NCBI RefSeq assembly: GCF_032116555.1
Contig: NZ_CP134949.1
Location: 2,418,001-2,482,000, forward strand
Length of the DNA: 64,000 nucleotides
Direction: 5' to 3'
Source: Halobaculum sp. XH14
GTDB lineage: Archaea > Halobacteriota > Halobacteria > Halobacteriales > Haloferacaceae
Shown: positions 1 through 64,000 of the stretch, in pieces
How the letters are laid out: every line of letters begins with the position of its first letter
Position numbering within the stretch: the stretch's first letter is position 1
Notes under the pieces: generated by a model
What the model was told of the DNA's origin: nothing
The model's input: the letters and a program-made list of their open reading frames with translations, nothing else
Database searches by the model: none
Made by a program: the position numbers and the translations under genes

Positions 1-986
1 CGCATCGTGACCGACGTCTCGCGGCGCTTCTGGGGGGAGAGCCCGCCCATGTCGTCGGGCTCCTCGAGGAACCGCGGGGGGCTCGTCTTCCCGAGCAGGA
101 CCGAGTTCTCGTCGACCTTCGTCTCGGGGTTGACGAGGCCGTCCTCGTCGAGGTGGGTGTACGCGTCCTCGCCGCGGGCGCCGCGGACGTCCTGGGAGGG
201 GATCTCGAAGCGGTCCTCCTGGCCGCCGGGGTAGCGCCGCTCCTCGCCCTCGTAGGTGCGGAAGAAGTGCGAGCGCGACATCGCGCGGTCGACCGACCCC
301 TTGTTCATGACCAGCGCGTCCTCGATGTTGAATCCCTCGTAGGACATGACGGCGACGACGAAGTTCTGCGCGGCGGGGCGCTCGTCGAAGCCGATCTGCT
401 CGGTCGTCTGGGTCTTCACCATCGACAGCTGCGGGTAGTGCATCAGGTGCTGCCGGGTGTCGGGCCGGATGCGGTAGTTGGCCGAGGGGAGCCCGAGCGA
501 CTGCTTCATCATCCCCGCGCCCATGGTGATCCGCGGGCTGGCGTTGTGTTCCGGATACGGGATCATGCCCGCGCCGATGCCGAAGATGAGCTGCGGGTCG
601 ATCTCGAGGTGGGTGGTGTTCTCGGTGATGTCGTCCTCGTCGACGGCGACGAGGATGTTTTCCTCCTCCTCGGCGTCGATGAACTCGACGAGGCCGTGCT
701 CGACGAGGTCCTCGAACTCGATCTCGCCGTCGTTCATCGCCTCGACGTGCTCGTCGTCGAGCATCGGCTCGCCGTTCTCCACGACGATGAGCGGCCGCCG
801 GGCGCGCCCGGCGTCGGCGTTCACGATGACCTCGCCGGTGCGCTCCCGCACCGAGACGTTCACCGTATCGGAGACGTCGCCGCGCCGACGCGCCTCCCGG
901 ATCTGTGCTGCGAGCTGGTTCGGGTCGGGGTGTGTCCCGACCAGGCTCCCGTTGACGTATACTTTCGCTTCTCGTGCCTGAGCCAT
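1..986 (-). CDS. rpoB1: DNA-directed RNA polymerase subunit B' (N-terminal part)
   Basis: This is the first ~328 residues of the C-terminal half of the split archaeal beta-like subunit, which holds much of the catalytic centre with subunit A'. The reading frame opens at ATG 986 ([13 protein letters not shown]) and runs off the left edge of the window. Recognisable RpoB segments include [15 protein letters not shown] and the [15 protein letters not shown] block, which contains the conserved DALV stretch near the active site. It starts two bases after the stop of rpoB2, so the two halves are co-transcribed and probably translationally coupled. The split B''/B' arrangement is the normal state in Halobacteria. 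Identity is very secure; only the 3' end is missing. Confidence 0.97.
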
Positions 987-988
987 GT

Positions 989-2554
989 TTAGTCGTCCGC
1001 TGATGCGCGGTCCACGCCCTCGATGCCGGGCATCCCTTCGACGCCCATGGACGCGAGTTCACGTTTGAGTGCCTGTTCGTCCTCGATGTTCTGTGAGAGC
1101 TCCATCGCCTGCGCGAAGTTCTTCACGAGCCCGCAGTTGGGCCCCTCCGGGGTTTCGGAGGGACAGATGCGACCCCACTGGGTCGCGTGCAGGTCGCGCG
1201 CCTCGAAGTGCGGCTGGGACCGCGAGAGCGGCGAGCGGAGGCGACGAAGGTGTGAGAGCACGCCCATGTAGTCCGTCCGGTCGACGAGCTGGGAGACGCC
1301 CGAGCGGCCGCCCACCCAGTTCCCGGTGGCGATGGGGTGTTCGAGCCGTTCGGTGAGCACGTCCGAGCGAACCACCGTGTTGACGGTGAGCTGCCGGTTG
1401 CGCATGTTCGCACGTTCGAGCTGGTACTTCACGTCCCGGGCCAGCTTGTTCAGCGCCGTCCGGAACAGGTCGGTCATCAGGTCGCCCGAGACCTTGAGCC
1501 GCTTGTTCGCGTAGTGGTCCTTGTCGTCGGACTCGCGCCGGCCGAGCGCGAGTTCGAAGCAGGCTTCGGCCATCCGGCAGAGGTAGAACGCCTTGTTGCT
1601 GCGGGTCTCCTCGTCCTCGATGCCCTCCTCGTGGAGGTGCGGGAGGAGGTAGCGGTCGATGACGTAGTTCGCCCGCTTGAGCTGGTAGTTCTTCCCCTGG
1701 CCCGAGGCGACGCGCTCGCCGAGGGTCTCGATGGCCTCCTCCTCGGTCTGCACTTCGGCCTCCTCCAGGTTCTCCAGCATGTACTTCACGATCTCGGGGT
1801 CGTCCGAGACGCGGTGGACGATCTCCTCGTCGGATTCGAGCCCGAGCGCACGGACGAGGGTGACGAAGTTCACCGAGCCGGAGACCGACGGGAAGCTCAC
1901 TTCGAGCAGCCCCTCGCGGTTGCGCTCACAGAGGACCAGGGCGCGGTAGCCACGGCGCTGGGAGAACGTCTTGGCGACCTGGATCTCGTCGCCGTACTTC
2001 GTGTCGTACTCGGCGAGGATCTTGTTCGGCGCCAGGTCCTCCGAGGTCATCAGCACCCGCTCGGAGCCGTTGACGATGAAGTAGCCGCCGGGGTCGACGG
2101 GGTCCTCGCCGATCTCGACGAGTTCGTCGTCGGAAAAGCCCGCGATGTTGCACTTCTCGGAGCCGACCATGATCGGCATCCGACCGACCTTCGTCTCGGT
2201 CTGGTCGACGACCGTCTCCGGCTCCTCCTCGCCGCCGCGGATGACCTTCATCTCCATGAACACCGGGGCGGAGTAGGTGATGTTGCGGAGGCGGGCCTCC
2301 TGCGGGTAGAGCAGTTCCTCGGAGCCGTCGGCCTCGCGGACGCGCGGGGTCGTGATGCGCACGTCGCCGAGTTCGACGTAGACGGGCTCCTGTCCCTCCT
2401 TGTCGCCGATGTCGGTCTCGATGGTCTCCTTCTCGTCGACGACGCGCTGCATGCCCCGCGAGAGGAAGTTGTTGAACGACCGGAAGTGGTGTGCCGCGAG
2501 CCGTTCCTGGGAGAAGTACTCCCGGGACACCTCGCGTCGCGCCTCCCGGTTCAT
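989..2554 (-). CDS. rpoB2: DNA-directed RNA polymerase subunit B''
   Basis: This 521-residue protein is the N-terminal half of the split beta-like subunit (lobe, protrusion and start of the fork). Conserved RpoB stretches are visible: [13 protein letters not shown] near residue 160, [13 protein letters not shown] near 415, and the [25 protein letters not shown] region near 460, hallmark of the fork. The ATG at 2554 overlaps the last bases of rpoH (ATGA-type overlap) and the stop lies two bases before rpoB1. The three genes therefore form one minus-strand operon transcribed from the 2800-2880 region toward base 1. Length and content are normal for haloarchaea. Confidence 0.97.
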
Positions 2555-2781
2555 TCTACCACCAGTCGGTAGACGACCGCCTGATCGGTGGTGCGGGAGT
2601 CGCGCTCGATGCGGATGACGTCGCCGACCTCCGCCTCGTCGGGGAGCGCGGGGTCCGTCCGCGTGATCTTCGGCAGGTCTGTTTTCTTCACGTTGTACTC
2701 CTCGAGGACCTCCTCGACGCGCTCGGGATCGTCGAGGACGCTGTGGTCCGGAACCAGTTCGTGTTCGCTTACGTTTACCAT
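2551..2781 (-). CDS. rpoH: DNA-directed RNA polymerase subunit H (Rpo5)
   Basis: This 76-residue protein is the archaeal counterpart of the C-terminal domain of eukaryotic Rpb5, part of the jaw that grips downstream DNA. The family signature [25 protein letters not shown] and a C-terminal VVYRLVVE are all present and the length is typical. It is first in the rpoH-rpoB2-rpoB1 operon, overlapping rpoB2 by four bases. The 100 bases upstream are more A/T-rich than the genes and should hold the operon promoter, but I cannot single out one TATA box with confidence. Confidence 0.96.
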
Positions 2782-3003
2782 GAGTGGGTGGTGGTGGCGT
2801 TCGGCGTCGGCCTGTCCGGCTGGGGAGAAGTTGTCACGAGATACTACGGCGCACTATACGACTCAGACATTTAACGCTTGTCAAGTCGTCCGGGACGCGA
2901 CGCTAGTCGACCCGCAGGGTAGTACGGGCGAACAATCGGCGACGTGCCTCTTCAACCTTGCGCCGAGTGGTATCGGGGGACACGCCGGCGGTGGATAACA
3001 AGC

Positions 3004-3011
3004 CTTAATTA
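3004..3011 (+). promoter_or_regulatory. Probable box A (TATA) of tRNA-Asp
   Basis: CTTAATTA lies 30 bases before the first base of the tRNA, the expected distance for an archaeal box A. The surrounding 40 bases are A/T-rich compared with the flanks. This rests on position and composition only. Confidence 0.5.
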
Positions 3012-3040
3012 CGTACCTCGGATACGAGTGAGTGCAGTAA

Positions 3041-3113
3041 GCCCGGATGGTGTAGTGGCCCATCATACGACCCTGTCACGGTCGTGACGCGGGTTCAAAT
3101 CCCGCTCCGGGCG
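3041..3113 (+). tRNA. tRNA-Asp (anticodon GTC)
   Basis: A full cloverleaf can be folded by eye. The seven-pair acceptor stem is GCCCGGA (3041-3047) with TCCGGGC (3106-3112) plus discriminator G at 3113. The anticodon stem CGACC/GGTCG encloses loop CTGTCAC with anticodon GTC at 3075-3077, and the T arm contains GGGTTCAAATCCC. The 3' CCA is not encoded, as usual in haloarchaea. No intron is visible. No integrase or duplicated 3' end was found nearby, so I see no sign that it is an integration site in this window. Confidence 0.97.
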
Positions 3114-3352
3114 CTTTCTGACGTCGTCGAACGGCGAGCGATCGGTGTTCGACGAGCGAGTCCGGGACACCAGGACGGGGCCGACCGACCTGTGAGTCCC
3201 GCCACGGACGAATAGAGAGTCGCACCTGAGCCGATACCCGCATCGCGCTCGAACCCCTGGGGGTGAACAGACGAACGTTCATCGGTCGGCGGGGACGGTC
3301 CACCGGGCGATCGAACGGTGTCACTCCGAACTCCACGGCCAAGGTCGGCCCC

Positions 3353-4042
3353 TCAGCCGTCTCGGCCCTGATCAACGTTCGTGGGTGCGAGGCGCCCCCT
3401 CGTCGGCCGGTACTCGAACCCGAGCCGGTCCGGGTCCGATCGGGTCACCCACAGCACGCCGTCCACGGTCTCGGCGACCGCTTCCATCGTCACCTCGTCG
3501 TGGGCCGTGTAGTCCACGCCGAGCAGACAGAGCCCGTCGGCCGATCGGAGCCCCGTGATTCGCTCCAGCACCGTACACACGTGGTCGGTCGCCGCGGCGT
3601 CGAGAATCGGCGTGAGCGATCGCACGACCAGGTGTCGTGTGCCGTCCGGCGAACCGACGGTCCGGGACAGGTCCGAGAGCGCGACGACCAGGCGTTCGAG
3701 GTCGCCCGGGGACGGCGTGGAGAGGACGGGCTGATCGCCGTACGGGGCGGAGACTGACTCGCGCCCGCCGCTCGTGTCCACGAGCCCGAGCGACGGCCGA
3801 CCCGTCCCGGACGGGAGCCGCTCGTACGTCTCGATGGCGTGGCCGGCGGCGTCGGCGGTCGTGACCACGAGCGCGCCGTCGCCGGCCCGCCCGTATCGAT
3901 GGAGGGCGCGGAGGCAGACGGCGGCCAACGACGGCTCCCGGGTCCCCGCGACCAGCACGGTCGACCCGGTCGTGAGGCCGTCGGGGAACTCGACCGCCAG
4001 CGTGCCGTCAGGGTCGCCGGCCGGGGAGGGGGTCCCGTCCAT
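3353..4042 (-). CDS. DUF7504-like haloarchaeal protein
   Basis: This is a 229-residue protein from ATG 4042 (MDGTPSPAGDPDGT). Its layout (VLVAGTREPSLAAVCLRALH, then DGALVVTTADAA, later TRHLVVRSLTPIL and GLCLLGVDYTAHD) resembles the RecA/KaiC-like fold of the haloarchaeal DUF7504 family. I see no proper Walker A motif. The open frame extends upstream to 4360, but that part is arginine/proline-rich and looks like read-through of the overlapping gene, so I place the start at 4042. Its start lies two bases after the stop of the small CPRCG gene at 4045-4257, which points to co-expression. Family assignment is from memory of the sequence style; the biochemical role is unknown. Confidence 0.7.
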   Translation of the reverse strand: MDGTPSPAGDPDGTLAVEFPDGLTTGSTVLVAGTREPSLAAVCLRALHRYGRAGDGALVVTTADAAGHAIETYERLPSGTGRPSLGLVDTSGGRESVSAPYGDQPVLSTPSPGDLERLVVALSDLSRTVGSPDGTRHLVVRSLTPILDAAATDHVCTVLERITGLRSADGLCLLGVDYTAHDEVTMEAVAETVDGVLWVTRSDPDRLGFEYRPTRGRLAPTNVDQGRDG

Positions 4043-4044
4043 CG

Positions 4045-4257
4045 CTACTCGCCCCGCCGGCGTGATGGGGACCAGTTCGACCGGCGGCCGAGCCGCGACA
4101 GCGCCCGTTCCGGGGAGGTCCAGGCTCCACATCGAGGGCACTCGGCGAGCGCGATCTCCCCGTTCAGGTCGGTCGAACCGGGTCGACCCCGCGCGTAAAC
4201 CGTGTGGTCGACGAGGTCCGCTCCACGCGCCGAACGGGGGACGTTCATTTCGTTCAT
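4045..4257 (-). CDS. Small CPxCG protein upstream of the DUF7504-like gene
   Basis: This is a 70-residue basic protein (MNEMNVPRS...) with one zinc-knuckle-like pair, ECPRCGAW near residue 35. A second pair is absent, so if it binds metal it would need a partner or a dimer. A second possible start (MNVPRS, 4248) lies three codons in. The stop is two bases from the ATG of the DUF7504-like gene in the same direction, which is the main argument that it is real. I do not recognise a family; many haloarchaeal CPxCG mini-proteins are uncharacterised. Confidence 0.55.
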   Translation of the reverse strand: MNEMNVPRSARGADLVDHTVYARGRPGSTDLNGEIALAECPRCGAWTSPERALSRLGRRSNWSPSRRRGE

Positions 4258-4895
4258 GGATAGAGAGGGTGCGGCCGGCCCGTCGGGGACACCCACGGCT
4301 CCCCCCGACGGCGGCATCCGGCACGGCGCATCTCGGAGCAGTGCCATCGAACGACGCCACCGTGGCGGCGGCGAACCGATGGGCGAACGAAGAATGGACG
4401 GGTCGACGTCCGTGACGAATTTTCGGGCGGTATCAGGTAAATAGGTTACGCTGGGGCGTCGGGGCCGGCCGTTCCGATCGGCGGCCCCGTCCGCGTCGTC
4501 GAACCCCGACGACTAATCGACTCTCGACTCACCGGTCCCGTGTCCGAACGTCGGTCTGCCACGGGAGCGTCCGATGCCGACGACGGGCGCCCGATGAGGC
4601 CATCCGGCTGAGGGCGTGTATCGCGAGCCTTCGGCAGTGACCGCCGTTGCCATAGCTTCCGTGGGCCCCACGCTGGCATACATGGGAACGAGTACTCCGG
4701 CAGCCCGTTCCGGGGGCGTCTCCCGGACGGGCCTGCTTCTGTTCGTGCTTCGAGCCACCCGTCGTGCGGTCGATACGCCTGGCGGTAGAACCGGAGCAGC
4801 GGCCCCGCCGCGGTTCGGAGAGGAGGGCGGGTCCCTCAGCGGGACCGACCGGGAGAAGGGGAACTTCCATACCTGCAGCGTCCCACGTGGTCGAT
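4258..4895. other. Intergenic region without a convincing gene
   Basis: These 638 bases lie between a minus-strand gene pair and the plus-strand CBS gene. Open frames exist on both strands but are arginine/serine-rich read-through with no recognisable motif. The stretch 4430-4450 (around GGTAAATAGG) is locally A/T-rich and could hold a minus-strand promoter, though it is 180 bases from the first start. Confidence 0.4.
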
Positions 4896-5270
4896 ATGAC
4901 CGCCGAACCCAGGCCGACCGTCGCCGACGTCATGTCGACGCCGCTGGAGACGATCTCGAAGGACGCGACGGTAGAGGAAGCCGCGCGGCGGATGCAGGAG
5001 GAGGGGATCAGCGCGCTGGTCGTGCTCACCTCGCCACGATCGATCGTCAGCAGCACGGACGTGCTCGGGGCCGTCGCCGACGGCCGCGACACCTCCGTCC
5101 TCACCGTGGCCGACGTGATGACGACCGACGTCGAGACCGCTTCCCCGGAACTCTACATGGAGGAGGCCGCCGCGATGATGGCGACGTACGGCATCAAACA
5201 CCTCCCGGTCGTCGACGACGACTACGTCGGGATGATCTCCTCGACGGACGTCACCGCCCACCTCTCGTAG
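4896..5270 (+). CDS. Two-CBS-domain protein
   Basis: This 124-residue protein is almost entirely a pair of CBS motifs. The first has VADVMSTPLETISKDATVEEAARRM with EEGISALVV and IVSSTDVLGAV. The second has VADVMTTDVETASPELYMEEAAAMM with YGIKHLPVVDDD and GMISSTDVTAHLS. Such Bateman modules bind adenine nucleotides and report energy or redox state to partners. Stand-alone copies are common in haloarchaea, and their targets are rarely known. The ATG at 4896 (MTAEPRPT) is preferred over the open upstream frame because homology begins directly after it. It stands alone, so no operon partner suggests its target. Confidence 0.9.
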   Translation: MTAEPRPTVADVMSTPLETISKDATVEEAARRMQEEGISALVVLTSPRSIVSSTDVLGAVADGRDTSVLTVADVMTTDVETASPELYMEEAAAMMATYGIKHLPVVDDDYVGMISSTDVTAHLS

Positions 5271-5450
5271 GCGACGTTCGCCGGGAGTCGATCGCCATCG
5301 CTCCGGAGTCGTTCCCGTGAACGGCCCACTCGACGCCCCAAACTGGGTCCTCACTACGAGACCGGACGGGAAACCGTGTCGCGTGAGGGTCGGCTGATTC
5401 GATCCGATCGGCGCCCGATCACGGCGTGAAACCGGGCGAGCGAACGGCGA

Positions 5451-7355
5451 TCAGCCCACGCGGATCCAGAGCAGGTTCCAGTACTGCAGGAGCCAGTACA
5501 GGGCGGCGGACGCGACGACGACCGCCGAGTAGTGCAGGCGAGCGGGAAGCGACCACTCGGCTCGGAGCCACGCCCGCCCCGCGAGGCCGACCGCGGCGGT
5601 GGTCGCGAGGACGCCCGCCGTCGGCACGACGAACACGGCCTCGAACCACCCCGGTGGACGATTGAACAGGGTCGGCCCGTCCGTCGCCGCCACCGCGACG
5701 CTCGTCGCGACGAGGACGGCGACGAACAGTGCGGTGCCGGCGACGCCCGCACCGGCGACCCACCGCGCACGGGTGAGCGGCGGCGGCGGCGAGTCGCCCC
5801 CGCGATACCGACGCCAGCCGCGGGCGGCCGGCCAGCCGACGAGGCCGGTGAGGACGGTCACCGCGGCGAGGGCCGCGAGCCGTCCCTGAGTCGACAACTG
5901 CTCGTGATAGCCGATCGGCTCGTAGGCGCTCAGTCCGTCCAGCAGGTGTGTCACGTCGCCGCCGTCCTCGCGGAACAGCAGCGTCGCATCCGCCTCGACG
6001 TGCCTGAAGACGAGCGGGTCGATCTCCACCCACTCCTCCCGTCCGTCCCCCTGCTCGGTTATCAGCCGGCCGTCGTCGGCGACTCGAACGTCGATCGGCC
6101 GCCCGGTGAAGAGACCGAAGACGGGCTTCTCGGCGGTCGCGTTGTCGGTCGTGTTGACGGAGCGATACCGGCCGCCGAGTTCGTCGGCGCGCTCGGGCGG
6201 TCCCGACGGCGTGAGCCGTTCGCCGGTCGATTGAGTCGGCGCGAACCGCTCGAACAGCGCGTCCACCACGACCTGCTTCGCCCCGGACGCTTCCTCGCCG
6301 TGGGCGACGACGAACAGGCCGACTCCGTCGTCGGGAAGCAGCGCGAATTCGGATGAGAACTGTGGGACTGCGCCGCCGTGTCTGACCAGTCGCGTCTCCC
6401 CGCGGGACTGCTCGAACAGGCCGAACGCCATCCCGTCGACCGCCTCGTGGGGCGTGTACCACCGCCGGTGCATCTCCTCGACCGCGTCGGCCGAGAGGAC
6501 CCGTTCACCGTCGACGACGCCGGCGTTCAGGTGCGCCCGGAGCAGCCGCGCCATGTCCGCGCCGGTCGTGTGAAACCCGGACGCGGGAGCGACGTCGGAG
6601 TAGAAGCTCACGACGTCTTCGACGGCCGTTCCCTCGGCCGGGACGAGGCCGGGCGGCGCGGGGTCGAACGTGCTGTTCGTCATCCCCAGCGGGTCACGGA
6701 CGTTCTCGGTGACGTAGGTTCCGAACGTCTCGCCGGTGACGTCCGCGATCAACTGGCCCGTCAGCGCCGCGGCGTAGTTCGTGTACTGGGGGAGTTCGCC
6801 GGGCGGCCGGACGCGTGTCGGGACGTCGGTCGAAACCGACTCCGCGAGCGGACGCACGTACTCGGGGTCCCGAACCGAATCACCCCAGCCACGGACCTCG
6901 AAGCCCGGCGTGTGCGTGGCGAGATGTTCGAGCGTGATGGGGTCGTCGTACCGCCGCGGGAGGTCGACGGCCTCGAGGGAGTCGTTCACCGGTTCGTCCG
7001 GGTCGATCCGATCGCGGTCGACCAGCTGCATCGCCGCCGACCACGTGACCACCTTCGACACCGAGCCGGCGCGAAAGAGCGTCTCGTCGGCCCGGACCGG
7101 CACGTCCTCGCTCCGAAACGCGTGGCCGTACCCCTTCGTGAGGACGTCGTCGCCGTCGACGACCGCGACCGTCAATCCGCCGGCGTCGTGGTCGGTCAAC
7201 GCCCGGTTCGCGGTCTCGTCGAGCAGTGCTTCGAGGCCGTCCTGCCGGGTCGTCGCGGATTCGCCGCGTGCGAGCCCGCTGGCGGCGACGGCCGTTCCGA
7301 CACCGGCTGCGGCGGTTCGGGACAACACCTGACGTCGTGAGAGGGCGGTTTGCAT
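5451..7355 (-). CDS. Tat-exported beta-lactamase-fold serine hydrolase with membrane tail
   Basis: This 634-residue protein begins at ATG 7355 with a twin-arginine signal (LSRRQVLSR then an alanine/glycine-rich core), so the catalytic part should be outside the cell. Class C beta-lactamase/penicillin-binding-protein motifs are present: S98-V-S-K101 (nucleophile and base), Y191-T-N193, and H326-G-G in place of the KTG box. Residues ~500-634 hold four predicted transmembrane helices ending WLLQYWNLLWIRVG, which would anchor the enzyme. Family members include D-aminopeptidases, esterases and class C beta-lactamases; motifs alone do not tell which. Archaea have no murein to crosslink, so peptidase or esterase activity is more likely than transpeptidation. 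The frame is open to 7784, but the Tat signal fixes the start. Confidence 0.85.
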   Translation of the reverse strand: MQTALSRRQVLSRTAAAGVGTAVAASGLARGESATTRQDGLEALLDETANRALTDHDAGGLTVAVVDGDDVLTKGYGHAFRSEDVPVRADETLFRAGSVSKVVTWSAAMQLVDRDRIDPDEPVNDSLEAVDLPRRYDDPITLEHLATHTPGFEVRGWGDSVRDPEYVRPLAESVSTDVPTRVRPPGELPQYTNYAAALTGQLIADVTGETFGTYVTENVRDPLGMTNSTFDPAPPGLVPAEGTAVEDVVSFYSDVAPASGFHTTGADMARLLRAHLNAGVVDGERVLSADAVEEMHRRWYTPHEAVDGMAFGLFEQSRGETRLVRHGGAVPQFSSEFALLPDDGVGLFVVAHGEEASGAKQVVVDALFERFAPTQSTGERLTPSGPPERADELGGRYRSVNTTDNATAEKPVFGLFTGRPIDVRVADDGRLITEQGDGREEWVEIDPLVFRHVEADATLLFREDGGDVTHLLDGLSAYEPIGYHEQLSTQGRLAALAAVTVLTGLVGWPAARGWRRYRGGDSPPPPLTRARWVAGAGVAGTALFVAVLVATSVAVAATDGPTLFNRPPGWFEAVFVVPTAGVLATTAAVGLAGRAWLRAEWSLPARLHYSAVVVASAALYWLLQYWNLLWIRVG

Positions 7356-7960
7356 CGGGTAGGGGGCTGTGAGTCCGTCGGTTCGCGCCTCGGGGGGCGG
7401 CCGCCGTTCGCCGCGTCCGGTGACGACGCGAGCGCTCGCGTCGACCCGGTGGAGCCGAACTGGAGGGGGGAGACTCCGTCGTGGCTCTCGTGTCTCGACA
7501 GTGTCGTGAACCGGTGATAAAATCCACAGATCGTCCTGGAAGGAATAGGTATAAATCGGGGCGGTGGACCCACGCGGAGCCAACGCCGGTTGTCGGCCCG
7601 CCCGCTCCGGCCAGCGGCCGGAGCGCGACGGTGGCGGCTCGACCCGAGCGGAGCTGCGGTGGTTCGTCGGCTCACGCCGGTGGTGGACGCGGTTTCGTGA
7701 GCGCTTCCCGGCGCGTATCGTCCACGACCGTGACCGATCGTGATCGAACTCGCTACCGATCGGTACGGGAGATGTGCACATCATGTTCCGGTTGCTGTGT
7801 GAGGATACGAGTGAATATGCCTCTTAACTGTCCTGGGGACGTTCGAGATGACGTCGGAACAGAGTATGCGTCCGCTCGCACACGCAGTGGACGTCGTTCT
7901 GACGGCGATAGCCGTCCATTCCCGTGGGTCTCCCCACGTGGGTTCGCATACACAGTTCAG
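7356..7960. other. Divergent intergenic region
   Basis: These 605 bases separate the minus-strand hydrolase from the plus-strand HTH gene. I see no gene. A/T-rich patches at 7545-7557 (AGGTATAAAT, readable as a TATA box on either strand) and near 7945-7955 could be promoters for the two divergent genes. Confidence 0.35.
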
Positions 7961-8329
7961 ATGGCCACTGAGCCGTACAACCGAATCCACATGGACCGCC
8001 AGCAATCGACCCACCCCGACAGGATGAGTCAGCTTCTGAGTACCCTTGCGACAGAGGAGAGCCGCGCTACGCTCGACTACTTCCAATCCACATCGGACGA
8101 TATGGCTTCGGTTGCGGAGCTCGCAGATGAACTGAACGAGTATGGAACGAAAGACACGGAACGGATCGCCATCCAGTTGCACCACAGTACCCTCCCCAAA
8201 CTGGCGGACGTGGGCGCCGTCGAGTACGACCCGAGAAGCAGAACGGTGCGGTACCGGGGTCACGACGAACTGGAACTGCTGTTGGGCGGTATACAGACTG
8301 CTGAACGACGGATGGACTGTCCGTGCTGA
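7961..8329 (+). CDS. Winged-helix DUF7344-type regulator
   Basis: This 122-residue protein fits the haloarchaeal DUF7344 pattern. A short basic lead is followed by RMSQLLSTLATEESRATLDYF (helix 1), MASVAELADELNE (recognition region), IAIQLHHSTLPKLADVGAVEYD and a beta wing RTVRYRGHDELELLL. It ends with MDCPC. The HHxxLPKL..GxVxYD element is the usual C-terminal half of these winged-helix proteins, which act as DNA-binding regulators. The ATG at 7961 is chosen because homology starts soon after it; the upstream open frame has no sense content. The cysteine pair at the C-terminus is unusual and could bind metal. No target is evident from the neighbours. Confidence 0.82.
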   Translation: MATEPYNRIHMDRQQSTHPDRMSQLLSTLATEESRATLDYFQSTSDDMASVAELADELNEYGTKDTERIAIQLHHSTLPKLADVGAVEYDPRSRTVRYRGHDELELLLGGIQTAERRMDCPC

Positions 8330-8597
8330 CTGAAACTGTGTTCGCCATGTAAGCAGGCCCACGGACCAGCCGATTCACCGCATCGTGACCGGGATGAAGC
8401 CGGGTCAACGTTCCCAGCGGCGGTCACCGTGGTCGCGCCACCGGCTGTTCTCACGAACTCGCGTCGGTTCATCCGTGTGAGGATGGTGGGCTGTGAGGGA
8501 ACGCCGGGTGACCCAGTCCGGCTCGATCAGAACGGCCGGCCCGGGCCGTACACCCCCGATGCCGTGAACGCTCGGCAGATGCCGGGCGAAGCGAGTT

Positions 8598-9788
8598 ATG
8601 CGTGGACGTCGAAACCTGCCCCGAGTGGAAGGCCAGGATCGCGACGCCGGCGCCCCGTCCGGGTCCGACGGCGACACGAGCGTCCACGTCGGGCGACGCC
8701 AACTGCTACAGACGGGAGTGAGCGTCGGCGCGAGCGCCGGCCTCGTCTGGGGGTTCGGCACGGACTACGTCTCGGCGGGGCGGACGGAGACGATCACCTA
8801 CGCGATGGCCCGGCCCGAACCGGGATCGAACACGCTCGAACCCCGAACGCGAGAGGTGCCGGTCGAGTGGTACCGGAGCCTCAGGCTCGCGTTCGAGGTG
8901 CAGGCGGAGATCCTCGAGGCGGGCCTCTCGCCGCTGATCGGCTCCTTCGTCGTGCCGGGCACGCTCGCCGAACCGGCGGCGTCGATCCGGGTCGACGCGA
9001 CCGACGAGCGCGTCTCCGCGACGCTCGAGGACGTGGCGGAGGGCGTCGCGGTCGACGTGAACCTCGTCGACGCGATCCCGCCGAAACCTGGCCCCGAGAC
9101 CGCCCTCGCGGACGCCTACCGGGTGTCCGATCTGGCGCGCGGGCGCGTCCCCGGCGGCGTCGTCTGTACCGCCGGCGGCTCGTTCGGCACGCTCGCGCCG
9201 GCGCTGTTCGACGCCGAGAGCGGGTCGCGCTTCTTTGCGACCTCGAACCACGTGTTCGGCGCCTCGGGGACGAAGGAGACCGAACACCGCGGCGAACCGC
9301 TGTCGGTCCGCTACCGGGACGACGGCCGCCACGTCGGGGACGTCCGGAGGGGGTACCCGCTGGCGGACGTCGTCCGCGTCGCGCCCGTCGAGGGGTTCCG
9401 TCCGGCATCGGCCATCGAACGGGCGACGCCGTCGCGAGTCATCGGCCAGTACACGAAGCTCGGGCTGGCGGACCTCGTCGCACGCGGGGAGCCGCTCACC
9501 AAGGTCGGCGCGCTGTCGGGTCGAACGACCGGCAGGATCCGAGGGATCGACGGCGTGACCTGCTACTCGGGGAAGGCCTGCAAGCTCGGCCAGGTCAAGT
9601 GGGGCGACGCGCGGAGCATCCTCGACGGGGACAGCGGCTCCGTGACGTTCCACGAGGACCCCGAACGTCCCGGGGAGTGCGTCCTCGTCGGGAGCATCAA
9701 CAACGCCCGGTCGTGGTGGTCGGGGGCGGACTTCGTCTGGGGGACCGCCGCACACCACCTGCTCGACGCGTTCGGCTGTCACTTTTGA
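8598..9788 (+). CDS. Trypsin-like (chymotrypsin-fold) serine protease with Tat-like signal
   Basis: This 396-residue protein has a catalytic triad in the order of trypsin-like proteases: H218 in ATSNHVFG, D257 in LADVVRV and S346 in LDGDSGSVTF. The N-terminus has a twin arginine (GRRQLLQTGVSVGASAGLVWGF), suggesting Tat export, although the ~30 residues before it are longer than usual and the true start may be internal. Residues ~60-180 form a separate N-terminal region without a recognised domain. It looks like the haloarchaeal proteins annotated as trypsin-like peptidase. It is probably secreted and degrades or processes extracellular protein. Two cysteines near 322 and 328 (TCYSGKAC) might form a disulfide. 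Confidence 0.82.
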   Translation: MRGRRNLPRVEGQDRDAGAPSGSDGDTSVHVGRRQLLQTGVSVGASAGLVWGFGTDYVSAGRTETITYAMARPEPGSNTLEPRTREVPVEWYRSLRLAFEVQAEILEAGLSPLIGSFVVPGTLAEPAASIRVDATDERVSATLEDVAEGVAVDVNLVDAIPPKPGPETALADAYRVSDLARGRVPGGVVCTAGGSFGTLAPALFDAESGSRFFATSNHVFGASGTKETEHRGEPLSVRYRDDGRHVGDVRRGYPLADVVRVAPVEGFRPASAIERATPSRVIGQYTKLGLADLVARGEPLTKVGALSGRTTGRIRGIDGVTCYSGKACKLGQVKWGDARSILDGDSGSVTFHEDPERPGECVLVGSINNARSWWSGADFVWGTAAHHLLDAFGCHF

Positions 9789-9830
9789 GCCGGACTTTTG
9801 GCTCGTGAGGCCGTACGGACGACGGTGACC

Positions 9831-10058
9831 ATGCCCGACGCCTCGCGGGTTTCTGATCGACTCGACGCGGTTCACCGGTCGGTACCCTGGCAGCTCGTCC
9901 TGCGTGACCTGGGAGCCACCTTCGTGTGGGTCGTCGCGGTCTCACTCCTGTTTCGGGCGACCGGGTGGCCGACGTGGCCCTACGTCGTCACCGTGTTCGC
10001 GGGCGTCCTCATTTACTCGCTGCTCGCTGACCCGTGGACGACCGCGCCCGACGACTGA
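9831..10058 (+). CDS. Small two-helix membrane protein
   Basis: This 75-residue protein starts at ATG 9831 (MPDASRVSD). It has a short amphipathic start and two hydrophobic stretches, ATFVWVVAVSLLFRA and YVVTVFAGVLIYSLLA, joined by a short GWPTWP turn, so it is likely an integral membrane hairpin. It lies 40 bases after the protease gene on the same strand and may share its transcript. I do not recognise a family. Codon use and composition match a real gene. Confidence 0.65.
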   Translation: MPDASRVSDRLDAVHRSVPWQLVLRDLGATFVWVVAVSLLFRATGWPTWPYVVTVFAGVLIYSLLADPWTTAPDD

Positions 10059-10218
10059 GGTGGGTTGCGCGGTTCGGTAGTCGGTTCGTCCCCGGGCGCT
10101 GACGCCTCGCCCCGCCACCTCGTCGGCCGGAGCCCCCGGCCACCCTCGCCGTCCAGCAGCCGTGGAGTTCTGCTCGCCCGTCGTCCGCCGTGGAGTCCGA
10201 TTCGTCCGTCGTCGAGTC

Positions 10219-10485
10219 TTACTCCTCGGTCGTGATCGCGTCGCGCTCGTGGGTCTCCGCCAGCAGTTCGTCGCGCTGGACCATGGCCGAGTTCGGCTCG
10301 GCGCGGGAGGTGGACCGGGGGACCCGGAACTTCACGTGGACGTAGCGACCGCGGTCGTCGACGCCGACGATGTTCGGGACGATGCCGGTCGTCTCCTCCT
10401 GCTCGACGGTCACGGTCTTCCCCGTCAACTCCGTGTACACCTCGCCGAGCAGCGCGCTCGGCCACCCACTGACGTCGTCGTTCAT
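10219..10485 (-). CDS. Conserved-looking haloarchaeal small protein
   Basis: This 88-residue acidic protein starts at ATG 10485 (MNDDVSGWPSALLGEVYTELTGK). It alternates short beta-like segments (KTVTVEQEETTGIVPNIV, RYVHVKFRVPR) with a charged tail ending AETHERDAITTEE, the composition of a soluble haloarchaeal cytosolic protein. No catalytic motif or metal site is visible. The frame is open upstream to 10671, but that part is arginine-rich and lacks sense. Function unknown. Confidence 0.6.
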   Translation of the reverse strand: MNDDVSGWPSALLGEVYTELTGKTVTVEQEETTGIVPNIVGVDDRGRYVHVKFRVPRSTSRAEPNSAMVQRDELLAETHERDAITTEE

Positions 10486-10690
10486 CGCTCGGATCGGTAC
10501 GGACGAGCCGTAAAAACGTTCGGCGCCGATTCTCAGCGCGCGAACCGCGCCCGTCGAGTCCGTCGGTTCCACCACGCCGACCGGTGCAGCCACGTCGCCA
10601 CGCGGGGGGTTCGGGCGGTACCGGTCGCACGTCGCCGCTCCTGGCTCTCGTTCGGCAGGCGTGGCCAGCACCGGGGCGCGCCGAGCCCGC

Positions 10691-11932
10691 TCAGTAGGTC
10701 ACGTCCCTGTCGAGCACACTTGAGAGGTAGTCCCACGTCGGGGCGCGCGTCCCGTCGGGCCTGACGAGGTAGTAGCCCTGGACGTCGTCGTTCGCGGTGA
10801 CGTCCCCCTCGACCGTCTTCTCGTTACAGTACAGTTGCCAGTAGAGCGCCCACCGGACCCCCCAGTCGAGACTGTGTTCGAGCACGGGTCGGATGATCCG
10901 CATCGCCCGCTCGCTACCGTGTCGCTGAAGGGGCGAGCCGAACTCGCCCAGATAGACGTTGGACTGGCGCTCGGAGAGCGCCCCGGCCACGTAGTCGTTC
11001 GGCTCCGGCGCCTGCGACTCGACGTACTCGAGCGTCTCCGTGATCACCGACTCCGCCTCGTCGAACTGCCGCCGCCCGTTGTGACCCGGTGCCCAGCGGT
11101 AGCCGGCGAGCTGATCACCGAGCTCCCATGCCGAGTACGAGACGAGGTCGACGTCGACCTCCGGGATCACCTCGTTAATGAGCCGCGGCGTCCCGTCGTT
11201 CTTCGCGTCGAGGACGAAGTTCACCTCCGGGGCGTGCAACACCGTGACGTCGCTGGGGACCGCGTTCCGCGCCCGCTCGACGCCCTCCTGGCGGGCGGTG
11301 AGCCACCGTCGGAAGTTCCCCGCGATCCCGTCGGGAAGCGGGTCGTTCGGGTTCCCCTGGGCGAGGTTGTCGCCCTCCCAGTGCTGGAGGACGAACGTCT
11401 TCCCGGTGCCGTCGTACGTCGTCAAGAGGTGCCGCGTCAGTTCCTCGAACCGGCTCCGGACCGTGCGCATCTCGCGGTCGGTGATGCCGTTCTGGAACCC
11501 CAGCCACTCGCCCCACGTCGAGGAGTGCGCGAGGAGGACGTACGTCGAGAACGACCCTTCGAACAGCTCCCGCATGTACCGGGACCTGGCGACGTCGACC
11601 AGCGACGGGCCGACTCCGCTCCAGTCGCTGTTGTACGAGTACTTCTCGTCGACGCGGTGGAACCAGACCTTGATGACGTTCGTCCCGAGCGTCGAGAGCC
11701 GTTCGGCACCCTCGTTGAGGAAGTCCCCGTCGGTCAGGTGGTACTGGCCGTTCGAGTGCGTGACGCCGATGACCTCGGAGGGAGCCAGCGCTTCCGGCGG
11801 CTCGCTCGGGGTCCAGACCGGCGTCGCGGGGGTCGGGCTCGCCCCCGATACCCCGCCGGGCAGCCGCCGGCTACACCCGGCGACGGCTCCCGTCCCGAGC
11901 GTGCCGAGTTTCAGGAACTCCCGTCGGTCCAT
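10691..11932 (-). CDS. Tat lipoprotein resembling TIM-barrel glycoside hydrolases
   Basis: This 413-residue protein has a clear Tat lipoprotein signal: MDRREFLKLGTLGTGAVAGC, twin arginine followed by a lipobox cysteine. The mature part reads like a (beta/alpha)8 hydrolase of the GH5/GH39 type: NVIKVWFHRVDEKY, YVLLAHSSTWGEWLGF, HWEGDNLAQGNPND, LHAPEVNFVLD, VDLVSYSAWELGD and VYLGEFGSP near the C-terminus. The E in APEV and the E in YLGEFG are candidates for the acid/base and nucleophile, but I cannot align them with certainty. It probably acts on a polysaccharide outside the cell. The start at 11932 is chosen because it begins the Tat signal. It stands alone. Confidence 0.75.
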   Translation of the reverse strand: MDRREFLKLGTLGTGAVAGCSRRLPGGVSGASPTPATPVWTPSEPPEALAPSEVIGVTHSNGQYHLTDGDFLNEGAERLSTLGTNVIKVWFHRVDEKYSYNSDWSGVGPSLVDVARSRYMRELFEGSFSTYVLLAHSSTWGEWLGFQNGITDREMRTVRSRFEELTRHLLTTYDGTGKTFVLQHWEGDNLAQGNPNDPLPDGIAGNFRRWLTARQEGVERARNAVPSDVTVLHAPEVNFVLDAKNDGTPRLINEVIPEVDVDLVSYSAWELGDQLAGYRWAPGHNGRRQFDEAESVITETLEYVESQAPEPNDYVAGALSERQSNVYLGEFGSPLQRHGSERAMRIIRPVLEHSLDWGVRWALYWQLYCNEKTVEGDVTANDDVQGYYLVRPDGTRAPTWDYLSSVLDRDVTY

Positions 11933-12031
11933 TGGCCCGGATGGAACGGTCGGTGACGTAAACATTGGGGCCCGGCGGGGTCGTGACGGTCGGGGCCCTC
12001 CGTCTCCGCCGATCGTCTCGCGTCGAACTAG

Positions 12032-12223
12032 TTACCGGAGGGAGCGGTACTCGCCGTGTTTCATCCCGAGCCAGAACGCGACGGCCCCGAAGACGGCCAT
12101 CGACGGCAGCACCATCGTGAGCACGGTCCCGACGGGCATGACGTCGCCCGCGATCAGTCCGCCGACGCCGATGACGACGAGCGCGACCAGGGCGCCACCC
12201 GCCCTGGGAAGGTCGAACTCCAT
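12032..12223 (-). CDS. Small membrane protein, DUF7333-like
   Basis: This 63-residue protein has two hydrophobic helices (GGALVALVVIGVGGLIAGD and TVLTMVLPSMAVFGAVAFWLGM) and a charged end KHGEYRSLR. The pattern MEFDLPRxxxAL...GTVLTMVLPSMxVFG matches a small haloarchaeal membrane family I recall as DUF7333. Function is unknown. It is isolated from neighbours by ~100 bases on each side. Confidence 0.75.
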   Translation of the reverse strand: MEFDLPRAGGALVALVVIGVGGLIAGDVMPVGTVLTMVLPSMAVFGAVAFWLGMKHGEYRSLR

Positions 12224-12373
12224 GCCGCCCCGTCGGAACGGTAGCTCCTAATACAGTTTGTCCGCGGTCGTGGGGCGCCGCAGTTTCCCGACATCGACGC
12301 TCGTGAACCACGGGGTAGTTCGGACGCTCAGCCAGCACGACCCCAAACGCCTCCATTTCGACGGGGTCCGAGT

Positions 12374-13360
12374 TCACCCGTCAGTCCAGGCGTACCCGCC
12401 GTCCGTTTCCCGGAGCGTCCCGTCGGCCTCCCACGTCGACGCCACCTGCTCCAGACCGTTTTCACAGTTGGGATACGTCGGCTCCCAGCCGGTCGCAGCC
12501 GTGAACCGGTCGTTCGACGTCGGCATCGGCTTCAAGAGCAGGGCCGCGTTCTCGGCGCCGATGACGAACCGGGCGAGCCACGCCGGGAGCCGGCGCGGGG
12601 CGGGAGCGGCGAGTTTCCCCGCGAGCGTCGTGAGGAAGTCGGCGAGCGTGGTCGGCCGGTCGTCCACCACGTGATACGATCCGGAGACGTCGGCGTCGAC
12701 GGCCGTGGCGAACGCTCGGGCGGCGTCGTCCGCGTGCAGGAACGACAGCCGTGCGTCGCCGCGCCCCAGGGGGCCCCGGCCGACGATCGGAAAGTCGCGT
12801 GAGAGCAGCGACCGACCGAACTGGCGGGTGTGGGCCGCGTCGGGCGCGTAGAAGAACCCACACCGGAGGAGGGTGACGTCGAACCGCCCGTCGTCGCTCT
12901 CGCCGGTCAGGAAATCCTCGACGGCCGCGGCGGACCGTGAGGTCCGGTCGGGATGGCGGTCCGCGGTCTCGTCGAACCGTTCGCCGTCGGGCTGACGGGC
13001 GACCCAGACGACGCTCGGAAAGAGGACCCGTTCCAGCCGGTCGCCCGCGACCGAGACGAGGTTCCTGACGCCGTCGAGTCGAACGCGGTCGTTCCGCTCC
13101 CAGGCCGCCGCGGACGGCTTTCTCGCCGTCGGAATCGACGTGGCGGCGTGGACGAGCACGTCGACGTCGGGGACGACCCGTTCGAGCGATGCGCGGTCGA
13201 GCACGTCTCCCCGTCGGGGGGTGCCGCCGCGGGCGGCGACGATTTCGGCCCCCGACTCGTCCCGGACCAGGCCGTACACCCGGTGGCCTCGGTCGGCGAG
13301 CCGTTCGACGAGTCGCTTCCCGAGGACGCCGGACGCGCCCGTCACGAACACGTTCACCAC
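12374..13360 (-). CDS. NAD(P)-binding epimerase/dehydratase-like protein (atypical extended SDR)
   Basis: This 328-residue protein has a Rossmann start, VFVTGASGVLGKRLVERLADRG, an acidic residue region, DVLVHAATSIPT, and a C-terminal half typical of extended SDRs (LRCGFFYAPDA, LSFLHADDAARAF, SYHVVDDRPTTLADFL). The usual catalytic YxxxK is not evident at the expected place; SVVWVARQPDG stands where it would be, so this may be an atypical SDR that binds NADP(H) without classical chemistry. It is divergent from the HTH_10 regulator at 13447 across 86 bases, suggesting that the regulator controls it. A fragment of a related protein lies at 42465-42620. Confidence 0.85.
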   Translation of the reverse strand: MVNVFVTGASGVLGKRLVERLADRGHRVYGLVRDESGAEIVAARGGTPRRGDVLDRASLERVVPDVDVLVHAATSIPTARKPSAAAWERNDRVRLDGVRNLVSVAGDRLERVLFPSVVWVARQPDGERFDETADRHPDRTSRSAAAVEDFLTGESDDGRFDVTLLRCGFFYAPDAAHTRQFGRSLLSRDFPIVGRGPLGRGDARLSFLHADDAARAFATAVDADVSGSYHVVDDRPTTLADFLTTLAGKLAAPAPRRLPAWLARFVIGAENAALLLKPMPTSNDRFTAATGWEPTYPNCENGLEQVASTWEADGTLRETDGGYAWTDG

Positions 13361-13446
13361 GTGTGACCGAACGTGTCCCGCCCCCGAGGTCGTTGCGCGA
13401 TAGCACAGTCGGGGGTTTAACCGTCGGTCGGCGTCTGGACGACGGT

Positions 13447-14106
13447 ATGAAGCACGTTCGCCTGACGCTCGATGCGGGGGGACGGGAAGCCGAGATTCAC
13501 CCGATGTACGACCTCCTCGTCAACGCCCCCTACCTCGAGCGGGCGAGGGCGATGCACTGGAACTACTCGGGGGAGGAACTCGGCATCATGCACTACGTGG
13601 AGGGGGACGCCGAAACGTTCCGCGAGGACGTCGCGGAGATACCGGCGGTCGTCGACTTCGAGCTGACGGCGGCCGAGCCGAACGCGTTCTACGTCTACGT
13701 CCGGGACGCCACGAACCGGCGGCTCCGCGAGCTGTTCGACCTGCTGGATCGGAGCCCCGTCGTCGCCCTTCCGCCGGTCGAGTATCTGCCCGACGGCACG
13801 GTGGCGTACTCGGTGTTCGGCCCGTCGGCGGCGATCCAGTCCGCGCTGGAGGAGTTCCCCGAGCCGATCACGGTTTCGGTCACGGCGGTCGGGAGCCTCG
13901 CGGCGGTTCCGGACGCCGTCGAGACGGCCCTGAGCGACCGGCAACGGGAGGCGATTCGGGCGGCGGTCGAACTCGGCTACTACGAGATCCCGCGGACGGC
14001 CACCCACGAGGACGTCGCGGATGCGATCGGCTGTGCGCCCAGCACCGCGGCGGAGCACCTGCAGAAGGCGGAGTCGAAACTACTGCGATCGCTCGTGAGT
14101 CCGTGA
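13447..14106 (+). CDS. HTH_10 (bacterio-opsin-activator-like) regulator
   Basis: This 219-residue protein has an N-terminal sensor-like region (MKHVRLTLD, MYDLLVNAPYLERARAMHWNYSG, MHYVEGDAE) and a C-terminal HTH_10 domain: LSDRQREAIRAAVELGYYEIPRTATHEDVADAIG, then STAAEHLQKAESKLL. HTH_10 proteins are one-component DNA-binding regulators, abundant in Halobacteria. The ATG at 13447 follows an A/T-richer leader and is the natural start. It is the first of seven such genes in this window and differs from the other six in its sensor part. It is probably the regulator of the divergent SDR gene at 12374-13360. Confidence 0.9.
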   Translation: MKHVRLTLDAGGREAEIHPMYDLLVNAPYLERARAMHWNYSGEELGIMHYVEGDAETFREDVAEIPAVVDFELTAAEPNAFYVYVRDATNRRLRELFDLLDRSPVVALPPVEYLPDGTVAYSVFGPSAAIQSALEEFPEPITVSVTAVGSLAAVPDAVETALSDRQREAIRAAVELGYYEIPRTATHEDVADAIGCAPSTAAEHLQKAESKLLRSLVSP

Positions 14107-14338
14107 TCGGGGCAGTAACGGGCTGCTGTCTCCGGACACCGGTTTCAGCACTGTCCGTCTGGCAGCGTCCGGTCGGCCGTCACTATGTGCTGCAACAGGG
14201 CCCGTATCGGTCACACGATTTTCCTGGCCTCGATAACATAAGTGTGCGTATCTTGCACGGCTGATCGGCGGGAAATGGTCGGTAGCTACACCCGTGTACC
14301 TAACGCAGTAGCAAGATGTGAATTCACGTGGTGTCTCC

Positions 14339-14509
14339 CTATGCTTGACTCCACGCTGCGCCGAAAGCGACACCGAGTGCCATGCCGATACCGATTCCCA
14401 TCCCTATATTATCCATCGTCACTCCAATAGCGATCCCGATTACGAGTCCGGCCGCGATCCCTGTGCCCATTTTGTTCGAATCCAGCCGGTTATTCTCTTC
14501 CCCAGACAT
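14339..14509 (-). CDS. Glycine-zipper small membrane protein
   Basis: This 56-residue protein (MSGEENNRLDSNKM...) has two glycine-zipper helices, GTGIAAGLVIGIAIGV and GMGIGIGMALGVAFGAAW, linked by a short TMDNI turn. Such repeats pack helices tightly in membranes. The base composition is visibly richer in A/T than the genes to the left, marking the start of the accessory region. Function unknown; the start follows a haloarchaeal-style leader with no Shine-Dalgarno sequence. Confidence 0.65.
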   Translation of the reverse strand: MSGEENNRLDSNKMGTGIAAGLVIGIAIGVTMDNIGMGIGIGMALGVAFGAAWSQA

Positions 14510-14750
14510 GTGTCCTCCTTCGCCTTTCTGGAGGATAAGTGTATAGTCAACTAATACGTAGTCCACCTGTATCCAGCAACTCTGGAGGCTGAAATATGAG
14601 CATGCTGACTGTTTTATGATGCCATACCTCGAAAAGCAATCGTGCACTACGGCCCGGTCGTCACACGTTCGGGCGGGGTTCGACGGGTCGGACACACTTT
14701 CTCATACCACCGGTAGGATATTGGCGGTTTGACTCGTCGGTACTGGCAGT

Positions 14751-15452
14751 ATGGGGCCGGGCTGGACGATAGACGAAAAACGGCACGCAGGGACAGAACA
14801 CCTCGACCCCGAGGAGGTCGCCAGGTTCGACGAGAAGATGCCGTTCGATCCCTCCGTGGAAATTGACGTGCTCCGGGAGTTCGGTCTCTCTCGTGAGGAT
14901 ACGGTCATCGACTTCGGGACCGGAACGGGAGTGTTTCCGCTCGCCGTCGCCAAACACTGTGACCGCGTCGTGGCTGTCGACGTCTCCGAAACCATGCTCA
15001 ATGCGGTTGAGGAGAAAATCGAAGACCGGCGCATGCGGAACGTCGAGACCGTCCACGACGGATTCTTGAGCTACGACCACAGTGGCGGCCCTGCGTCGTT
15101 CGCCTTCTCGAAGGACGCACTCCACCACCTCCCCGATTTCTGGAAGATCGAGGCGCTCAAAAACGTCGGGAACACGCTCGAAGCGGGCGGCATCTTTCGC
15201 TTGCGGGACTTCGTCTTCTCGTTCGATCCACAGGACAGTCGGACCGAAATCGAGTCGTGGCTTGAGGAGAAGAATCGATCGACGATATTCACCGACGAGG
15301 AGCTGTACGTCCACTTTCGGGAGGAGTATAGTACGTATGGATTCGTGCTCGAAGCCCTCCTCGAACGGGCCGGGTTCGAGATCCTCGAAGCGACGTACGA
15401 AGACGACTTCTACGCCGCGTACATCTGTCGATGGGTGGATTGTTCCGAGTGA
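14751..15452 (+). CDS. Class I SAM-dependent methyltransferase
   Basis: This 233-residue protein has motif I VIDFGTGTGVFPLAVAKH (glycine-rich SAM loop, residues ~49-66), motif II VVAVDVSETML, and motif post-I/IV FAFSKDALHHLPDFWK followed by LEAGGIFRLRDFVFS. This is the usual class I order. The N-terminus (HLDPEEVARFDEKM) resembles methyltransferases acting on small molecules. The C-terminal DDFYAAYICRWV is normal for the group. The substrate cannot be read from sequence. Its 3' end runs into debris of a TFB gene on the other strand. Confidence 0.88.
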   Translation: MGPGWTIDEKRHAGTEHLDPEEVARFDEKMPFDPSVEIDVLREFGLSREDTVIDFGTGTGVFPLAVAKHCDRVVAVDVSETMLNAVEEKIEDRRMRNVETVHDGFLSYDHSGGPASFAFSKDALHHLPDFWKIEALKNVGNTLEAGGIFRLRDFVFSFDPQDSRTEIESWLEEKNRSTIFTDEELYVHFREEYSTYGFVLEALLERAGFEILEATYEDDFYAAYICRWVDCSE

Positions 15453-15576
15453 GCACACGGTGTCTTTGGAATACTCCGATACCACCGCGTGGATCGACGT
15501 TTTTCGTGACGATGTCGTTCGCTGGGGAGATTCGCTCCGTGAACCGTGTCGCTACACGTAGTGGCTCGTCGGGGAA

Positions 15577-15822
15577 GCGGTCGTGGCGGGCGGGGGTGAG
15601 CGGGGCACCGGTGCGTTCCGGATTCGAATCCCCATCACCGTAGTCCCGCCACTTCGGGCCGTGGTCGATCGGCTCCTCATCGATGACCAGTCCGCAGTCC
15701 TTACACACCGTTTCGACCGTGTTTGTCGGTACTCGACCGTTTCACTCGGGGCACTGGCCGGACTGTTCGTCGGGCTGTACGTCCTCGTCGAACGTCGTCT
15801 CGTAGATATCACTAATTGCCAT
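15577..15822 (-). pseudogene. Truncated transcription initiation factor TFB (5' fragment)
   Basis: From ATG 15822 the frame reads a typical haloarchaeal TFB N-terminus (MAISDIYETTFDED...) and reaches CPE, where the second cysteine of the zinc-ribbon CPxC pair is replaced by a TGA stop (15744-15742). The same frame continues in register: TNTVETVCKDCGLVIDEE, then GPKWRDYGD, then ERTGAPLTPARHDR. TFB-like sequence ends there at about 15577 and unrelated sequence follows, so the cyclin repeats that bind TBP and DNA are gone. This is a dead fragment of a general transcription factor, one of several paralogues haloarchaea usually carry. Confidence 0.85.
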
Positions 15823-15834
15823 ACGAATCACTAG

Positions 15835-16436
15835 TTGAAGCGCTCGCGACCGCGACGAGCCCCTCACCCATCGAGGGGCCCAAAAGCAACAGTAGTGCGT
15901 CTCTGCAGTCGATTCCCTATCGGATCTCCAGGAAGCGGGGGATCCTGTCGATTCCTCCGCTTCGATGTCGAAGCCGTCTACGTGAACTGCTGGGAAGATC
16001 ACTCGCGCTTCCAGGCACTCTATCGGATTCTGGACGAGTTAACGAGTACCGTCGACATCCACCGCCAGTCCACGCCACGAGACGTCCTCCTCGAACGACT
16101 TCGAGACCATGACGAGTCGCCGTCAGTGATCATCTTCGACGAGGTCGACCAACTGGAGGACAAAGCTATCCTGTACGAACTCAACAGGCTGCCACAGTTC
16201 TCGTTCATCCTGATCGCGAACAGAGAAGACGAACTCATGGCGGGGTTGGACGACAGACTTGCGAGTCGGCTCCGGGCAAGCGAGCGCATTCGATTTAGCC
16301 GCTACACCGTCGACCAGCTCGTCGATATCCTTCGAGAACGAGCGACACGTGCGCTGGTTCCGGACGCGATCGGGAGCTCGGAACTCGAACTCATCGCCGA
16401 TGCAGCCAGCGGCGACGCTCGACTCGCAATCACATG
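15835..16436 (+). pseudogene. Orc1/Cdc6 replication initiator fragment
   Basis: The plus-strand frame contains the middle of an archaeal Orc1/Cdc6 AAA+ protein: VYVNCWEDHSRFQALYRIL, LLERLRDHDESPSVIIFDEVDQLED (Walker B, IFDEVD), LNRLPQFSFILIANRED (sensor 1) and SRLRASERIRFSRYTVDQLVDIL, then ADAASGDARLAIT (sensor 2). The Walker A (GKTA) region is missing or scrambled before ~15970 and the sequence stops abruptly after DARLAIT at 16436, where an unrelated fragment begins. The winged-helix DNA-binding domain is absent. It cannot start replication; it is probably a plasmid- or island-derived remnant. Confidence 0.85.
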
Positions 16437-16729
16437 TCCTTCTTTGGTATCTGCATCGACGTAGTTGAATTCGGCGACAGTGCTCAACGGTTCGGCACCA
16501 CTATCGCGTTTTTCGCGAAAGAACGCCATGTTCTCCACCTTGTCCAGAGCAGTTACCGTGCCAGTTTCATCGATCTTGACAATTGTCAACTGATCGTGGT
16601 AGATACTGTCGAGTTCCTCGACGTTAAATTGGCTCCCGCTTTCGATGAGGTGCTCGACGGTCTGCCTTACAGCACTATTGGAGTTTTTGCTTATGTCGAT
16701 ACGGTGAACTACTGGGTCGCCTCCGGCAT
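16437..16729 (-). pseudogene. NTF2-like (SnoaL-type) protein fragment
   Basis: The minus strand reads MPEATQ from 16729, then after a one-base slip near 16712 continues VHRIDISKNSNSAVRQTVEHLIESG, NVEELDSIYHDQLTIVKIDE, ENMAFFREKRDSG and EFNYVDADTKEGHV. It ends at the junction with the Orc1/Cdc6 fragment. The pattern (TVEHLIE, IYHD.L.IVK, FF..KRD.GAEPLST) is that of a nuclear-transport-factor-2-like small protein. The second half of the fold is lost, so it is not functional. Confidence 0.65.
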
Positions 16730-16890
16730 ATCGAAGTCGTAGAACTGACCCTCACGCTCCGTCGGAAGGTTAACCGATGCAGTTACAGCCTCGTAACGTA
16801 CCGACCTGACCAAATTAGATATTCCTAACATCATTCTACTACTCGTTTGAGAACACCGTAAGGTACTATGTGAACATATACACGCTACTA

Positions 16891-17052
16891 TCATGATGTC
16901 GGGCTGTGGCCATCTTCGAGCCGAAAGCGGTGCAGAACGACGGGGACCCAGCGGACGAACACGACGGTGGCGGGCTTGCCCGTGTGCTTCCCCAACCCTT
17001 GTTTAGTTAGGTGACGACACTGCTCAACGAAGTCGAATAGGTCGACTTCCAT
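16891..17052 (-). mobile_element. IS5-type transposase N-terminal remnant
   Basis: From ATG 17052 the minus strand encodes 53 residues (MEVDLFDFVEQCRHLTKQ..., GKHTGKPA, FVRWVPVVLHRFRLEDGHS) that match the beginning of common haloarchaeal IS5-type transposases. The frame stops at 16891 and the DDE catalytic region is missing. Upstream, near 17125-17135, the sequence GGTGGTGCTAAGC could be what is left of the insertion sequence end. This supports past transposition in the debris zone 15570-17130. Confidence 0.7.
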
Positions 17053-17235
17053 AAGCCAGAATCGAGTTCATCGGCTTCACCCTTCTAACGCGTTGAATCC
17101 GTAGTGTGGCTCGGCGGGTGGTGCTAAGCTACTCACGCCACTCCTCCGTGAGGACCGCCACAATGTGCATACACCTGATGAGGCCTCGATTGCCCTCACT
17201 CCCAGCTCCCGCAATTCGACTTTCTTTGCAGCCGC

Positions 17236-17868
17236 CTATGAGATAAAATTCTTGATAATCCGACCTTCAGCCCGATGCAGAACGCCGCTCGCCGCCGATT
17301 GATTGACCCCGAATGTTTCTGCAAGCTCGACGAGCGTACAGTCGCGAGGACTGTCGTAGTAACCGCGTTCGACCGCTTCAGTAATGACCTCCCGCTGGCG
17401 CTCGGTCAAAAGTCCGTTCGAATCGTACGATTGGGTTACCGACAGTATCTCATATGGGATATCAGCCGCCGCTAACTCGGCAGTTAGCTCCGACAACTGC
17501 TCCTGAGGGGCAGTTTGTTCACCGGATGCCCACCCGTCTTGGATGATGAAGGGAAATCGCGGAAGAATCCCCTTCGCACGCCTCGCTTCATACGTTGAAG
17601 ACATCGGAAACACCAACTGGACCAGCACCGTCCCGTCGCCAGAATGGAGCACGTCGTACGAACGCACTTCCGGTGCGTCGTCGAACCGGCGAACGATAGC
17701 GTCCCCGTCCGGTGTCGTTACCTCGACCAGTTCGAGCACGCCATCGTCTACGGGCTGGCTCGTTAGAATCGTGAACTGGGCGTCAGAGAAATCGGTCGAG
17801 ACCCCGGCAAGCCAATTGTCGTCGTCTGCTCCGATCTCGACTTTCAGGTGTACGCGAACCATACGCAC
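17236..17868 (-). CDS. HTH_10 regulator, DSPRDCTL subtype
   Basis: This 210-residue protein has an N-terminal beta-rich region (MVRVHLKVEIGADDDNWLAGVS..., FPMSSTYEARRAKGILPRFPFIIQDGW) and a C-terminal HTH_10 domain, LLTERQREVITEAVERGYYDSPRDCTLVELAETFGVNQSAASGVLHRAEGRII. The subtype with DSPRDCTL and HRAEGRII occurs again at 39663 and 46545. It is divergent, with 170 bases between starts, from a carboxymuconolactone-decarboxylase-family gene, DoxX-like gene and debris, which makes those its likely targets. A second possible ATG lies at 17862. Confidence 0.9.
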   Translation of the reverse strand: MRMVRVHLKVEIGADDDNWLAGVSTDFSDAQFTILTSQPVDDGVLELVEVTTPDGDAIVRRFDDAPEVRSYDVLHSGDGTVLVQLVFPMSSTYEARRAKGILPRFPFIIQDGWASGEQTAPQEQLSELTAELAAADIPYEILSVTQSYDSNGLLTERQREVITEAVERGYYDSPRDCTLVELAETFGVNQSAASGVLHRAEGRIIKNFIS

Positions 17869-18038
17869 TGGAGTTGGCCGGCGATCGGCTTAACGGATCC
17901 CCAGAGAACTTAATAGGGTGAATATATTCACGAGCAAGTCCGTGGTCTCGTCAGGCGTAGCAGACCTATGCCTCGCATGGCAACTGCGATTGACGTCTTG
18001 GCGCGTGTACCGAGTACCCCTACGGAGGAGGATGCCTC

Positions 18039-18608
18039 GTGACTCCGAGACTAGAGCCGATCGAGGAGCCCGATGAACCCGAAATACAGTCAGCCTACAG
18101 GACGATGCGACAGGAGTTCGGCACGGTACCGACTCCGGTGAAAGTCGTGACTGCGCGCATGTCAGAGTCTCTGGAAGTTAACCGCATGCTCCAGAAGTTC
18201 CACGAGGGAATTCAGCTCGAGCCCGAACTCAAGCTCGTGGTGGGGATGTTCACCTCGGAGATTAACGGGTGCGGCTTTTGTGTAGATCTCACGCAGTCGG
18301 AAGCAATCCGCGAGGATCTCGATATGGAGAAGTTCGACGCGCTCACGGAGTATCAGGCGAGCCCGCTCTTTTCCGATCGGGAGCGAGCAGCACTGGCGTA
18401 CGCGGAGGAAGTCACGTGCCAGAAGAACGTCTCTGACGCCACGTTCGAAGCGCTCTGCGAGCATTTCGACGAGCAGGCGATCGTCGAAATCACGTGGCTG
18501 AATGCGTTTCAAAACTACACTAACCTCGTTAATATTCCGCTCGGAATCGAATCCGACGGCTTGCGTGCGATCGCTCAGTCGGAGACACAGATGGAACATG
18601 AGGAATGA
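18039..18608 (+). CDS. Carboxymuconolactone decarboxylase / AhpD-like protein
   Basis: This 189-residue protein has the CMD/AhpD signature: LKLVVGMFTSEINGCGFCVDLTQSEA with the CxxC redox pair C-G-F-C, an acidic residue upstream and a following helix. The later segment SDRERAALAYAEEVT and EQAIVEITWLNAFQNYTNLVNIPLGI is also typical. The start is GTG 18039, supported by GGAGGAGG eight bases upstream, one of the few good Shine-Dalgarno sites here. CxxC-bearing members act as peroxidatic or disulfide-reducing proteins. It is followed after 30 bases by a DoxX-like membrane gene on the same strand; DoxX-CMD pairs are often linked to oxidative or sulfur stress. Confidence 0.9.
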   Translation: MTPRLEPIEEPDEPEIQSAYRTMRQEFGTVPTPVKVVTARMSESLEVNRMLQKFHEGIQLEPELKLVVGMFTSEINGCGFCVDLTQSEAIREDLDMEKFDALTEYQASPLFSDRERAALAYAEEVTCQKNVSDATFEALCEHFDEQAIVEITWLNAFQNYTNLVNIPLGIESDGLRAIAQSETQMEHEE

Positions 18609-18638
18609 ACTCCGGAACATAATGCACGAGAACAAACC

Positions 18639-19001
18639 ATGACACTCACTACGTCCACCGCTTACATAGGCATCAGTATTCTGACCATCATCGCTGTCGG
18701 CATCTCGGCGGCAGCTTTCTTTCGCCCCCCTGAGGCCATCCTCGAATCCATGGCCGAGGTAGACGTGAAAGAATCGTGGCTGCCTCTACTGGGCACCTTG
18801 AAAGCAGCGGGCGCGTTCGGACTGCTGATCGGCATCGGCGTGCCAGTGCCATCGATCGGGACGGCCGCCGCAGTCGGCCTCGTCGTATACTTTGTCGGTG
18901 CCGCCTTCGTCCACATACGCGCTGGCGACTACTCGGTCAGTGGGCAACACGTGTTCCTCCTGCTGGCCGTGGCCACACTGGTGTTGGACCTAGCCTCGTG
19001 A
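18639..19001 (+). CDS. DoxX-family membrane protein
   Basis: This 120-residue protein has four hydrophobic helices: YIGISILTIIAVGISAAAFF, a loop with KESWLPLLGTLKAAGAFGLLIGIGV, TAAAVGLVVYFVGAAFVHI and HVFLLLAVATLVLDLA. The LGxLKxxGAxGLLxG motif is the usual DoxX_2 signature. It starts 30 bases after the CMD gene and is most likely in the same transcript under the divergent HTH_10 regulator. DoxX proteins are linked to quinone- or thiol-related redox stress, but this member's role is not known. Confidence 0.85.
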   Translation: MTLTTSTAYIGISILTIIAVGISAAAFFRPPEAILESMAEVDVKESWLPLLGTLKAAGAFGLLIGIGVPVPSIGTAAAVGLVVYFVGAAFVHIRAGDYSVSGQHVFLLLAVATLVLDLAS

Positions 19002-19132
19002 ACCGCCCGTAGGCAAGGTCGTCGTGGTCGAGGAGTAGGATCGTTTCGAGACCCGGAGTGGCGACTTACGAAGATCGATTTAATCAACAAAACTGCTGGC
19101 ATCGTCGGCTTTTGTGAACGGGCGAAGACACG

Positions 19133-19576
19133 ATGACGGATACAGCACTATCTCCCCGGGAGAAAGAACGTGAACGGCTCGCCCGCCGCATTCTCGAGGA
19201 CGCCTTCGGGGATGGGAATCTCGATTTACTCGACGAACTGTATGCCGTTGACACCATTGACAACAACGCCTTCGATAATCAGGAGGGGGTACACGGCGAT
19301 TCGAGAGTCCTACGAGGCCTTCTTCACGGCGTTCCTGGACGTTTCACAGACGGTCGAGGATGTCGTCGTGGACGGAGACATAGTCGCGATGTTCCTCATG
19401 AGTCGCGGAACGCACGAGGGCCCCTCTGGGGCATCGAACCGACCGGTCGCGAGATCGAGGTCCAGCAGATGGCGTTCATCCGGTTCGAGGACGGCCTGAT
19501 CGCCGAACGGTGGCTCCTTCCGGGCAAGCTCAGTCTCCTCCACAAGCTTGAGGTCGTCGACTTCCTGCCGTCGTAA
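19133..19576 (+). pseudogene. Ester cyclase / SnoaL-like gene with two compensating indels
   Basis: The frame from ATG 19133 reads MTDTALSPREKERERLARRILEDAFG... to NNAFDNQE near 19285, then the family sequence moves into another frame (GYTAIRESYEAFFTAF, DVVVDGDIVAMF, SRGTHEGP) and at about 19420 returns to the first frame (LWGIEPTGREIEVQQMAFIRFEDG...). One extra base in the G run near 19287 and one missing base in the GGGCCCC run near 19422 explain this. The product would be a SnoaL/ester-cyclase-like alpha+beta barrel. Either the gene decayed, or homopolymer errors exist in the assembly. The remaining sequence is otherwise intact. Confidence 0.75.
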
Positions 19577-19724
19577 CGCGTTCTCTATCGCTGGCATTCT
19601 CGGATCTCCCGAGGGCTGTCGACAGGCTCACTAGAGGATCCTCGGTGCTCACTGGCGTCGACGCCCGGCGGAACTGGGGGTCAGGAGTGGCTAAAGTTAA
19701 GGCCCCGACAGTCGATGTGATCGT

Positions 19725-19946
19725 ATGGACCCCAGAGCATGGTCCGATGATAACGGAACTGCGTACGTCGCCCTGATGGCGGCGTCGTGGCTCGGCGTGG
19801 CTCTGCTGATCTCCTATACCGTACTGAAGATCGTCGGGACGCCGTTTGAGCCCATCGACCCGGTATACGTGGTCGCTCTTACCACGATCTTCTACAGCGT
19901 GGCGAGGGGACACACGAAATCCAAAAGGAACGAGATCGGGGCATAG
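19725..19946 (+). CDS. Small two-helix membrane protein
   Basis: This 73-residue protein from ATG 19725 (MDPRAWSDDNG) has two hydrophobic stretches, AYVALMAASWLGVALLISYTVLKIV and VYVVALTTIFYSVARG, and a basic tail HTKSKRNEIGA, consistent with a hairpin having its C-terminus in the cytosol. I do not recognise a family. Composition and the A/T-rich leader support it as real. Confidence 0.6.
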   Translation: MDPRAWSDDNGTAYVALMAASWLGVALLISYTVLKIVGTPFEPIDPVYVVALTTIFYSVARGHTKSKRNEIGA

Positions 19947-19973
19947 ACACGGCCGTTCGACGGAATCGGAGTT

Positions 19974-20338
19974 TTACATCCACGTTGCGTCGTTCTCTTT
20001 GACGTCTGTGACTCGAAATGCGGCAATCTCTTGGATAAGATCTATCGGAAGCGGCTCGTCGAGCGGAAACTTGATCGTACTCTCGCTCGTTCCGTACGCG
20101 TCGAGTTCGTCCTCGAATGCCTGGATGGCTGCGGGCGTGGGATAGAACCCGATGTGGTGTTTGAATTCGCCGTAGTGAACAGGATTCGATCGAGCGAGAA
20201 GGCGGGGTTGCCCCACTTCAGGCCCTCCTCGGCGTCCGGTGCGACCTCGCGGAGACACGCGCGCAGTTCGCGTAGTTTTGCTTGCGTTCCGTCCGGCGCC
20301 TGGTCGATGTATTCGCTTACGGTTTCGGGATCTGTCAT
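19974..20338 (-). pseudogene. DUF1801 (YdhG-like) protein gene with frameshift
   Basis: From ATG 20338 the frame reads MTDPETVSEYIDQAPDG, LRELRACLREVAPDAEEGLKWGNPAFSLDRILF. Near 20180 the family sequence moves to a second frame: YGEFKHHIGFYPTPAAIQAFEDEL, then GTSESTIKFPLDEPLPIDLIQEIAAFRV to the stop at 19974. A single missing base explains the break. Complete members of this small soluble family (including so-called iron-chaperone-like proteins) are ~115-120 residues, matching the sum of the two parts. It lies at the downstream end of the ArsR-led operon (25118 to 20384). Confidence 0.75.
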
Positions 20339-20383
20339 GATTGGGTTCGATCTATCGTCCGTGAATCGTCAGAGGGGCGGTGA

Positions 20384-21124
20384 TCATTTGACAGAGTCTT
20401 CGTACTCGTCGTGGCGGCGCCAGCCCCAGTACTCCTGGTCGCTGCGACCCTGGGGCTCCTCCCAGGCCTCCTGCCGGCCAAGGGCCGTGTAGTCGAGCAG
20501 CGTGTAGGTGCCGAGCAGGGCCTCGACGCCGCGGGCGTACGTGGAGTAGGTGTGGAACACGCGCTCGCCGTCCCGCAGGAAGACGCTGAGGCCGTGCCCC
20601 TCCACGCTGCCCTCTGGGACCTCATCCAGGATCTCGTAGTTGTACTCGACCGGGGCGACGCTCTCATCGAGGGTGGTGTGGAAGTCGTAGTTGAAGTCGC
20701 TCCCATGGGAGGAGTACCAGGGGAACTCCCAACCCATCCGTTCCTTGTACGACTCCAGCTTGTCCAGCGGCGCCCGGGAGACGAGCGCGAACGTGGTGTC
20801 CCGAGCGTGCAGGTGGGCGAGGTGGCCGATGTTGTCGGTCAGGAACGAGCAGATCGGGCAGCCCTCTTCCCACTCCGGGTCGAACATGAAATGATAGACG
20901 ATGAGTTGGTGACGGCCCTCGAACAGGTCGAGCAAGCTCGATTCACCGTTTGGCCCGTCGAAGACGTACTCCTCGTCGATCTCGACCATCGGCAGCCGAC
21001 GACGCTCGGCGTTGAGTTCGTCTCGCTTGCGGGTGAGTTCTTTCTCTTCGACGAGTAGATCCTCTCGAGCTTCGCGCCACTCGTCTCTCGATACGACCTT
21101 CGGTAATGCGGTTTCGTTTGTCAT
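20384..21124 (-). CDS. DUF899 thioredoxin-like protein
   Basis: This 246-residue protein is a full-length DUF899 member: PKVVSRDEWREAREDLLVEEKELTRKRDELNAERRRLPMVEIDEEYVF at the N-terminus, a thioredoxin-fold core LIVYHFMFDPEWEEGCPICSFLTDNI with a CPIC pair, then FALVSRAPLDKLESYKERMGWEFPWYSS and the C-terminal YTLLDYTALGRQE. The CPIC motif suggests a redox role but the substrate is unknown. It is on the same strand as, and downstream of, the SDR gene in the ArsR-led run. A second, truncated DUF899 start lies at 21896-22093, so the locus once held two. Confidence 0.9.
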   Translation of the reverse strand: MTNETALPKVVSRDEWREAREDLLVEEKELTRKRDELNAERRRLPMVEIDEEYVFDGPNGESSLLDLFEGRHQLIVYHFMFDPEWEEGCPICSFLTDNIGHLAHLHARDTTFALVSRAPLDKLESYKERMGWEFPWYSSHGSDFNYDFHTTLDESVAPVEYNYEILDEVPEGSVEGHGLSVFLRDGERVFHTYSTYARGVEALLGTYTLLDYTALGRQEAWEEPQGRSDQEYWGWRRHDEYEDSVK

Positions 21125-21158
21125 TGGTTTGTCTCTAGTGTACTCTCACTCCCAGTTC

Positions 21159-21899
21159 TCACGTCGATACGTAGCCCCGCCCATCGCCTACGGTGACGCG
21201 CATCACGGCCCCGGCACGCGAGTCGTCCGTGATGAGTTCCACGACCCCGGCCGCGATGTCCTCGGGAGCGAGGATTTCGTCCGCCGCGCGTAGCTCCGCT
21301 AATTGCTCTTCGCCGAGACCGAGGGCCATGGGCGTGTCGACGAGTTCAGGACAGATCGTGTTTACTCGGATCTCGGATTCATCGTCCAGGTGCGCGAGCG
21401 ATCGCGAGAAGTTGACCACGCCCGCCTTCGCAGCAGCGTACACAGGGGCGTCCGCCATCGGTGCCAGTCCGATCAGCGAGGCGGTGTTGACGATCACTCC
21501 GCCTCTGCCTGTCCGCTTCATCTCCCGGACCGCAATGCGGGTCGCATCGATCACCGCCGTGAGGTCGACGTCGACGATGCGCTCCCAGTCGCCGGGATCG
21601 TCGGCAAACAGGTCTCCGCCGGCGATGCCAGCGTTGTTGAACGCGATGTCGAGCAGGCCAAAGCGATCCACCGCGAGTGCAAACGCTCCGGCGAGGTCGT
21701 CAGTCTCCGTGACGTCGCAGCGAGTGAAGACAGCAGTGCCGCCCAGCCCGTCAACGAGGTCGACAGTTTGTCGCCCTCCCTCCTCGTCGACGTCAGCGAC
21801 GACGACCGATGCTCCCCGCTCGGCGAGCGCGAGGACTGTGGCCCGCCCGATCCCCGAGCCGCCACCACTTACGACGGCCACCGTGTCCGTGATGTTCAC
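21159..21899 (-). CDS. Short-chain dehydrogenase/reductase (classical SDR)
   Basis: This 246-residue protein has the classical SDR set: SGGGSGIG cofactor loop (residues ~10-17), an acidic VADVDEEGG after beta-2 (favouring NAD), NNAGIAGG, S in NTASLIG, and the catalytic YAAAK in PVYAAAKAG, with ICPELVDTPMA later. The frame is open upstream to 22046, but that part overlaps the DUF899 fragment; GTG 21899 (VNITDTVAVVSGG) is the only sensible start, and no ATG is available. The native 5' end may have been altered when the DUF899 fragment was joined here. It is part of the ArsR-led minus-strand run. Confidence 0.85.
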   Translation of the reverse strand: MNITDTVAVVSGGGSGIGRATVLALAERGASVVVADVDEEGGRQTVDLVDGLGGTAVFTRCDVTETDDLAGAFALAVDRFGLLDIAFNNAGIAGGDLFADDPGDWERIVDVDLTAVIDATRIAVREMKRTGRGGVIVNTASLIGLAPMADAPVYAAAKAGVVNFSRSLAHLDDESEIRVNTICPELVDTPMALGLGEEQLAELRAADEILAPEDIAAGVVELITDDSRAGAVMRVTVGDGRGYVST

Positions 21900-22093
21900 G
21901 TTGTTCTCCCCCGCCTCACTCTCGAAACGACAGGTCGTGCGCTTCGAGTGTCTCGAAGCGTCTTCGGCGCCTCGGCGTTCAGTTCGTCGCGCTTCCAGGT
22001 GAGTTCCTTCTCCTTTTCGAGGAGTTCGATGCGGGCTGCTCGCCATTCGTCTCGTGAGACGACCGCCGGAAGGTCGAGTTCGGGTTGTGTCAT
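21896..22093 (-). pseudogene. DUF899 N-terminal fragment
   Basis: From ATG 22093 the frame gives MTQPELDLPAVVSRDEW, then RAARIELLEKEKELTWKRDE and LNAE, almost identical in layout to the start of the complete DUF899 protein at 20384-21124. After about 41 residues the similarity ends (22093-~21971) and the rest (APKTLRDTRSARPV...) is unrelated. The frame ends four bases into the SDR gene. It is the stub of a second DUF899 gene, lost by recombination with, or deletion against, its neighbour. Confidence 0.7.
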
Positions 22094-22115
22094 GATTGTC
22101 TCTCCTGTCGTGGCG

Positions 22116-22763
22116 TCACTCCCTTCCGACCCGGTACCCGAGATGCGTGACGTCGGGCGAATCGACCACCCACGTTCGTTCCAGTTCGATCGGCCCGGTA
22201 CCGAGATGCTCGAACAATCGGATACCGTCACCAAACAGTACGGGAACGACGTGAAGCTGAATCTCGTCCACGAGTCCCGCCTCGACGTACTGGCGGACGA
22301 CGTCCGCACCGCCCGAGATTCGGACGTCCCCGTCGCCAGCGGCCTCCTCGGCGCGTTCGAGGGCGCGTTCGATTCCCTCGGTGACGAAGTGGAAGGTCGT
22401 CCCGCCGTCCATCTCGAGCGGCTCCCGGGCGTGGTGCGTGAGGACGAACACTGGCGCGCCGAAGGGCGGGTCGTCGCCCCAGGGCCCTTCGAACGGGTCG
22501 TCTCCCCACGGACCGTCGCCGTTGTCGAACATCCGCCGGCCCATCACGAAGGCGCCGGCCCGTTCGATCGATTTCGCCACGATCTCGTCGTCCCGGTTGG
22601 TCTCGCCCCCCTCGAGGCCCTGCTGCTCGCGCCAGGCCGCCAGGTCGAACACCCATTCGTGGAGCCGCTCGCCGCCATCACCCAGGGGGTTCTCCCGGCT
22701 ATCGTTCGGGCCGGCGATGTACCCATCGAGCGACATCGACATGTCGACGAAGACGGTTCCCAT
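22116..22763 (-). CDS. Dihydrofolate-reductase-like (RibD C-terminal domain) protein
   Basis: This 215-residue protein is of the RibD_C/DHFR-like family: VFVDMSMSLDGYIAGPNDSRENPLGDGGERLHEW at the N-terminus, SIERAGAFVMGRRMFD, PVFVLTHHAREPLEMDGGTTFHFV, then GDVRISGGADVVRQYVEAGLVDEIQLHVVPVLFGDGIRLFE. These proteins bind NADPH and reduce unknown small substrates. It starts one base after the preceding SRPBCC gene stops. This is one of two such genes in the operon; the other is at 23253-23825. Confidence 0.9.
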   Translation of the reverse strand: MGTVFVDMSMSLDGYIAGPNDSRENPLGDGGERLHEWVFDLAAWREQQGLEGGETNRDDEIVAKSIERAGAFVMGRRMFDNGDGPWGDDPFEGPWGDDPPFGAPVFVLTHHAREPLEMDGGTTFHFVTEGIERALERAEEAAGDGDVRISGGADVVRQYVEAGLVDEIQLHVVPVLFGDGIRLFEHLGTGPIELERTWVVDSPDVTHLGYRVGRE

Positions 22764-22764
22764 G

Positions 22765-23256
22765 CTACGGGGTCCCTCCGTTTGCCAGGTGTTTGGCGAG
22801 CCGGCCCAGGGTCTGCTTCGCGCCGTCGTCGGCGCCGAACTCCGCTATGCTCTCGTCCAGCGCCGCGGCCGACTCGTATTGCTGGCGCATTGTGAGTTCG
22901 GTCGTGCCGCCCTCTCGCTCGTCGAACGTCACCGTCATCCGAAACATCTCGGGATCGTCGGGAGAGCCATGGGTGTAGACCAGGCGCTCGGGTTCCTCAA
23001 CTTCGTCGTAGACGACCCGGTTCGGGTACTCGTCGCCGTCGGGGCCAGTCATCACGAACCGCCAGGTTCCGCCGGGCCGTACCTCCATCTCGTCGGTCGT
23101 GGTCGTGAAGCCGTTCGGTCCCCACCACTGGTCGACCTGCTCCGGGTCCGTCCACGCCTCGAACACACGCTCCCGCGGTGCATCGAACGTTCGTCGGACG
23201 GTCATCGTTCGTTCGCTCGTTTCGATCTCGGTTTCGTTGGTCGTGTCGTCCGTCAT
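22765..23256 (-). CDS. SRPBCC (AHSA1-type) protein 1
   Basis: This 163-residue protein has the AHSA1/START-like pattern: MTVRRTFDAPRERVFEAWTDPEQVDQWWGPNGF, RPGGTWRFVMTGPDGDEYPNRVVYDEVEEPERLVYTHG, VTFDEREGGTTELTMRQQYESAA and a final helix TLGRLAKHLANGG. The fold forms a hydrophobic ligand pocket. Its ATG overlaps the stop of the upstream DHFR-like gene (ATGA), so translation is coupled. The ArsR-SRPBCC arrangement suggests a detoxification or small-molecule response, but no ligand is known. Confidence 0.9.
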   Translation of the reverse strand: MTDDTTNETEIETSERTMTVRRTFDAPRERVFEAWTDPEQVDQWWGPNGFTTTTDEMEVRPGGTWRFVMTGPDGDEYPNRVVYDEVEEPERLVYTHGSPDDPEMFRMTVTFDEREGGTTELTMRQQYESAAALDESIAEFGADDGAKQTLGRLAKHLANGGTP

Positions 23257-23825
23257 TGATTTCCCTCGCCTTCTTCCGCGGGTTCGTAGGTGAGATCGAC
23301 GACCCCCGAGCCGATCGTCTCCGTCTCGACGAGTTCCAGACCGGCTGGCACGCTCTCGTCGGTGAAGAGCTGCGTCCCGCTCCCGTGAACGACGGGATGG
23401 ACCATGAACCGGTACTCGTCGACGAGACGGTGCTCCATGAGCGTCTGCAGCAGCTCGCCACTCCCGACCAGCAAAATGTCCGCTCCCGACTGCTGTTTCA
23501 GCGCGGCGATTTCGTCGACGACGTTCTCCGCGATCAGCTGTGCGTTCCACTCGAGATCGTCTTCGTCCAGGGTCGTCGAGACGACGTGCTTGGGGATCTC
23601 GTTGATCCAGTCTGCGTACCCGACGTCGTCCGTCATGGCTGGCCAGACTGCGGACAACCCTTGATAGGTCACGCGGCCCAGCAACAGTGCATCGAACGCA
23701 GTGATATGCTCTTTCGAGTAGCGCGCCATCTCATCGGGCCCGTTCCAGAACTGCATTTGCCACTCCGCTTGTTTATCGAAGATCCCATCGAGCGTGACCT
23801 TGTTTTCGACGACGAGTTTCCGCAT
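23253..23825 (-). CDS. Dihydrofolate-reductase-like (RibD C-terminal domain) protein 2
   Basis: This 190-residue protein begins MRKLVVENKVTLDGIFDKQAEWQ and continues TAFDALLLGRVTYQGLSAVWPAM, GADILLVGSGELLQTLMEHRLVDEYRFMVHPVVHGSGTQLF, the usual YyaP/RibD_C pattern with an NADPH-binding GSGEL loop. It belongs to a different branch from its neighbour at 22116 (no SLDGYIAGPN). It sits between two SRPBCC genes with ATGA overlap downstream and a 2-base gap upstream, so it is in the same operon. Confidence 0.9.
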   Translation of the reverse strand: MRKLVVENKVTLDGIFDKQAEWQMQFWNGPDEMARYSKEHITAFDALLLGRVTYQGLSAVWPAMTDDVGYADWINEIPKHVVSTTLDEDDLEWNAQLIAENVVDEIAALKQQSGADILLVGSGELLQTLMEHRLVDEYRFMVHPVVHGSGTQLFTDESVPAGLELVETETIGSGVVDLTYEPAEEGEGNQ

Positions 23826-23827
23826 GA

Positions 23828-24283
23828 CTACGCCTCCTCGACCACGTCCGCCAGGTTGTCGAAGGAAATCTCCCAGCCCATCCCGGCGCCACCGACGAAG
23901 TCGCCCTCCGGGAGTTGTTCGTGGGTGAGGACGACTGCTGTGCCGGCCTCGACGTCGGTGAACTCGACGGTGACGCGGCTGTCGACATCGGCTTCCGGGA
24001 AGTTGATCCACTGGTCCGTGTAGACGATCCGTTCGTTCTCGACGACGTCCTCGAACACACCGTCACTACCGAACCATTCGTCGTCCGTGTGGAAGCGAAT
24101 CGAACGCTCGCCGTCGGGCTCGGGCGTGAAGGCCTCGACCTCGGTCGTGACGTCGCCCGGTGACGGAGCGAACCACTCCTCCAGTTCCTCGCGCTCCGTA
24201 AATGCGCGGAATACTCCCTCGCGCGGTGCGTCGAACGTCCGGTGGATCGTCAGGCTCGTCTCGCTCGTTTCTAGATCGCTCAT
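23828..24283 (-). CDS. SRPBCC (AHSA1-type) protein 2
   Basis: This 151-residue protein has LTIHRTFDAPREGVFRAFTEREELEEWFAP, RSIRFHTDDEWFGSDGVFEDVVENERIVYTDQW and VTVEFTDVEAGTAVVLTHEQLPEGDFVGGAGMGWEISFDNLADV, the order seen throughout the AHSA1 family. Its start overlaps the end of SRPBCC protein 3 upstream (ATGA at 24280-24283). The three SRPBCC genes differ enough to bind different ligands. The start at MSDLETSET is preferred to the longer open frame because of this overlap. Confidence 0.9.
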   Translation of the reverse strand: MSDLETSETSLTIHRTFDAPREGVFRAFTEREELEEWFAPSPGDVTTEVEAFTPEPDGERSIRFHTDDEWFGSDGVFEDVVENERIVYTDQWINFPEADVDSRVTVEFTDVEAGTAVVLTHEQLPEGDFVGGAGMGWEISFDNLADVVEEA

Positions 24284-24783
24284 CGGTCTTCCTCCACGAG
24301 TGCCGCGAGGTTTCCGAGCGAGTCGTTCCACCCGGCGTTGGCGTCACTCGGGGGGATCGCCTCCGGGATGCCCTCCTGTCGGACAGTGATCTCGGTCCCG
24401 TCGGGGACGTCCTCGAAGGTAACCGACACGGTCATCTCGCCGGCCATGCTCGGCTCGTCGGTCTCGAAGGATTCGGTGTAGACGATCCGCTCGCCAGGCG
24501 AAAGCTCCCGGTAGGTGCCGCCGAAGGAGTGGCCCTGGTCCGCGAGCGCTTCGGTTTCTCCGGTGAACGTGGCGCGGAACGTCCCGCCCTCCTCGGGCTC
24601 CAGGTGGTGGACCTGGGCCGAGAAGCCAGTCGGCGGCAGCCACTGGGCGAGTTCGTCCGGATCGAGAAACGCCTCGTACACTCGCTCGGGCGATGCTTCG
24701 ATGACGCGGCTCACGGTCATGCTTCGTGAGTCATTCTGGTCGCTGTTCGTCGTCGGCTCGCTTCCGCTGTTGTCGTTTGTCAT
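24280..24783 (-). CDS. SRPBCC (AHSA1-type) protein 3
   Basis: This 167-residue protein starts MTNDNSGSEPTT with a longer polar lead, then MTVSRVIEASPERVYEAFLDPDELAQWLPPTGF, HLEPEEGGTFRATFTGE, FGGTYRELSPGERIVYTESFE, VTFEDVPDGTEITVRQEGIPEAIP and a C-terminal helix WNDSLGNLAALVEEDR. It is directly downstream of the ArsR gene with a four-base overlap. Pairing of ArsR with AHSA1 proteins is widespread in bacteria and haloarchaea. Confidence 0.9.
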   Translation of the reverse strand: MTNDNSGSEPTTNSDQNDSRSMTVSRVIEASPERVYEAFLDPDELAQWLPPTGFSAQVHHLEPEEGGTFRATFTGETEALADQGHSFGGTYRELSPGERIVYTESFETDEPSMAGEMTVSVTFEDVPDGTEITVRQEGIPEAIPPSDANAGWNDSLGNLAALVEEDR

Positions 24784-25118
24784 TGGTCTTCGTTCTCCAG
24801 ATGGTCGGCCAACGCGTCGAATCGGTCCTCCCAGAGCACGCGGTAGCGGGTCAGCCACCCGAACGCCTCACTCAGTGGCGCGGCGTCGAGGTGACATCGT
24901 CGAACCCGGCCGTCCTCCTCGACGTCGAGGAGGCCCGCGTCCTCCAGCACGCGAAGGTGCTTCGAGACCGCCGCCAGCGACACGTCGTGGGGGGCGGCCA
25001 GCTCGTTGACGCTCTCCGGCCCGTCCGCGAGCTGCTCGAGGATCTCCCGACGGATCGGGTGGCCCAGTGCCTTGAAGACCGCGTCGAGGTCCAGGTCGTC
25101 CGGCCGTTGTTCAACCAT
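24780..25118 (-). CDS. ArsR-family winged-helix regulator of the SRPBCC operon
   Basis: This 112-residue protein (MVEQRPDDLDLDAVFKALGHPIRREILEQLADG...) has the ArsR winged helix: VNELAAPHDVSLAAVSKHLRVLEDAGLLDVEEDGRVRRCHLD, then a C-terminal AFGWLTRYRVLWEDRFDALADHL typical of the subgroup paired with AHSA1 proteins. No ArsR metal-binding cysteines are present, so it likely senses an organic molecule. The start at 25118 matches that of its close relative at 51675-52013, which has the same length. It heads an operon reaching at least to 20384. Confidence 0.93.
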   Translation of the reverse strand: MVEQRPDDLDLDAVFKALGHPIRREILEQLADGPESVNELAAPHDVSLAAVSKHLRVLEDAGLLDVEEDGRVRRCHLDAAPLSEAFGWLTRYRVLWEDRFDALADHLENEDQ

Positions 25119-25175
25119 CTGGTTAAACACATCCGGTTCGAGATATTAAACCTATGGGTTAAACATTCTTGATCC
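25119..25175 (-). promoter_or_regulatory. ArsR operon promoter with repeated operator-like sites
   Basis: Two copies of GGTTAAAC (plus-strand 25121-25128 and 25157-25164) bracket an A/T-rich TATA-like core (AGATATTAAA, 25141-25150). A third partial site, TTAAACC, lies at 25146-25152. Direct or inverted repeats around the TATA box are what an autoregulating ArsR repressor would use. The related promoter before 52013 has GTTGAAC and GTTGAAT at similar places. Confidence 0.5.
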
Positions 25176-25255
25176 CTCTTCCCGGCGCTCACGCTACGTG
25201 AAGCGTTCGAGTAGATCGAATGGCCCAGGCGGCTCACACCGGTTGAGTCATTCCT

Positions 25256-25508
25256 CGTGACGCTGTTCGTGGTCCGGGTCGGACTCCTCCTCGCCACCGT
25301 CGATGGGGGCCGGCTCCCTCCACGGGTCCGCCGTGGTAGCAGTGGGCGCGCTCGATGACGAGTACGACCTCGGCCCCTTCGTGGCGGTCGGCACTGGCTG
25401 CGTCGAAATGAAAGTTCCCGGTCGGCGAGAAGCTCGGTGGGAACCTCCCGGACGAGTTCTGGCGGTGCGTCGCCATTGGTTTCGATCAGTTGCATCGTTC
25501 GGGGCATC
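25256..25508 (-). other. Unassigned segment, possibly a decayed gene after the ABC permease
   Basis: Directly after the permease stop, the minus strand can be read as MPRTMQLIETNGDAPPELVREVPTELL..., and in a different frame as an acidic tail with EPAPIDGGEEESDPDH ending at 25255. Each part looks like haloarchaeal protein, but no single frame joins them, so this may be a short gene with a frameshift. I recognise no family. Confidence 0.3.
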
Positions 25509-26306
25509 CTATGCCACATCCTTTCGAGCGAACCACACCTGGCTAGCACCGACGAGTGCGATCGTCGCCACGAGGAGGACGCTCGCCGCCACGAGGTCGT
25601 ACTCGCCGTGCATGAGGATCGCAGTCGGGTCGAGGTAGTGCATCGGGGCGACGTTCCCGATCCAGCCGAAATCGGTGCCGGCCACGACCGATTCGAGGAG
25701 GAAGAGGCCGAAGAGTGCGCCGAGGACGCTCCGCTGGGCGATCGAGGCTCGATCCACGACGACCGAGAACAGGAGGCCGATCGCCGCACAACACAGGAGG
25801 TACGGGATCGAAAGCAGGTGCATCATCACCACGTCCAGGGCGGCGATCGGGTACCCGATGGCCCGGGACGCCACGTACACGACGACCGGAACGACGACGT
25901 TGATGGCGACGAGCGGGACGAGCACGGAGGCGAACTTCTCGGCGACGAGGCGCGACCGCGAAACGGGCAGGAACAGCAGCACGTCCATCCGGCCCCGATC
26001 CACGTCGTCGGCGATCAGGCCCGCCCCAGTGTACCCGAAGTAGAGGCCGGCCAGCAGTATCCACCCGACTGTGTACAGCTGGGAGGCGAGATACCCCTCG
26101 ATGGTCGTGAGCGACTGGAGATTGAGCGCCTCGATCATCGCGTCCGGGTACGACGACGTCAGCTGGTCGAGCGTCTCGGGGTCCATCCCCTCGACGATCG
26201 ACGGGAACGTGCCCGTGTACATCCCGGCGAGTGCGGTAAAGAGGAGCGCGAGCGCGAGCGACCCCTTGACCCGCTTTCGCCCCTCGTAGGTGGCGAGTTC
26301 AAGCAC
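25509..26306 (-). CDS. ABC-2 type permease, cassette A
   Basis: This ~265-residue protein has about six hydrophobic helices (ALALLFTALAGMYTGTFP, VGWILLAGLYFGYTGAGLIADD, FASVLVPLVAINVVVPVVVYVASRA, LLSIPYLLCCAAIGLLFSVVV, LGALFGLFLLESVV, VLLVATIALVGASQVWF) and the RSRLVAEKF cytoplasmic loop of ABC-2 exporters. I place the start at GTG 26306 (LELATYEGRKR), eight bases before the ATPase stop, because the paralogue at 36313 has an ATG at the equivalent place (MFETARYEASRR) with the same overlap. With the ATPase at 26299 it forms an exporter; the substrate is unknown. Confidence 0.88.
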   Translation of the reverse strand: MLELATYEGRKRVKGSLALALLFTALAGMYTGTFPSIVEGMDPETLDQLTSSYPDAMIEALNLQSLTTIEGYLASQLYTVGWILLAGLYFGYTGAGLIADDVDRGRMDVLLFLPVSRSRLVAEKFASVLVPLVAINVVVPVVVYVASRAIGYPIAALDVVMMHLLSIPYLLCCAAIGLLFSVVVDRASIAQRSVLGALFGLFLLESVVAGTDFGWIGNVAPMHYLDPTAILMHGEYDLVAASVLLVATIALVGASQVWFARKDVA

Positions 26307-27279
26307 TGGCCTCACCACCGTAAAACTGCATGAAGACCTCGTCGAGTGGCGCTTCCTCGACGTCGAACTCGCGGAGTTCGTACGGCGCCACTGCGTCGAC
26401 GAGGTCGTTGACGTCCCCGGTGAACGTGAACGACACGTCGGTCACGGTCCCCGTTCCGTCGCTCTCGTCCGCCCGGAGTTTGAGGTCGTGATCGCTCTCC
26501 TCTTGCGGTGGGTTTCCCGTCTGTGCCCCGACCGTCGAACGAACGTCGAGGTCGTGGACGCCCTCGATGTCGAACGCCGTTTCGTCGACAGTGCCGTCGA
26601 TCCGGAGATGGACGACCTTGCCGCTGCGGTGAAGCAGCGATTCGACCGGTTCGGTGGCAATGAGGTGGCCGTCCCGGAGGATCGCTACGCGGTTACAAAG
26701 TCGGCGCACCTCGCTCAGGACGTGCGAGGAGAAGAAGACGGTCACGCCGCGCCGTTGTTCCTCGTGAATGTAGTCGTTGAACCGTTGCTGCATGAGGGGG
26801 TCGAGCCCCGAGGTGGGTTCGTCCATGACCACGAGGTCGGGGTCGTGCATGAACGCCTGGACGATGGCGAGTTTCTGGACGTTCCCGGTCGAGTACTCCC
26901 GGACCGGCCGATCGACGGGCGGGTCGAACCGTTCCAGCAGTTCCTCGCGCCGAGAGCCACCCTTGATATCGGCGTGGAGGTCCAGGATCTCGGTCCCCGT
27001 CGCGGTTTCGTCGAACACGGGGGTCGCCGGAAGGTAGCCTACGTCGGCCTTGGCCCGGAGGAATTCGCCTTCGTCTTCTACGTCTCGCCCGAGGATGGTC
27101 GCCGTTCCAGAGGTCGGCGATTGGAATCCAAGTATCGTCCGGATCGTGGTGGTCTTGCCCGCCCCGTTGGGCCCGAGAAAGCCGAACACCTCGCCCTCCT
27201 CGACGCTGAACGTGAGGGAGTCGATCCCGACGACGCTCCCGTAATCCTTGGTCAGATCGGTCACTTCGATCGGTGCCAT
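26299..27279 (-). CDS. ABC transporter ATP-binding protein, cassette A
   Basis: This 326-residue ATPase has Walker A GPNGAGKTTT (residue ~35), a Q-loop in ILGFQSP, a degenerate signature YSTGNVQKLAIVQAF (instead of LSGGQ), Walker B LVVMDEPTSGLDP and H-loop FFSSHVLSEV. The C-terminal ~90 residues are a small beta domain found in drug-export ATPases of the CcmA/NatA type. It is divergent from a TetR regulator (27377), a plan copied in cassette B (36313-38735). The substrate cannot be inferred. Confidence 0.93.
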   Translation of the reverse strand: MAPIEVTDLTKDYGSVVGIDSLTFSVEEGEVFGFLGPNGAGKTTTIRTILGFQSPTSGTATILGRDVEDEGEFLRAKADVGYLPATPVFDETATGTEILDLHADIKGGSRREELLERFDPPVDRPVREYSTGNVQKLAIVQAFMHDPDLVVMDEPTSGLDPLMQQRFNDYIHEEQRRGVTVFFSSHVLSEVRRLCNRVAILRDGHLIATEPVESLLHRSGKVVHLRIDGTVDETAFDIEGVHDLDVRSTVGAQTGNPPQEESDHDLKLRADESDGTGTVTDVSFTFTGDVNDLVDAVAPYELREFDVEEAPLDEVFMQFYGGEASA

Positions 27280-27313
27280 ACTTGCCCTTCAACTCTATAA
27301 CTAAATATCTTTT

Positions 27314-27342
27314 CCGGTTATGAAGTTATAACTGACAACCGG
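27314..27342. promoter_or_regulatory. Candidate TetR operator between cassette A exporter and regulator
   Basis: CCGGTT (27314-27319) and AACCGG (27337-27342) form an inverted repeat that encloses the perfect eight-base palindrome GTTATAAC (27325-27332). It lies between the divergent starts at 27279 and 27377 and overlaps the A/T-rich promoter core. TetR repressors usually bind such palindromes. No experimental support; position and symmetry only. Confidence 0.45.
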
Positions 27343-27376
27343 TTCGGTTATACAGTCACGGACCTGATCGTGAGAC

Positions 27377-28036
27377 ATGCGCGGATTCAGCGACGAAGAG
27401 CGTGACCGCATCCGGGAACAGCTCGTCGAGACCGGTCGCGAGTTGCTCCTCACCTACGGCCCGGAGAAAACCACCGTGAAGGACATCACGGATCCCGTCG
27501 GGATCGCCAAGCCCACCTTCTACCAGTTTTTCGACGCCAAGGGCGACCTCTATCTCGAGATTTTCCAGCGTGAACTGGAGACCTACGTCGATCGCGTGCG
27601 ATCAGAATTGGGAGAGGTAGAGGACGCCAGTGAGGGACTCGAGCGGTTCTTCTGGTGCTACGCGGAGTTCGCCGAAGGAAATCCCTTCATCCAGCAGATG
27701 ATCATCCAGGGCAATCATCAGGAGAGTCTCGGTCTTCGCAACGTCTCATCGGAGAAACTCGAGGAAGTTCAGCGAGGGAGCATGGCGGAGTTGCTTCCGT
27801 TCATCGAAGAACTACAGGCAGAGAGTGATGGACCACTTTCGGACCTCGAACCGTTCGTTCTCCTCGGTCTCATGGGTGGATCGATCGGCCTCCTCGCGCT
27901 ACATAAGGACGAATTCGAGGAATACGAGGCCGAACTCGACGGGTTCGAAGTCGGCTATTACGACCGACTCCAGGAGGTCCTCATTACCTCACTCGCAAGA
28001 GGACTGACGATCGAGCAGGGACGGGAGGGCATCTGA
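27377..28036 (+). CDS. TetR/AcrR-family regulator, cassette A
   Basis: This 219-residue protein has the TetR helix-turn-helix at the N-terminus: GFSDEERDRIREQLVETGRELLLTYGPEKTTVKDITDPVGIAKPTFYQFFDAKGDLYLEIFQRE. The rest is a helical ligand-binding domain ending in LITSLARGLTIEQ. It is divergent from the ABC exporter genes and is expected to repress them until the exported compound binds. Its counterpart in cassette B (38115) is clearly related along the whole length. Confidence 0.93.
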   Translation: MRGFSDEERDRIREQLVETGRELLLTYGPEKTTVKDITDPVGIAKPTFYQFFDAKGDLYLEIFQRELETYVDRVRSELGEVEDASEGLERFFWCYAEFAEGNPFIQQMIIQGNHQESLGLRNVSSEKLEEVQRGSMAELLPFIEELQAESDGPLSDLEPFVLLGLMGGSIGLLALHKDEFEEYEAELDGFEVGYYDRLQEVLITSLARGLTIEQGREGI

Positions 28037-28059
28037 TACCGGCCCTCACACCGGGATGT

Positions 28060-28316
28060 CGCGGTCCCGGCGACGAATAGCCCCGCAGACGTCATCCGTC
28101 CGATCTCCCGGGCACTCGGGACGACCGATTGCGCGATGAACTACTTCGAACTCGCCCCCAGCGAGAGCTTCGGCTACGCGTACCACCGCCACAGCGATCA
28201 GGAGGTGTTCTACGTCCAGTCGGAAATGACTACGTTCGAGATCGAGATCGGAGAAGTTGAGGTTGGCGCCGGGGAGGCAATCAGATTCGCGCCCGGTGAA
28301 TTTCAGTTCGCAAGTC
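28060..28316 (+). pseudogene. Cupin-domain protein fragment
   Basis: The plus strand reads SPADVIRPISRALGTTDCAMNYFELAP, ESFGYAYHRHSDQEVFYVQSEMTTFEIEIGEVEVGAGEAIRFAPGEFQFAS. HRHSDQE is the metal-binding cupin box. The sequence lacks a proper start (similarity begins near 28060) and is cut off near 28316, where an alpha/beta hydrolase fragment on the opposite strand begins. Two histidines and the glutamate of motif 1 remain, but motif 2 is lost, so it is probably non-functional. A short ORF could be translated from ATG 28136. Confidence 0.7.
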
Positions 28317-28576
28317 ATCAACCACCGATGCGACACTGAATTCCTCCCCAAGGGGCTTGGAGGCCCGTGTCCGCGGGTGTCCTCGGTGAGAGCTCGATAT
28401 CCAGTGGCGGTGAGCGGTTGGACTTGCGGGTCGAACATCCGGTCGTCCATCGATGCACCGTGGATGCAGGCGACAAGTGGCCCGTCTTCCGGACCCCTGA
28501 CCCAGTAGTGGATCACAGAATCAGATCGTCGTAGCTGCCCACCCTCAGAACCTGTTTCACCGGCTTGATCACTCAT
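28317..28576 (-). pseudogene. Alpha/beta-hydrolase fragment with frameshift
   Basis: From ATG 28576 the frame reads MSDQAGETGSEGG, SVIHYWVRGPEDGPLVACIHGASMDDRMFDPQV, YRALTEDTRGHG. At about 28365 the family sequence moves frame: SKPLGEEFSVASVVDDL, ending near 28320. The HGASMDD oxyanion loop and DTRGHG strand are typical alpha/beta-hydrolase fold; the nucleophile elbow, acid and histidine are missing. The fragment meets the cupin fragment tail to tail, so a deletion probably joined two convergent genes. Confidence 0.72.
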
Positions 28577-28637
28577 GTTATCTCCCGTCTTCATATTTGT
28601 GGAACATTGGAATACGTCGAAAAAACAGCAAAGCGGG

Positions 28638-29540
28638 TTAGCGGACTCGTGAACTCGCCACGCGTCGCAACAAGACGACGACAATCCCACCAAGCGCGAG
28701 GTCGAACACGCCGAGCACTACTACCGCAGGCACGATGGTATTCCAGATGCCGGAGAACGCCGTCACGTCGATCACCGTGAGGACGTCCTGGCCGAGCATC
28801 AGCGCACGAACGGCATCGACACCATACGTAACCGGGTTGACCGTCGCCACTACCTGCATCCACTTCGGTAGAGCGCTGACTGGGACAAATGCACTCGAAG
28901 CGAACAACAACGGAAACTGCAACATATACGCCCACATAGCGGTCGACGTCGCATTCTTCGTCACGAGCGCAGCGATATTTGAGAAGGCCATAAACCACAG
29001 CGAAAACAAGATAGCGATGGCGAACACGCCAAGTACGCCTCCCAGTCCCGTCTGGATGTACGTCCCGACCGAGCCACCGGAATCGATCCAGAGGATGAGG
29101 TATCCGAGTACAAGAATTATCGCCGTTTCAACGATGACTCGGATAACATCTGCGAGGGCTTTTCCGAGGAACATCGCCCCTCGGTGGGTCGGTGAGACGA
29201 GTATTTTTTCGAACATGCCACTCTCCATGTCGTCGATGAACCCCATCCCAGAGTGGATGGCTACGACCATGGCTGAGAGGATGACGATACCCGGAGTGAG
29301 GAAGGTGATGTAGGTAACATCCGCTCCAATCATCTCCTGGATTGGTCCTTCGGCAATCTGCCCGAACACCTGTGTGAATAATATCAGGAAGAGGAACGGC
29401 GTTAACAATGCCTCAAACACCACGGACGTGTTACGGACGGATTTCCGGAGCCAGCGTTTGAGCGTAACCCACACGTCGACAGGAAAATTGTTGCCAGCCG
29501 CTTGGTGCTCGGCAACCTGCTCCGTTTCGATCGTACTCAT
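28638..29540 (-). CDS. ABC-2 type permease (DrrB-like), cassette C
   Basis: This 300-residue protein has six hydrophobic segments and DrrB features: LKRWLRKSVRNTSVVFEALLTPFLFLILFTQVFG, TPGIVILSAMVVAIHSGMGFIDDMESGMFEKILVSPTHRGAMFLGKALADV, FANIxx-like FSNIAALV and NPVTYGVDAVRAL near the C-terminus. It starts at ATG 29540 with a four-base overlap with the ATPase. Together they form a daunorubicin-resistance-type exporter, usually for hydrophobic compounds. Confidence 0.92.
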   Translation of the reverse strand: MSTIETEQVAEHQAAGNNFPVDVWVTLKRWLRKSVRNTSVVFEALLTPFLFLILFTQVFGQIAEGPIQEMIGADVTYITFLTPGIVILSAMVVAIHSGMGFIDDMESGMFEKILVSPTHRGAMFLGKALADVIRVIVETAIILVLGYLILWIDSGGSVGTYIQTGLGGVLGVFAIAILFSLWFMAFSNIAALVTKNATSTAMWAYMLQFPLLFASSAFVPVSALPKWMQVVATVNPVTYGVDAVRALMLGQDVLTVIDVTAFSGIWNTIVPAVVVLGVFDLALGGIVVVLLRRVASSRVR

Positions 29541-30583
29541 CGGCCAACCTCCGTCTGGACGAGCTCATTCGGCTGGTCGTCGGCCGTCTCTTCGCTCGCT
29601 GTTTCGCCAGTGATGGCGAGGAAAACGTCATCGAGGGTCGGCGATCGAACGTCGAATCCCGTGACTGTGAAGTCAGCGTCCCGCAGTGCGATCAGGAGGT
29701 CGGTCCCGGCCTGGCGCGCGTGTTCGGACGTGATAGCGATGCCCTCGTCGGTGCGGCCGATGCTGTCGTTCTCGAACAGCCCCGAGTTACGCGCCACTTG
29801 TTGGGCTCGGGTACGCGGCTCGGCAGTCGAATCTTCGAGCGTTATCTCGAGGACGTCACCGCCGACCTGCGCTTTGAGCGCGTTCGGTGAGTCAGTGGCG
29901 ATGAGTTGTCCGTTTTGAATCACCGAGAGACGGTCGCAAAGCTCGTCGGCCTCTTCGAGGTATTGGGTCGTGAGAAATATCGTCGTGCCTTGCTCGTTGA
30001 TTTCACGGAAGTGTTCCCACAGGCGGAGTCTGGCCCTCGGGTCTAACCCGGTCGTGGGTTCGTCGAGGAACACGAGCTCTGGCTCGTGAACCAGTGCAGT
30101 CGCGACGTCGAGGCGCTTTTTCATCCCGCCGGAGAACTCCCCCGGCGGCTTGTCGGCGACATCAGCGAGATCGACGAGATCTAATAGGTCGTCGATGCGT
30201 CCGCCGCGCTCGCTGCGTGGAACGCCGTACATCTCACACGCATACTGGATGTTTTCGCGTGCAGTGAGCTCCTCGTCGACGCTCGTCTCCTGGGCCATAT
30301 AGCCGATGGACGAGCGGACAGCGCGGGACTCGTCAGTGACGTCGAACCCGTTGACGGTCACCGACCCGGCAGTGGGCCGTAGCAACGTCACGAACGTCTT
30401 GATCGCGGTGGTCTTCCCGGCGCCGTTCGGCCCTAAAAACCCAAAGAACTCACCCTGAGGGATGTCGAGGTCGATACCACGCACCGCTCGGGTACCGTCC
30501 GAGTACGTGAGCTCGACGTTTCTCGCCGTGATCGCATTTGCGGACGCCATCCGTGTCTCGGTAGTTTCGGTCGACACGGTCAC
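29537..30583 (-). CDS. ABC transporter ATP-binding protein (DrrA-like), cassette C
   Basis: This ATPase of up to 348 residues has Walker A GPNGAGKTTA, Q-loop MAQETSVDEELT, signature FSGGMKKRLDVATAL, Walker B LVFLDEPTTGLDPRAR and H-loop TIFLTTQYLEEADELCDRL; the GLDPRAR and QYLEEAD blocks are typical of DrrA. I give the GTG at 30583 (overlapping the upstream small ORF, GTGA); an internal ATG at 30550 (MASANAITARNVEL) is an alternative start. Divergent, 410 bases away, is an HTH_10 regulator at 30994, the likely control gene. Confidence 0.9.
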   Translation of the reverse strand: MTVSTETTETRMASANAITARNVELTYSDGTRAVRGIDLDIPQGEFFGFLGPNGAGKTTAIKTFVTLLRPTAGSVTVNGFDVTDESRAVRSSIGYMAQETSVDEELTARENIQYACEMYGVPRSERGGRIDDLLDLVDLADVADKPPGEFSGGMKKRLDVATALVHEPELVFLDEPTTGLDPRARLRLWEHFREINEQGTTIFLTTQYLEEADELCDRLSVIQNGQLIATDSPNALKAQVGGDVLEITLEDSTAEPRTRAQQVARNSGLFENDSIGRTDEGIAITSEHARQAGTDLLIALRDADFTVTGFDVRSPTLDDVFLAITGETASEETADDQPNELVQTEVGR

Positions 30584-30816
30584 ACCTCCTCGGCAGTTGC
30601 TTCCGGAACCCCGTCTTGGGTCTTGGTCCCACAGACGGTGAAAGAGTCAGTCGGAGTCGTTTTCAACGACGGGAGACGAGTGGTTCGAAGCTCTGCGGCC
30701 CCGCTGATTTCGTTCGGACCGCCGATCACTGCCGTATCCTGTGTTGATCGTGGAGTGATTCTATTCGGAGCGTCGATGCATCCTGTGTTGAGTTCTCGCT
30801 TTTGCATCCCTTGCAT
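30580..30816 (-). CDS. Small ORF overlapping the DrrA-like gene (doubtful)
   Basis: A 78-residue frame (MQGMQKRELNTGCIDAPNR...TDSFTVCGTKTQDGVPEATAEEV) ends in a four-base overlap with the possible GTG start of the DrrA-like ATPase. The ending is acidic and haloarchaeal in style, and the overlap suggests coupling, but I see no domain and the first half looks random. It could equally be leader sequence. Confidence 0.3.
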   Translation of the reverse strand: MQGMQKRELNTGCIDAPNRITPRSTQDTAVIGGPNEISGAAELRTTRLPSLKTTPTDSFTVCGTKTQDGVPEATAEEV

Positions 30817-30993
30817 CGCGTAGGGAGAGACGCCGTTTGCCCTCGGGGATTACCCCGATTATAAACGGGATCATTATAATAGACCGTATTCATAGCCACT
30901 CGTATGAAACGGTCAACAGCTCCCCATCAAGAGACACGATCCGAGAGAAAGAGAGGGGAGAGACTGCGCCCGCAGACGTGACCCTCGACGATA

Positions 30994-31677
30994 ATGAGAT
31001 ACATAACCGTCATTATTACCCCGACTGAGGAATACCTTCGATCGAGCGACCACCAAGAGCTGCCGGAAAACACCGACGATCCGAGAGAAATATGGATCGA
31101 TGGCAGGCTCGTCGCGACTCAGGAAACGATAGAGTACGCCAATCTTCTCGATGATGGGACCGCCGTTGCGATCGTGCGGTTCCGAGGTGATGCCGATCTC
31201 CTCGAAAAAATCGTAGACGAAACGCCGGAGTTCATCTCTTGTACCGTAACGGGTGGTGAAACGTGGCTGGCCTATCTCCAGTACGAGCCCGACGAGATTG
31301 AAACAACGCTCCTTGAATTGGCAGATACCGAACCAATCAGTATCGACTGGCCGATCGAGGAGACTGCTGAGGGGCAGGAAGTCACCTTCTTCGGTGAGGA
31401 TCCAGCCCTTCACCGGATGATCGCTAGCATCCCTGACGAAATGGACCTCCGTCTCGAACGGACAGGAGAGTATCAGCCGGACATGGATAACCCAGCGGCG
31501 CAGCTCACCGACCGTCAAAAAGAGATCGTGCGGGCAGCGATCGTGGCGGGATACTACGACATCCCGCGCCGTGCAACCCAACAGGACTTGGCTGCCAAGC
31601 TTGAACTGTCGCAGGGGACGATTGGAGAACATCTTCGGCGAGCAGAAGCGAAGATCATCCAGTCCGTAGTCGTATAA
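30994..31677 (+). CDS. HTH_10 regulator, MRYxTV subtype
   Basis: This 227-residue protein starts MRYITVIITPTEEYLRSSD and has an N-terminal sensor of the subtype also found at 40438 and 48002 (EYANLLDDGTAVAIVRFRGDAD, ISIDWPIEE). The C-terminal HTH_10 is LTDRQKEIVRAAIVAGYYDIPRRATQQDLAAKLELSQGTIGEHLRRAEAKII. It is divergent from the DrrAB-type exporter genes and probably controls them. The leader is A/T-rich and lacks a Shine-Dalgarno sequence. Confidence 0.9.
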   Translation: MRYITVIITPTEEYLRSSDHQELPENTDDPREIWIDGRLVATQETIEYANLLDDGTAVAIVRFRGDADLLEKIVDETPEFISCTVTGGETWLAYLQYEPDEIETTLLELADTEPISIDWPIEETAEGQEVTFFGEDPALHRMIASIPDEMDLRLERTGEYQPDMDNPAAQLTDRQKEIVRAAIVAGYYDIPRRATQQDLAAKLELSQGTIGEHLRRAEAKIIQSVVV

Positions 31678-31997
31678 GAGCTACCGTGAAACGGTAACCA
31701 GTAGAGTATATTACTCGACACGACACCTCTAATTTGATACGAAGTGGATCCGACGTTCCGACTGGAGTTCGACTTTGGTGTTAGCGAGGATTACCTGGCT
31801 CGTGTTCTCCACGGCTCGCAAAGACGCCGCCCGAGCGAGTGAGGCAAGCCAGACCCAGATTCCGGAGCCGCTTCCGCGACGAACCCCGTGATGATCCGAT
31901 TTTCGGCCCTCGGCGACGGTCCACGTCAGGCTAAGCGACTTTCGGATGTGGGAGTCGGCCTCCTGGATTATGGCGAATCCCCACCGATCAAACCATT
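31678..31997. other. Intergenic stretch with possible unrecognised debris
   Basis: These 320 bases separate the HTH_10 gene from the tryptophanase remnant. A short plus-strand frame near 31744 (DPTFRLEFDFGVSEDYLARVL) looks protein-like but stops after about 30 codons and matches no family I know. It may be another gene scrap. Confidence 0.3.
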
Positions 31998-32699
31998 ATG
32001 CCTCCGGAAGCGACGGAAGATTACGCCTACAAGACCAAGGTTGCGACCCGAATCGAACTCCCGAACCGTGACGAACGGGAAGGGATCTTAGAAGCGGCGG
32101 CCTACAACATCTTCAACATCGATGCACGCGACGTCTACATCGATCTGTTGACCGACTCGGGCACCGGCGCAATGAGCGACGACCAGTGGGCCGCCCTACA
32201 GCGTGGCGAGGAAGCCTACGCCGGCTCGGAGAGCTTCCACGAACTCCGGGACGCCGTCGCGGACGTGATGGGCTTCGACCGACTCGTCCCGGCCAACCAG
32301 GGACGAGGGGCCGAGACGGTGCTGTACGGGGCGCTCGTAGACGAAGGCGACGTGGTGATCAACAACACCCACTTCGACACGACGCGAGCCCACGTCGCCA
32401 ACCAAGGTGCCGACCCCGTCGATTGTCCGGCACCCGAGGCCTGGGAAATGGACTCGACCGAACCATTCAAAGGCAACCTCGACGTCGAGCGCGCCCGGGA
32501 GGTAATCGCAGAGGTCGGCCCCGAGAACGTCCCAACTATCGTCGTCACGATCACTAACGACTCCGTGGCAGGCCAGCCCGTCAGCGTCGATAACGTCCGC
32601 CAGGCCCGCGAGACAGTGTCGGGGTATCGGATCGCTGGCGAGCCGTCGATGCCGGAGTTACGCCACTTCACTGCGGATCTTGAACCGATCGGGAGTTGA
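31998..32699 (+). pseudogene. Tryptophanase / beta-eliminating lyase with large internal deletion
   Basis: The frame of 233 residues starts at ATG 31998 and reads like the first ~200 residues of haloarchaeal tryptophanase: YKTKVATRIELPNRDEREGILEAAAYNIFN, VYIDLLTDSGTGAMSDDQWAAL, ESFHELRDAVADVMGFDRLVPANQGRGAETVLYGAL, NNTHFDTTRAHVANQGA and VTITNDSVAGQPVSVDNVRQAR. It then jumps to what looks like the family's C-terminus, MPELRHFTADLEPIG. About 220 residues are gone, including the lysine that holds pyridoxal phosphate (complete enzymes are ~450). The frame is open but the enzyme cannot work. Confidence 0.8.
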
Positions 32700-32829
32700 C
32701 CCGATGCAGAGCCATCCTCGTGCTCAAGTGGAGGCTCGGGAGCGTTGGGAGTACCGCTGGTGGCTGCTCCACTAACGGACCTGGGAGTCGGCATCACTAT
32801 TTATCCCGTCGATACACGAGTGTAGAATC

Positions 32830-33201
32830 ATGCCCGAGAAGACGACGGACGACTGGCAGCGGACCTGGCACCACCTTCAGCAGGGACTCGGCAATAAGTG
32901 GGCGTTGCACGTCCTCCAGGTCCTCGCGACGGATTCGCATGGGTTTGGCGAGCTGGAACAGGAGATCGACGGCATCTCCGAGACGATGCTCTCCCGACGA
33001 CTGTCGGATCTCACGGAGAAAGGCTTCATCGAGAAGACCACGGTCGCCTCGACACCACCACGCACGCTGTACCAGCTGACGCCCGCCGGTGATCGAGTTG
33101 CCACGTTCCTCGGGGAGATGGAACGGATCACCGCCATCGCCGAAACGGCGGACGGACCACAGCTCATCTTTGAAACAGAGGATTCACGGATCGACCCATG
33201 A
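32830..33201 (+). CDS. HxlR-family winged-helix regulator
   Basis: This 123-residue protein shows the HxlR pattern: LQQGLGNKWALHVLQVLATDSHGFGELEQEIDGISETMLSRRLSDLTEKGFIEKTTVASTPPRTLYQLTPAGDRV. A TATA-like CACTATTTATCC (32795-32806) is ~26-30 bases before the ATG, matching a leaderless transcript. Its stop overlaps the start of the B3/B4-domain gene, so the regulator and enzyme-like partner are co-transcribed. HxlR proteins often sense electrophiles or quinones. Confidence 0.9.
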   Translation: MPEKTTDDWQRTWHHLQQGLGNKWALHVLQVLATDSHGFGELEQEIDGISETMLSRRLSDLTEKGFIEKTTVASTPPRTLYQLTPAGDRVATFLGEMERITAIAETADGPQLIFETEDSRIDP

Positions 33202-33878
33202 CCTCCGCCCCGACGTTCAGCATCGCCGACCCGGTCTCCCAGCGTTTCCCGGATTTAGCCGTGCAGTCGTTCGTCGTAAAAGGAGCGAGGATCGAGGCCG
33301 AGTCCGAGCAGCTTGAGGGATTCAAGGACGACGTCCTCTCGGACTTCCGCTCGAATCACGACAGGGACGACATCGCGGATGAGCCGCTGTTCCAGGCGTA
33401 TCGCGCGTTCTTCTGGGACCTGGACATCGATCCGACGAAGATCAGGCCCGCCGCGGAGGCACTCGCCCGCCGGACGCTTCAGGGCACGCCGATACCGACC
33501 ATCAACACGTTCGTCGATGCGTCCAATCTCGCGTCGCTGACGTCGAAGGTCCCGCTCGCAGCGTTCGACCGCGATCTGTTGGGTGAGAAGCTCCGCCTCC
33601 GGTTCGCCGAGGAGGGCGAGCCGTTCCGTGGCATCGGAATGAACGACTCGACGACGCTCGGGGGTGGGGAGCTCGTTATCGATGATGGCGATTCGTTGAT
33701 CGCCGTCTATCCCTACCGAAATGCCGCCGACACGAGGCTAACGCTAGACAGTACCGATGCATTTGTGCTGGTCTGTGGTGCCCCCGGCGTGTCCGGTTCC
33801 GTACTGGACAGGGCAAGCGAGAAGGTCCAAGAAAACGTGACGCGGTTCTGCGGCGGCAGTGTCAATGATTCCTCCTGA
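33198..33878 (+). CDS. B3/B4 tRNA-editing-domain protein
   Basis: This 226-residue protein matches stand-alone B3/B4 domain proteins, relatives of the phenylalanyl-tRNA synthetase beta editing domain: ADEPLFQAYRAFFWDLDIDPTKIRPAAEALARRTLQG, PIPTINTFVDASNLASLTSKVPLAAFDRD, GELVIDDGDSLIAVYPYRNAADTRLTLDSTDAFVLVCGAPGVS. It may hydrolyse mischarged aminoacyl-tRNAs or related esters. It overlaps the upstream HxlR gene by four bases (ATGA-type), which suggests stress-linked expression. Confidence 0.88.
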   Translation: MTSAPTFSIADPVSQRFPDLAVQSFVVKGARIEAESEQLEGFKDDVLSDFRSNHDRDDIADEPLFQAYRAFFWDLDIDPTKIRPAAEALARRTLQGTPIPTINTFVDASNLASLTSKVPLAAFDRDLLGEKLRLRFAEEGEPFRGIGMNDSTTLGGGELVIDDGDSLIAVYPYRNAADTRLTLDSTDAFVLVCGAPGVSGSVLDRASEKVQENVTRFCGGSVNDSS

Positions 33879-34188
33879 CGTGCTACTCTCCGTGCTCTGG
33901 TCGGACGCACCGTCGTATTCGTGGAGGAAATCAGACGGATTCGCGCACACTCGCATTTCGCCCGTAGACTCTCCGGATAGTTGTATATCGATTGGAAATA
34001 GGTGTTGACTGGAATCGGCTTCGAGACTGGAAAGCTGATGCTCGTACGTATAACATTCCGATGCGGAATCATCCAGGAGTACACACGGGAGCCATATATG
34101 GCACCCTCCGAGGGAGGACCCCTCAACCAGGCGTGCGAAGATCGAATCGAACGAGTGTTCTGTCGCGTCCGTCTACTACGATTTCAGC
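33879..34188. other. Intergenic region, nothing recognised
   Basis: These 310 bases lie between the convergent B3/B4 and DUF1772-like genes. Both strands have short frames without motifs. The composition is more A/T-rich than the flanking genes. Confidence 0.35.
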
Positions 34189-34695
34189 TCACGTCATCGA
34201 TGCCGTCGCAACGAGAGACAGCACGAACGAGACGACGGCGGCCACTGTTCGAACGTGGTTCCATTGCGCCCACCGTGACCGGACCGTCCGCCAGTCGTCC
34301 GGGGGCGACTCGACGGACCACGTTTCGATGGAGTCGTTCATCGGAATATGGATTCTTGACGTGATCCCGACCGTCCCGACTAGGTAGATGAGTGACGCCA
34401 TGAGGAACGACTGGCCGTACGTCATCGTCCAGTGTCCGCCGGCGAACACGACAAGCGTACCGACGACCGGGACGACGATCGCACCTCCAAAGGCGATGCC
34501 GAACACCGCGTTCAGGATTTTCTCGTTGATCGACTGCATCACTTGCGTGTACGCCGACGCCGGGAGCGTCTCGAGCGCCAGTACCACGCTCACCGAGTAG
34601 GCGAAAAAGAGCCCGGCCATGAGCCCGATCAGGATGGTTGACGCGGCAAACAGGCCAACGAGAAGCGAATCCGACTGGCCGAGTAGTCCAGTCAC
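34189..34695 (-). CDS. DUF1772 / anthrone-oxygenase-like membrane protein
   Basis: This ~168-residue protein has four hydrophobic helices with the family pattern: VGLFAASTILIGLMAGLFFAYSVSVVLALETLP, AYTQVMQSINEKILNAVFGIAFGGAIVVPVVGTLVVF, GQSFLMASLIYLVGTVGITSRIHIPMNDSIE and a final VAAVVSFVLSLVA. The IHIPMND segment after helix 3 is a good DUF1772 marker. I take GTG 34695 as start because the family is ~160 residues; the open frame begins at 34776 (MFAIEALPG). Members occur in polyketide clusters, but the reaction here is not known. Confidence 0.82.
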   Translation of the reverse strand: MTGLLGQSDSLLVGLFAASTILIGLMAGLFFAYSVSVVLALETLPASAYTQVMQSINEKILNAVFGIAFGGAIVVPVVGTLVVFAGGHWTMTYGQSFLMASLIYLVGTVGITSRIHIPMNDSIETWSVESPPDDWRTVRSRWAQWNHVRTVAAVVSFVLSLVATASMT

Positions 34696-34854
34696 GGATC
34701 CCCTCCCCGACGCGGAGTGACCGGCGACATTCGGTGCTGGAACGGCCAGCCCTGGAAGGGCTTCGATCGCGAACACACGGCAGTGACCGGTGACGTTCTC
34801 GACAACTTCACGGGGTGGACGGGTTCGAAGCGAGCGTTCCTCGCAGTACTCCCG

Positions 34855-35595
34855 TCACACATGGGAGGACATCACCGGCGAATCCTCGCCGTCGTTCCAT
34901 TCTATCGAGGTCCGGCTACGTGGATCCACGTCAGTTGCGGACTCCCGGGAAACAACCTCGAACGTCCGACCCGTCGCCGCTGGCGTATTAAGAGCCGCCA
35001 CCATGAGGTGGGCGACGTCTGCGCGCGGCACCGACCCGGTCATGGGTCCGCCCCCTTCGGCGAGCACGAGATCGTTCGTCGCGGGATCGTCAGTCAGCCA
35101 GCCCGGCCGGAGGATGACGTATTCGAGGTCGGAGTCGTGGAGTGCTGCCTCAGCACGCGCCTTCGCGCGAACCGTCCATCGGAGGACGAGCAATCGCGCC
35201 CACCACGGCATCCCCGGCCGGGAGTCGCCGACCCCGATCGAACTCTGCAGGACGAACCGACGAATGTCGGCCTCTTCGGCTGCTTCCACCAGGGTGAGCA
35301 CACCGTCGCCGTCGACGACCCGACTGGGTCGCAAGAGTCCCGTGGAGAGGCTCGACCCTGCGGCGAACAGGACCGCATCGCAACTCTCGACAGCGGTTCG
35401 AGCATCAGCACTATCGATCAAATCACCGACGACAACATCATCAGCGCCGTCCGCTAGAAGTGATTCGCGGTTCTCCGCCGATCGGGTGAGCGCGCGAACG
35501 GTGAGCGACGTGTCGGCGAGTTCCGCCAGCAGTTCGCGGCCGGTCCGACCGCTCGCACCCGTGACCAGGACTTTCGATGGACTCTGTCGTTCCAT
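34855..35595 (-). CDS. NAD(P)H-binding atypical SDR (NmrA/YwnB-like)
   Basis: This 246-residue protein has the cofactor loop VLVTGASGRTGRELLAEL at the start, ALTRSAENRESLL, AVLFAAGSSLSTG, FVLQSSIGVGDSRPGMPWW and LEYVILRPGWLTDDPATND, the pattern of NAD(P)H-binding proteins without the classical YxxxK. Start 35595 (MERQSPSKVLVTG) is set by homology; the frame is open to 35841. It is divergent, 147 bases from the start of the broken HxlR gene at 35743, a regulator-enzyme pairing seen repeatedly in this region. Confidence 0.87.
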   Translation of the reverse strand: MERQSPSKVLVTGASGRTGRELLAELADTSLTVRALTRSAENRESLLADGADDVVVGDLIDSADARTAVESCDAVLFAAGSSLSTGLLRPSRVVDGDGVLTLVEAAEEADIRRFVLQSSIGVGDSRPGMPWWARLLVLRWTVRAKARAEAALHDSDLEYVILRPGWLTDDPATNDLVLAEGGGPMTGSVPRADVAHLMVAALNTPAATGRTFEVVSRESATDVDPRSRTSIEWNDGEDSPVMSSHV

Positions 35596-35742
35596 GTTCG
35601 TGGTTGACTTTGCGTGGGATGGACAAGTACTGTCAAGTGTACCGGAATAAAGCGACTTTCTCGGCGGAAAGTGGGCGTCGCCGGACCGTGGACGCTTCCG
35701 ATCGGTCAGCGCGTATTTATCGCCGTCCGTCGTACCTGGAGC

Positions 35743-36212
35743 ATGGAGCATCCCGAAGAATCCCGAGGATCTGCGTCGGCACCCGAACGGGCGACGTCGT
35801 CCGCTGACGACCGCGATCCGGAGGACGTGGTGGAGGCTCACCGCGATCTGCTAGCGGACGTCCCGCCAATCGACGAGACACCCGAAGAACTCCATTCGGC
35901 GGTCGGTGAACTCCTCGATCTGGTGACGAACGCGTACGCGATGGCGATCCTGTATCACCTCTTCTGCGAGCAGCGACCGATGCGCTTCAAGAACTCGAGG
36001 ACGCGACCGGCGCATCACCGAAAGTCCTCTCCCAGCGCCTCTCGGAGTTCGTCGATGCCGGATTGGTCTCCCGGCGATCCTACGACGAGATTCCACCGCA
36101 CGTCGAGTACGAACCGACGGAGAAAGCTTCGGCCCTCGATCCCGCGTTCCAGTTCCTCTACGCGTGGGCGCATCGGTACGACGTCGAATCTGAGACGACG
36201 GAACGTTCTTGA
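35743..36212 (+). pseudogene. HxlR-family regulator gene with frameshift
   Basis: From ATG 35743 the frame reads MEHPEESRGSASA, ELHSAVGELLDLVTNAYAMAILYHLFCEQRPMRF; near 35982 the family sequence moves frame and continues ALQELEDATGASPKVLSQRLSEFVDAGLVSRRSYDEIPPHVEYEPTEKASALDPAFQFLYAW to a stop at 36212. The break is exactly at the recognition-helix side of the winged helix, so a truncated product would not bind DNA properly. It is divergent from the NAD(P)H-binding SDR gene. Assembly error in the frame is possible. Confidence 0.72.
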
Positions 36213-36312
36213 CTCACGGTCGTGTTTGGCGGGTCTGTCTCGTGGCTTCAGCTATCCGGGGAGCTGACGTGGAGCGACGAGAACACGATCCTGTGGATAT
36301 ATCGTGAATACA

Positions 36313-37104
36313 TCAGTCAATGTCCCTTCGCTGAAATCGACGTTGACTGACGAGCACGAGTACAACGGCTGCGATTAGTAGGATACCAGCAGAGACTAGA
36401 TTATAGTTCCCTTCGATCAGAATCGCTGCTGGATTGTAGTACTCTCGTGGACTGGCAATCATCATCCACGAGAGTACCGTCCCGGACGCGAAAATCCCGA
36501 TCAAATTGAGAAGGGCTATTACTCCCACGGCAGTTCCCTGTGCGACGGTAGCCCGATTGAACACCGTCAACGTTGAGAGATAGATACCGATCCCTGCACA
36601 GGTGAGCAGATATGGAATAGCAAGGAGATGAACCATCACTAGGCGAATCGGATCGACAGGCTCTCCGATACCGAGGGCAGTAACGTAGACAACGACCAGC
36701 AAAACCCCATTCACAATGAAAATCGGGACAAGTATCGAGGCAAATTTCTCTACGAGGAGGCGCGACCGGGAGAATGGGAGTAACATAAGGAGATCCATCC
36801 GGTCGTGTTCAATATCGTCAGCGATCAGGCCCGCTGCGGTGTACGCGAAATAGATACCGAGTGCCCAGATCACGACGAACGTGTAGACCTCGGCCGCGAG
36901 CCATCCTTCAATAGTAGATAGTTCTACGATACCAAACGCATCGAGCACGCTCGGTGGCATTATTTCAACCGACGTGCGTAATTGCTCCTTCGGCAATGAC
37001 TGGAAAAAGAACGCCAAAAATACTGCATAAACGCTAACACTTACTGAAAGCCCGGCTGTCCCACGGAGTCGTCGACTCGCTTCGTACCGGGCCGTCTCAA
37101 ACAT
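36313..37104 (-). CDS. ABC-2 type permease, cassette B
   Basis: This 263-residue protein (from MFETARYEASRRLRG) has the same six-helix plan as cassette A: VSVYAVFLAFFFQSLP, FVVIWALGIYFAYTAAGLIADDIEHDRMDLLMLLPFSRSRLLVEKFASILVPIFIVNGVLLVVVYVTALGIGEP, HLLAIPYLLTCAGIGIYLSTLTV and a final ILLIAAVVLVLVSQRRF. The ATG at 37104 overlaps the ATPase stop by eight bases, exactly as in cassette A. The longer frame to 37125 adds only MGAGRKR. The coding DNA is distinctly more A/T-rich than cassette A. Confidence 0.88.
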   Translation of the reverse strand: MFETARYEASRRLRGTAGLSVSVSVYAVFLAFFFQSLPKEQLRTSVEIMPPSVLDAFGIVELSTIEGWLAAEVYTFVVIWALGIYFAYTAAGLIADDIEHDRMDLLMLLPFSRSRLLVEKFASILVPIFIVNGVLLVVVYVTALGIGEPVDPIRLVMVHLLAIPYLLTCAGIGIYLSTLTVFNRATVAQGTAVGVIALLNLIGIFASGTVLSWMMIASPREYYNPAAILIEGNYNLVSAGILLIAAVVLVLVSQRRFQRRDID

Positions 37105-38017
37105 GCGCTTCCTCCCTGCTCCCATCGATCATGTGTGAATCGGAGTCTCCATAGTAGTGCATGAACACGTCCTCGAGTGGTGGCTCGCTGATCTCGACAT
37201 CGAGAATCCCGTAGTTCGCAAGCTGTCTGAAGAGCGTGGTGTACTCACCCGTGTAAGTGAATTGCAGTTCGTCACCAATCGCCGTAATGTCTACCACACC
37301 ATCAACCGTCGACAGTTCCTCGCTTGCCTCGTCAACTAACTGAACACGAACACGTTTTCCGCCGCGGTTCACCAGTGATTCGATATCCTCAAGCCCGACG
37401 ATACGACCCTTGCGGAGGATTCCCACCCGATCACAGACACGACGGACTTCGCTCAGAACGTGCGACGAGAAGAAAAACGTCGTTCCGCTTTCTTTTTCCT
37501 CTCTAATGAACTCGTTGAACTGTGCCTGGTTGAGTGGATCGAGTCCGGAGGTCGGCTCATCCATGATGACGAGATCGGGATCGTGCATGAACGCCTGGAC
37601 AATGCCGAGCAGTTGCCTGTTCCCGCTCGAATACTCCCGAATCGGTCGATCGAGCGGTGGTGTGAACAACTCGAGAAGTTCCTCCCGTCGTCGATCACCC
37701 TTGACTGACGCGTAATAATCGAGAAGCTGGTTTCCCGTGACCGCTTCGTTGAATCCGAGATCGGCTGGCAGATACCCAATCCGTTGTTTCACGTTGATGA
37801 GCGCATCTTCATCGTGCACGTCCGCGCCAAGTACCGTGGCGGTTCCAGCGGTTGGGTCGAGCAATCCGAGAATCGTCCGGATCGTCGTCGTTTTTCCCGC
37901 CCCATTTGGCCCGAGAAATCCGAAGATCTCTCCCTCTTCAACGGTGAACGAGAGGGAATCGATACCGAGGACGGTCCCATAGTCCTTCGTTAGATCGGTC
38001 ACGCTGATGGCTGCCAT
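37097..38017 (-). CDS. ABC transporter ATP-binding protein, cassette B
   Basis: This 306-residue ATPase is close to that of cassette A: VTDLTKDYGTVLGIDSLSFTVEEGEIFGFLGPNGAGKTTTIRTILGLLDP, degenerate signature YSSGNRQLLGIVQAF, Walker B LVIMDEPTSGLDP and H-loop FFFSSHVLSEVRRVCDR. The C-terminal domain is shorter and ends EPPLEDVFMHYYGD. It is divergent from the TetR gene at 38115. The two cassettes must descend from one duplicated ancestor and then diverged in sequence and base composition. Confidence 0.93.
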   Translation of the reverse strand: MAAISVTDLTKDYGTVLGIDSLSFTVEEGEIFGFLGPNGAGKTTTIRTILGLLDPTAGTATVLGADVHDEDALINVKQRIGYLPADLGFNEAVTGNQLLDYYASVKGDRRREELLELFTPPLDRPIREYSSGNRQLLGIVQAFMHDPDLVIMDEPTSGLDPLNQAQFNEFIREEKESGTTFFFSSHVLSEVRRVCDRVGILRKGRIVGLEDIESLVNRGGKRVRVQLVDEASEELSTVDGVVDITAIGDELQFTYTGEYTTLFRQLANYGILDVEISEPPLEDVFMHYYGDSDSHMIDGSREEAHV

Positions 38018-38051
38018 GTCTCTACCTTCACTGCGTTACCACCTAACTGTT

Positions 38052-38072
38052 TCGGTTAATGGAGTATACCGA
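38052..38072. promoter_or_regulatory. Candidate TetR operator, cassette B
   Basis: TCGGT (38052-38056) and ACCGA (38068-38072) form an inverted repeat around an A/T-rich centre, located between the divergent starts at 38017 and 38115. CGGTTA-type half-sites also occur in the cassette A intergenic region, which suggests the two regulators recognise related sequences. Symmetry is weaker than in cassette A. Confidence 0.4.
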
Positions 38073-38114
38073 GTTATCGATTCGTTTATTCGCTATCAAC
38101 TCGAATAGCGAAAC

Positions 38115-38735
38115 ATGCCCGGCTTCAGCGACGAAGAACGCACACGCATCAGAGAGGACCTTATTCAGTCGGGACGCAGACTGATGTTTCGGCACGGACC
38201 AAAGAAAACCACAATTACGGACATCACCGACTCGGTCGGCATCTCTAAGCCGATGTTCTACCGATTTTTCGACTCAAAAGCCGATCTATATCTCGAAATC
38301 CTTCAACACGAGAGTGAGGTCTTTTACGAGAACCTTCGTGAGGAGTTAGATGGAGTAACTGATCCGTGTGAGGGACTCAAACGGTTGCTCTGGTGCTATC
38401 GAGACTATCTCGAGAGCAACCCGCTCGTCCAGCAGACATTCACCCAAGACAACTACCGAGAGATATTTCGGAACGTCTCCCCCGAGGTGTTGGCGGAAAT
38501 CCAACAGGAAGGCGTGGCGGACATCATCCCCTTTATTGAGGCGCTCCAGGAACACAGTAGTGGTCCGTTTGCGGAGCGTGATCCAGCGGCGATTCTCGGG
38601 GTCTTGAGTACGATTGCTCTACAGGTACTGCACAAGGACAGGTACGATGAGTACGAGGAGGGGTACTACGACCAGATAATGGATCTGCTCATCACATCTC
38701 TCGCAGAAGGACTGACTACGACGGAGACGCACTAA
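38115..38735 (+). CDS. TetR/AcrR-family regulator, cassette B
   Basis: This 206-residue protein has the TetR HTH, GFSDEERTRIREDLIQSGRRLMFRHGPKKTTITDITDSVGISKPMFYRFFDSKADLYLEILQHE, and a helical effector domain ending in LLITSLAEGLTT. The HTH is nearly the same as in cassette A, while the effector domain differs more, so the two probably respond to different ligands through similar operators. It is divergent from the cassette B exporter. Confidence 0.93.
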   Translation: MPGFSDEERTRIREDLIQSGRRLMFRHGPKKTTITDITDSVGISKPMFYRFFDSKADLYLEILQHESEVFYENLREELDGVTDPCEGLKRLLWCYRDYLESNPLVQQTFTQDNYREIFRNVSPEVLAEIQQEGVADIIPFIEALQEHSSGPFAERDPAAILGVLSTIALQVLHKDRYDEYEEGYYDQIMDLLITSLAEGLTTTETH

Positions 38736-38754
38736 ACATTTCTATTAACTGTAA

Positions 38755-39528
38755 TCAGAGTTCAGGCGTCTCCTCGATTCGAGGGACGCCATCGACCGTA
38801 ATCGTCTCGCCAACGATATGAGATGAATCCGGACTGGCGAGAAACACCGCGATAGCGGCGATCTCTTCGGGAAGCGCGATGGACCGCTTAATTTCAACAC
38901 GGTCGATCTCCGCTGCGGAGATACCGAACCCGCTTTCGACGGCTGGAGTCGCAACGAAACCTGGCGCGATGCAGTTGACTCTGACATTGTGGTCCGCCCA
39001 CTCGTATGCCAGTGTCGTTGTGAGATTGATCACGGCGGCCTTCGCGGCGCTATAGTGGCTTAGAGATGGTGTCCCGCGCTGATTTGCGGCGCTGGAAAGA
39101 CCGAAGTTGACCACCGTTCCACCGGCTTCCTTAAGGTGTTTGCCAGCAGCCTGTGTACAGTTATATGTACCATGGAGATTGACATCGATGACAGTCTTCC
39201 ACTCCTCCTCAGAGATGTCATCGAAGCCGGTCATGAACCTCGTACCAGCGTTGTTGATGAGTGTGTCTACGGTACCGAATTCTTCGACTGTGGAGGTGAA
39301 AAGTCGGTCAACGGCCTCACGATCAGTCACGTCGCACTCGATAGCGAGCGCATTGCTCCCCGATTCTTGTATCTGTTCGGCAACTTCGTTGACATTTTCC
39401 TGGGTACGAGAGCAAATTACAACGTTTGCTCCATTCGCGGCGAACCGTTTCGCGACGACTTCTCCGATTCCACTTGATGCCCCGGTTACAACTACAGTGG
39501 CTCCGTCAACAGTGGTTTCAAGACTCAT
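38755..39528 (-). CDS. Classical short-chain dehydrogenase/reductase
   Basis: This 257-residue protein has TGASSGIG (cofactor loop), an ICSRTQEN after beta-2 (R favours NADP), NNAGTRFM, S in NFGLSSAANQ and catalytic YSAAK in LSHYSAAKAAV, with CIAPGFVATP later. It is convergent with the TetR gene (18-base gap) and divergent from the HTH_10 regulator at 39663 with 134 bases between starts, so the latter probably regulates it. Substrate unknown; sugar, steroid or fatty-acid-type alcohols are all possible. Confidence 0.9.
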   Translation of the reverse strand: MSLETTVDGATVVVTGASSGIGEVVAKRFAANGANVVICSRTQENVNEVAEQIQESGSNALAIECDVTDREAVDRLFTSTVEEFGTVDTLINNAGTRFMTGFDDISEEEWKTVIDVNLHGTYNCTQAAGKHLKEAGGTVVNFGLSSAANQRGTPSLSHYSAAKAAVINLTTTLAYEWADHNVRVNCIAPGFVATPAVESGFGISAAEIDRVEIKRSIALPEEIAAIAVFLASPDSSHIVGETITVDGVPRIEETPEL

Positions 39529-39662
39529 TGTTGCTTCTCAGTCTGTGTCGTCACGAGCTTGTGTGAGTTCATCGCGGTATACGTAATCGCCGGGCAATCA
39601 TCGTAGTCTCGGCTGGAAACCGGTTTCCATGTTTAAGTACTACGTACTCTAAGCTCAGTGAA

Positions 39663-40298
39663 ATGGCCCATCTGCAGCTAAAAATTGACGCATCGAAGGT
39701 TGAAGATTGGCTGGCGATTCTCTCAACAGAGTTTCCGGAGGCACAGTTCAACATATCAGCGACGATTCCCATTAACAACGGCTTGCTCGGGATCGTCGAA
39801 ATCCGGACACGAGATGGTGGAAGGATAGTGGAAAGTGTCGAAGAGAAACCCGAGGTAGAGTCTTGCGAACCACTCCATACGGACGATCAAATGGTGGTAT
39901 TCCAATTCACAAGCCGGATGACAGAGTCATATGAGGCACTCATCTCGTCGGGGACTGTTCCACTGTATCCAGTTAGCCTTCAAAACGGATGGTATTCGGC
40001 CCAATTAACGGCTCCACAGGACCAATTGTCGGAATATCTGGATGAGATAACGGACGTCGGGATTCCGTATGAAATCGTCTCACTAACCCACTCATACGAC
40101 CCAAGCGAGTTGCTTACGGAGCGCCAATGGCAGGTGGTTGCTGAAGCGGTTGAACGTGGGTACTACGAGGCGACCCAACGCTGCACGCTCACCGAGTTAG
40201 CAGAAACGTTCGATATCAACAAATCGTCGATGAGTAAGCTGCTTCAGCGGGCAGAAAATAGAATCGTTACCGAGTTCGTCGCCAGGGCGTCCGCATAG
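39663..40298 (+). CDS. HTH_10 regulator, CTL/ELAE subtype
   Basis: This 211-residue protein (MAHLQLKIDASKVEDWLAILSTEFPEAQFNI) shares its whole plan with those at 17236 and 46545, including MTESYEALISSGTVPLYPVSLQNGWYSAQLTAPQDQLSEY and the HTH LLTERQWQVVAEAVERGYYEATQRCTLTELAETFDINKSSMSKLLQRAENRI. Codon use is more A/T-rich. It is divergent from the SDR gene at 38755-39528. A TATA-like stretch (TTTAAGTACTACG, 39633-39645) lies before the ATG. Confidence 0.9.
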   Translation: MAHLQLKIDASKVEDWLAILSTEFPEAQFNISATIPINNGLLGIVEIRTRDGGRIVESVEEKPEVESCEPLHTDDQMVVFQFTSRMTESYEALISSGTVPLYPVSLQNGWYSAQLTAPQDQLSEYLDEITDVGIPYEIVSLTHSYDPSELLTERQWQVVAEAVERGYYEATQRCTLTELAETFDINKSSMSKLLQRAENRIVTEFVARASA

Positions 40299-40437
40299 CG
40301 CGAGACGGTGACGGTGTAACGCAGTCGGCGTTCGATCGTTGATGTAGACACGCGTTCTTGGTGTGAAAGACTGCAGCGCTAGTCGCAGGCAAGAACGCGA
40401 CTGACTATTGGTGGAGTCTCCGAAACAGCCGGTCGTG

Positions 40438-41100
40438 TTAGCGGTCGGTGGCGCCGACGCGCAGCGACGAGAACACGGCCGCCTCGATCTTCCGCAGGTG
40501 CTCGCCGACGGTCGTCTCGGAGAGTCCGGTTGCCGCCGCGATCTCGTTGTGGGTCGCCTCGCGAGGCTCTCGGTAGTATCCGAGGTCGACTGCTGCCTCG
40601 AGCACCTCGCGCTGGCGCTCGGTCAACCGGGAGACTACGTGGCGAGGCCCGGGGTTGTACGGGCCGGTTCGCTCGACATCGACCCTGACGCCGTCCGGCT
40701 GCTCGGAGAGCACGTCGGCGAAGGCCGCCTCCGTCCCGATGTAGGTCACCCGGAGACCGCCTTCGTCGGTGTACTCGACCGGCATGTCGATCAGGTACGA
40801 CGACTCGCGACGACCCTGCATGAGCATCCGAGTCAGATCGTCCGCCACATAGCGCGTGTAGGCGAAGAACCCGGCATCGTCGCCGGAGATCGAGAACTCG
40901 TAGACCTCGGGCGCCTCCGACAACACCTGTCGGAGCCCCTCGACGTCGCCGCGACCCTCGGCGAACATCGCCACCGTGTCATCGTCGAGGAGTTCCATTC
41001 GGTGGATGGCTCGGTACGCCAAGCCGAGCTCGTTGACCCGTCGGTCGAGCCGGTTGATTCCCTCCTCGTCGGGATAGGCCACGACGGTGACGTAACGCAT
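40438..41100 (-). CDS. HTH_10 regulator, MRYxTV subtype
   Basis: This 220-residue protein starts MRYVTVVAYPDEEGINRLDRRVNELG and contains the subtype blocks MELLDDDTVAMFAEGRGDVEGLRQVL, FSISGDDAGFFAYTRYV, VEYTDEGGLRVTYIGTEAAF and the HTH LTERQREVLEAAVDLGYYREPREATHNEIAAATGLSETTVGEHLRKIEAAV. The frame is open to 41121, but the MRY start matches the paralogues at 30994 and 48002. It is divergent from an SDR gene at 41339 (238 bases between starts). Confidence 0.9.
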   Translation of the reverse strand: MRYVTVVAYPDEEGINRLDRRVNELGLAYRAIHRMELLDDDTVAMFAEGRGDVEGLRQVLSEAPEVYEFSISGDDAGFFAYTRYVADDLTRMLMQGRRESSYLIDMPVEYTDEGGLRVTYIGTEAAFADVLSEQPDGVRVDVERTGPYNPGPRHVVSRLTERQREVLEAAVDLGYYREPREATHNEIAAATGLSETTVGEHLRKIEAAVFSSLRVGATDR

Positions 41101-41142
41101 GCACTCACCATGGCGCGCCACCGCAAAAGTCGTTGACTATAA

Positions 41143-41188
41143 GCGTCCGGGGATCACCGGCAGTGCCGTCATAGCTCCCGGTTAAGGA
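41143..41188 (+). repeat. ~45-bp direct repeat, copy 1
   Basis: GCGTCCGGGGATCACCGGCA followed by GTGCCGTCATAGCTCCCGG and TTAAGGA matches 42173-42218 with about seven differences. The two copies are in the same direction and flank the SDR gene at 41339-42103. Copy 2 directly precedes a broken glycosyltransferase gene, so copy 1 may be the upstream region of a lost relative. Confidence 0.7.
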
Positions 41189-41338
41189 GAGATAACTGAT
41201 GAATCTCATAAATTTAATCGCGGAGATCTCGAGCTTTGATCCCACCATTGGGGCTGAGAGAACGCTTTCTCTTGGAATCTGTCACCGGGCTACCAATCGT
41301 GAACGTTTTCCTCATACTGGGGACCGACGCGACGGAAT

Positions 41339-42103
41339 ATGACCACGTCGAACGACGAGATGGTCGTCGTCCTCACCGGCGCGAACGCAGGTATCGGCTA
41401 CCACATGTTGAGAGTCCTGGCCAAGGACAAACACCGGATTGCTGCCCTCGATATTGCTGGCGACAACGTTCGTGACGTTCGAGACGACTATCCCGGTCAG
41501 GTTCGATACTACGAATGCGACGTCACCGACGCCGACGACGTGGACATGGCGGTGAGCGACATCATCGACGACTGGGACCGAATCGATATCCTCGTCAACA
41601 ACGCGGGTGTCGCCCGATTCGCTCCGTTTCAGGAGCGCTCGATGGCTGATACCCGTCGCGAGTTCGAGATCAACTTCTTCGGCTACCAACGACTGATTCG
41701 GGCGGTTCTCCCGCACATGCTAGAACAGGGGACCGGTATCATCCACAACATGGGCTCCGGGACACCGGACACCGGACATCCTGGTCTATCTGGGTATTCC
41801 GCAACCAAAGGTGCGATCAAGGGGTTCACCCGCTCCCTCCGGCTCGAACTCCGACACACGGATGTCTCCTGTACGTTGATGATTCCGCCGTCCACGAACA
41901 CGCAGATGACTGCAGATATCGAATACCCGGAGTGGATGACGGTCGAAGCCGAGGAAGTGGGTCGCAAGCTGGCATCCAAGATCCATTCGACCCAGTCGGT
42001 AATCACGCCCGACTGGAAAACAAGGGCCGGTTTATCGCTTACCCGATGGTTTCCCTCGATCTGGCGAAGAATGACGGCCGGGCTCGTCGAAAAGCCAGAA
42101 TAG
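41339..42103 (+). CDS. Classical short-chain dehydrogenase/reductase
   Basis: This 254-residue protein has VLTGANAGIGYHMLRVL (cofactor loop), ALDIAGDN (acidic residue after beta-2 favouring NAD), VNNAGVARFAPFQ, NMGSGTPDTG with the catalytic serine, and YSATK in SGYSATKGAIKG. The C-terminus (TRAGLSLTRWFPSIWRRMTAGLVEKPE) is hydrophobic and basic, a possible membrane contact typical of some lipid-linked SDRs. It is divergent from the HTH_10 regulator at 40438-41100. It lies between the two copies of a 45-bp repeat. Confidence 0.9.
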   Translation: MTTSNDEMVVVLTGANAGIGYHMLRVLAKDKHRIAALDIAGDNVRDVRDDYPGQVRYYECDVTDADDVDMAVSDIIDDWDRIDILVNNAGVARFAPFQERSMADTRREFEINFFGYQRLIRAVLPHMLEQGTGIIHNMGSGTPDTGHPGLSGYSATKGAIKGFTRSLRLELRHTDVSCTLMIPPSTNTQMTADIEYPEWMTVEAEEVGRKLASKIHSTQSVITPDWKTRAGLSLTRWFPSIWRRMTAGLVEKPE

Positions 42104-42172
42104 CGACACGAACGGCCCCATGTCGATCCCCGTTGACGAGGAAGCAACACCTCCCTCACATCGTGCACATGA

Positions 42173-42218
42173 GCGTCCGTGGATCACCGGCAGTGCGCTC
42201 ATCGCCCCCGGCAAGGAA
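42173..42218 (+). repeat. ~45-bp direct repeat, copy 2
   Basis: GCGTCCGTGGATCACCGGCA followed by GTGCGCTCATCGCCCCCGG and CAAGGA, the partner of 41143-41188. It ends 11 bases before the start of the glycosyltransferase remnant at 42230. Confidence 0.7.
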
Positions 42219-42229
42219 GGGTACTCACC

Positions 42230-42465
42230 ATGTCCGGCCGGTCGCCGACGAGCGTCCTGCTGCCCACGATGAGGTGGACCGACGCCTGCGCGGAGCAAGC
42301 CGCCCAACTCGGAGACGACGACGAGCTACTGGTCATCCACGACGGCGAGGAAGGTCCCGTCACCTAGCGGGAGGATCTCCCCGAGCGAGTCCGACTCGTC
42401 GCCGTCAGTGAGCGGGAACCGATACCGGGAAAAGGCCACCGCCACCGGGATGGAGGCTGGTCGCG
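42230..42465 (+). pseudogene. Family 2 glycosyltransferase, 5' fragment
   Basis: From ATG 42230 the frame gives MSGRSPTSVLLPTMRWTDAC, DDELLVIHDGEEGPVT and then a stop at 42367. The similarity continues in the next codons (EDLPERVRLVAVSER) and, after a frame change, TATGMEAGRA. These match the second broken copy at 45575-46442 (DELLVVHDTEDDPV, VRLVAAGEP, TAIAGGMEAAR). The remaining ~200 residues, including the catalytic core and membrane helices, are missing; the sequence continues as an unrelated epimerase fragment on the other strand. Confidence 0.7.
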
Positions 42466-42620
42466 CCGAGCCGTTCCGCAAACTCCTCCGAGATATCCGC
42501 GGCGCTCACCGGTTCGTCATCGACCACGTGTCAGAGTTCCCTTCGACCGGCCTCGGCGACGGCGACAAACGCGCTGGCGGCGTCGTGGACGTGGAGTCGC
42601 GAACTGGTCACGTTTTCCGA
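42465..42620 (-). pseudogene. NAD-dependent epimerase fragment with in-frame stop
   Basis: The minus strand reads SSRLHVHDAASAFVAVAEAGRREL, a TGA stop, then HVVDDEPVSAADISEEFAERL. Intact relatives have a tryptophan (xLWHVVDDEPV) where the TGA stands. This is the C-terminal-middle part of an extended-SDR protein like that at 12374-13360 (FLHADDAARAFATAV, YHVVDDRPTTLADFL). Only ~50 residues remain. Confidence 0.65.
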
Positions 42621-42639
42621 GCCCTCGATGATCGTCTGC

Positions 42640-43383
42640 TCACCAGCCGATTTCCCAGCCGCCGGATGGGTGGATGGTCTGTCCGGTCACCCACCGCCCG
42701 TCGGCACTGACGAGGAAGGCGACCACGTCAGCGACCTCGTCCGCCCGTCCGCGGCGACCGAGAGGCGTCCGTTCGACCATCCGTTCGACCGTCTCGTCGC
42801 TCATCAGTAGCCCATCGGTGTCCGTGATCCCGGGCGAGACCGTGTTGACCCTGATGCCCCACTCGCCGAGTTCTTCGGCGAGCGCGATTACCATCCGCTC
42901 TCCCGCCGCTTTGCTGCCGGCGTAGGGACCGATTCCCGATCCACCCCGTGCAGTTCCCACGGTCGAGAAATCGACGATTCGTCCGCCCTCGGCGATGCGG
43001 TTCGCCGCCTCCCGGAGAACCAGGAAGGTTCCCTTCGCGTTAACGTCGAAGACGCGTTCGAAGTCCGCCTCCGCGAAGTCCGACAGTCGTCCGCAGATGG
43101 CAATTCCCGCAGCGTTGACGACGATATCGACGCGTCCGAACGCGGCTTCGGCCTCGTCGAACAATCGCTCGACGTCGTCCGCTTCGCTCACGTCTCCCTG
43201 GACGACGATCGCTTCGCCGCCGTCGGCATCGATCGCGTCGAGGGTGCCTTTCGCCGCATCCTCGTCGGCCACGTAGTTGACGAGGACGGACGCGCCGTCG
43301 TTCGCGAGTCGCTCGGCGGTCGCACGGCCGATGCCGCGCGAGGAACCAGTCACGATAGCCACATCCCCGTCGAGGTTGGTCAT
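42640..43383 (-). CDS. 3-oxoacyl-ACP-reductase-type SDR
   Basis: This 247-residue protein from ATG 43383 (MTNLDGDVAIVTG) has TGSSRGIG, a VNYVADEDAAKG region, NAAGIAICG, S in DFSTVGT, catalytic YAGSK in GPYAGSKAAGERM, and SPGITDTDGLLM. The FabG-like layout and VTGQTIHPSGGWEIGW ending are typical of 3-ketoacyl reductases and related broad-range SDRs. An upstream ATG (43434, MNERNDDHDRTDGG) would add 17 polar residues; both are possible. It is in the same strand direction as, but separate from, the permease operon at 43637. Confidence 0.88.
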   Translation of the reverse strand: MTNLDGDVAIVTGSSRGIGRATAERLANDGASVLVNYVADEDAAKGTLDAIDADGGEAIVVQGDVSEADDVERLFDEAEAAFGRVDIVVNAAGIAICGRLSDFAEADFERVFDVNAKGTFLVLREAANRIAEGGRIVDFSTVGTARGGSGIGPYAGSKAAGERMVIALAEELGEWGIRVNTVSPGITDTDGLLMSDETVERMVERTPLGRRGRADEVADVVAFLVSADGRWVTGQTIHPSGGWEIGW

Positions 43384-43636
43384 CGTCTGTGCGCCACCGT
43401 CCGTCCGATCGTGGTCGTCGTTTCGTTCGTTCATCACTGGCACGTTCCTTCGATATCGCCGTCGCGGGACCGCCCGGTTTTCGTCGCACCGAATCGAACG
43501 GTCGTCCGTGCGGTCGAGTGCCGTTCGGCAGTACTGCCATCGTTTCGTCGTTGGTTTCGTGTCATGTTTTCGAAGCGGTTGGTAACGTTCGCGTGGGAAG
43601 TGGATCGTTTGTCGACTCGATCTGGTCGTCCCGTAC

Positions 43637-44593
43637 TTAGAGGAGGAGATTGAACGCGAGACCGACGGTGACGCCGATCGCAACGATGGTCCCGGCGTAG
43701 ACGAGCAGCAATCGGCGATCGAAGAGCTTGTTCAGGAGGACGAGATTCGGGACGCTCACGCCCGCGCCACCGACGACGAAGGCAAGAACCGTCCCGATGG
43801 CGACCCCCTGTTCGCTGAGCGACGCCGCGATGGGCAACATACCGCTGAGGCTGACGTAGACCGGCGCGCCCGCAAGTGCGGCCAGCGGGACGGCCAGCAG
43901 GTTGTCGGGTCCGAGGACCGTTCGCAACGCGTCGACGGGAACGACGCCGTGGATCAGTGCGCCGATGACCATGCCGAGAACCAGATACGGAAGGGTATCG
44001 ACGAAGAACGACCAGGCATCCTGCGCCGCCGCCTCGATGCGCTGGCCGCGGGTCGCCTCGGTGGGTACCGTCCTGGCCGCCTCGTGATCGGCTGTCCCGC
44101 CGTCTGCCACGGCGGTTCGACTGCCGTCGTCCACGATGCGGACGTCTTTGACGTGCTCGGCTAGCCCCAATCGACCGATGACGAGCCCACCGACGACGGA
44201 CGCGGCGAAGGTCAGGACGACGTACCAGACGGTCACTTCGAGGCCGAACAATCCGAGCAGCAGCACCACCGCGATCTCGTTGACGAGCGGCGAGGCGAGC
44301 AGGAACGAGAACGCGATTCCGAGCGGCGCACCCGCCTGCAGCAATCCGGCCAGGACGGGCACGGTCGAGCACGAGCAGAACGGCGTCACCGCACCCAGTC
44401 CGGCAGCGGCCACGTTGCCTGTGCCTTCGTCGTAGCGACGAAGTTTGCGCTCGATGTCTTCCGGTGGCAGGTACTCGCCCACGAGGCCCACGAGGAACGA
44501 CGCCCCGAGGAACAGCGGAACGAGAACCAGAGCCAGGTACACGAAGTACGCGCCAGAGTCGAGGAGCGCACTCTCGAACCCACTCGGCAACAC
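43637..44593 (-). CDS. ArsP-like permease (SO_0444/DUF318 family)
   Basis: This 318-residue protein has ~8 hydrophobic helices and the family hallmark GAVTPFCSCSTVPVLAGLLQAGAPLGIAFSFLLASPLVNEIAVVLLLGLFG in the first half, with GAPVYVSLSGMLPIAASLSEQG and GGAGVSVPNLVLLNKLF in the second. The CSCSTVP motif is typical of permeases exporting organoarsenicals or other thiophilic metals. It starts two bases after the ArsR gene stop, within the operon of the 47-residue CCG peptide, ArsR and permease. It probably expels arsenic or a related metalloid. Confidence 0.9.
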   Translation of the reverse strand: MLPSGFESALLDSGAYFVYLALVLVPLFLGASFLVGLVGEYLPPEDIERKLRRYDEGTGNVAAAGLGAVTPFCSCSTVPVLAGLLQAGAPLGIAFSFLLASPLVNEIAVVLLLGLFGLEVTVWYVVLTFAASVVGGLVIGRLGLAEHVKDVRIVDDGSRTAVADGGTADHEAARTVPTEATRGQRIEAAAQDAWSFFVDTLPYLVLGMVIGALIHGVVPVDALRTVLGPDNLLAVPLAALAGAPVYVSLSGMLPIAASLSEQGVAIGTVLAFVVGGAGVSVPNLVLLNKLFDRRLLLVYAGTIVAIGVTVGLAFNLLL

Positions 44594-44594
44594 G

Positions 44595-44978
44595 TCAGGC
44601 GTCCTCCCCGACGGCCCGGGCGAGGTCGAGGAGTTCGAACACCGCGGTGTCGGCGATGCGATAGTAACTCCACTTTCCTTTTTTGCGAGACTTGACCAAC
44701 CCCGCCGCTTTCAGCTTTCGAAGGTGCGTGGCGACGGTCGATTGGGGTGCGTCGAGGACGACCTGCAGTTCACATCCACAGCACTCCGACTGGCGCAGCA
44801 CTTCGAGAACCCGGAGTCGATCCTCGTTCCCGAGCGCCTTGAAGACGGTTCCCTGACCGGCGACGTCCTCCACTGACGGGCGAATGTCCTGCAGGGCCGC
44901 TATTTTGGCGTCCGGATCGTCGTACAGTCGATCGATCGTGTCGTAGACATCGTCGGGCGTCGAGTCCGTTTCAGACAT
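44595..44978 (-). CDS. arsR: ArsR-family metalloregulator
   Basis: This 127-residue protein (MSETDSTPDDVYDTIDRLYDDPDAKIAALQDIRPS) has an ArsR winged helix: TVFKALGNEDRLRVLEVLRQSECCGCELQVVLDAPQSTVATHLRKLKAAGLVKSRKKGKWSYYRI. The cysteines in ECCGCEL sit where As(III)/Sb(III)-binding cysteines are found in arsenical repressors. It lies between a 47-residue cysteine-bearing gene and the ArsP-like permease, all in one direction. The gene symbol is given because both motif and context agree; exact metal specificity is inferred. Confidence 0.88.
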   Translation of the reverse strand: MSETDSTPDDVYDTIDRLYDDPDAKIAALQDIRPSVEDVAGQGTVFKALGNEDRLRVLEVLRQSECCGCELQVVLDAPQSTVATHLRKLKAAGLVKSRKKGKWSYYRIADTAVFELLDLARAVGEDA

Positions 44979-45000
44979 ATCTCGTTTTTCCGTTTTTCTC

Positions 45001-45144
45001 TTATTCGCTGCAGGGCCCCGAGTCGTCCTCGCGTGAATCCGATTCAACCGATTCGACTTCGGCACCGCAGCAATCCGATTCTTCTTCCGGTTCGTACCGC
45101 GCAACGATTCGATCCCAAAGGCGACCGATGTTGTTCTGAGCCAT
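45001..45144 (-). CDS. 47-residue CCG-motif peptide of the arsenic operon
   Basis: A short gene from ATG 45144 to TAA at 45001 encodes MAQNNIGRLWDRIVARYEPE followed by an acidic part with SDCCGAEVE and a final GPCSE. Three cysteines in 47 residues, highly acidic, no membrane segment. It starts upstream of arsR by 23 bases and shares its strand. The CCGAE motif recurs in small haloarchaeal proteins encoded with ArsR/ArsM genes, so a metal(loid)-binding chaperone or sensor role is plausible; not proven. Confidence 0.72.
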   Translation of the reverse strand: MAQNNIGRLWDRIVARYEPEEESDCCGAEVESVESDSREDDSGPCSE

Positions 45145-45574
45145 CGCATCATATTGTATTTCTACAATTTGTATTAACCTTTCGTTTGCCCGTCGATCTA
45201 GACTCTCATGGGCGAGGGGAAGTCAGTCAGTAGTTCCGACGTTACGATAGGACGCTTCGTTCAGGGCCGAGTTTGATTCCAAAGCCGATGAGAACGCTGC
45301 CACGTACCGTACGAAGAGCCGTCTGGATGAGTTCGCGCTCGGTGATTGCCCGCCGGTCCCGTGCCGAGATGATTGTAAGAACCACTCGATGCCAAAATCC
45401 GAGCGTGACAGACGAGACTCCAGTTCTCGAATACGACGTGCTCCCCGTTCGGGTTGTTCGGCTCCTACCGGCAGCATCGGCGCGCACTGACGCGACCGTG
45501 ACCTCGTCGCTTCACGTCGATGTCGCCGATCGCTGAAGCGACCGACAGTCTCAGGAATCTCCGGCTTTGTTCAG
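45145..45574. other. Operon promoter region and unassigned sequence
   Basis: The part 45145-45180 is A/T-rich (ATATTGTATTTCTACAATTTG) with a near-palindromic TTGTATTTCTACAA, a plausible ArsR operator and TATA region for the arsenic operon. From 45223 to 45540 the minus strand has a frame with protein-like end (ARDRRAITERELIQTALRT...) but no recognised family; it may be another gene scrap. Confidence 0.4.
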
Positions 45575-46442
45575 ATGAACCGATGCATGCGGGAACTGGC
45601 TCCCCAGCTCGAATACAGCGACGAGCTATTGGTCGTCCACGACACCGAGGACGACCCAGTCGCCGAACACGATGGCCACGGTGAGGGCGTCAGGCTCGTC
45701 GCCGCCGGTGAGCCAGCGGGCTGTTCGGGGAGCCACCGCCATCGCCGGCGGGATGGAGGCTGCACGCCACGACCGCCTCGTCTGGACGGACGACGACTTC
45801 CACCACCCGCCGGACTGGCTGGCGACGATGAACGCGGACTACGAAACCCACGGCCCCGTGTCGGAGGTGCCGTACTTCGTCGGAGAGGATCCCCTGTCAG
45901 TGCTGCTCGAACCGCTGTACGCCTCGGCCGGCTCGCTGGGTCTCTATCTCGGCAATCAGATTTGGGGTGGTGCGGTCGTGTTCGAGCGAAGCGACATCGA
46001 CGAGGTCGCGTTTCTTGACGAGCTTCGGCGGACCGTCAGCGACGACGGACTCCTCATGGAGTACCTCCAGGTGACGACGGTCGGCCGGACGCGCATCGTC
46101 CCCATCGGGGGAACCATCCGGGAGGCGGTCGAGCGCCCGGTCCGATGGACACAGATTCTCCGCTGGCATTTCCCCGGGACAGTCGCCGGGATCTGTCCGG
46201 TCTCGTTGCTCGTCCTCGCTGGAGCGATCTTGGCTCCGCTCCATGCGGCAGTCGTTCTGACGGTGGTGCACCTCGGCGTCAACGAGGTACTGGGCGTCCG
46301 CCGGTGGACGGCCGTGCTGGCCTACCCATCGCTGTTCGTGTTTGTCCCTCTCATTTTCTACGCGCTCGCCCGACGGACGTTCGTCTGGGGCGGCCGGCGA
46401 TACCGCTGGCGCGGGAAGTTCGACGTGGCTATCGTTGAGTAG
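45575..46442 (+). pseudogene. Family 2 glycosyltransferase with frameshift
   Basis: From 45575 the frame reads MNRCMRELAPQLEYSDELLVVHD, TEDDPVAEHDGHGEGVRLVAAGEPAGCSG; near 45733 it moves frame to TAIAGGMEAARHDRLVWTDDDFHHPPDWLATMNADYETHGPVSEVPYFVG, which continues open to 46442. TDDD is the usual DXD-type nucleotide-sugar site. The C-terminal part holds hydrophobic helices (GICPVSLLVLAGAILAPLHAAVVLTVVHLGV, PSLFVFVPLIFYALAR), like ceramide-glucosyltransferase-type enzymes. The DNA up to 45733 is otherwise well preserved, so this may be a recent break or a sequencing error. The normal N-terminus is missing. Confidence 0.75.
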
Positions 46443-46544
46443 CGACCTGGCCGAAGACGACACCATAATCGAGATGTGTTCGTGACCCGCTCACCCCGTT
46501 CGAACGACAGCGATCGATGCAGTTGCTGGAAGCGCGGGGACTCG

Positions 46545-47195
46545 CTATCGCTCATTCGTCGAGGATCGTGAATCGCCGCCCGCCGACCCAAACGCAGTGA
46601 TGATCTTTCCCTCGGCTCGATGGAGCACGCGACTCACGGCGGATTTGTTCACGTCGAGGTGCTCGGCGAGCGCCGTCAGCGTGCAGTCACGCGGTGAATC
46701 GTAGTATCCGTGTTCCAGGGCAACGTCGACGACCTCGCGCTGACGGTCGGTAAGCAGGGGAGACTCCGTGGACGTCGCAGAAACCTGCGTGATCCGATAC
46801 TCGATCCCTGCCGAATCCAGTTCGTCGCGAAAGGCGGAGAGCTGATCTCGCGACGCGACGAGGTCACCGACGAGCCACCCGCCTTCGAGGTGCAACGGAA
46901 ACGACGGGACGACACCGGAGTCCGCAATCGCCCCATGTGGTTCGGGTATCGTCGTGGCCACCTCGCAGAGAACCCGGTCGGAACCCGCGTGCCGGACCTC
47001 GAAATCGGTGACGTCGGAGATCGTTCCGAGCGTCTCAGTGAGTGGGTCGACATCGAGTACGTCCGTCTCCACGAGCAGGCGGAGCTCCTCCCCATCGGGC
47101 CACGCTCCAAGAACCTCGAACGCTACGTCGGGATGGGCTTCTGAAAGCGCGACGAGCCCGTCGTTCGACTTGACCTTCAACGTCGCCTGGGGCAT
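46545..47195 (-). CDS. HTH_10 regulator, DSPRDCTL subtype
   Basis: This 216-residue protein has the same plan as those at 17236 and 39663: MPQATLKVKSNDGLVALSEAHPDVAFEVLGAWPDGEELRLLVETD, PHGAIADSGVVPSFPLHLEGGWLVGDLVASRDQLSAFRDEL and the HTH PLLTDRQREVVDVALEHGYYDSPRDCTLTALAEHLDVNKSAVSRVLHRAEGKII. It is the one HTH_10 gene here not divergent from its neighbour; instead a SnoaL-like gene lies 74 bases upstream on the same strand. Confidence 0.9.
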   Translation of the reverse strand: MPQATLKVKSNDGLVALSEAHPDVAFEVLGAWPDGEELRLLVETDVLDVDPLTETLGTISDVTDFEVRHAGSDRVLCEVATTIPEPHGAIADSGVVPSFPLHLEGGWLVGDLVASRDQLSAFRDELDSAGIEYRITQVSATSTESPLLTDRQREVVDVALEHGYYDSPRDCTLTALAEHLDVNKSAVSRVLHRAEGKIITAFGSAGGDSRSSTNER

Positions 47196-47269
47196 GATTC
47201 ATCCCTCGAGTGTCCTTGGTGCAGACCGACGTGCATACAGGTACGAGACGATCCACTCCTATCAAACCG

Positions 47270-47692
47270 TCAGTTGATCTCGGAGAGTGCACCGACCTGT
47301 CCCATGAGGCCCAACTGGTCGCTTTGCGTCCAGGTCTCGATCAGTTGCCCGTCCTCGAAACGATTGATCTCGATGGCAGCCAGTTCGACCCGCTCCCCGG
47401 TGGGCTCGACCCCGAATAGCCGCCCTTCGTGCGTTCCCACCATCGTCCACCGAAGCGCGACCTCGTCGTCCGCGGCGACCACGTCTTCGATAGTGAACGA
47501 TAGATTCGAGAATAACTCACGCGTCGACGACGCGAGCGCGTTGTAGAGGTCGGGCCCCTGCAACTCCTCGGCGAGTTCTCTGTCGTGGATGACGTACGCG
47601 TCGTGGACCAGTTCCTCGGCCGTGTTCGGGTTCTTGCCGTTCCAAACGTCCTCGTAGAGTCGCTCGATTACCTGCCGGTTGGTGTCGCCCAT
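47270..47692 (-). CDS. SnoaL-like ester cyclase / NTF2-fold protein
   Basis: This 140-residue protein is intact: MGDTNRQVIERLYEDVWNGKNPNTAEELVHDAYVIHDRE, NLSFTIEDVVAADDEVALRWTMVGTHEGRLFGVEPTGERVELAAIEINRFEDGQLIETWTQSDQLGLMGQ. The VATRWTxxGTHxGxxxGxxPTG and F.DGxIxE.W patterns are hallmarks of SnoaL-type ester cyclases. Two decayed relatives occur at 19133 and 52144. It lies just upstream of an HTH_10 gene. The substrate is unknown; members may also serve as simple binding proteins. Confidence 0.88.
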   Translation of the reverse strand: MGDTNRQVIERLYEDVWNGKNPNTAEELVHDAYVIHDRELAEELQGPDLYNALASSTRELFSNLSFTIEDVVAADDEVALRWTMVGTHEGRLFGVEPTGERVELAAIEINRFEDGQLIETWTQSDQLGLMGQVGALSEIN

Positions 47693-48001
47693 CCGAAGTA
47701 GATAGCGAGGTGACGACCGTAGCCATTATCGTGAACATGTTGACGTAATGGGGTTGCTCGTTTGAGACGAGTATTGAGTCGTCCACCGGGAGTCGTTACG
47801 ACGGCGCCACCACCTAATTTCGAACTCCGTCGGTTGGACTCCTCGCGAGCCAGCGCGATACTGTCTGGACGGTGAGACGACCGAATCGACATCAAGACAA
47901 ACCCTTCATCTGGTGATTCCAAGTGTTTCCCTATGGCCACTATGAATCGAAGGATGGACTGAGTAAGGCGATTTTTTCGAGAGTGTGGAACTACACCGGA
48001 T
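47693..48001. other. Intergenic region
   Basis: These 309 bases hold a possible minus-strand promoter for the SnoaL-like gene just right of 47692 (AGATAGCGAGG...). Otherwise I see only short frames on both strands without recognisable protein sequence. Confidence 0.35.
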
Positions 48002-48643
48002 TCAAACGAGTTCCATAATGACCTTCGTCTCGATCTTCCGCAAGTGCTCACCTACCGTTCCCGCAGAGATGTTCGCTCGGTCAGCGAGGTCTCGGAGAGT
48101 CGTACGCCGTGGCATCTCGTAGTAGCCCTCGTCGATCGCTAGTTCCAACAGTTCTCGCTGGCGATCCGTCAGCAGCGACGATAGCTGGCGCATCTCCGGT
48201 CGATACTCGCCGAGGCCTTCGAGCGTAATCCGGATGCCGTCGGGGATTTCCTCGATGGCCTCTCGGATCGTCCCCTCCTCTCCAATGATGGTTACCCGAA
48301 GGCCGCCCCGATCGGTGTATTCCATCGGCCAGTCCACGACGACCTCATACCGTCGGAATATACCGAGGAGGTCGGTCATGAGGGCGTTTGCTCGAAAGTG
48401 GAGATGGACGAGCCCTTCCGATGCTGTCGACTGCTCGACGGAAAGTACATCGGGATCCGCTTCCAGTGCGTCCATGCCCTGTTCGAAATCGCCACGGAGT
48501 TGATAGAGTCCAACGCCAGTTCCGTCGTTCAAGAGGTTGATGTAGTGAATCGCTTCACCGTGGACTGCTGAATCGGACACACGCTCACCGCTAGAACAGC
48601 GTTCGTCGTCGATCTGCTCGATGACGAACGTCGTATATCTCAT
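48002..48643 (-). CDS. HTH_10 regulator, MRYxTV subtype
   Basis: This 213-residue protein begins MRYTTFVIEQIDDERCSSGERVSDS and has the subtype blocks EAIHYINLLNDGTGVGLYQLRGDFEQGMDAL, VVDWPMEYTDRGGLRVTIIGEEGTIREAIEEIPDGIRITLEGLGEYRPEMRQLSSLLTDRQRELLELAIDEGYYEMPRRTTLRDLADRANISAGTVGEHLRKIE. It is divergent from the methyltransferase at 48833 (189 bases between starts), its likely target. Confidence 0.9.
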   Translation of the reverse strand: MRYTTFVIEQIDDERCSSGERVSDSAVHGEAIHYINLLNDGTGVGLYQLRGDFEQGMDALEADPDVLSVEQSTASEGLVHLHFRANALMTDLLGIFRRYEVVVDWPMEYTDRGGLRVTIIGEEGTIREAIEEIPDGIRITLEGLGEYRPEMRQLSSLLTDRQRELLELAIDEGYYEMPRRTTLRDLADRANISAGTVGEHLRKIETKVIMELV

Positions 48644-48832
48644 GCTAGTGATCCGTTCCCCGCGGCCGGAACGACTGTGTTCGGCCGGACTGTGTAGGGA
48701 GAGAGTGACTGGACCGCGTCTGGAGCGTGCTGCACTGCATCAAAGAAAGTGTACGCAACGTGCGTATTTAAACCCACCTCAGATGTATGGCACTATTCGC
48801 ATGCGGCGGTAGCTCGTCTCTATCGCCAACAC

Positions 48833-49594
48833 ATGCCAGGAAGCAAATCCGGAAGAGGCCACACGAGTCGGACGGAAACGAGCGCACCAGCCCTCGGTCA
48901 GCCGACGGCCCCATTCACCGAGCGATTCGACCCTGCTGCGCACCGGCGGTATCTCTCTCGTGACCTCCACGGGGAGGTACTGGATCTCGGTGCGGGGAAC
49001 GGTGCTATGTTCCCGTATCTGCGTACGGCCATGCAGCGCGAACCAACACTCCACCTGCACGCAATCGAACCGGATCCCGGCCGACGCAAAGAGGCGAATC
49101 GAATCGCCAGCGCGCACGATCTCGAGATACACGTACGGTCGGGACGAGCCGAATCCCTCCCGTATGCGGACGACACGTTCGACGTGGTCATCGCCTCCGC
49201 GGTGTTCTGTACGGTACTGGACCCGGCTCGTGCGCTCGAGGAAGTCCACCGCGTCGTGAAGCCGGATGGTGAATTCCGCTTTTTCGAACACGTTCGGTCG
49301 GACGGCCTCCGTGGCTACGTTCAGGACGTCTTGACACCACTCTGGAAACGGGTCGACAACGGCTGCCACCTCGACCGTCGAACGGCCGACTGGATCGCAG
49401 CGGGCCCGTTCGCTCTCGACGAGATCGAAACGCTACGTTTCGGAATTAGCCCGGTCAGGCCATTCGTGCGGGGAACTGCCACGCCAGTGAGTCAAACCGA
49501 GACTGCCAGCCGAAGCGAGTGGAGGGAGTCCGTCTCTTCGGCCACGCTGAAATCCACGAGTGACGGTCGGTTTCAGGAGTCGATTGAAACATGA
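48833..49594 (+). CDS. Class I SAM-dependent methyltransferase (UbiE-like)
   Basis: This ~253-residue protein has GEVLDLGAGNGAMFPYLRT (SAM loop), LHAIEPDPGRRKEANRIA, SGRAESLPYADDTFDVVIASAVFCTVLDPARALEEVHRVVKPDGEFRFFEHVRSDG and RTADWIAAGPFALDEIETLRF, a UbiE/Coq5-like order. The start at 48833 (MPGSKSG) follows a possible TATA in TATTTAAACCC (48764-48774); the frame is open upstream to 48749. It ends in a four-base overlap with a small membrane protein gene, implying a shared job with a membrane or lipid substrate. Confidence 0.87.
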   Translation: MPGSKSGRGHTSRTETSAPALGQPTAPFTERFDPAAHRRYLSRDLHGEVLDLGAGNGAMFPYLRTAMQREPTLHLHAIEPDPGRRKEANRIASAHDLEIHVRSGRAESLPYADDTFDVVIASAVFCTVLDPARALEEVHRVVKPDGEFRFFEHVRSDGLRGYVQDVLTPLWKRVDNGCHLDRRTADWIAAGPFALDEIETLRFGISPVRPFVRGTATPVSQTETASRSEWRESVSSATLKSTSDGRFQESIET

Positions 49595-49818
49595 ATGCGA
49601 AAGTGGCTGTATTGACAGTCCTCGGTCCCATCGTGACGATTCTCGGGACGTTGTGGTTAGTTCAAGGCCTCGGAATCCTCCAGATAGGCCCCGTCTTGTG
49701 CGTCGCGGACTGTGAACCGATCACTGGAAGATCAATGCAATGGACGGTCATCGGCGTGATAGCCCTGATCGCGGGAATTGCCATTAGCGGAGCGGGGCTA
49801 CGTCGCATCAATCGATGA
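49591..49818 (+). CDS. Small two-helix membrane protein coupled to the methyltransferase
   Basis: This 75-residue protein (MNAKVAVLTVLGPIVTILGTLWLVQGLGIL, then CVADCEPITGRSM, then WTVIGVIALIAGIAISGAGLRRINR) has two transmembrane helices and a short loop with two cysteines. The start overlaps the methyltransferase stop by four bases (ATGA), so it is very probably translated with it. No family recognised. Confidence 0.78.
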   Translation: MNAKVAVLTVLGPIVTILGTLWLVQGLGILQIGPVLCVADCEPITGRSMQWTVIGVIALIAGIAISGAGLRRINR

Positions 49819-49973
49819 TGGGTCCGATCGAAGTCCTCATCACTATCGGGTTTGGCTCTAGGACCACAGTAGTCAGGAGGTTGAGATCATCCCAAGGTCG
49901 ATAGAGGGAGTTTCTACATCATTCAGCGCGTTGAACTATCCCATATTTGCAAAGAGCGGCGTGCTGGGAGCGA

Positions 49974-50090
49974 TCAGTTACGAATCGAGCTACTCGCGTG
50001 GAAATGATCTCCGACAGTCTGCGGGATGAACGCGACGACGAACGTCACTCCGTTCGGGTTCAGGACGGTGATCAGCGAGGCACCTCACTG
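49974..50090 (-). pseudogene. LysE/RhtB-like exporter fragment
   Basis: The minus strand encodes ALITVLNPNGVTFVVAFIPQTVGDHF before a stop at 49974. Intact LysE/RhtB proteins have a loop LLNPKxxxFFLAFLPQFV at this place. Only ~35 residues are left and both ends are lost, so this is a scrap. The match is short, so I hold it loosely. Confidence 0.4.
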
Positions 50091-50109
50091 GTAGATTCAG
50101 GTGTGCCAC

Positions 50110-50427
50110 TTAGTACTCTCGTTGCTCCCTTACCTCATAATGTTGCGCACGGTCATCGAATCGAGTGAGGACTTCACGCGCGTCCGAGGGGACGTACGCG
50201 GTCTCGTAATCGTCCCCCGCAAACTCCGTTACGGAGTTCATCGATTCGAACCGCATGATGGTGATGAATTCGACTTCGTCGTCGCGGGAGCGCCGTAGCA
50301 GTCTGATACCGTAATAGCCGTCGACATCTTTGTCGGCGATCCCCGGAAAAATCTCCTCTTGCAGAAGCCGCTCGTACTCGTCCGCGTTCTCCAGGTCGGT
50401 CCATCCGTGCCAAATTCGTTCGATCAT
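50110..50427 (-). CDS. Antibiotic-biosynthesis-monooxygenase-like (ABM) protein
   Basis: This 105-residue protein, MIERIWHGWTDLENADEYERLLQEEIFPGIADKDVDGYYGIRLLRRSRDDEVEFITIMRFESMNSVTEFAGDDYETAYVP, has the dimeric alpha+beta ferredoxin-like plan of ABM-domain proteins. WHGWT at the start and a central WxS-like region FESMNSV are usual. The family includes small oxygenases and haem-degrading enzymes, but no catalytic residue marks this one. It is isolated, in a stretch with LysE-like debris. Confidence 0.82.
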   Translation of the reverse strand: MIERIWHGWTDLENADEYERLLQEEIFPGIADKDVDGYYGIRLLRRSRDDEVEFITIMRFESMNSVTEFAGDDYETAYVPSDAREVLTRFDDRAQHYEVREQREY

Positions 50428-50669
50428 CTGAAATCTCGTCGGTCGTAGTTTATCACACGACTCGGTTCTTAGTTGATTCTATTCGCTTCCACATCGATCC
50501 TGAGCTGGAGCGTTCCTTGACCCTCCGATTTGAGCACTCGGCCTCAGGCAAGCGCTACTAGAGCGGCGCGTCTCCGCAATTCATCGCCTGATTGGCTCTG
50601 ACTCGGCGACGAATTTCTTCACGATGACGCTGTTGCCGGGGGATCTCAGTGAAACGGGAATCGTTACCT

Positions 50670-51089
50670 CTAGTGGTTGCCATCAAAGTTCAACTGCCAG
50701 GAAACGCCGAACTCGTCGGCGACCCAGCCGAATTTCTCGCTGAACGGATACGAGTCAAGCGGCATGAAGACGTCTCCGCCGTCGGACAGTTCGGCGAAGA
50801 GTTCGTCGATCTCCGCTTCCGTCTCGCAGTTCACGTACAGCGATATCGCGGGCGTAAATTCCCACTCGTGTTCGACGCTACTGTCGATACACATGTACGG
50901 TTCCCCGTTCAGCGTGAACGTCGCTTGCTTGACCGTCCCTTCGACGCCCTCTTCGTCCGCTCCGTACTTGGTGAGGTTCGTCACCTCCGAATCGTCGAAC
51001 AGCGACGTGTAGACGTTCATCGCCTCTTCGGCCTCCCCTTCGAACGTCAGGAAGGGAGTGATCTTTCGACTGGTGGTGGAATCAATCAT
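50670..51089 (-). CDS. PhnB-like VOC-superfamily protein
   Basis: This 139-residue protein (KITPFLTFEGEAEEAMNVYTSLFDDSEVTNLTKYGADEEGVEGTVKQATFTLNGEPYMCIDSSVEHEWEFTPAISLYVNCETEAEIDELFAELSDGG, ending FGVSWQLNFDGNH) is a PhnB-like member of the vicinal-oxygen-chelate superfamily (DUF of the 3-demethylubiquinone methyltransferase group). Metal ligands of true glyoxalases are not obvious. It lies 103 bases downstream of the ArsR-SRPBCC pair, probably in the same transcript, and may bind a small molecule or drug. Confidence 0.9.
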   Translation of the reverse strand: MIDSTTSRKITPFLTFEGEAEEAMNVYTSLFDDSEVTNLTKYGADEEGVEGTVKQATFTLNGEPYMCIDSSVEHEWEFTPAISLYVNCETEAEIDELFAELSDGGDVFMPLDSYPFSEKFGWVADEFGVSWQLNFDGNH

Positions 51090-51192
51090 GGTGAGTTCTC
51101 CTTTGTGCCGTGTGCCGTCTCGATCGTGTGTCTAAGCGCCATCCCTGATTCGGCCGTTTCCTGTGTGCGTTCCGTAACTGTTCGGATACGTA

Positions 51193-51678
51193 TCATTCGT
51201 CCGTAGTTTCGATCCGGGTTTCGAGCAGGTCGAACATCTCGACCCAGCCCTCCTCACTTTCGCGCTTGTACTCCTCAGCCTGCTCCGGCGGCCATGAGAG
51301 CCCCTCTTGAGTGAACGTCATCACACAGCCGTCGCCGTCTGCCTCGAATTCGACGACGATTCGATCCTCGTCGGGCGAGAATTGGGGCATGGCGAAGGTA
51401 AAGACCAGCCGGTTTGGCCGGTCGATCTCCTCGTACTCGCCGATGGCCGTGTAGTCCTCACCCCCGCGCCGGTCGGTGATGGTGTACGACCCGCCGACCC
51501 GGGCGTCGATCTCGATTTCCTGGTTCGTCTCCGGCGTGGTGAACAACCACTGCTCGACCGTCTCGGGGTCGATCCACGCGTCGAAGACGCGCTCCGGTGG
51601 CGCGTCGAACGTCCGGCTTAGGGTGAGGGTCGTGTCCATCGTTTCGATCTCGGTGTCGTCGGTTGCGTCGGGTGTCAT
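51193..51678 (-). CDS. SRPBCC (AHSA1-type) protein 4
   Basis: This 161-residue protein has LTLSRTFDAPPERVFDAWIDPETVEQWLFTTPETN, RVGGSYTITDRRGGEDYTAIGEYEEIDRPNRLVFTFAMP, VVEFEADGDGCVMTFTQEGLSWPP and EGWVEMFDLLETRIE. The start MTPDATDDTEIETMD at 51678 overlaps the ArsR stop by four bases (ATGA). It is a relative of the three SRPBCC proteins at 22765-24783, under a near-identical type of ArsR regulator. Confidence 0.92.
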   Translation of the reverse strand: MTPDATDDTEIETMDTTLTLSRTFDAPPERVFDAWIDPETVEQWLFTTPETNQEIEIDARVGGSYTITDRRGGEDYTAIGEYEEIDRPNRLVFTFAMPQFSPDEDRIVVEFEADGDGCVMTFTQEGLSWPPEQAEEYKRESEEGWVEMFDLLETRIETTDE

Positions 51679-52013
51679 GCGTCGTCGTCCTCCAGATGGT
51701 CGTCGAGCGCGTCGAAGCGGTCCTCCCAGAAGACACGGTAGCGAGTCAACCAGCCGAATGCCTCGCCGAGCGGCGCGGCGTCGAGGTGACACCGGCGGAC
51801 TCGCCCATCTTCCTCGACCTCGATGAGATTCGAGTCATCGAGGGCCTGGAGGTGTTTGGACACCGCGGCCAGCGAGACGTCGTGAGGTTCGGCGAGCTCG
51901 GAGACGCTCTTGGGGCCGCTGGCGAGTTGCTCGATGAGCGCTCGCCGCGTCGGGTGGGACAGCGCCTGGAACACTGCGTCGAGGTCCAGGTCATCCGTCT
52001 GTCGTTCAACCAT
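51675..52013 (-). CDS. ArsR-family regulator of the second SRPBCC cassette
   Basis: This 112-residue protein (MVERQTDDLDLDAVFQALSHPTRRALIEQLASGPKSVSELAEPHDVSLAAVSKHLQALDDSNLIEVEEDGRVRRCHLDAAPLGEAFGWLTRYRVFWEDRFDALDDHL) is the same length as, and highly similar to, the ArsR at 24780-25118, especially in the DNA-reading helix DVSLAAVSKHL. No metal-binding cysteines. It heads a shorter operon with SRPBCC protein 4 and probably the VOC gene. Confidence 0.93.
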   Translation of the reverse strand: MVERQTDDLDLDAVFQALSHPTRRALIEQLASGPKSVSELAEPHDVSLAAVSKHLQALDDSNLIEVEEDGRVRRCHLDAAPLGEAFGWLTRYRVFWEDRFDALDDHLEDDDA

Positions 52014-52062
52014 CCAGTTGAACGTCAGCCCCGCAAATATTTAACTATGCCGTTGAATACTG
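52014..52062 (-). promoter_or_regulatory. Promoter of the second ArsR cassette
   Basis: The plus-strand sequence holds AGTTGAACG (52016-52024), the A/T-rich AAATATTTAAC core (52035-52045) and CGTTGAATA (52051-52059). The GTTGAA sites on both sides of the core parallel the GGTTAAAC pair at the first ArsR promoter, so the two regulators may bind related operators. Confidence 0.45.
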
Positions 52063-52143
52063 GTTCGATCGCTTTCCGGCATCAAGGAGAGGATTACATG
52101 TTCACCATACCCTCTCTACTCGGGGCAGCGAGTAGGGAGCGCG

Positions 52144-52452
52144 ATGACCGACGCGAACGAGCGCATGATAGAACGGGTCGACGATGATCTGTGGAACGGC
52201 ATTCGCTCTGAGACGACGGATGAACTGGTCAACGGGGCGTCCGTCATCCATGCCCGAAATCTCGCCGAGGAATTACGGGAGAAGAATATTGACGCGCTCA
52301 TCCCTACCAGCACCAGGTCTAGGACGTGCTCGGCGATCACGGGAGATTGCATCTGGGGACATCTAGCAGAAATACCGACAGTGGGTCGAGGATCCGAAGG
52401 CCGTCGGACGATCCGGAACTATCTCGACAAGCTGGAGCGGTACGTCGTGTGA
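52144..52452 (+). pseudogene. SnoaL-like protein N-terminal fragment fused to foreign sequence
   Basis: The first ~45 residues (MTDANERMIERVDDDLWNG, ETTDELVNGASVIHARNLAEELR) are clearly related to the intact ester-cyclase-like protein at 47270 (RLYEDVWNG, AEELVHDAYVIHDRELAEEL). After that the frame (STRSRTCSAITG...IRNYLDKLERYVV) has no relation to the family. The open frame may be expressed, but the fold is incomplete. Confidence 0.55.
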
Positions 52453-52618
52453 GTTCGTGATCGGTCGTGGTTCGTCCCGTCCTGAGAGCTGTTCCCGCCA
52501 GTCTGGAATCCCGCGAGAACCGTCCTGCCGACGTATCGAAGCCGATCGCGTTTCACCCGAAGAACGGGGCGCGTACCGGCGTGTCCACAGCACGGCGTCC
52601 GCGCCACCCCACCCTGTC

Positions 52619-52774
52619 TCACAGGACCACGTACAGTCCGACGGCGAGGAAGCTGAACGCCAGCAGCAGCAACAGCAGCACGAACAGCGCGAGCACCGGT
52701 TCGCTGCTCGCGCCGGAAACGACGCGCTCCGTGACGGAGTCAGCGTCGTCCTCCCCCGGTCCCCGCTCGCTCAT
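52619..52774 (-). CDS. Single-helix small membrane protein
   Basis: A 51-residue protein from ATG 52774: MSERGPGEDDADSVTERVVSG, then SSEPVLALFVLLLLLLAFSFLAVGLYVVL. The soluble acidic lead followed by one strong transmembrane helix at the C-terminus gives an N-in or tail-anchored protein. Composition returns to the G+C-rich core style here. Function unknown; small single-helix proteins of this type are common in haloarchaea. Confidence 0.65.
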   Translation of the reverse strand: MSERGPGEDDADSVTERVVSGASSEPVLALFVLLLLLLAFSFLAVGLYVVL

Positions 52775-52869
52775 ACCGGGTCGTTCGCGGGAACCGAATA
52801 AACTCCACCGACTCCGGCGACGACGGGCCGGACCGTTCGGGCGGACGGCTCGGGACGACGCCCGGGCGG

Positions 52870-53241
52870 TCACGGTCCCACGACCAGAAGTCGGCCGAGG
52901 GCCGCGCCGGCGAGCGCGGCGACCAGCGTCCCCACGCCGAAGAGCACGAGAGTGCGCCACCGGCGCGACGCCAGCAGATCGTGGAGTTCGACCGCGAACG
53001 TCGAGTACGTCGTGAACGCGCCACAGAACCCGGTGCCCGCGAGCAGCGCCAGCGTCGTCGGGTAGCCCGCCGAGACGGCCCCGCCGACCGCGCCCAGCAC
53101 GAGGCTGCCGAGGACGTTCACCAGCGCGGTCGCACGGCGGCTCGGAAGCCGCTGTCCGACGAGGAACCGGCCGGCCGCTCCGAGCGCGCCCCCGACCGCG
53201 ACGAGCAGGGCCGGCACCGCCCCGTCCGGGATCATCGCCAC
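52870..53241 (-). CDS. crcB: CrcB/Fluc-type fluoride channel, subunit 2
   Basis: This 123-residue protein has four hydrophobic helices and the Fluc motifs GGALGAAGRFLVGQRLP, ALVNVLGSLVLGAVGG (N in LVNVLGS), GTGFCGAFTTYSTFAVE (the phenylalanine/threonine fluoride track). Family members are dual-topology dimers that let fluoride leave the cell. It overlaps the end of a second crcB by ten bases; a paired arrangement usually means a heterodimer with fixed opposite orientation. No fluoride riboswitch is visible. Confidence 0.93.
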   Translation of the reverse strand: MAMIPDGAVPALLVAVGGALGAAGRFLVGQRLPSRRATALVNVLGSLVLGAVGGAVSAGYPTTLALLAGTGFCGAFTTYSTFAVELHDLLASRRWRTLVLFGVGTLVAALAGAALGRLLVVGP

Positions 53242-53573
53242 CTCCCGACGGTGACGCCCGCCGCGGCGGCGGCGACGCCGAGCCCGTAGGTGAGGCCGAC
53301 GTAGACGACGCCGGCCGTCCCGCCGAGCGCGGAGGCGTCGACCGCGAACGTGCTGTAGGTCGTGAACGACGAGCAGAGCCCGGTCGCCGCGAACAGGCGG
53401 ACGCGGTCGGGGAGGAGCGCGACCGTGATGAGTCCGAGGGCGAAGCTCCCGAGGACGTTGACGAGCAGCGTCCCTGCCGGGCCGCCGACCGCGACGTCGA
53501 CGCCGTACCGGAGGAGCGCGCCGACCGCCCCGCCGGCCGCGACGAGGGCGAGTGCCGCGATTCGTCCGCGCAT
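53232..53573 (-). CDS. crcB: CrcB/Fluc-type fluoride channel, subunit 1
   Basis: This 113-residue protein starts at ATG 53573 (MRGRIAALALVAAGGAVGALLRYGVDVAVGG) and has TLLVNVLGSFALGLITVAL and ATGLCSSFTTYSTFAVDASAL, the same motifs as its partner downstream. The GCC/GLCSSFTTYSTF block lines the fluoride pore. A longer open frame extends to 53753 but overlaps the HerA-like gene. Two crcB genes side by side suggest a heterodimer. Confidence 0.93.
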   Translation of the reverse strand: MRGRIAALALVAAGGAVGALLRYGVDVAVGGPAGTLLVNVLGSFALGLITVALLPDRVRLFAATGLCSSFTTYSTFAVDASALGGTAGVVYVGLTYGLGVAAAAAGVTVGRWR

Positions 53574-53595
53574 CGGCAGTTTCGTCGGGGTCACA

Positions 53596-54663
53596 CTATT
53601 CGGGGGTTCCGGTTCGGTCGCGCGAGCGGGCTCTCGGTTCTCCGGGGACCATCGCCGACGCGCGGGGTGAGTCGCCGTCGTGGCGCGTCTCCCTGGTCCT
53701 GATCCGGACCGAGTGGGCCGACTCCGTGGCGTCGTCGACGACGACCGCCTCACCCACGTCGAGCGCGAGGCGGTCCGCGACCTCCTCCTCGAGCAGCGCC
53801 GGATGAGCGTCCACGAGCGCGTCGAGATCGGCGCGTGTCGTCAGCCGGTGCGCGACGAGCAGGTCGGCCTGCGAGCGCGCGACCGACGGGAGCGCGCGCG
53901 GCCGCTGGGTCGCACAGATCAGCGAGACGCCGGGGGACCGCCCCCTGGTCAGCAGCGTTCCCAGCGCGGGCCCGGCCAGGCCGTCGAAGCAGACGTGGGC
54001 CTCGTCGAGGAACAGCCAGGGGAGTCGGTCGAGTTCGCCGCCGACGGCGGCGCGATACAGTCCGGAGGCGATCGCACGACAGATCGCGTTCGTCGCCGCC
54101 GCGGGGAGCGCCGAACAGTCGAGGACGGTCGGTTCGCCGTCGTCGAGATCGGTCGCGCCGAGTCCGTCCGGGCTGAACACGTCCCAGGAGGCTGCCAGCG
54201 AAAGGTGATTGCGCCCCGCACGACGGACCGCCCGCTCGGCGTCCGCTTCCCGGAGCCACTCGATCGCCGCCCGGAGCGTCCCCGTCTCGGTGAACGCCCG
54301 CCAGACGAGCCCACCAACCTCGCTCGCCGGGTCGAGCTCGAGCAGCTCCGGCCACGCGGCGGGCGGGATCGCGTCGGCGCGGACGCGTGGGCGACGATGG
54401 ACCGTCCCCCCGCGTTCGACGAGTCCGGCGAACGCGTCCATCGGGTCGAGTACGACCGGGGCCAGTCCCGGGACGTCGGTGACCTCCTCCACCAGTACGC
54501 CGAGCGTGTACGACTTCCCGCTTCCGCGTTTGCCGACCACGAGGCCCGCGTGCGGGCGATCGAGATCGAGCGCGACGCGTCCGCCGGTACTCCCGTCGCG
54601 GGCGAGATAGCGCCCGAGATCGGCGGTCGGACCCTCCCCGTCGGTTCGGCCGATGACGTGCAC
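53596..54663 (-). CDS. HerA/DUF87-type ATPase
   Basis: This 355-residue protein begins at GTG 54663 (VHVIGRTDGEGPTADLGRYL) and has AGLVVGKRGSGKSYTLGVL (Walker A, residue ~44-51), LAPVVLDPMDAFAGL, Walker B LPWLFLDEAHVCFDG and an arginine-finger-like ICATQRPRALPSVARSQADLLVAHRL. That is the plan of HerA-like ATPases which, in archaea, work with NurA in DNA end resection or with conjugation. Here no nurA lies next to it. It is divergent from 54739 across a palindrome. Confidence 0.88.
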   Translation of the reverse strand: MHVIGRTDGEGPTADLGRYLARDGSTGGRVALDLDRPHAGLVVGKRGSGKSYTLGVLVEEVTDVPGLAPVVLDPMDAFAGLVERGGTVHRRPRVRADAIPPAAWPELLELDPASEVGGLVWRAFTETGTLRAAIEWLREADAERAVRRAGRNHLSLAASWDVFSPDGLGATDLDDGEPTVLDCSALPAAATNAICRAIASGLYRAAVGGELDRLPWLFLDEAHVCFDGLAGPALGTLLTRGRSPGVSLICATQRPRALPSVARSQADLLVAHRLTTRADLDALVDAHPALLEEEVADRLALDVGEAVVVDDATESAHSVRIRTRETRHDGDSPRASAMVPGEPRARSRDRTGTPE

Positions 54664-54690
54664 GGGGGTGCTGGTCCCGGCTTCACTGAA

Positions 54691-54710
54691 GAACCCTCGT
54701 GCGAGGGTTC
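54691..54710. promoter_or_regulatory. 20-bp palindrome between divergent genes
   Basis: GAACCCTCG (54691-54699) and CGAGGGTTC (54702-54710) are perfect inverted repeats with a two-base centre. They lie between the GTG at 54663 and ATG at 54739, so the site may be an operator shared by both promoters. As RNA it would also form a hairpin. Confidence 0.55.
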
Positions 54711-54738
54711 AAGTAGCGAACCGAGGCCAGGCCGGGGT

Positions 54739-55191
54739 ATGTCCGACGAACTGAGCGCACTGCTCCGTGACGAGCGCGCGATCGAAGGGTTGCCGGTCAG
54801 GCTCGTCATTGCGCTCGTGGTGGGCGTGGCGAGCCTGAGCGTGATGTTGAACATGGTCTCCGGGATCGGTGGGCTGGCGGTCAGCGAACTCGACGCACGG
54901 CCGAGCCCCGAGGTGACGACGCCCGGCGAGCAGAAACTGTCGATCACGGTCGTCGATGCCGACGGGAGCGCCGTCTCGGGCGCGACGGTGGTCGTGTCGG
55001 GCAGCACCGCCGAACTCGACGGGGTGGCGACCGCACGAACCGACGCGGACGGGCAGGCGAACGTGACCGTCTCACCGTCGCTCGGCCCGAACCAGGCCGA
55101 GGGGACGCTCGACATCGAGATCAAGCCGCCTGCGGGCGGATCCTACAGCGACAACCGGGGGAACACCAGGATCTTGATCGTCTCCGAGTGA
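54739..55191 (+). CDS. Membrane-anchored Ig-like/carboxypeptidase-regulatory-like protein (DUF7382-type)
   Basis: This 150-residue protein starts MSDELSALLRDERAIEGLPVRLVIALVVGVASLSVMLNMVSGIGG, with a transmembrane helix like that of pilin-type haloarchaeal proteins, followed by an exported beta domain: LSITVVDADGSAVSGATVVVSGSTAELDGVATARTDADGQANVTVSPSLG. The VSGATVVV...T..DG.A.VTV pattern is an Ig-like (carboxypeptidase regulatory-like) fold. It probably contributes to a surface structure. Divergent from the HerA-like gene. Confidence 0.8.
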   Translation: MSDELSALLRDERAIEGLPVRLVIALVVGVASLSVMLNMVSGIGGLAVSELDARPSPEVTTPGEQKLSITVVDADGSAVSGATVVVSGSTAELDGVATARTDADGQANVTVSPSLGPNQAEGTLDIEIKPPAGGSYSDNRGNTRILIVSE

Positions 55192-56061
55192 GCGGTCCGC
55201 CACCGATCCGAGGCTGATTCCGGTCGAGTTCGGATCGATCCGAACGACGATACCGGGAGGATTAGCATGGCGACCAACGCCGAAGACGATTCGTGGGGTG
55301 AGAGGAACCGCACGAGTCGTTACCCCGGTCTGCACCCGGGAAGCGGAGTTCAATCTCGCGATCCGTTCCCCCACCATTCGGATCATTCTTGAAACTTTGG
55401 TAATCAGTAATCCTTCTTCATCGAGTATACTTTCGATGGCAGTGCGTTCCCGGGCGTGACGTGCACGGGTCGAAGTCTTCGGTGGGCAACCCGCAGCGAC
55501 GTCGCTTCGTACGGCGAACACGATCTCCACGTCGAAGTGACGGTTCGCACGGAGCCCGGACGGGACGTTTCGATCACCTCCGTGTTCCCGTCGGAAGACG
55601 TCTGACGTACGACGGGCTGTTAGTGACGGTTACGCGGCGGACTCGGAGCCACTCGTCGGTGAACTCGTCGGAAGGTTCCTCGACCGCAACGCGAGTCGGG
55701 TCGTCCGCTTGAGCGACTGTAAACCCGCCTTCTGAATCGAGTGTGGATGGTCTATCGACGCGGTTCGATTGCCAAATTACCAGTTATCAATACAGTATTA
55801 TAATCTTATATCTCTGCGAAGTCAGAACCGGGGCTTAATCTCCGGCTCGGTATTTCGTCCCGTTCTCGGAACTCTCACTCAACGCAGTCGTTCTCGTCGA
55901 CGAAGCGAGCATTCTCTGACATCGGTCATCGAAATCACCCGCCGCACCCCTCACGCTCGTCCGAGTACCGCTACCGTCAGAAATCTGGTCGTCATCGGAT
56001 CCCGACGGTCGGGTCCGTTTCGGGCGTCCCGGCACCGCTCCGAGGAACGCAGTCTGCCCGG
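55192..56061. other. Long intergenic region with A/T-rich core and possible gene scrap
   Basis: These 870 bases have no full gene. A plus-strand frame at ~55495-55605 gives SDVASYGEHDLHVEVTVRTEPGRDVSITSVFPSEDV before a stop, which looks like the end of a lost protein. The stretch 55770-55815 is strongly A/T-rich (for example CAGTATTATAATCTTATATC) and unlike the flanks; it could be a promoter or an insertion footprint. I see no tRNA or transposase. Confidence 0.45.
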
Positions 56062-57039
56062 TCAGCCAATCCGCCGACAGCAGGCAAGTGAGTCGTCCAG
56101 CGACTCGACGTACCCCGACTGTGGCGGGTCGAGGCTGCCTTCGACGACGCCGTCACTGTCGCCGTGCGCGTGGATGAATCGAAGGCCGCCGGTGCTCATC
56201 CCGACGTGACCCGGGAAGAAGAGGAGGTCGCCCGGCCGAAGCTCGTCCCGATCGACGCTCCTCCCGACCCGCCGCTGCTGATCCGAATCACGCGGAAGCA
56301 CCAGCCCGTGAACCCGGTAACTCGTCCAGACCAGCCCGGAGCAGTCGATGCCCTCGCTCGTCAGCCCGCCCCACCGGTACGGGGTGTCGAGGAACTGGCG
56401 TGCGGTCCGGACGACGGCCGCCCCGTCGACCGCTCCCGAGGGAGTCGTGACGGCCTCGTCCGGCACCGTCGTTTCGAGCCCGGTTCGGAAGCGAACGGTG
56501 CTCCCGGACCCGTTCGAAGCGCGTCCGAAACAGGCCGTTCCGGCAGGGAGAAACCCACCCGGGACGTCATCACGGGGGACGTCCCGACGCAGCACGTCGG
56601 ACGGGTCCCCGGACGTCGCCCGCTCCGTGAGGTGATCCGCCCGAACCCACCCGACGTATCCGTCCGCGACCCGAACTCGCCGCCAGTCGCCCGACGAGTC
56701 GAACGCGCGGACGGGGGAGGCGTACAGCGCGGCGGTCACCTGCTCGGCGGACGGGTCGGGCGCGGCGCGAACCGGGGACGAGCGTCGATCGACCGTCCGC
56801 GGGACGGCGTTCGATTCGAGCATCGTGATCTCCGATGCCGCCGGATCCACGTCTGCGTCCGTCCGGAGGAACTCGGCCAGTCGCCGCGCTTCGTCGTGTG
56901 TCGTGACCGTCGCGTCAACTCCGTACGGCGGGCCCGCCCCGTCGATCGAGCACGCCCACGCGCTCGTCCGCTCGTCCCCGAACGACCGGACGGCGAAGGA
57001 TTCGAGCGCCGATCGGAGGGCGGATTCGGATCGTGTCAT
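56062..57039 (-). CDS. NlpC/P60 cysteine peptidase with SH3-like segments (YkfC-like)
   Basis: This 325-residue protein ends in a full NlpC/P60 domain: PYRWGGLTSEGIDCSGLVWTSYRVHG with nucleophile C233, RPGDLLFFPGHVGM with H278, and RFIHAHGDSDG with the third polar residue (H290). Residues ~80-140 (SSPVRAAPDPSAEQVTAALYASPVRAFDSSGDWRRVRVADGYVGWVRADHL) form an SH3b-like domain and ~150-200 may be a second. Bacterial YkfC has the same order and cleaves gamma-D-Glu-diamino acid bonds in murein peptides. No signal peptide is visible, so it should work inside the cell. It faces away from the plus-strand cluster starting at 57517, which also holds NamZ and a peptide importer. Confidence 0.88.
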   Translation of the reverse strand: MTRSESALRSALESFAVRSFGDERTSAWACSIDGAGPPYGVDATVTTHDEARRLAEFLRTDADVDPAASEITMLESNAVPRTVDRRSSPVRAAPDPSAEQVTAALYASPVRAFDSSGDWRRVRVADGYVGWVRADHLTERATSGDPSDVLRRDVPRDDVPGGFLPAGTACFGRASNGSGSTVRFRTGLETTVPDEAVTTPSGAVDGAAVVRTARQFLDTPYRWGGLTSEGIDCSGLVWTSYRVHGLVLPRDSDQQRRVGRSVDRDELRPGDLLFFPGHVGMSTGGLRFIHAHGDSDGVVEGSLDPPQSGYVESLDDSLACCRRIG

Positions 57040-57516
57040 ACCCTGGAAGAGCCAGCCAGATCCTTCATGCTTCGGTCGCGAGGGTGTGCGTGGGCCACAG
57101 CGCTACAAGCCACCCGGGGAGCCAGTGGGAGTCCGCCCCGCTCGCGTGGGCACGATGAGGTGAAGCAATGATCACTCGAATTAGTATTCTACAATCAAAT
57201 AATTCTCATGTTCCGTTCTCGTCGCCATCCGGGCAGTCCGAACCGACAGAGCTCGAATGCCGGCTTGAACCCCACGAACGGCTATTAGCTGTGGATTATC
57301 TCGTTGAAAACCACCATTTCTCCAACCTCCGAACCGAAATCGAACGTTCTGGTGGACGAGTCGAACCACGAATCCAGCGGAGACGAGCGTGACGATTCGA
57401 TCACGCCGCCTCCACGGACGAACAAGAACAATGATACGTTGTAGATATGAAAACTGATCGATCGGCACGCTGAGAGACACCGGTACTTATGTACGTCCCG
57501 GGGGCAGCCACGTGGT
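57040..57516. other. Divergent promoter region of the cluster
   Basis: These 477 bases lie between the minus-strand peptidase and plus-strand SDR gene. The DNA is more A/T-rich at 57175-57215 and 57425-57460. CGGTACTTATGTACG at 57481-57495, some 25-30 bases before ATG 57517, could be the TATA region of the SDR gene. I see no gene on either strand. Confidence 0.45.
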
Positions 57517-58338
57517 ATGGATCCAGCGGTCGACGGGGCGACGGTCGTCGTTACCGGCGGGGCGAGCGGGATCGGGCGGGCGACGGCTCGGGCGTACGCC
57601 GAACACGGTGCGACGGTCGTCATCGCGGACGTTGCCGTCGACGACGGCGAAGCCGCCGTCCGATCGATCACCGAGGACGGCGGGACGGCGACGTTCGTCG
57701 AGACCGACGTGACCGACCGCGAGCACGTGGCGAGCCTGCTGGACGCCGCCGCCGACGAGTTCGGCGGCGTGGACGTCGTGATCAGCAACGCCGGCGGCTC
57801 CGCCGGCGACGACGCGCTCCACCGGCTCGACGTCGAAACGTGGACCCGGATGATCGAGTTGAACCTCGGGAGCCACTTCCTGCTCGCCAGGGAGGCGCTG
57901 CCCCACCTGGTCGACTCCGAGATCGGCTCGATCACGTTCACGTCCTCCGTGAACGGCGTCACGGGCATCGGTCTGGTGGGGTATTCGGCCGCCAAGAGCG
58001 GGCTGTTCGGACTGTCGAGGGTGATCGCGGCCCAGTACGGTCGACACGGCGTCAGGTCGAACGTCGTCTGTCCGGGGACGATCCAGTCGGAGGCGCTCGC
58101 GGCGAAACGGGAGGCGGAGTGGTCCGAGGAGCTTCACGACCTGTGGTACGCCCAGTACCCGCTCGGGCGGTTCGGCCGACCGGAGGAGGTCGCGGACGCC
58201 ATGCTGTTCGTGGGTTCACGGCTGGGGAGTTTTCTGACCGGGACCGAGCTCGTCGTGGACGGCGGGCTCTCGACGTCGCTCGACGGGACCCTCCTCGACT
58301 CCATGTACGACCTGGAGGAACTTTCGCGGGACGATTGA
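57517..58338 (+). CDS. Classical short-chain dehydrogenase/reductase
   Basis: This 273-residue protein has TGGASGIG (residues 13-20), VIADVAVDD after beta-2 (acidic, NAD-type), SNAGGSAGDDALHR, S143-S144 in TFTSSVNGV, and the catalytic Y156-x-x-x-K160 in GYSAAKSG. The ending LVVDGGLSTSLDGTLLDSMYDLEEL is normal. The start at ATG 57517 is the first before the family region. It is followed by the IclR gene (58654) on the same strand and is probably part of the same pathway, for example oxidising a sugar or sugar-acid hydroxyl. Confidence 0.9.
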   Translation: MDPAVDGATVVVTGGASGIGRATARAYAEHGATVVIADVAVDDGEAAVRSITEDGGTATFVETDVTDREHVASLLDAAADEFGGVDVVISNAGGSAGDDALHRLDVETWTRMIELNLGSHFLLAREALPHLVDSEIGSITFTSSVNGVTGIGLVGYSAAKSGLFGLSRVIAAQYGRHGVRSNVVCPGTIQSEALAAKREAEWSEELHDLWYAQYPLGRFGRPEEVADAMLFVGSRLGSFLTGTELVVDGGLSTSLDGTLLDSMYDLEELSRDD

Positions 58339-58653
58339 GCTCCGGGTCTGGTTCGGCCAGTCCCGCCGTTTCCGCATCGGTGAACTCGGCGTCGACGCCG
58401 GCGTTCCGTCGAAGCGGGGGAGCGATACACGTCCGGAATCGACACGGAAGCGGACGCTACATGGTGATTAGCGCGGTCGACCGTCACGCAGTCAATTACA
58501 GGTATATGTGTGTAATCCCGTTCCGGGGCGAGCCGGAGCGGGCGGGCTTTCACCGATGGTGAAACCGGCGGTCGCCCGGAGAATCGTCCGCCCGAATCGC
58601 GTGGGAGAAAGACCTTTCACCTCGACTCCTCATGAAAAACGCGTGACCTCGGC
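58339..58653. other. IclR promoter region with a perfect inverted repeat
   Basis: No gene is visible in these 315 bases. TTTCACC (58548-58554) and GGTGAAA (58558-58564) with a three-base centre form a perfect inverted repeat about 95 bases before the iclR start, a candidate operator for the IclR protein. Another half (CCTTTCACC) lies at 58611-58619. Confidence 0.5.
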
Positions 58654-59418
58654 ATGAGCTACGAAGCGAAAAACCCGGTGCAAGCCACCCAACGCTCATT
58701 CGACATCATCGAAGCGCTTCGTGCGGAGAACGGGGCACGCCTCACGACCATCGCGGCGTCTCTGGATCTGCCGAACAGCACGGTTCACAACCACCTGAGC
58801 ACGCTCATGGAGCGCGAGTACGTGGTCAAGGAGGACGACGTCTACCGGCTCAGTCTCCGGTTTCTGGAGCTCGGAGAGCACACCAGGAGCCTGCGGAAGA
58901 TTCACCGCGTCGCGAAACCGGAACTCGAGGAACTGGCCGCCGAGACCGGCGAGGTGGCGAGCATGATGATCGAGGAGAACGGGCTGGGCGTGTTCCTCTT
59001 TTCCGCCCAGGGGGACGACGCGGTTCCGGTCGAAACGTCCGCGGGAACGCACGTGTCCCTCCACGAGACCGGGCTCGGCAAGGCCATCCTCGCGAACGTC
59101 TCGACCGAACGAGTCGACGAGATCATCGACCGGCACGGGATGGCCGGGAGGACGACCCGGACCGTCGTCGATCCGGCGGCGTTACACGAACAGCTCGCCG
59201 AGGTGCGCGAGACCGGAATCGCGCTCGGCGACGCCGAGCGGATCGAGGGGATCAGATCGGTCGGCGCCCCCGTGAAGGACGAGAACGGCCGCGTGCTCGG
59301 GGCGATCGGCGTCTTCGGCCCGGCCGGGCGGCTCTCCGACGACAGGATCGACGGACCGCTCGGCGACGCCCTGGAGAACACGAGCAACATCGTCGAACTC
59401 AAGTTCACGTACTCGTAG
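58654..59418 (+). CDS. IclR-family regulator
   Basis: This 254-residue protein has an N-terminal winged helix (VQATQRSFDIIEALRAENGARLTTIAASLDLPNSTVHNHLSTLMEREYVVKEDDVYRLSLRFLELG) and a GAF-like IclR effector domain (KIHRVAKPELEELAAETGEVASMMIEENGLGVFLFSAQGDDAVPVETSAGTHVSLHETGLGKAILANV, GIALGDAERIEGIRSVGAPVKDENGRVLGAIGVFGPAGRLSDD). IclR proteins usually sense carboxylate-containing metabolites (sugar acids, aromatic acids) and regulate their catabolic genes. It stands before the enolase-superfamily gene and is likely the cluster's local regulator. Confidence 0.93.
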   Translation: MSYEAKNPVQATQRSFDIIEALRAENGARLTTIAASLDLPNSTVHNHLSTLMEREYVVKEDDVYRLSLRFLELGEHTRSLRKIHRVAKPELEELAAETGEVASMMIEENGLGVFLFSAQGDDAVPVETSAGTHVSLHETGLGKAILANVSTERVDEIIDRHGMAGRTTRTVVDPAALHEQLAEVRETGIALGDAERIEGIRSVGAPVKDENGRVLGAIGVFGPAGRLSDDRIDGPLGDALENTSNIVELKFTYS

Positions 59419-59509
59419 GGACGTCGGGTCGATCACGAGCCGGTTTCAGCGACGTGGAAGCGTCGCCCGTTCGAGCCGTCCGGTTTCAGTGGTGGCCGTG
59501 GGAGAATGA

Positions 59510-59517
59510 TTTTTATA
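59510..59517 (+). promoter_or_regulatory. TATA box of the enolase-superfamily gene
   Basis: TTTTTATA at 59510-59517 lies ~22-29 bases before ATG 59539, the typical spacing for a leaderless haloarchaeal transcript. Confidence 0.6.
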
Positions 59518-59538
59518 CGTCACGCCAGTCGTTGGCCC

Positions 59539-60657
59539 ATGGCAATCGAGCGAGTCGAGGCCGTCCCCGTAGCGGTAGACGTGAAGCCGCTGGAGGAGGA
59601 GTTCGGTCTCGCTCCGTATCGCAGCAATCACGATGCCGTCGAGTCACGTGACCGAATGCTGGTGCGGCTCGAGACGGGCGACGGGCTCGTCGGCTGGGGC
59701 GAGATGCTGGTGGCGATGGAGTCGGCGACGGCGACGAAAACGATCATCGAAGAAGTCATCGCCCCCGAACTCCGCGGGCGGGAGCCGTCGGAGATTCGAT
59801 CGTTCCTGGAGTCGTTCTACTTCCCGTACACCAGGATCCATCCGTATCTCGGCGCCGTCGAGATGGCGATGTGGGACCTCTTTGGGAAGCGAGTCGGCGC
59901 GTCCGTGTCACAGTTGCTCGGCGGCGCGGTCACCGAGTCGGTAAATGTGGCGTACTGTCTCGGCATCCTCGGCCCGGATCGGTCACGCGAACAGGCACGG
60001 TTCGCGCGGGACGCGGGGTTCGAGGCGCTGAAGACCAAGGCGGGTCCCGACGCGGGCTTCGACGTCGAACGGCTCACCGCGATGCACGAGGCCGTCGACG
60101 GGGAGCTCGAGTTCCGGATCGACCCGAACCAGGGGTGGTCGTTCGAGGACGCGGTCCGGTCGGCCGCGCGGCTGGAGGACGCGGGGATCTACCTCCAGTA
60201 TCTGGAACAGCCGTGTCGGATCGACACGCCGGGGACGTACGCGAACCTCCGGTCGCGCATCCGAACCCCGCTCGCGGTCAACGAGGACACGTACTTCGAG
60301 CGGAACTTCGGGCAACTGCTGAAACGGGACGCCGTCGACGTCGGCGTCGTGGACATGATCCCGGCCGGCGGCATCATCAGGGTCCGTGAGCAGGCGGCGC
60401 TGGCGGCCGACGCCGGCGTCTCCCTGTCGTTCCACAGCGGCTTCGACCTCGGGATCAAGACGGCGGCGATGCTCCACACCGTCGCGGCGACGCCGGCGAT
60501 CAGCCTCCCCCCCGACTCGGTCTACTACGCCTGGGACGAGTATCTCGTCGAGGATCCCTTCGAGATCGACGACGGAGCGTACCCGGTCCCCGAGTCACCC
60601 GGCCTCGGCATCTCGGTCGACGAGGACGCGGTCCAGGCCCACCGGACCGACACATGA
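59539..60657 (+). CDS. Mandelate racemase/muconate lactonizing enzyme-family protein (enolase superfamily)
   Basis: This 372-residue protein has the enolase-superfamily two-domain plan. The N-terminal lid is VEAVPVAVDVKPLEEEFG, with LVRLETGDGLVGWGEML. In the barrel are K165-T-K167 (KxK acid/base), metal ligands D195 (RIDPNQGW), E223 (YLEQP) and E249/D250 (VNEDTY), then VDMIPAGGI and H299 in SLSFHSGF. The second base looks like a histidine as in mandelate racemase-group dehydratases and racemases; dipeptide epimerases have a lysine (KxG) after the third ligand, and I do not see it (MIPAGG). So a sugar-acid dehydratase/racemase is favoured by motif, and a dipeptide epimerase by context. The start at 59539 follows a TATA box. 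Confidence 0.88.
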   Translation: MAIERVEAVPVAVDVKPLEEEFGLAPYRSNHDAVESRDRMLVRLETGDGLVGWGEMLVAMESATATKTIIEEVIAPELRGREPSEIRSFLESFYFPYTRIHPYLGAVEMAMWDLFGKRVGASVSQLLGGAVTESVNVAYCLGILGPDRSREQARFARDAGFEALKTKAGPDAGFDVERLTAMHEAVDGELEFRIDPNQGWSFEDAVRSAARLEDAGIYLQYLEQPCRIDTPGTYANLRSRIRTPLAVNEDTYFERNFGQLLKRDAVDVGVVDMIPAGGIIRVREQAALAADAGVSLSFHSGFDLGIKTAAMLHTVAATPAISLPPDSVYYAWDEYLVEDPFEIDDGAYPVPESPGLGISVDEDAVQAHRTDT

Positions 60658-61817
60658 CGGGCGTCTGGGCGTATCCCTGGGCGCTGGAGGCGGGCGGACT
60701 CTCGTCCGAACTCGAGTCGATCGCGGCACTCGGCGTCCGGGAGGTCAACGTCGCGACGGCCTACCACTCGATCCGGACGACGCTTCCACGCGGGGAGGAC
60801 GGCCTGTTCGACTCCTATCGCGGCGGGCTGTTCTTCGACCCGGGCGAGTCGATCGAGCGGGCCGCGATCGAACTCCCACGCGCCCGCGCTCCGTGGACGA
60901 GCGACGCGCTCGGCGACGTCGTCTCCGCGGCCGACGAGCACGACCTCGCCGTGAACGCGTGGACGGTCTGCAATCACGGCTCCCGCCTCGGCGAACTGAA
61001 CCCGGAGTACCGCGCCGAGAGCGCCTTCGGCGACGCGCTCGACCACGCGCTCTGTCCGTCCCACCCGGCCGTCCGAACGGCGATGGGGGCGGTCGTCGAA
61101 TCGGCGGCCGACTACGGCGTCGACCGCATCGACCTGGAGTCGATCGGCTTCCCGAGCGCGTTTCACGGACACGGCGCGAACTGGGGCCACGGGAAGGATC
61201 ACGTCATCACCACGCCGCTCCAGAAGCTGCTCGTCTCCCAGTGTTTCTGTGACGCCTGCAGATCGGAGGCGCGGTCGGTCGGGTTCGACGTCGCGGCCGC
61301 GCGGGAGCTCGTGCGGGAGCTCGTCCGCGACTCGCTCGGGGGGCCCCGCGCCGGTCCGGACGGGAGCGTCGAGTCGCTCCGCCGGGCCGAGCCCCTGCTG
61401 GCCGACCTCTTCGAGTTCCGGACCCACGTCATCGAGACGCTCCTCGGCAAACTGGCCGCCGCGTCCGGGGACCGCGAACTGAACTACTACGTCGCCGACG
61501 GGCTCGGGCGCGACGTCTCGGACGTGGCCCCGGCCGGGGTGGACCTGACCCGGTTCGACGCGCATCTCGACTCGGTAACGTCCATCTGTTACACCGACGA
61601 CCCGGCCGTCGCACGCGAACGGTCCGAAGCGCTCGTGGAGACGTTCGACGGCACCGTCCACGCGGGCGTGTCACTGAACCCGGAGTACGTCTCCTCGCGG
61701 GAGGAACTCGGATCGCTGCTCGCGCCCGTTCGTGAGACCATCGACGGGACCGTCAGCATCTACAACCACAGCCTGTGTGGACCGGAGCAACTCGACTGGA
61801 TCGGCTCCGTCGCCTGA
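60654..61817 (+). CDS. Putative barrel-fold hydrolase, GHL6-like, function unknown
   Basis: This 387-residue protein starts by a four-base overlap (ATGA) with the enolase-superfamily gene. It reads like a (beta/alpha)8 protein: SELESIAALGVREVNVATAYHSIRTTLP, DVVSAADEHDLAVNAWTVCNHGSRLGELNPEYR, AVVESAADYGVDRIDLESIGFPSAFHGHG, QCFCDACRSEA, GVDLTRFDAHLDSV, GTVHAGVSLN and TVSIYNHSLCGPEQLDWI. The CFCDAC and DRIDLES parts are like those of hypothetical glycosyl hydrolases (GHL6-type), where a following acidic residue would be catalytic. There is no signal peptide, so it acts in the cytosol. No named activity can be claimed. Confidence 0.75.
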   Translation: MTGVWAYPWALEAGGLSSELESIAALGVREVNVATAYHSIRTTLPRGEDGLFDSYRGGLFFDPGESIERAAIELPRARAPWTSDALGDVVSAADEHDLAVNAWTVCNHGSRLGELNPEYRAESAFGDALDHALCPSHPAVRTAMGAVVESAADYGVDRIDLESIGFPSAFHGHGANWGHGKDHVITTPLQKLLVSQCFCDACRSEARSVGFDVAAARELVRELVRDSLGGPRAGPDGSVESLRRAEPLLADLFEFRTHVIETLLGKLAAASGDRELNYYVADGLGRDVSDVAPAGVDLTRFDAHLDSVTSICYTDDPAVARERSEALVETFDGTVHAGVSLNPEYVSSREELGSLLAPVRETIDGTVSIYNHSLCGPEQLDWIGSVA

Positions 61818-61880
61818 ACTGGCGACCCCGAACTCGGGGGGGTTCGAGCGCTCGGACGCCACCCTCGTTGCCACACACAG

Positions 61881-61890
61881 TTTTATATTA
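61881..61890 (+). promoter_or_regulatory. TATA box of the NamZ gene
   Basis: TTTTATATTA at 61881-61890 lies ~23-32 bases before ATG 61913. The preceding gene ends at 61817, so NamZ has its own promoter as well as possible read-through. Confidence 0.6.
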
Positions 61891-61912
61891 AGGAGCACAG
61901 ACGTGTACTCAC

Positions 61913-63079
61913 ATGGTACGTTTGGGTGTCGAAACCCTCGCCGAGGAGGCCGACGGCCGCGAGTTCGGCGGCCGGATCGGCCTGATCACCAACCCGTCGG
62001 GGGTGACCGGCGACCTGACGCCGACGATCGACCTGCTCCACGCCAGTGATCGGTACGACCTGGAGGTCCTGTTCGCCCCCCAGCACGGACTGCGTGGAAA
62101 CGTTCAGGGGGAGCTCGATCGCTCGCGGTCGGTCGACGAGCGAACCGGCCTGCCCGTCCGGATCCTCTCGGATCAGAGCGAGGCCCGCATCCGCGAGTCC
62201 TTCGCGGACGTCGACGTCCTGATCTACGACATGCAGGACATCGGCTGTCGGTTTTACACGCTCGTGAACACGCTCGCGATCGCGCTCAGGGAGGCTGCGG
62301 CGACCGGGACGCGGCTCGTGATACTCGACCGACCGAACCCGATCGCGCCGGTGGCGCCGGAGGGCAACACCGTCCCCCCGTTCGGGACGCCCTCGCTCGA
62401 CCGGTTCGACCTCCCGATCACACACGGCCTGACGGTGGGGGAACTCGCCCGCTACTTCAACGTCGAGTTCGACGTCGGGGGGGACCTCGAGGTCATCGGA
62501 CTCGACGGCTGGGATCGGGACACGTGGTACGACGAAACCGACCTCCCGTGGGTCCACCCCTCCCCGAACATGCCGACGTTACAGACCGCGCTTCTGTATC
62601 CGGGCACCTGTTTCTTCGAGAGCACGAACCTCTCGGAGGGGCGGGGGACGACCAAGCCCTTCGAACTCGTCGGCGCGCCGTGGATCGACGGCGAGGACTG
62701 GGCGGCCACGCTGAACGACTACGACCTGTCGGGTGTCGCGTTCCGCCCCGCCCACTTCACCCCGATGTTCTCGAAGCACGAACGCAAGGACATCGAGGGC
62801 GTCCAGGTGCACATCCTCGACAGGGACGAACTGGACCCCGTCGCGCTCGGGATCACGATGCTCGTTTCGACGTTCGACAGTCACGAGGAGTCGGAGTGGC
62901 TCCCCTACAACGGGGGGTACTTCGTCGACAGGCTGGCCGGCGGGAGCTATCTCAGGAAGACGATCGACAACTCGGGAGACGGGGTGACTCCCGTCCACCT
63001 CGCGGAGGGGATCCGCGAGTACTGGTCGGACGACCTGGCGGCGTACATGGACGTGTATGACGAGTACCGGCTCTACTGA
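61913..63079 (+). CDS. namZ: NamZ-type exo-beta-N-acetylmuramidase homologue (DUF1343, GH171)
   Basis: This 388-residue protein matches DUF1343/NamZ from end to end: LITNPSGVTGDLTPTIDLLH, LFAPQHGLRGN (H58), DVLIYDMQDIGCRFYTLVNTL (D106..D109), VILDRPNPIAP, HGLTVGELARYFN, WVHPSPNMPTLQTALLYPGTCFFESTNLSEGRGTTKPFELVGAPWID, FRPAHFTPMFSKHE. Bacterial NamZ removes terminal N-acetylmuramic acid from murein fragments. The substrate-defining region GRGTTKPF is well kept. Bacillus NamZ is exported; this protein has no signal peptide (MVRLGVETLAEEADGREF), which implies processing of imported fragments. It has its own TATA box and is followed by a peptide-type substrate-binding protein. Confidence 0.9.
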   Translation: MVRLGVETLAEEADGREFGGRIGLITNPSGVTGDLTPTIDLLHASDRYDLEVLFAPQHGLRGNVQGELDRSRSVDERTGLPVRILSDQSEARIRESFADVDVLIYDMQDIGCRFYTLVNTLAIALREAAATGTRLVILDRPNPIAPVAPEGNTVPPFGTPSLDRFDLPITHGLTVGELARYFNVEFDVGGDLEVIGLDGWDRDTWYDETDLPWVHPSPNMPTLQTALLYPGTCFFESTNLSEGRGTTKPFELVGAPWIDGEDWAATLNDYDLSGVAFRPAHFTPMFSKHERKDIEGVQVHILDRDELDPVALGITMLVSTFDSHEESEWLPYNGGYFVDRLAGGSYLRKTIDNSGDGVTPVHLAEGIREYWSDDLAAYMDVYDEYRLY

Positions 63080-63168
63080 TCGGGGTCCAGTCTCCCCGAG
63101 CGGCCGGGTGGTCTCCCCAGATATTACCAAACATTTATGATACAGGACTAATACGCCCTATCTGCGCA

Positions 63169-64000
63169 ATGAGAACCAATCGCACGACCACCGGGACGAG
63201 CAGGCGTCGCCTCATTCGATCGGTCGGCGGGGCTGCCGTGGCGACCGCACTCGCCGGGTGTAGCTCCGACTCGGCGGGGACACCGACGACGAGCCCGGAC
63301 GACTCGGACGGGCAGACGAGCCCGTCGACGGACACGCAAGCCCAGGATTCCATCCCGACGGGCGGGACGCTGAACATCGCGACGGCGGGCGATCCACAGA
63401 ACCTCGACCCCCACACCACGACCATCAACGTCGCACAACTGGTGCTGTCGAACGTCGTGGAGGGGCTGTTCGAACTGGACGCCGACATGAACCTCACCGG
63501 CGTGCTGGCGACGGGCTATGAGGTCAGTGACGACAACCGGACGTACACCATCTCGCTCAAGGAGGGCGTCACGTTCCACACCGGGGCCGAGTTCACCTCG
63601 GCGGACGTCAGGTACTCCATCAATCGCATCCTCGACCCCGACGTCGGCTCGCCCCGTGCCGCGAACTTCTCGCTCCTCGAGTCGATCGAGACGCCCGACG
63701 ACTACACGGTCGTCTTCACGCTCTCGGAGCCGTTCGCGCCGTTCATGGTCAGCCTGACGGATACGGCGGCGATCATCCCCGAGGGGTCGGCCGAGGAACG
63801 AAACTTCCAGCAGGAGCCGGTCGGGACCGGCCAGTTCGTGCTCGACAGCTGGTCGACCGACGACAGCGTCGTCCTGCAGCGGTTCGACGACTACCACGTC
63901 GAGGACCAGCCGTACCTGGACACCTGCGAGTTCAACATCATCCCCGAGGCCGCCACGAGACAGACCCAGCTCCAGAGCGGTCCAGCAGAAGTCATGTTCG
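63169..64000 (+). CDS. Oligopeptide-type ABC transporter substrate-binding lipoprotein (partial)
   Basis: The first ~277 residues of a family 5 (DppA/OppA-type) substrate-binding protein, running off the window. The signal is Tat with lipobox: TSRRRLIRSVGGAAVATALAGC, cysteine 31, then a threonine/serine-rich haloarchaeal linker. Mature features are GGTLNIATAGDPQNLDPHTTT, VEGLFELDADMNL, YTISLKEGVTFHTGAEFTSADVRYSINRILD and VGTGQFVLDSWSTDDSVVLQRFDDYH, all typical. In a cluster with NamZ and a YkfC-like peptidase it probably delivers peptides, murein peptides or related glycoconjugates. The permease and ATPase genes are likely beyond the right edge. Confidence 0.92.
   Translation, partial: MRTNRTTTGTSRRRLIRSVGGAAVATALAGCSSDSAGTPTTSPDDSDGQTSPSTDTQAQDSIPTGGTLNIATAGDPQNLDPHTTTINVAQLVLSNVVEGLFELDADMNLTGVLATGYEVSDDNRTYTISLKEGVTFHTGAEFTSADVRYSINRILDPDVGSPRAANFSLLESIETPDDYTVVFTLSEPFAPFMVSLTDTAAIIPEGSAEERNFQQEPVGTGQFVLDSWSTDDSVVLQRFDDYHVEDQPYLDTCEFNIIPEAATRQTQLQSGPAEVMF

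Follow-up and report, generated by a model that had tools for sequence, protein, structure and literature searches.

A 47-codon open reading frame that leads an arsR–permease operon in Halobaculum sp. XH14 is a real gene under purifying selection. Its product belongs to a peptide family that is apparently unnamed and spans archaea and bacteria. The family is tied to one part of the PF03773 (ArsP_1) permease family, in either gene order and with differing regulators, in both domains. We lean toward the view that the peptide is a vicinal-dithiol accessory of these permeases, which would capture a trivalent arsenical and present it to the permease.

The window, that is, the whole 64,000-nucleotide stretch of DNA that was analyzed, carries the three genes on the minus strand, with 22 nt between the peptide gene and arsR and 1 nt between arsR and the permease gene. 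The features are:

45153..45168, no strand assigned: ATTGTA-N4-TACAAT inverted repeat ahead of the start codon, candidate operator (p 0.075 against shuffles)
45001..45144, minus strand: gene for the CC microprotein, 47 aa (same-place counterparts and purifying selection)
45094..45138, minus strand: residues 3–17, predicted amphipathic helix (AlphaFold2 and hydrophobic moment)
45067..45072, minus strand: codons of the conserved Cys25-Cys26 (CCGAEVE; family form CCxVxIEE), two of the three alignment columns that reach 90% conservation among 37 sequences
45007..45012, minus strand: codons of Cys45-Ser46, what is left of a second Cys-Cys pair at the C-terminus (CC in 14 of 15 other long forms)
44595..44978, minus strand: ArsR/SmtB regulator, 127 aa (NF033788; resembles solved ArsR/CadC-type chains)
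44766..44786, minus strand: ECCGCEL of ArsR, where Cys67 and Cys69 fall on the cysteines of ELCVC in an alignment with Lmo1102
43637..44593, minus strand: ArsP_1 (PF03773) permease, 318 aa (Pfam score)
44357..44383, minus strand: PFCSCSTVP motif of the permease (TPFCSCSTVP in full), read from the sequence

The peptide gene starts with ATG and encodes MAQNNIGRLWDRIVARYEPEEESDCCGAEVESVESDSREDDSGPCSE, with three cysteines in 47 residues. The sequence-only reading had described a short gene with SDCCGAEVE and GPCSE ahead of arsR and the permease gene, as well as ECCGCEL in the regulator and CSCSTVP in the permease, and the gene and all four motifs are found where it placed them. The regulator (ATG at 44978, stop at 44595) belongs to the ArsR/SmtB family, with 93.3 bits against NF033788 (cut-off 55) and metalloid cysteines in the recognition-helix region. 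The permease, which has a GTG start, scores 205 bits against PF03773 (gathering cut-off 32.3). Every NCBIfam model stays under its cut-off on this permease, including the Cu/Zn efflux model, and the SaoE model reaches 122.9 bits against a cut-off of 325; its sequence found no solved structure at E ≤ 1. The Pfam and NCBIfam search of the window peptide gave zero matches at E ≤ 1, and the ORFs listed at 40000–49000 of the window include no further ars gene. An ArsR operator ahead of the peptide gene was considered and is not claimed, since the window repeat does not rise above its shuffles and only 5 of 40 loci exceed theirs.

A permease search over 292 genomes of the class gave matches in 56 genomes at E ≤ 1e-20, and the 43 matching places with E ≤ 1e-100 were taken as close permease loci. 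An intact short ORF lies at the same place upstream of arsR in 39 of these 43 loci, and it encodes Cys-Cys in 38 of the 39; the exception, L047, has CGC instead. The orthologues that the sequence-only reading had proposed to seek in other haloarchaea are therefore present, and a lack of conservation in the frame or its cysteines, which it named as grounds against the gene, is not what was found. The ORF is absent from L045, L053 and L072 and is interrupted by an in-frame TAG in L068. In this last locus the TAG stands right behind CCDM (about 2500–2660), and arsR and the permease gene appear intact.

The haloarchaeal peptides occur in two forms. The long form, to which the window peptide belongs, has 46–49 aa and a second, C-terminal CC, and adjoins an ArsR with ECCGCEL; L043 is a long form of 83 aa with three CC units. 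The short form has 34–45 aa (for example, MSMLDRLFGGG..DCCDVRIEEVD) and adjoins an ArsR with ELCACEL where this was read. The GPCSE end of the window peptide is derived and has lost one Cys of the C-terminal pair (CSE versus CCE or CCK): 14 of the 15 other aligned long-form members end in ..CCE or ..CCK, the exception being the degenerate L047. In a 37-member haloarchaeal alignment (without L043, L067, L068 and L071, and with L075 added), only the two cysteines and one Glu are conserved at 90% or more. Pairs among 11 long-form genes, with 47 codons each, gave a pooled pN/pS of 0.39 and pairwise dN/dS of 0.12–0.59 in the pairs with printed values, which indicates that the frame is under selection at the amino-acid level.

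The distribution of the peptide is patchy. Neither of the two same-genus genomes among the 60 genomes nearest that of the window has a match at E ≤ 1. The gene can also escape annotation, as had been anticipated: the PLSDB tables of Halococcus dombrowskii and Halocatena marina, which are stated to be incomplete, omit an ORF that is present, and in three other plasmids the peptide is annotated merely as hypothetical.

The family reaches beyond the haloarchaea. A peptide profile search in 392 genomes of the phylum found 18 with a match at E ≤ 0.01. One of these, L093 (E 7.1e-7), is a clear member that lies outside the haloarchaeal class and has a PadR-like gene, the permease gene and then MVKKLLNRLFGKKEDDKKCCDFEIVSEPED... 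Weaker matches in L094–L097 (E 0.0016–0.0064) were inspected and left out of the counts. The L094 candidate (1348–1641, minus strand, E 0.0016) resembles a decayed long-form peptide without the Cys pair, and sits downstream of an ArsR with ELCGCEL. In a Cupriavidus basilensis plasmid (L104), PadR and the permease are followed by an 89-aa hypothetical protein with three CCAxRIE-type units. Tandem triple CC units are thus seen both in the haloarchaeon of L043 (839–1090) and in Cupriavidus (L104, 3898–4167), and the CC unit has been multiplied in lineages that are far apart.

A genome collection was also scanned with the DNA pattern for CC[ADEG]VxIEE[VIM]. It gave 100 matching stretches, of which 80 were listed, and 31 of the 80 listed matches are short peptides of the CC type (15 bacterial, from several phyla, and 16 haloarchaeal), a count whose weakness is that the sorting was done by eye. 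The other 49 listed matches are either large proteins, many of which resemble one another and carry CCVVAIEEV, or chance frames, including short ones. A PF03773-type permease gene lies on the same strand, 51–583 nt from the motif, in 29 of the 31 peptide-type loci. L133 is cut by the edge of its stretch, and a whole-genome search places a permease gene beside it; L188, at a contig end, is a repeat of the L143 sequence, which has its permease. A permease gene hence adjoins 30 of the 31 peptide-type loci, the 31st being the contig-end duplicate, and none of the 49 other listed loci. Among the names in the titles of the scan records are Brevibacillus, Paenibacillus, Robertmurraya, Ornithinibacillus, Gracilibacillus, Fredinandcohnia, Xenorhabdus, Stutzerimonas, Rhizobiaceae, Prolixibacteraceae, Desulfobacteraceae and Synergistaceae. 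The bacterial peptides often have repeated CCxVxIEEV units. The 20 members counted have 2–6 cysteines each, typically 2–4, with up to six in bacterial forms. Family members are not fitted by any model of the copies of Pfam and NCBIfam that were searched, no description of the peptide was found in the literature searched, and among the loci examined there is no convincing selenocysteine form of the peptide (TGA for one Cys).

The constant partner of the peptide is the permease. In bacteria the peptide gene lies directly 3′ of the permease gene, with the first motif 51–104 nt after it, and in haloarchaea it precedes arsR. The regulator beside the haloarchaeal peptide is ArsR, and the upstream regulator in the 15 bacterial loci is MarR-like (L119, L124, L130, L159), PadR-like (L104, L157) or was not seen within the stretch; of these names, those for L124 and L157 rest on matches below the NCBIfam cut-offs, that for L104 comes from the record annotation and the others were given by eye. 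Since the regulators vary, the stable partner is the permease. The sequence-only reading had the peptide passing metalloid between ArsR and the permease, and the part given to ArsR is not supported: regulators differ, the bacterial peptide gene is downstream of the permease gene, and the one non-haloarchaeal genome of the same phylum likewise combines a PadR-like gene with a downstream peptide gene.

Other PF03773 permeases have a different small neighbor, usually a gene for an ArsE-type thioredoxin. In 16 genomes chosen via the peptide, 30 of 36 PF03773 matches were obtained as loci; all 15 loci with TPFC[SA]CST have the peptide and none of the 15 other PF03773 loci does, and a home-made profile finds an ArsE-type thioredoxin beside six of those 15. 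Two thioredoxins from plasmid loci exceed the cut-off of the MTH895/ArsE family model. Samples were also drawn independently of the peptide from the phyla of Brevibacillus (L116) and Stutzerimonas (L176). The best 30 loci in 101 genomes of the L116 phylum have no peptide and 25 thioredoxins, with one locus not resolved. Twenty further, mostly low-scoring loci of this phylum include nine with a TPFC/LPFC..ST motif: L270, L271, L272, L284 and L286 have the peptide, L285, L287 and L289 do not, and the contig of L276 ends. Among the best-scoring loci in 150 genomes of the L176 phylum, 28 of 29 new loci were resolved, with no peptide and 25 thioredoxins, a sample that does not represent the phylum fairly because it contains no CST-type permease. 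In some lineages the permease can do without the peptide, which is missing from 3 of 43 haloarchaeal loci and from 3 of the 8 readable TPFC..ST loci on the Bacillota side. The group halo_extra_c14 was left out of the partner counts.

A quick FastTree of 147 permeases, in which long branches are present, separates the two partner types. On the far side of a branch with 96% support lie 86 rows, 62 with an ArsE-type thioredoxin, 24 with neither partner and none with the peptide. The near side has 61 rows, 54 with the peptide (53 by script and L043 by eye) and none with a thioredoxin label, but these fractions are not prevalences, as 17 peptide rows entered the tree via the peptide itself (15 from the peptide-chosen genomes, plus L075 and L093). 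The near-side rows without the peptide are L045, L053, L072, L285, L287, L289 and L252, the last of which has a very long branch and is probably in a wrong frame. The peptide label requires 6 changes on the tree, against a mean of 43.6 in shuffles, and in the 147-row set the peptide and the ArsE-type thioredoxin are never found together. The tree is a better guide to the presence of the peptide than the TPFCSCST motif, which was rejected as a strict marker in both directions: L076 (VSPFCSCSTI) and L256 (VSPFCSCSTV) adjoin a thioredoxin gene, and L285, L287 and L289 carry the motif or one close to it but lack the peptide. The motif regex also missed L033, L034, L037, L042, L043, L270, L271 and L286, which were set by eye.

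AlphaFold2, run with 37 sequences, predicts a single helix at residues 3–17 (pLDDT about 75) followed by no fold (mean 68.2, pTM 0.30). The hydrophobic moment of the window helix is above nearly all shuffles, and 17 of 20 members exceed the shuffle median; amphipathicity is strong in the window form and less clear in others, with L153 and L272 lying at the bottom. The sole solved-structure match of the peptide profile, an alphabody (E 0.78), was taken as chance. With one predicted helix and no further fold, the peptide has the look of an anchor joined to a flexible tail that bears at least one dithiol.

Trivalent arsenicals are bound by vicinal thiols. As an arsenical carrier, the peptide would be held at the membrane or on the permease by its N-terminal helix, and its flexible tail would bear one or more vicinal dithiols, typically in a CCxVxIEE-type module. 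Each dithiol could catch a trivalent arsenical, probably an organic one, in the cytosol and hand it over for export to the thiols of the permease CSC motif. Members with more CC-IEE units would simply carry more beads on the string, and ArsR, or elsewhere the PadR-like or MarR-like proteins, would switch the set on. In PMC4435449 the C(S/T)C motif is presented as probably important for ArsP permeases, and ArsP of Campylobacter jejuni exports trivalent organoarsenicals and not arsenite, according to PMC6205960.

The gene neighbors point to arsenicals as the substrate. Genes for arsD and arsA lie near the peptide locus in Halobacterium sp. BOL4-2 and Halorubrum ezzemoulense, and those of Halococcus dombrowskii include a second arsR, ACR3 and a low-molecular-weight phosphatase. 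In Robertmurraya (L124), ArsN1a (221.1 bits, cut-off 170) and an arsenite methyltransferase (348.6, cut-off 263) come right after the peptide, and in Fredinandcohnia (L132) it is followed by ArsR and ArsB; an ArsM-like neighbor in Xenorhabdus (L153) and a partial ArsN1a match in Brevibacillus (L116) score under their cut-offs. Given these neighbors and the vicinal cysteines, it is plausible that the peptide handles metalloid. One haloarchaeal COG0701 permease, not assigned to a subtype, rose in silver (PMC10694973). This silver response, together with the models under cut-off and the lack of another ars gene in the window, makes a non-arsenic thiophilic substrate possible.

The main rival to a carrier is a redox partner, whose dithiol would hold the CSC of the permease in the reduced state or act as a reductant for the substrate, much as the ArsE-type thioredoxin might. 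The placement of ArsE-type genes beside the other PF03773 groups and never with the peptide in the 147 rows would suit such an exchange of roles, but the peptide has neither a CxxC nor a thioredoxin fold or profile match, and tandem CC-IEE units would fit binding better than catalysis; we consider a redox role unlikely. The peptide is small, has a predicted N-terminal helix and occurs strictly with a single part of the permease family; it could also be a regulatory or structural single-helix subunit that assembles with, stabilizes or gates the permease and uses the Cys pair as a substrate sensor. This seems quite unlikely, as conservation in the haloarchaeal set is high only at the Cys pair and one Glu, and members differ in how many CC units they have, a pattern that points to ligand binding.

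If ligands are bound, they could be other than arsenic: the peptide may buffer metal in the manner of a metallothionein, or serve as an accessory for another soft metal such as Sb, Cd, Hg, Ag, Cu or Zn. Bacterial forms with up to six cysteines and the Cu/Zn efflux model among the PF03773 relatives are consistent with this, but typical members, with 2–4 cysteines, are not as cysteine-rich as metallothioneins, and the arsM, arsN1a, arsB, arsD/arsA and ACR3 neighbors point to arsenic, so that we rate it as very unlikely. A short frame directly upstream of arsR, as in the haloarchaea, might finally be an attenuator leader peptide or a spurious ORF. We reject this as scarcely credible, given the selection at the amino-acid level and the bacterial peptide genes behind the permease.

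Several known proteins resemble the peptide in one respect each. ArsD carries vicinal Cys pairs and hands As(III) to the efflux machinery. This chaperone role is described in PMC6205960, and ArsD is likewise a small cytosolic protein of ars operons; however, the peptide has no match to its profile, its partner is a PF03773 permease rather than ArsA, and two plasmids have a separate arsD gene a few genes from the peptide. The MTH895/ArsE thioredoxin-like proteins (TIGR00412, redox-active disulfide protein 2) are also small thiol proteins beside a PF03773 permease, but they have about 80 aa, a GCxxC and a thioredoxin profile, and neighbor other PF03773 groups, whereas the peptide does not match TIGR00412. 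SaoC, the Cys-Cys-COOH (seleno)protein of the SAO operon as presented in PMC13188914, is a Cys-Cys or Cys-Sec protein alongside an efflux transporter, SaoE, which is a distant relative of the window permease. Unlike SaoC, the window peptide ends in CSE, its relatives mostly end in CCE or have no C-terminal Cys, and the peptides match no NCBIfam model. The GDCCVxC (seleno)protein (NF041374) is small, has Cys-Cys and can precede a PF03773 permease, but it has 72 aa, CxxC pairs and its own profile, which the CC peptides do not match. In Sulfuricella (L106, 2615–2833) its gene lies directly 5′ of a PF03773 permease gene in an ars cluster, as a third kind of small Cys-Cys neighbor. With no Pfam or NCBIfam profile match, the identities ArsD, ArsE, SaoC and GDCCVxC were all rejected for the peptide. 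The family resembles ArsD in the proposed idea, ArsE in gene place and SaoC in Cys-Cys character, but the models of these three do not match it. The tPFC(S/T)C signature is common to the window permease and ArsP cluster 2 of Yang et al. 2015 (PMC4435449); the account of that cluster in this source mentions no small partner, and here the tPF-type permeases split further by partner type.

A broader proposal is that the peptides are cross-domain arsenical-carrier microproteins, flexible strings of CC-IEE units that would be dedicated to delivering substrate to one part of the ArsP_1 permeases, whose relatives use the ArsE thioredoxin instead. We advance this more tentatively, as a serious possibility. 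The ars operons have been surveyed for decades, yet the searched copies of Pfam and NCBIfam offer no model for the peptide gene. If arsenicals are carried to ArsP-type permeases, a delivery step would be added to (organo)arsenical export, and ars operons would prove to have had a gene missing from their inventory, one that escaped notice because its product usually has just 34–90 residues. The apparent mutual exclusion of the peptide and ArsE divides PF03773, a large and poorly assigned family, into groups whose differences can be tested, and also yields a simple annotation rule.

Two homologues of the other partner type, L249 and L253 of the L116 phylum, have an in-frame TGA where the C(S/T)C motif has its first Cys (TPFUSCSA[IV]), beside an ArsE-type thioredoxin gene. 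The TGA probably encodes Sec, and these permeases are probably selenoproteins; a UxC form is listed for the SO_0444 Cu/Zn efflux model in PMC13188914. The genome of the window holds, elsewhere or on other contigs, three more PF03773 genes (L319, L320 and L322) of a longer type without TPFCSC. Two of them carry a CGMEVDP..CSQSC insert, and the CC peptide was not seen beside any of the three. The operon itself is flanked by two similar stretches, 42179–42367 (LLVIHDGEEGPVT) and 45575–46442 (LLVVHDTEDDPVAE), the second of which overlaps a 256-aa frame that is glycosyltransferase-like by eye; the two stretches, one on each side, may be broken copies of a single gene.
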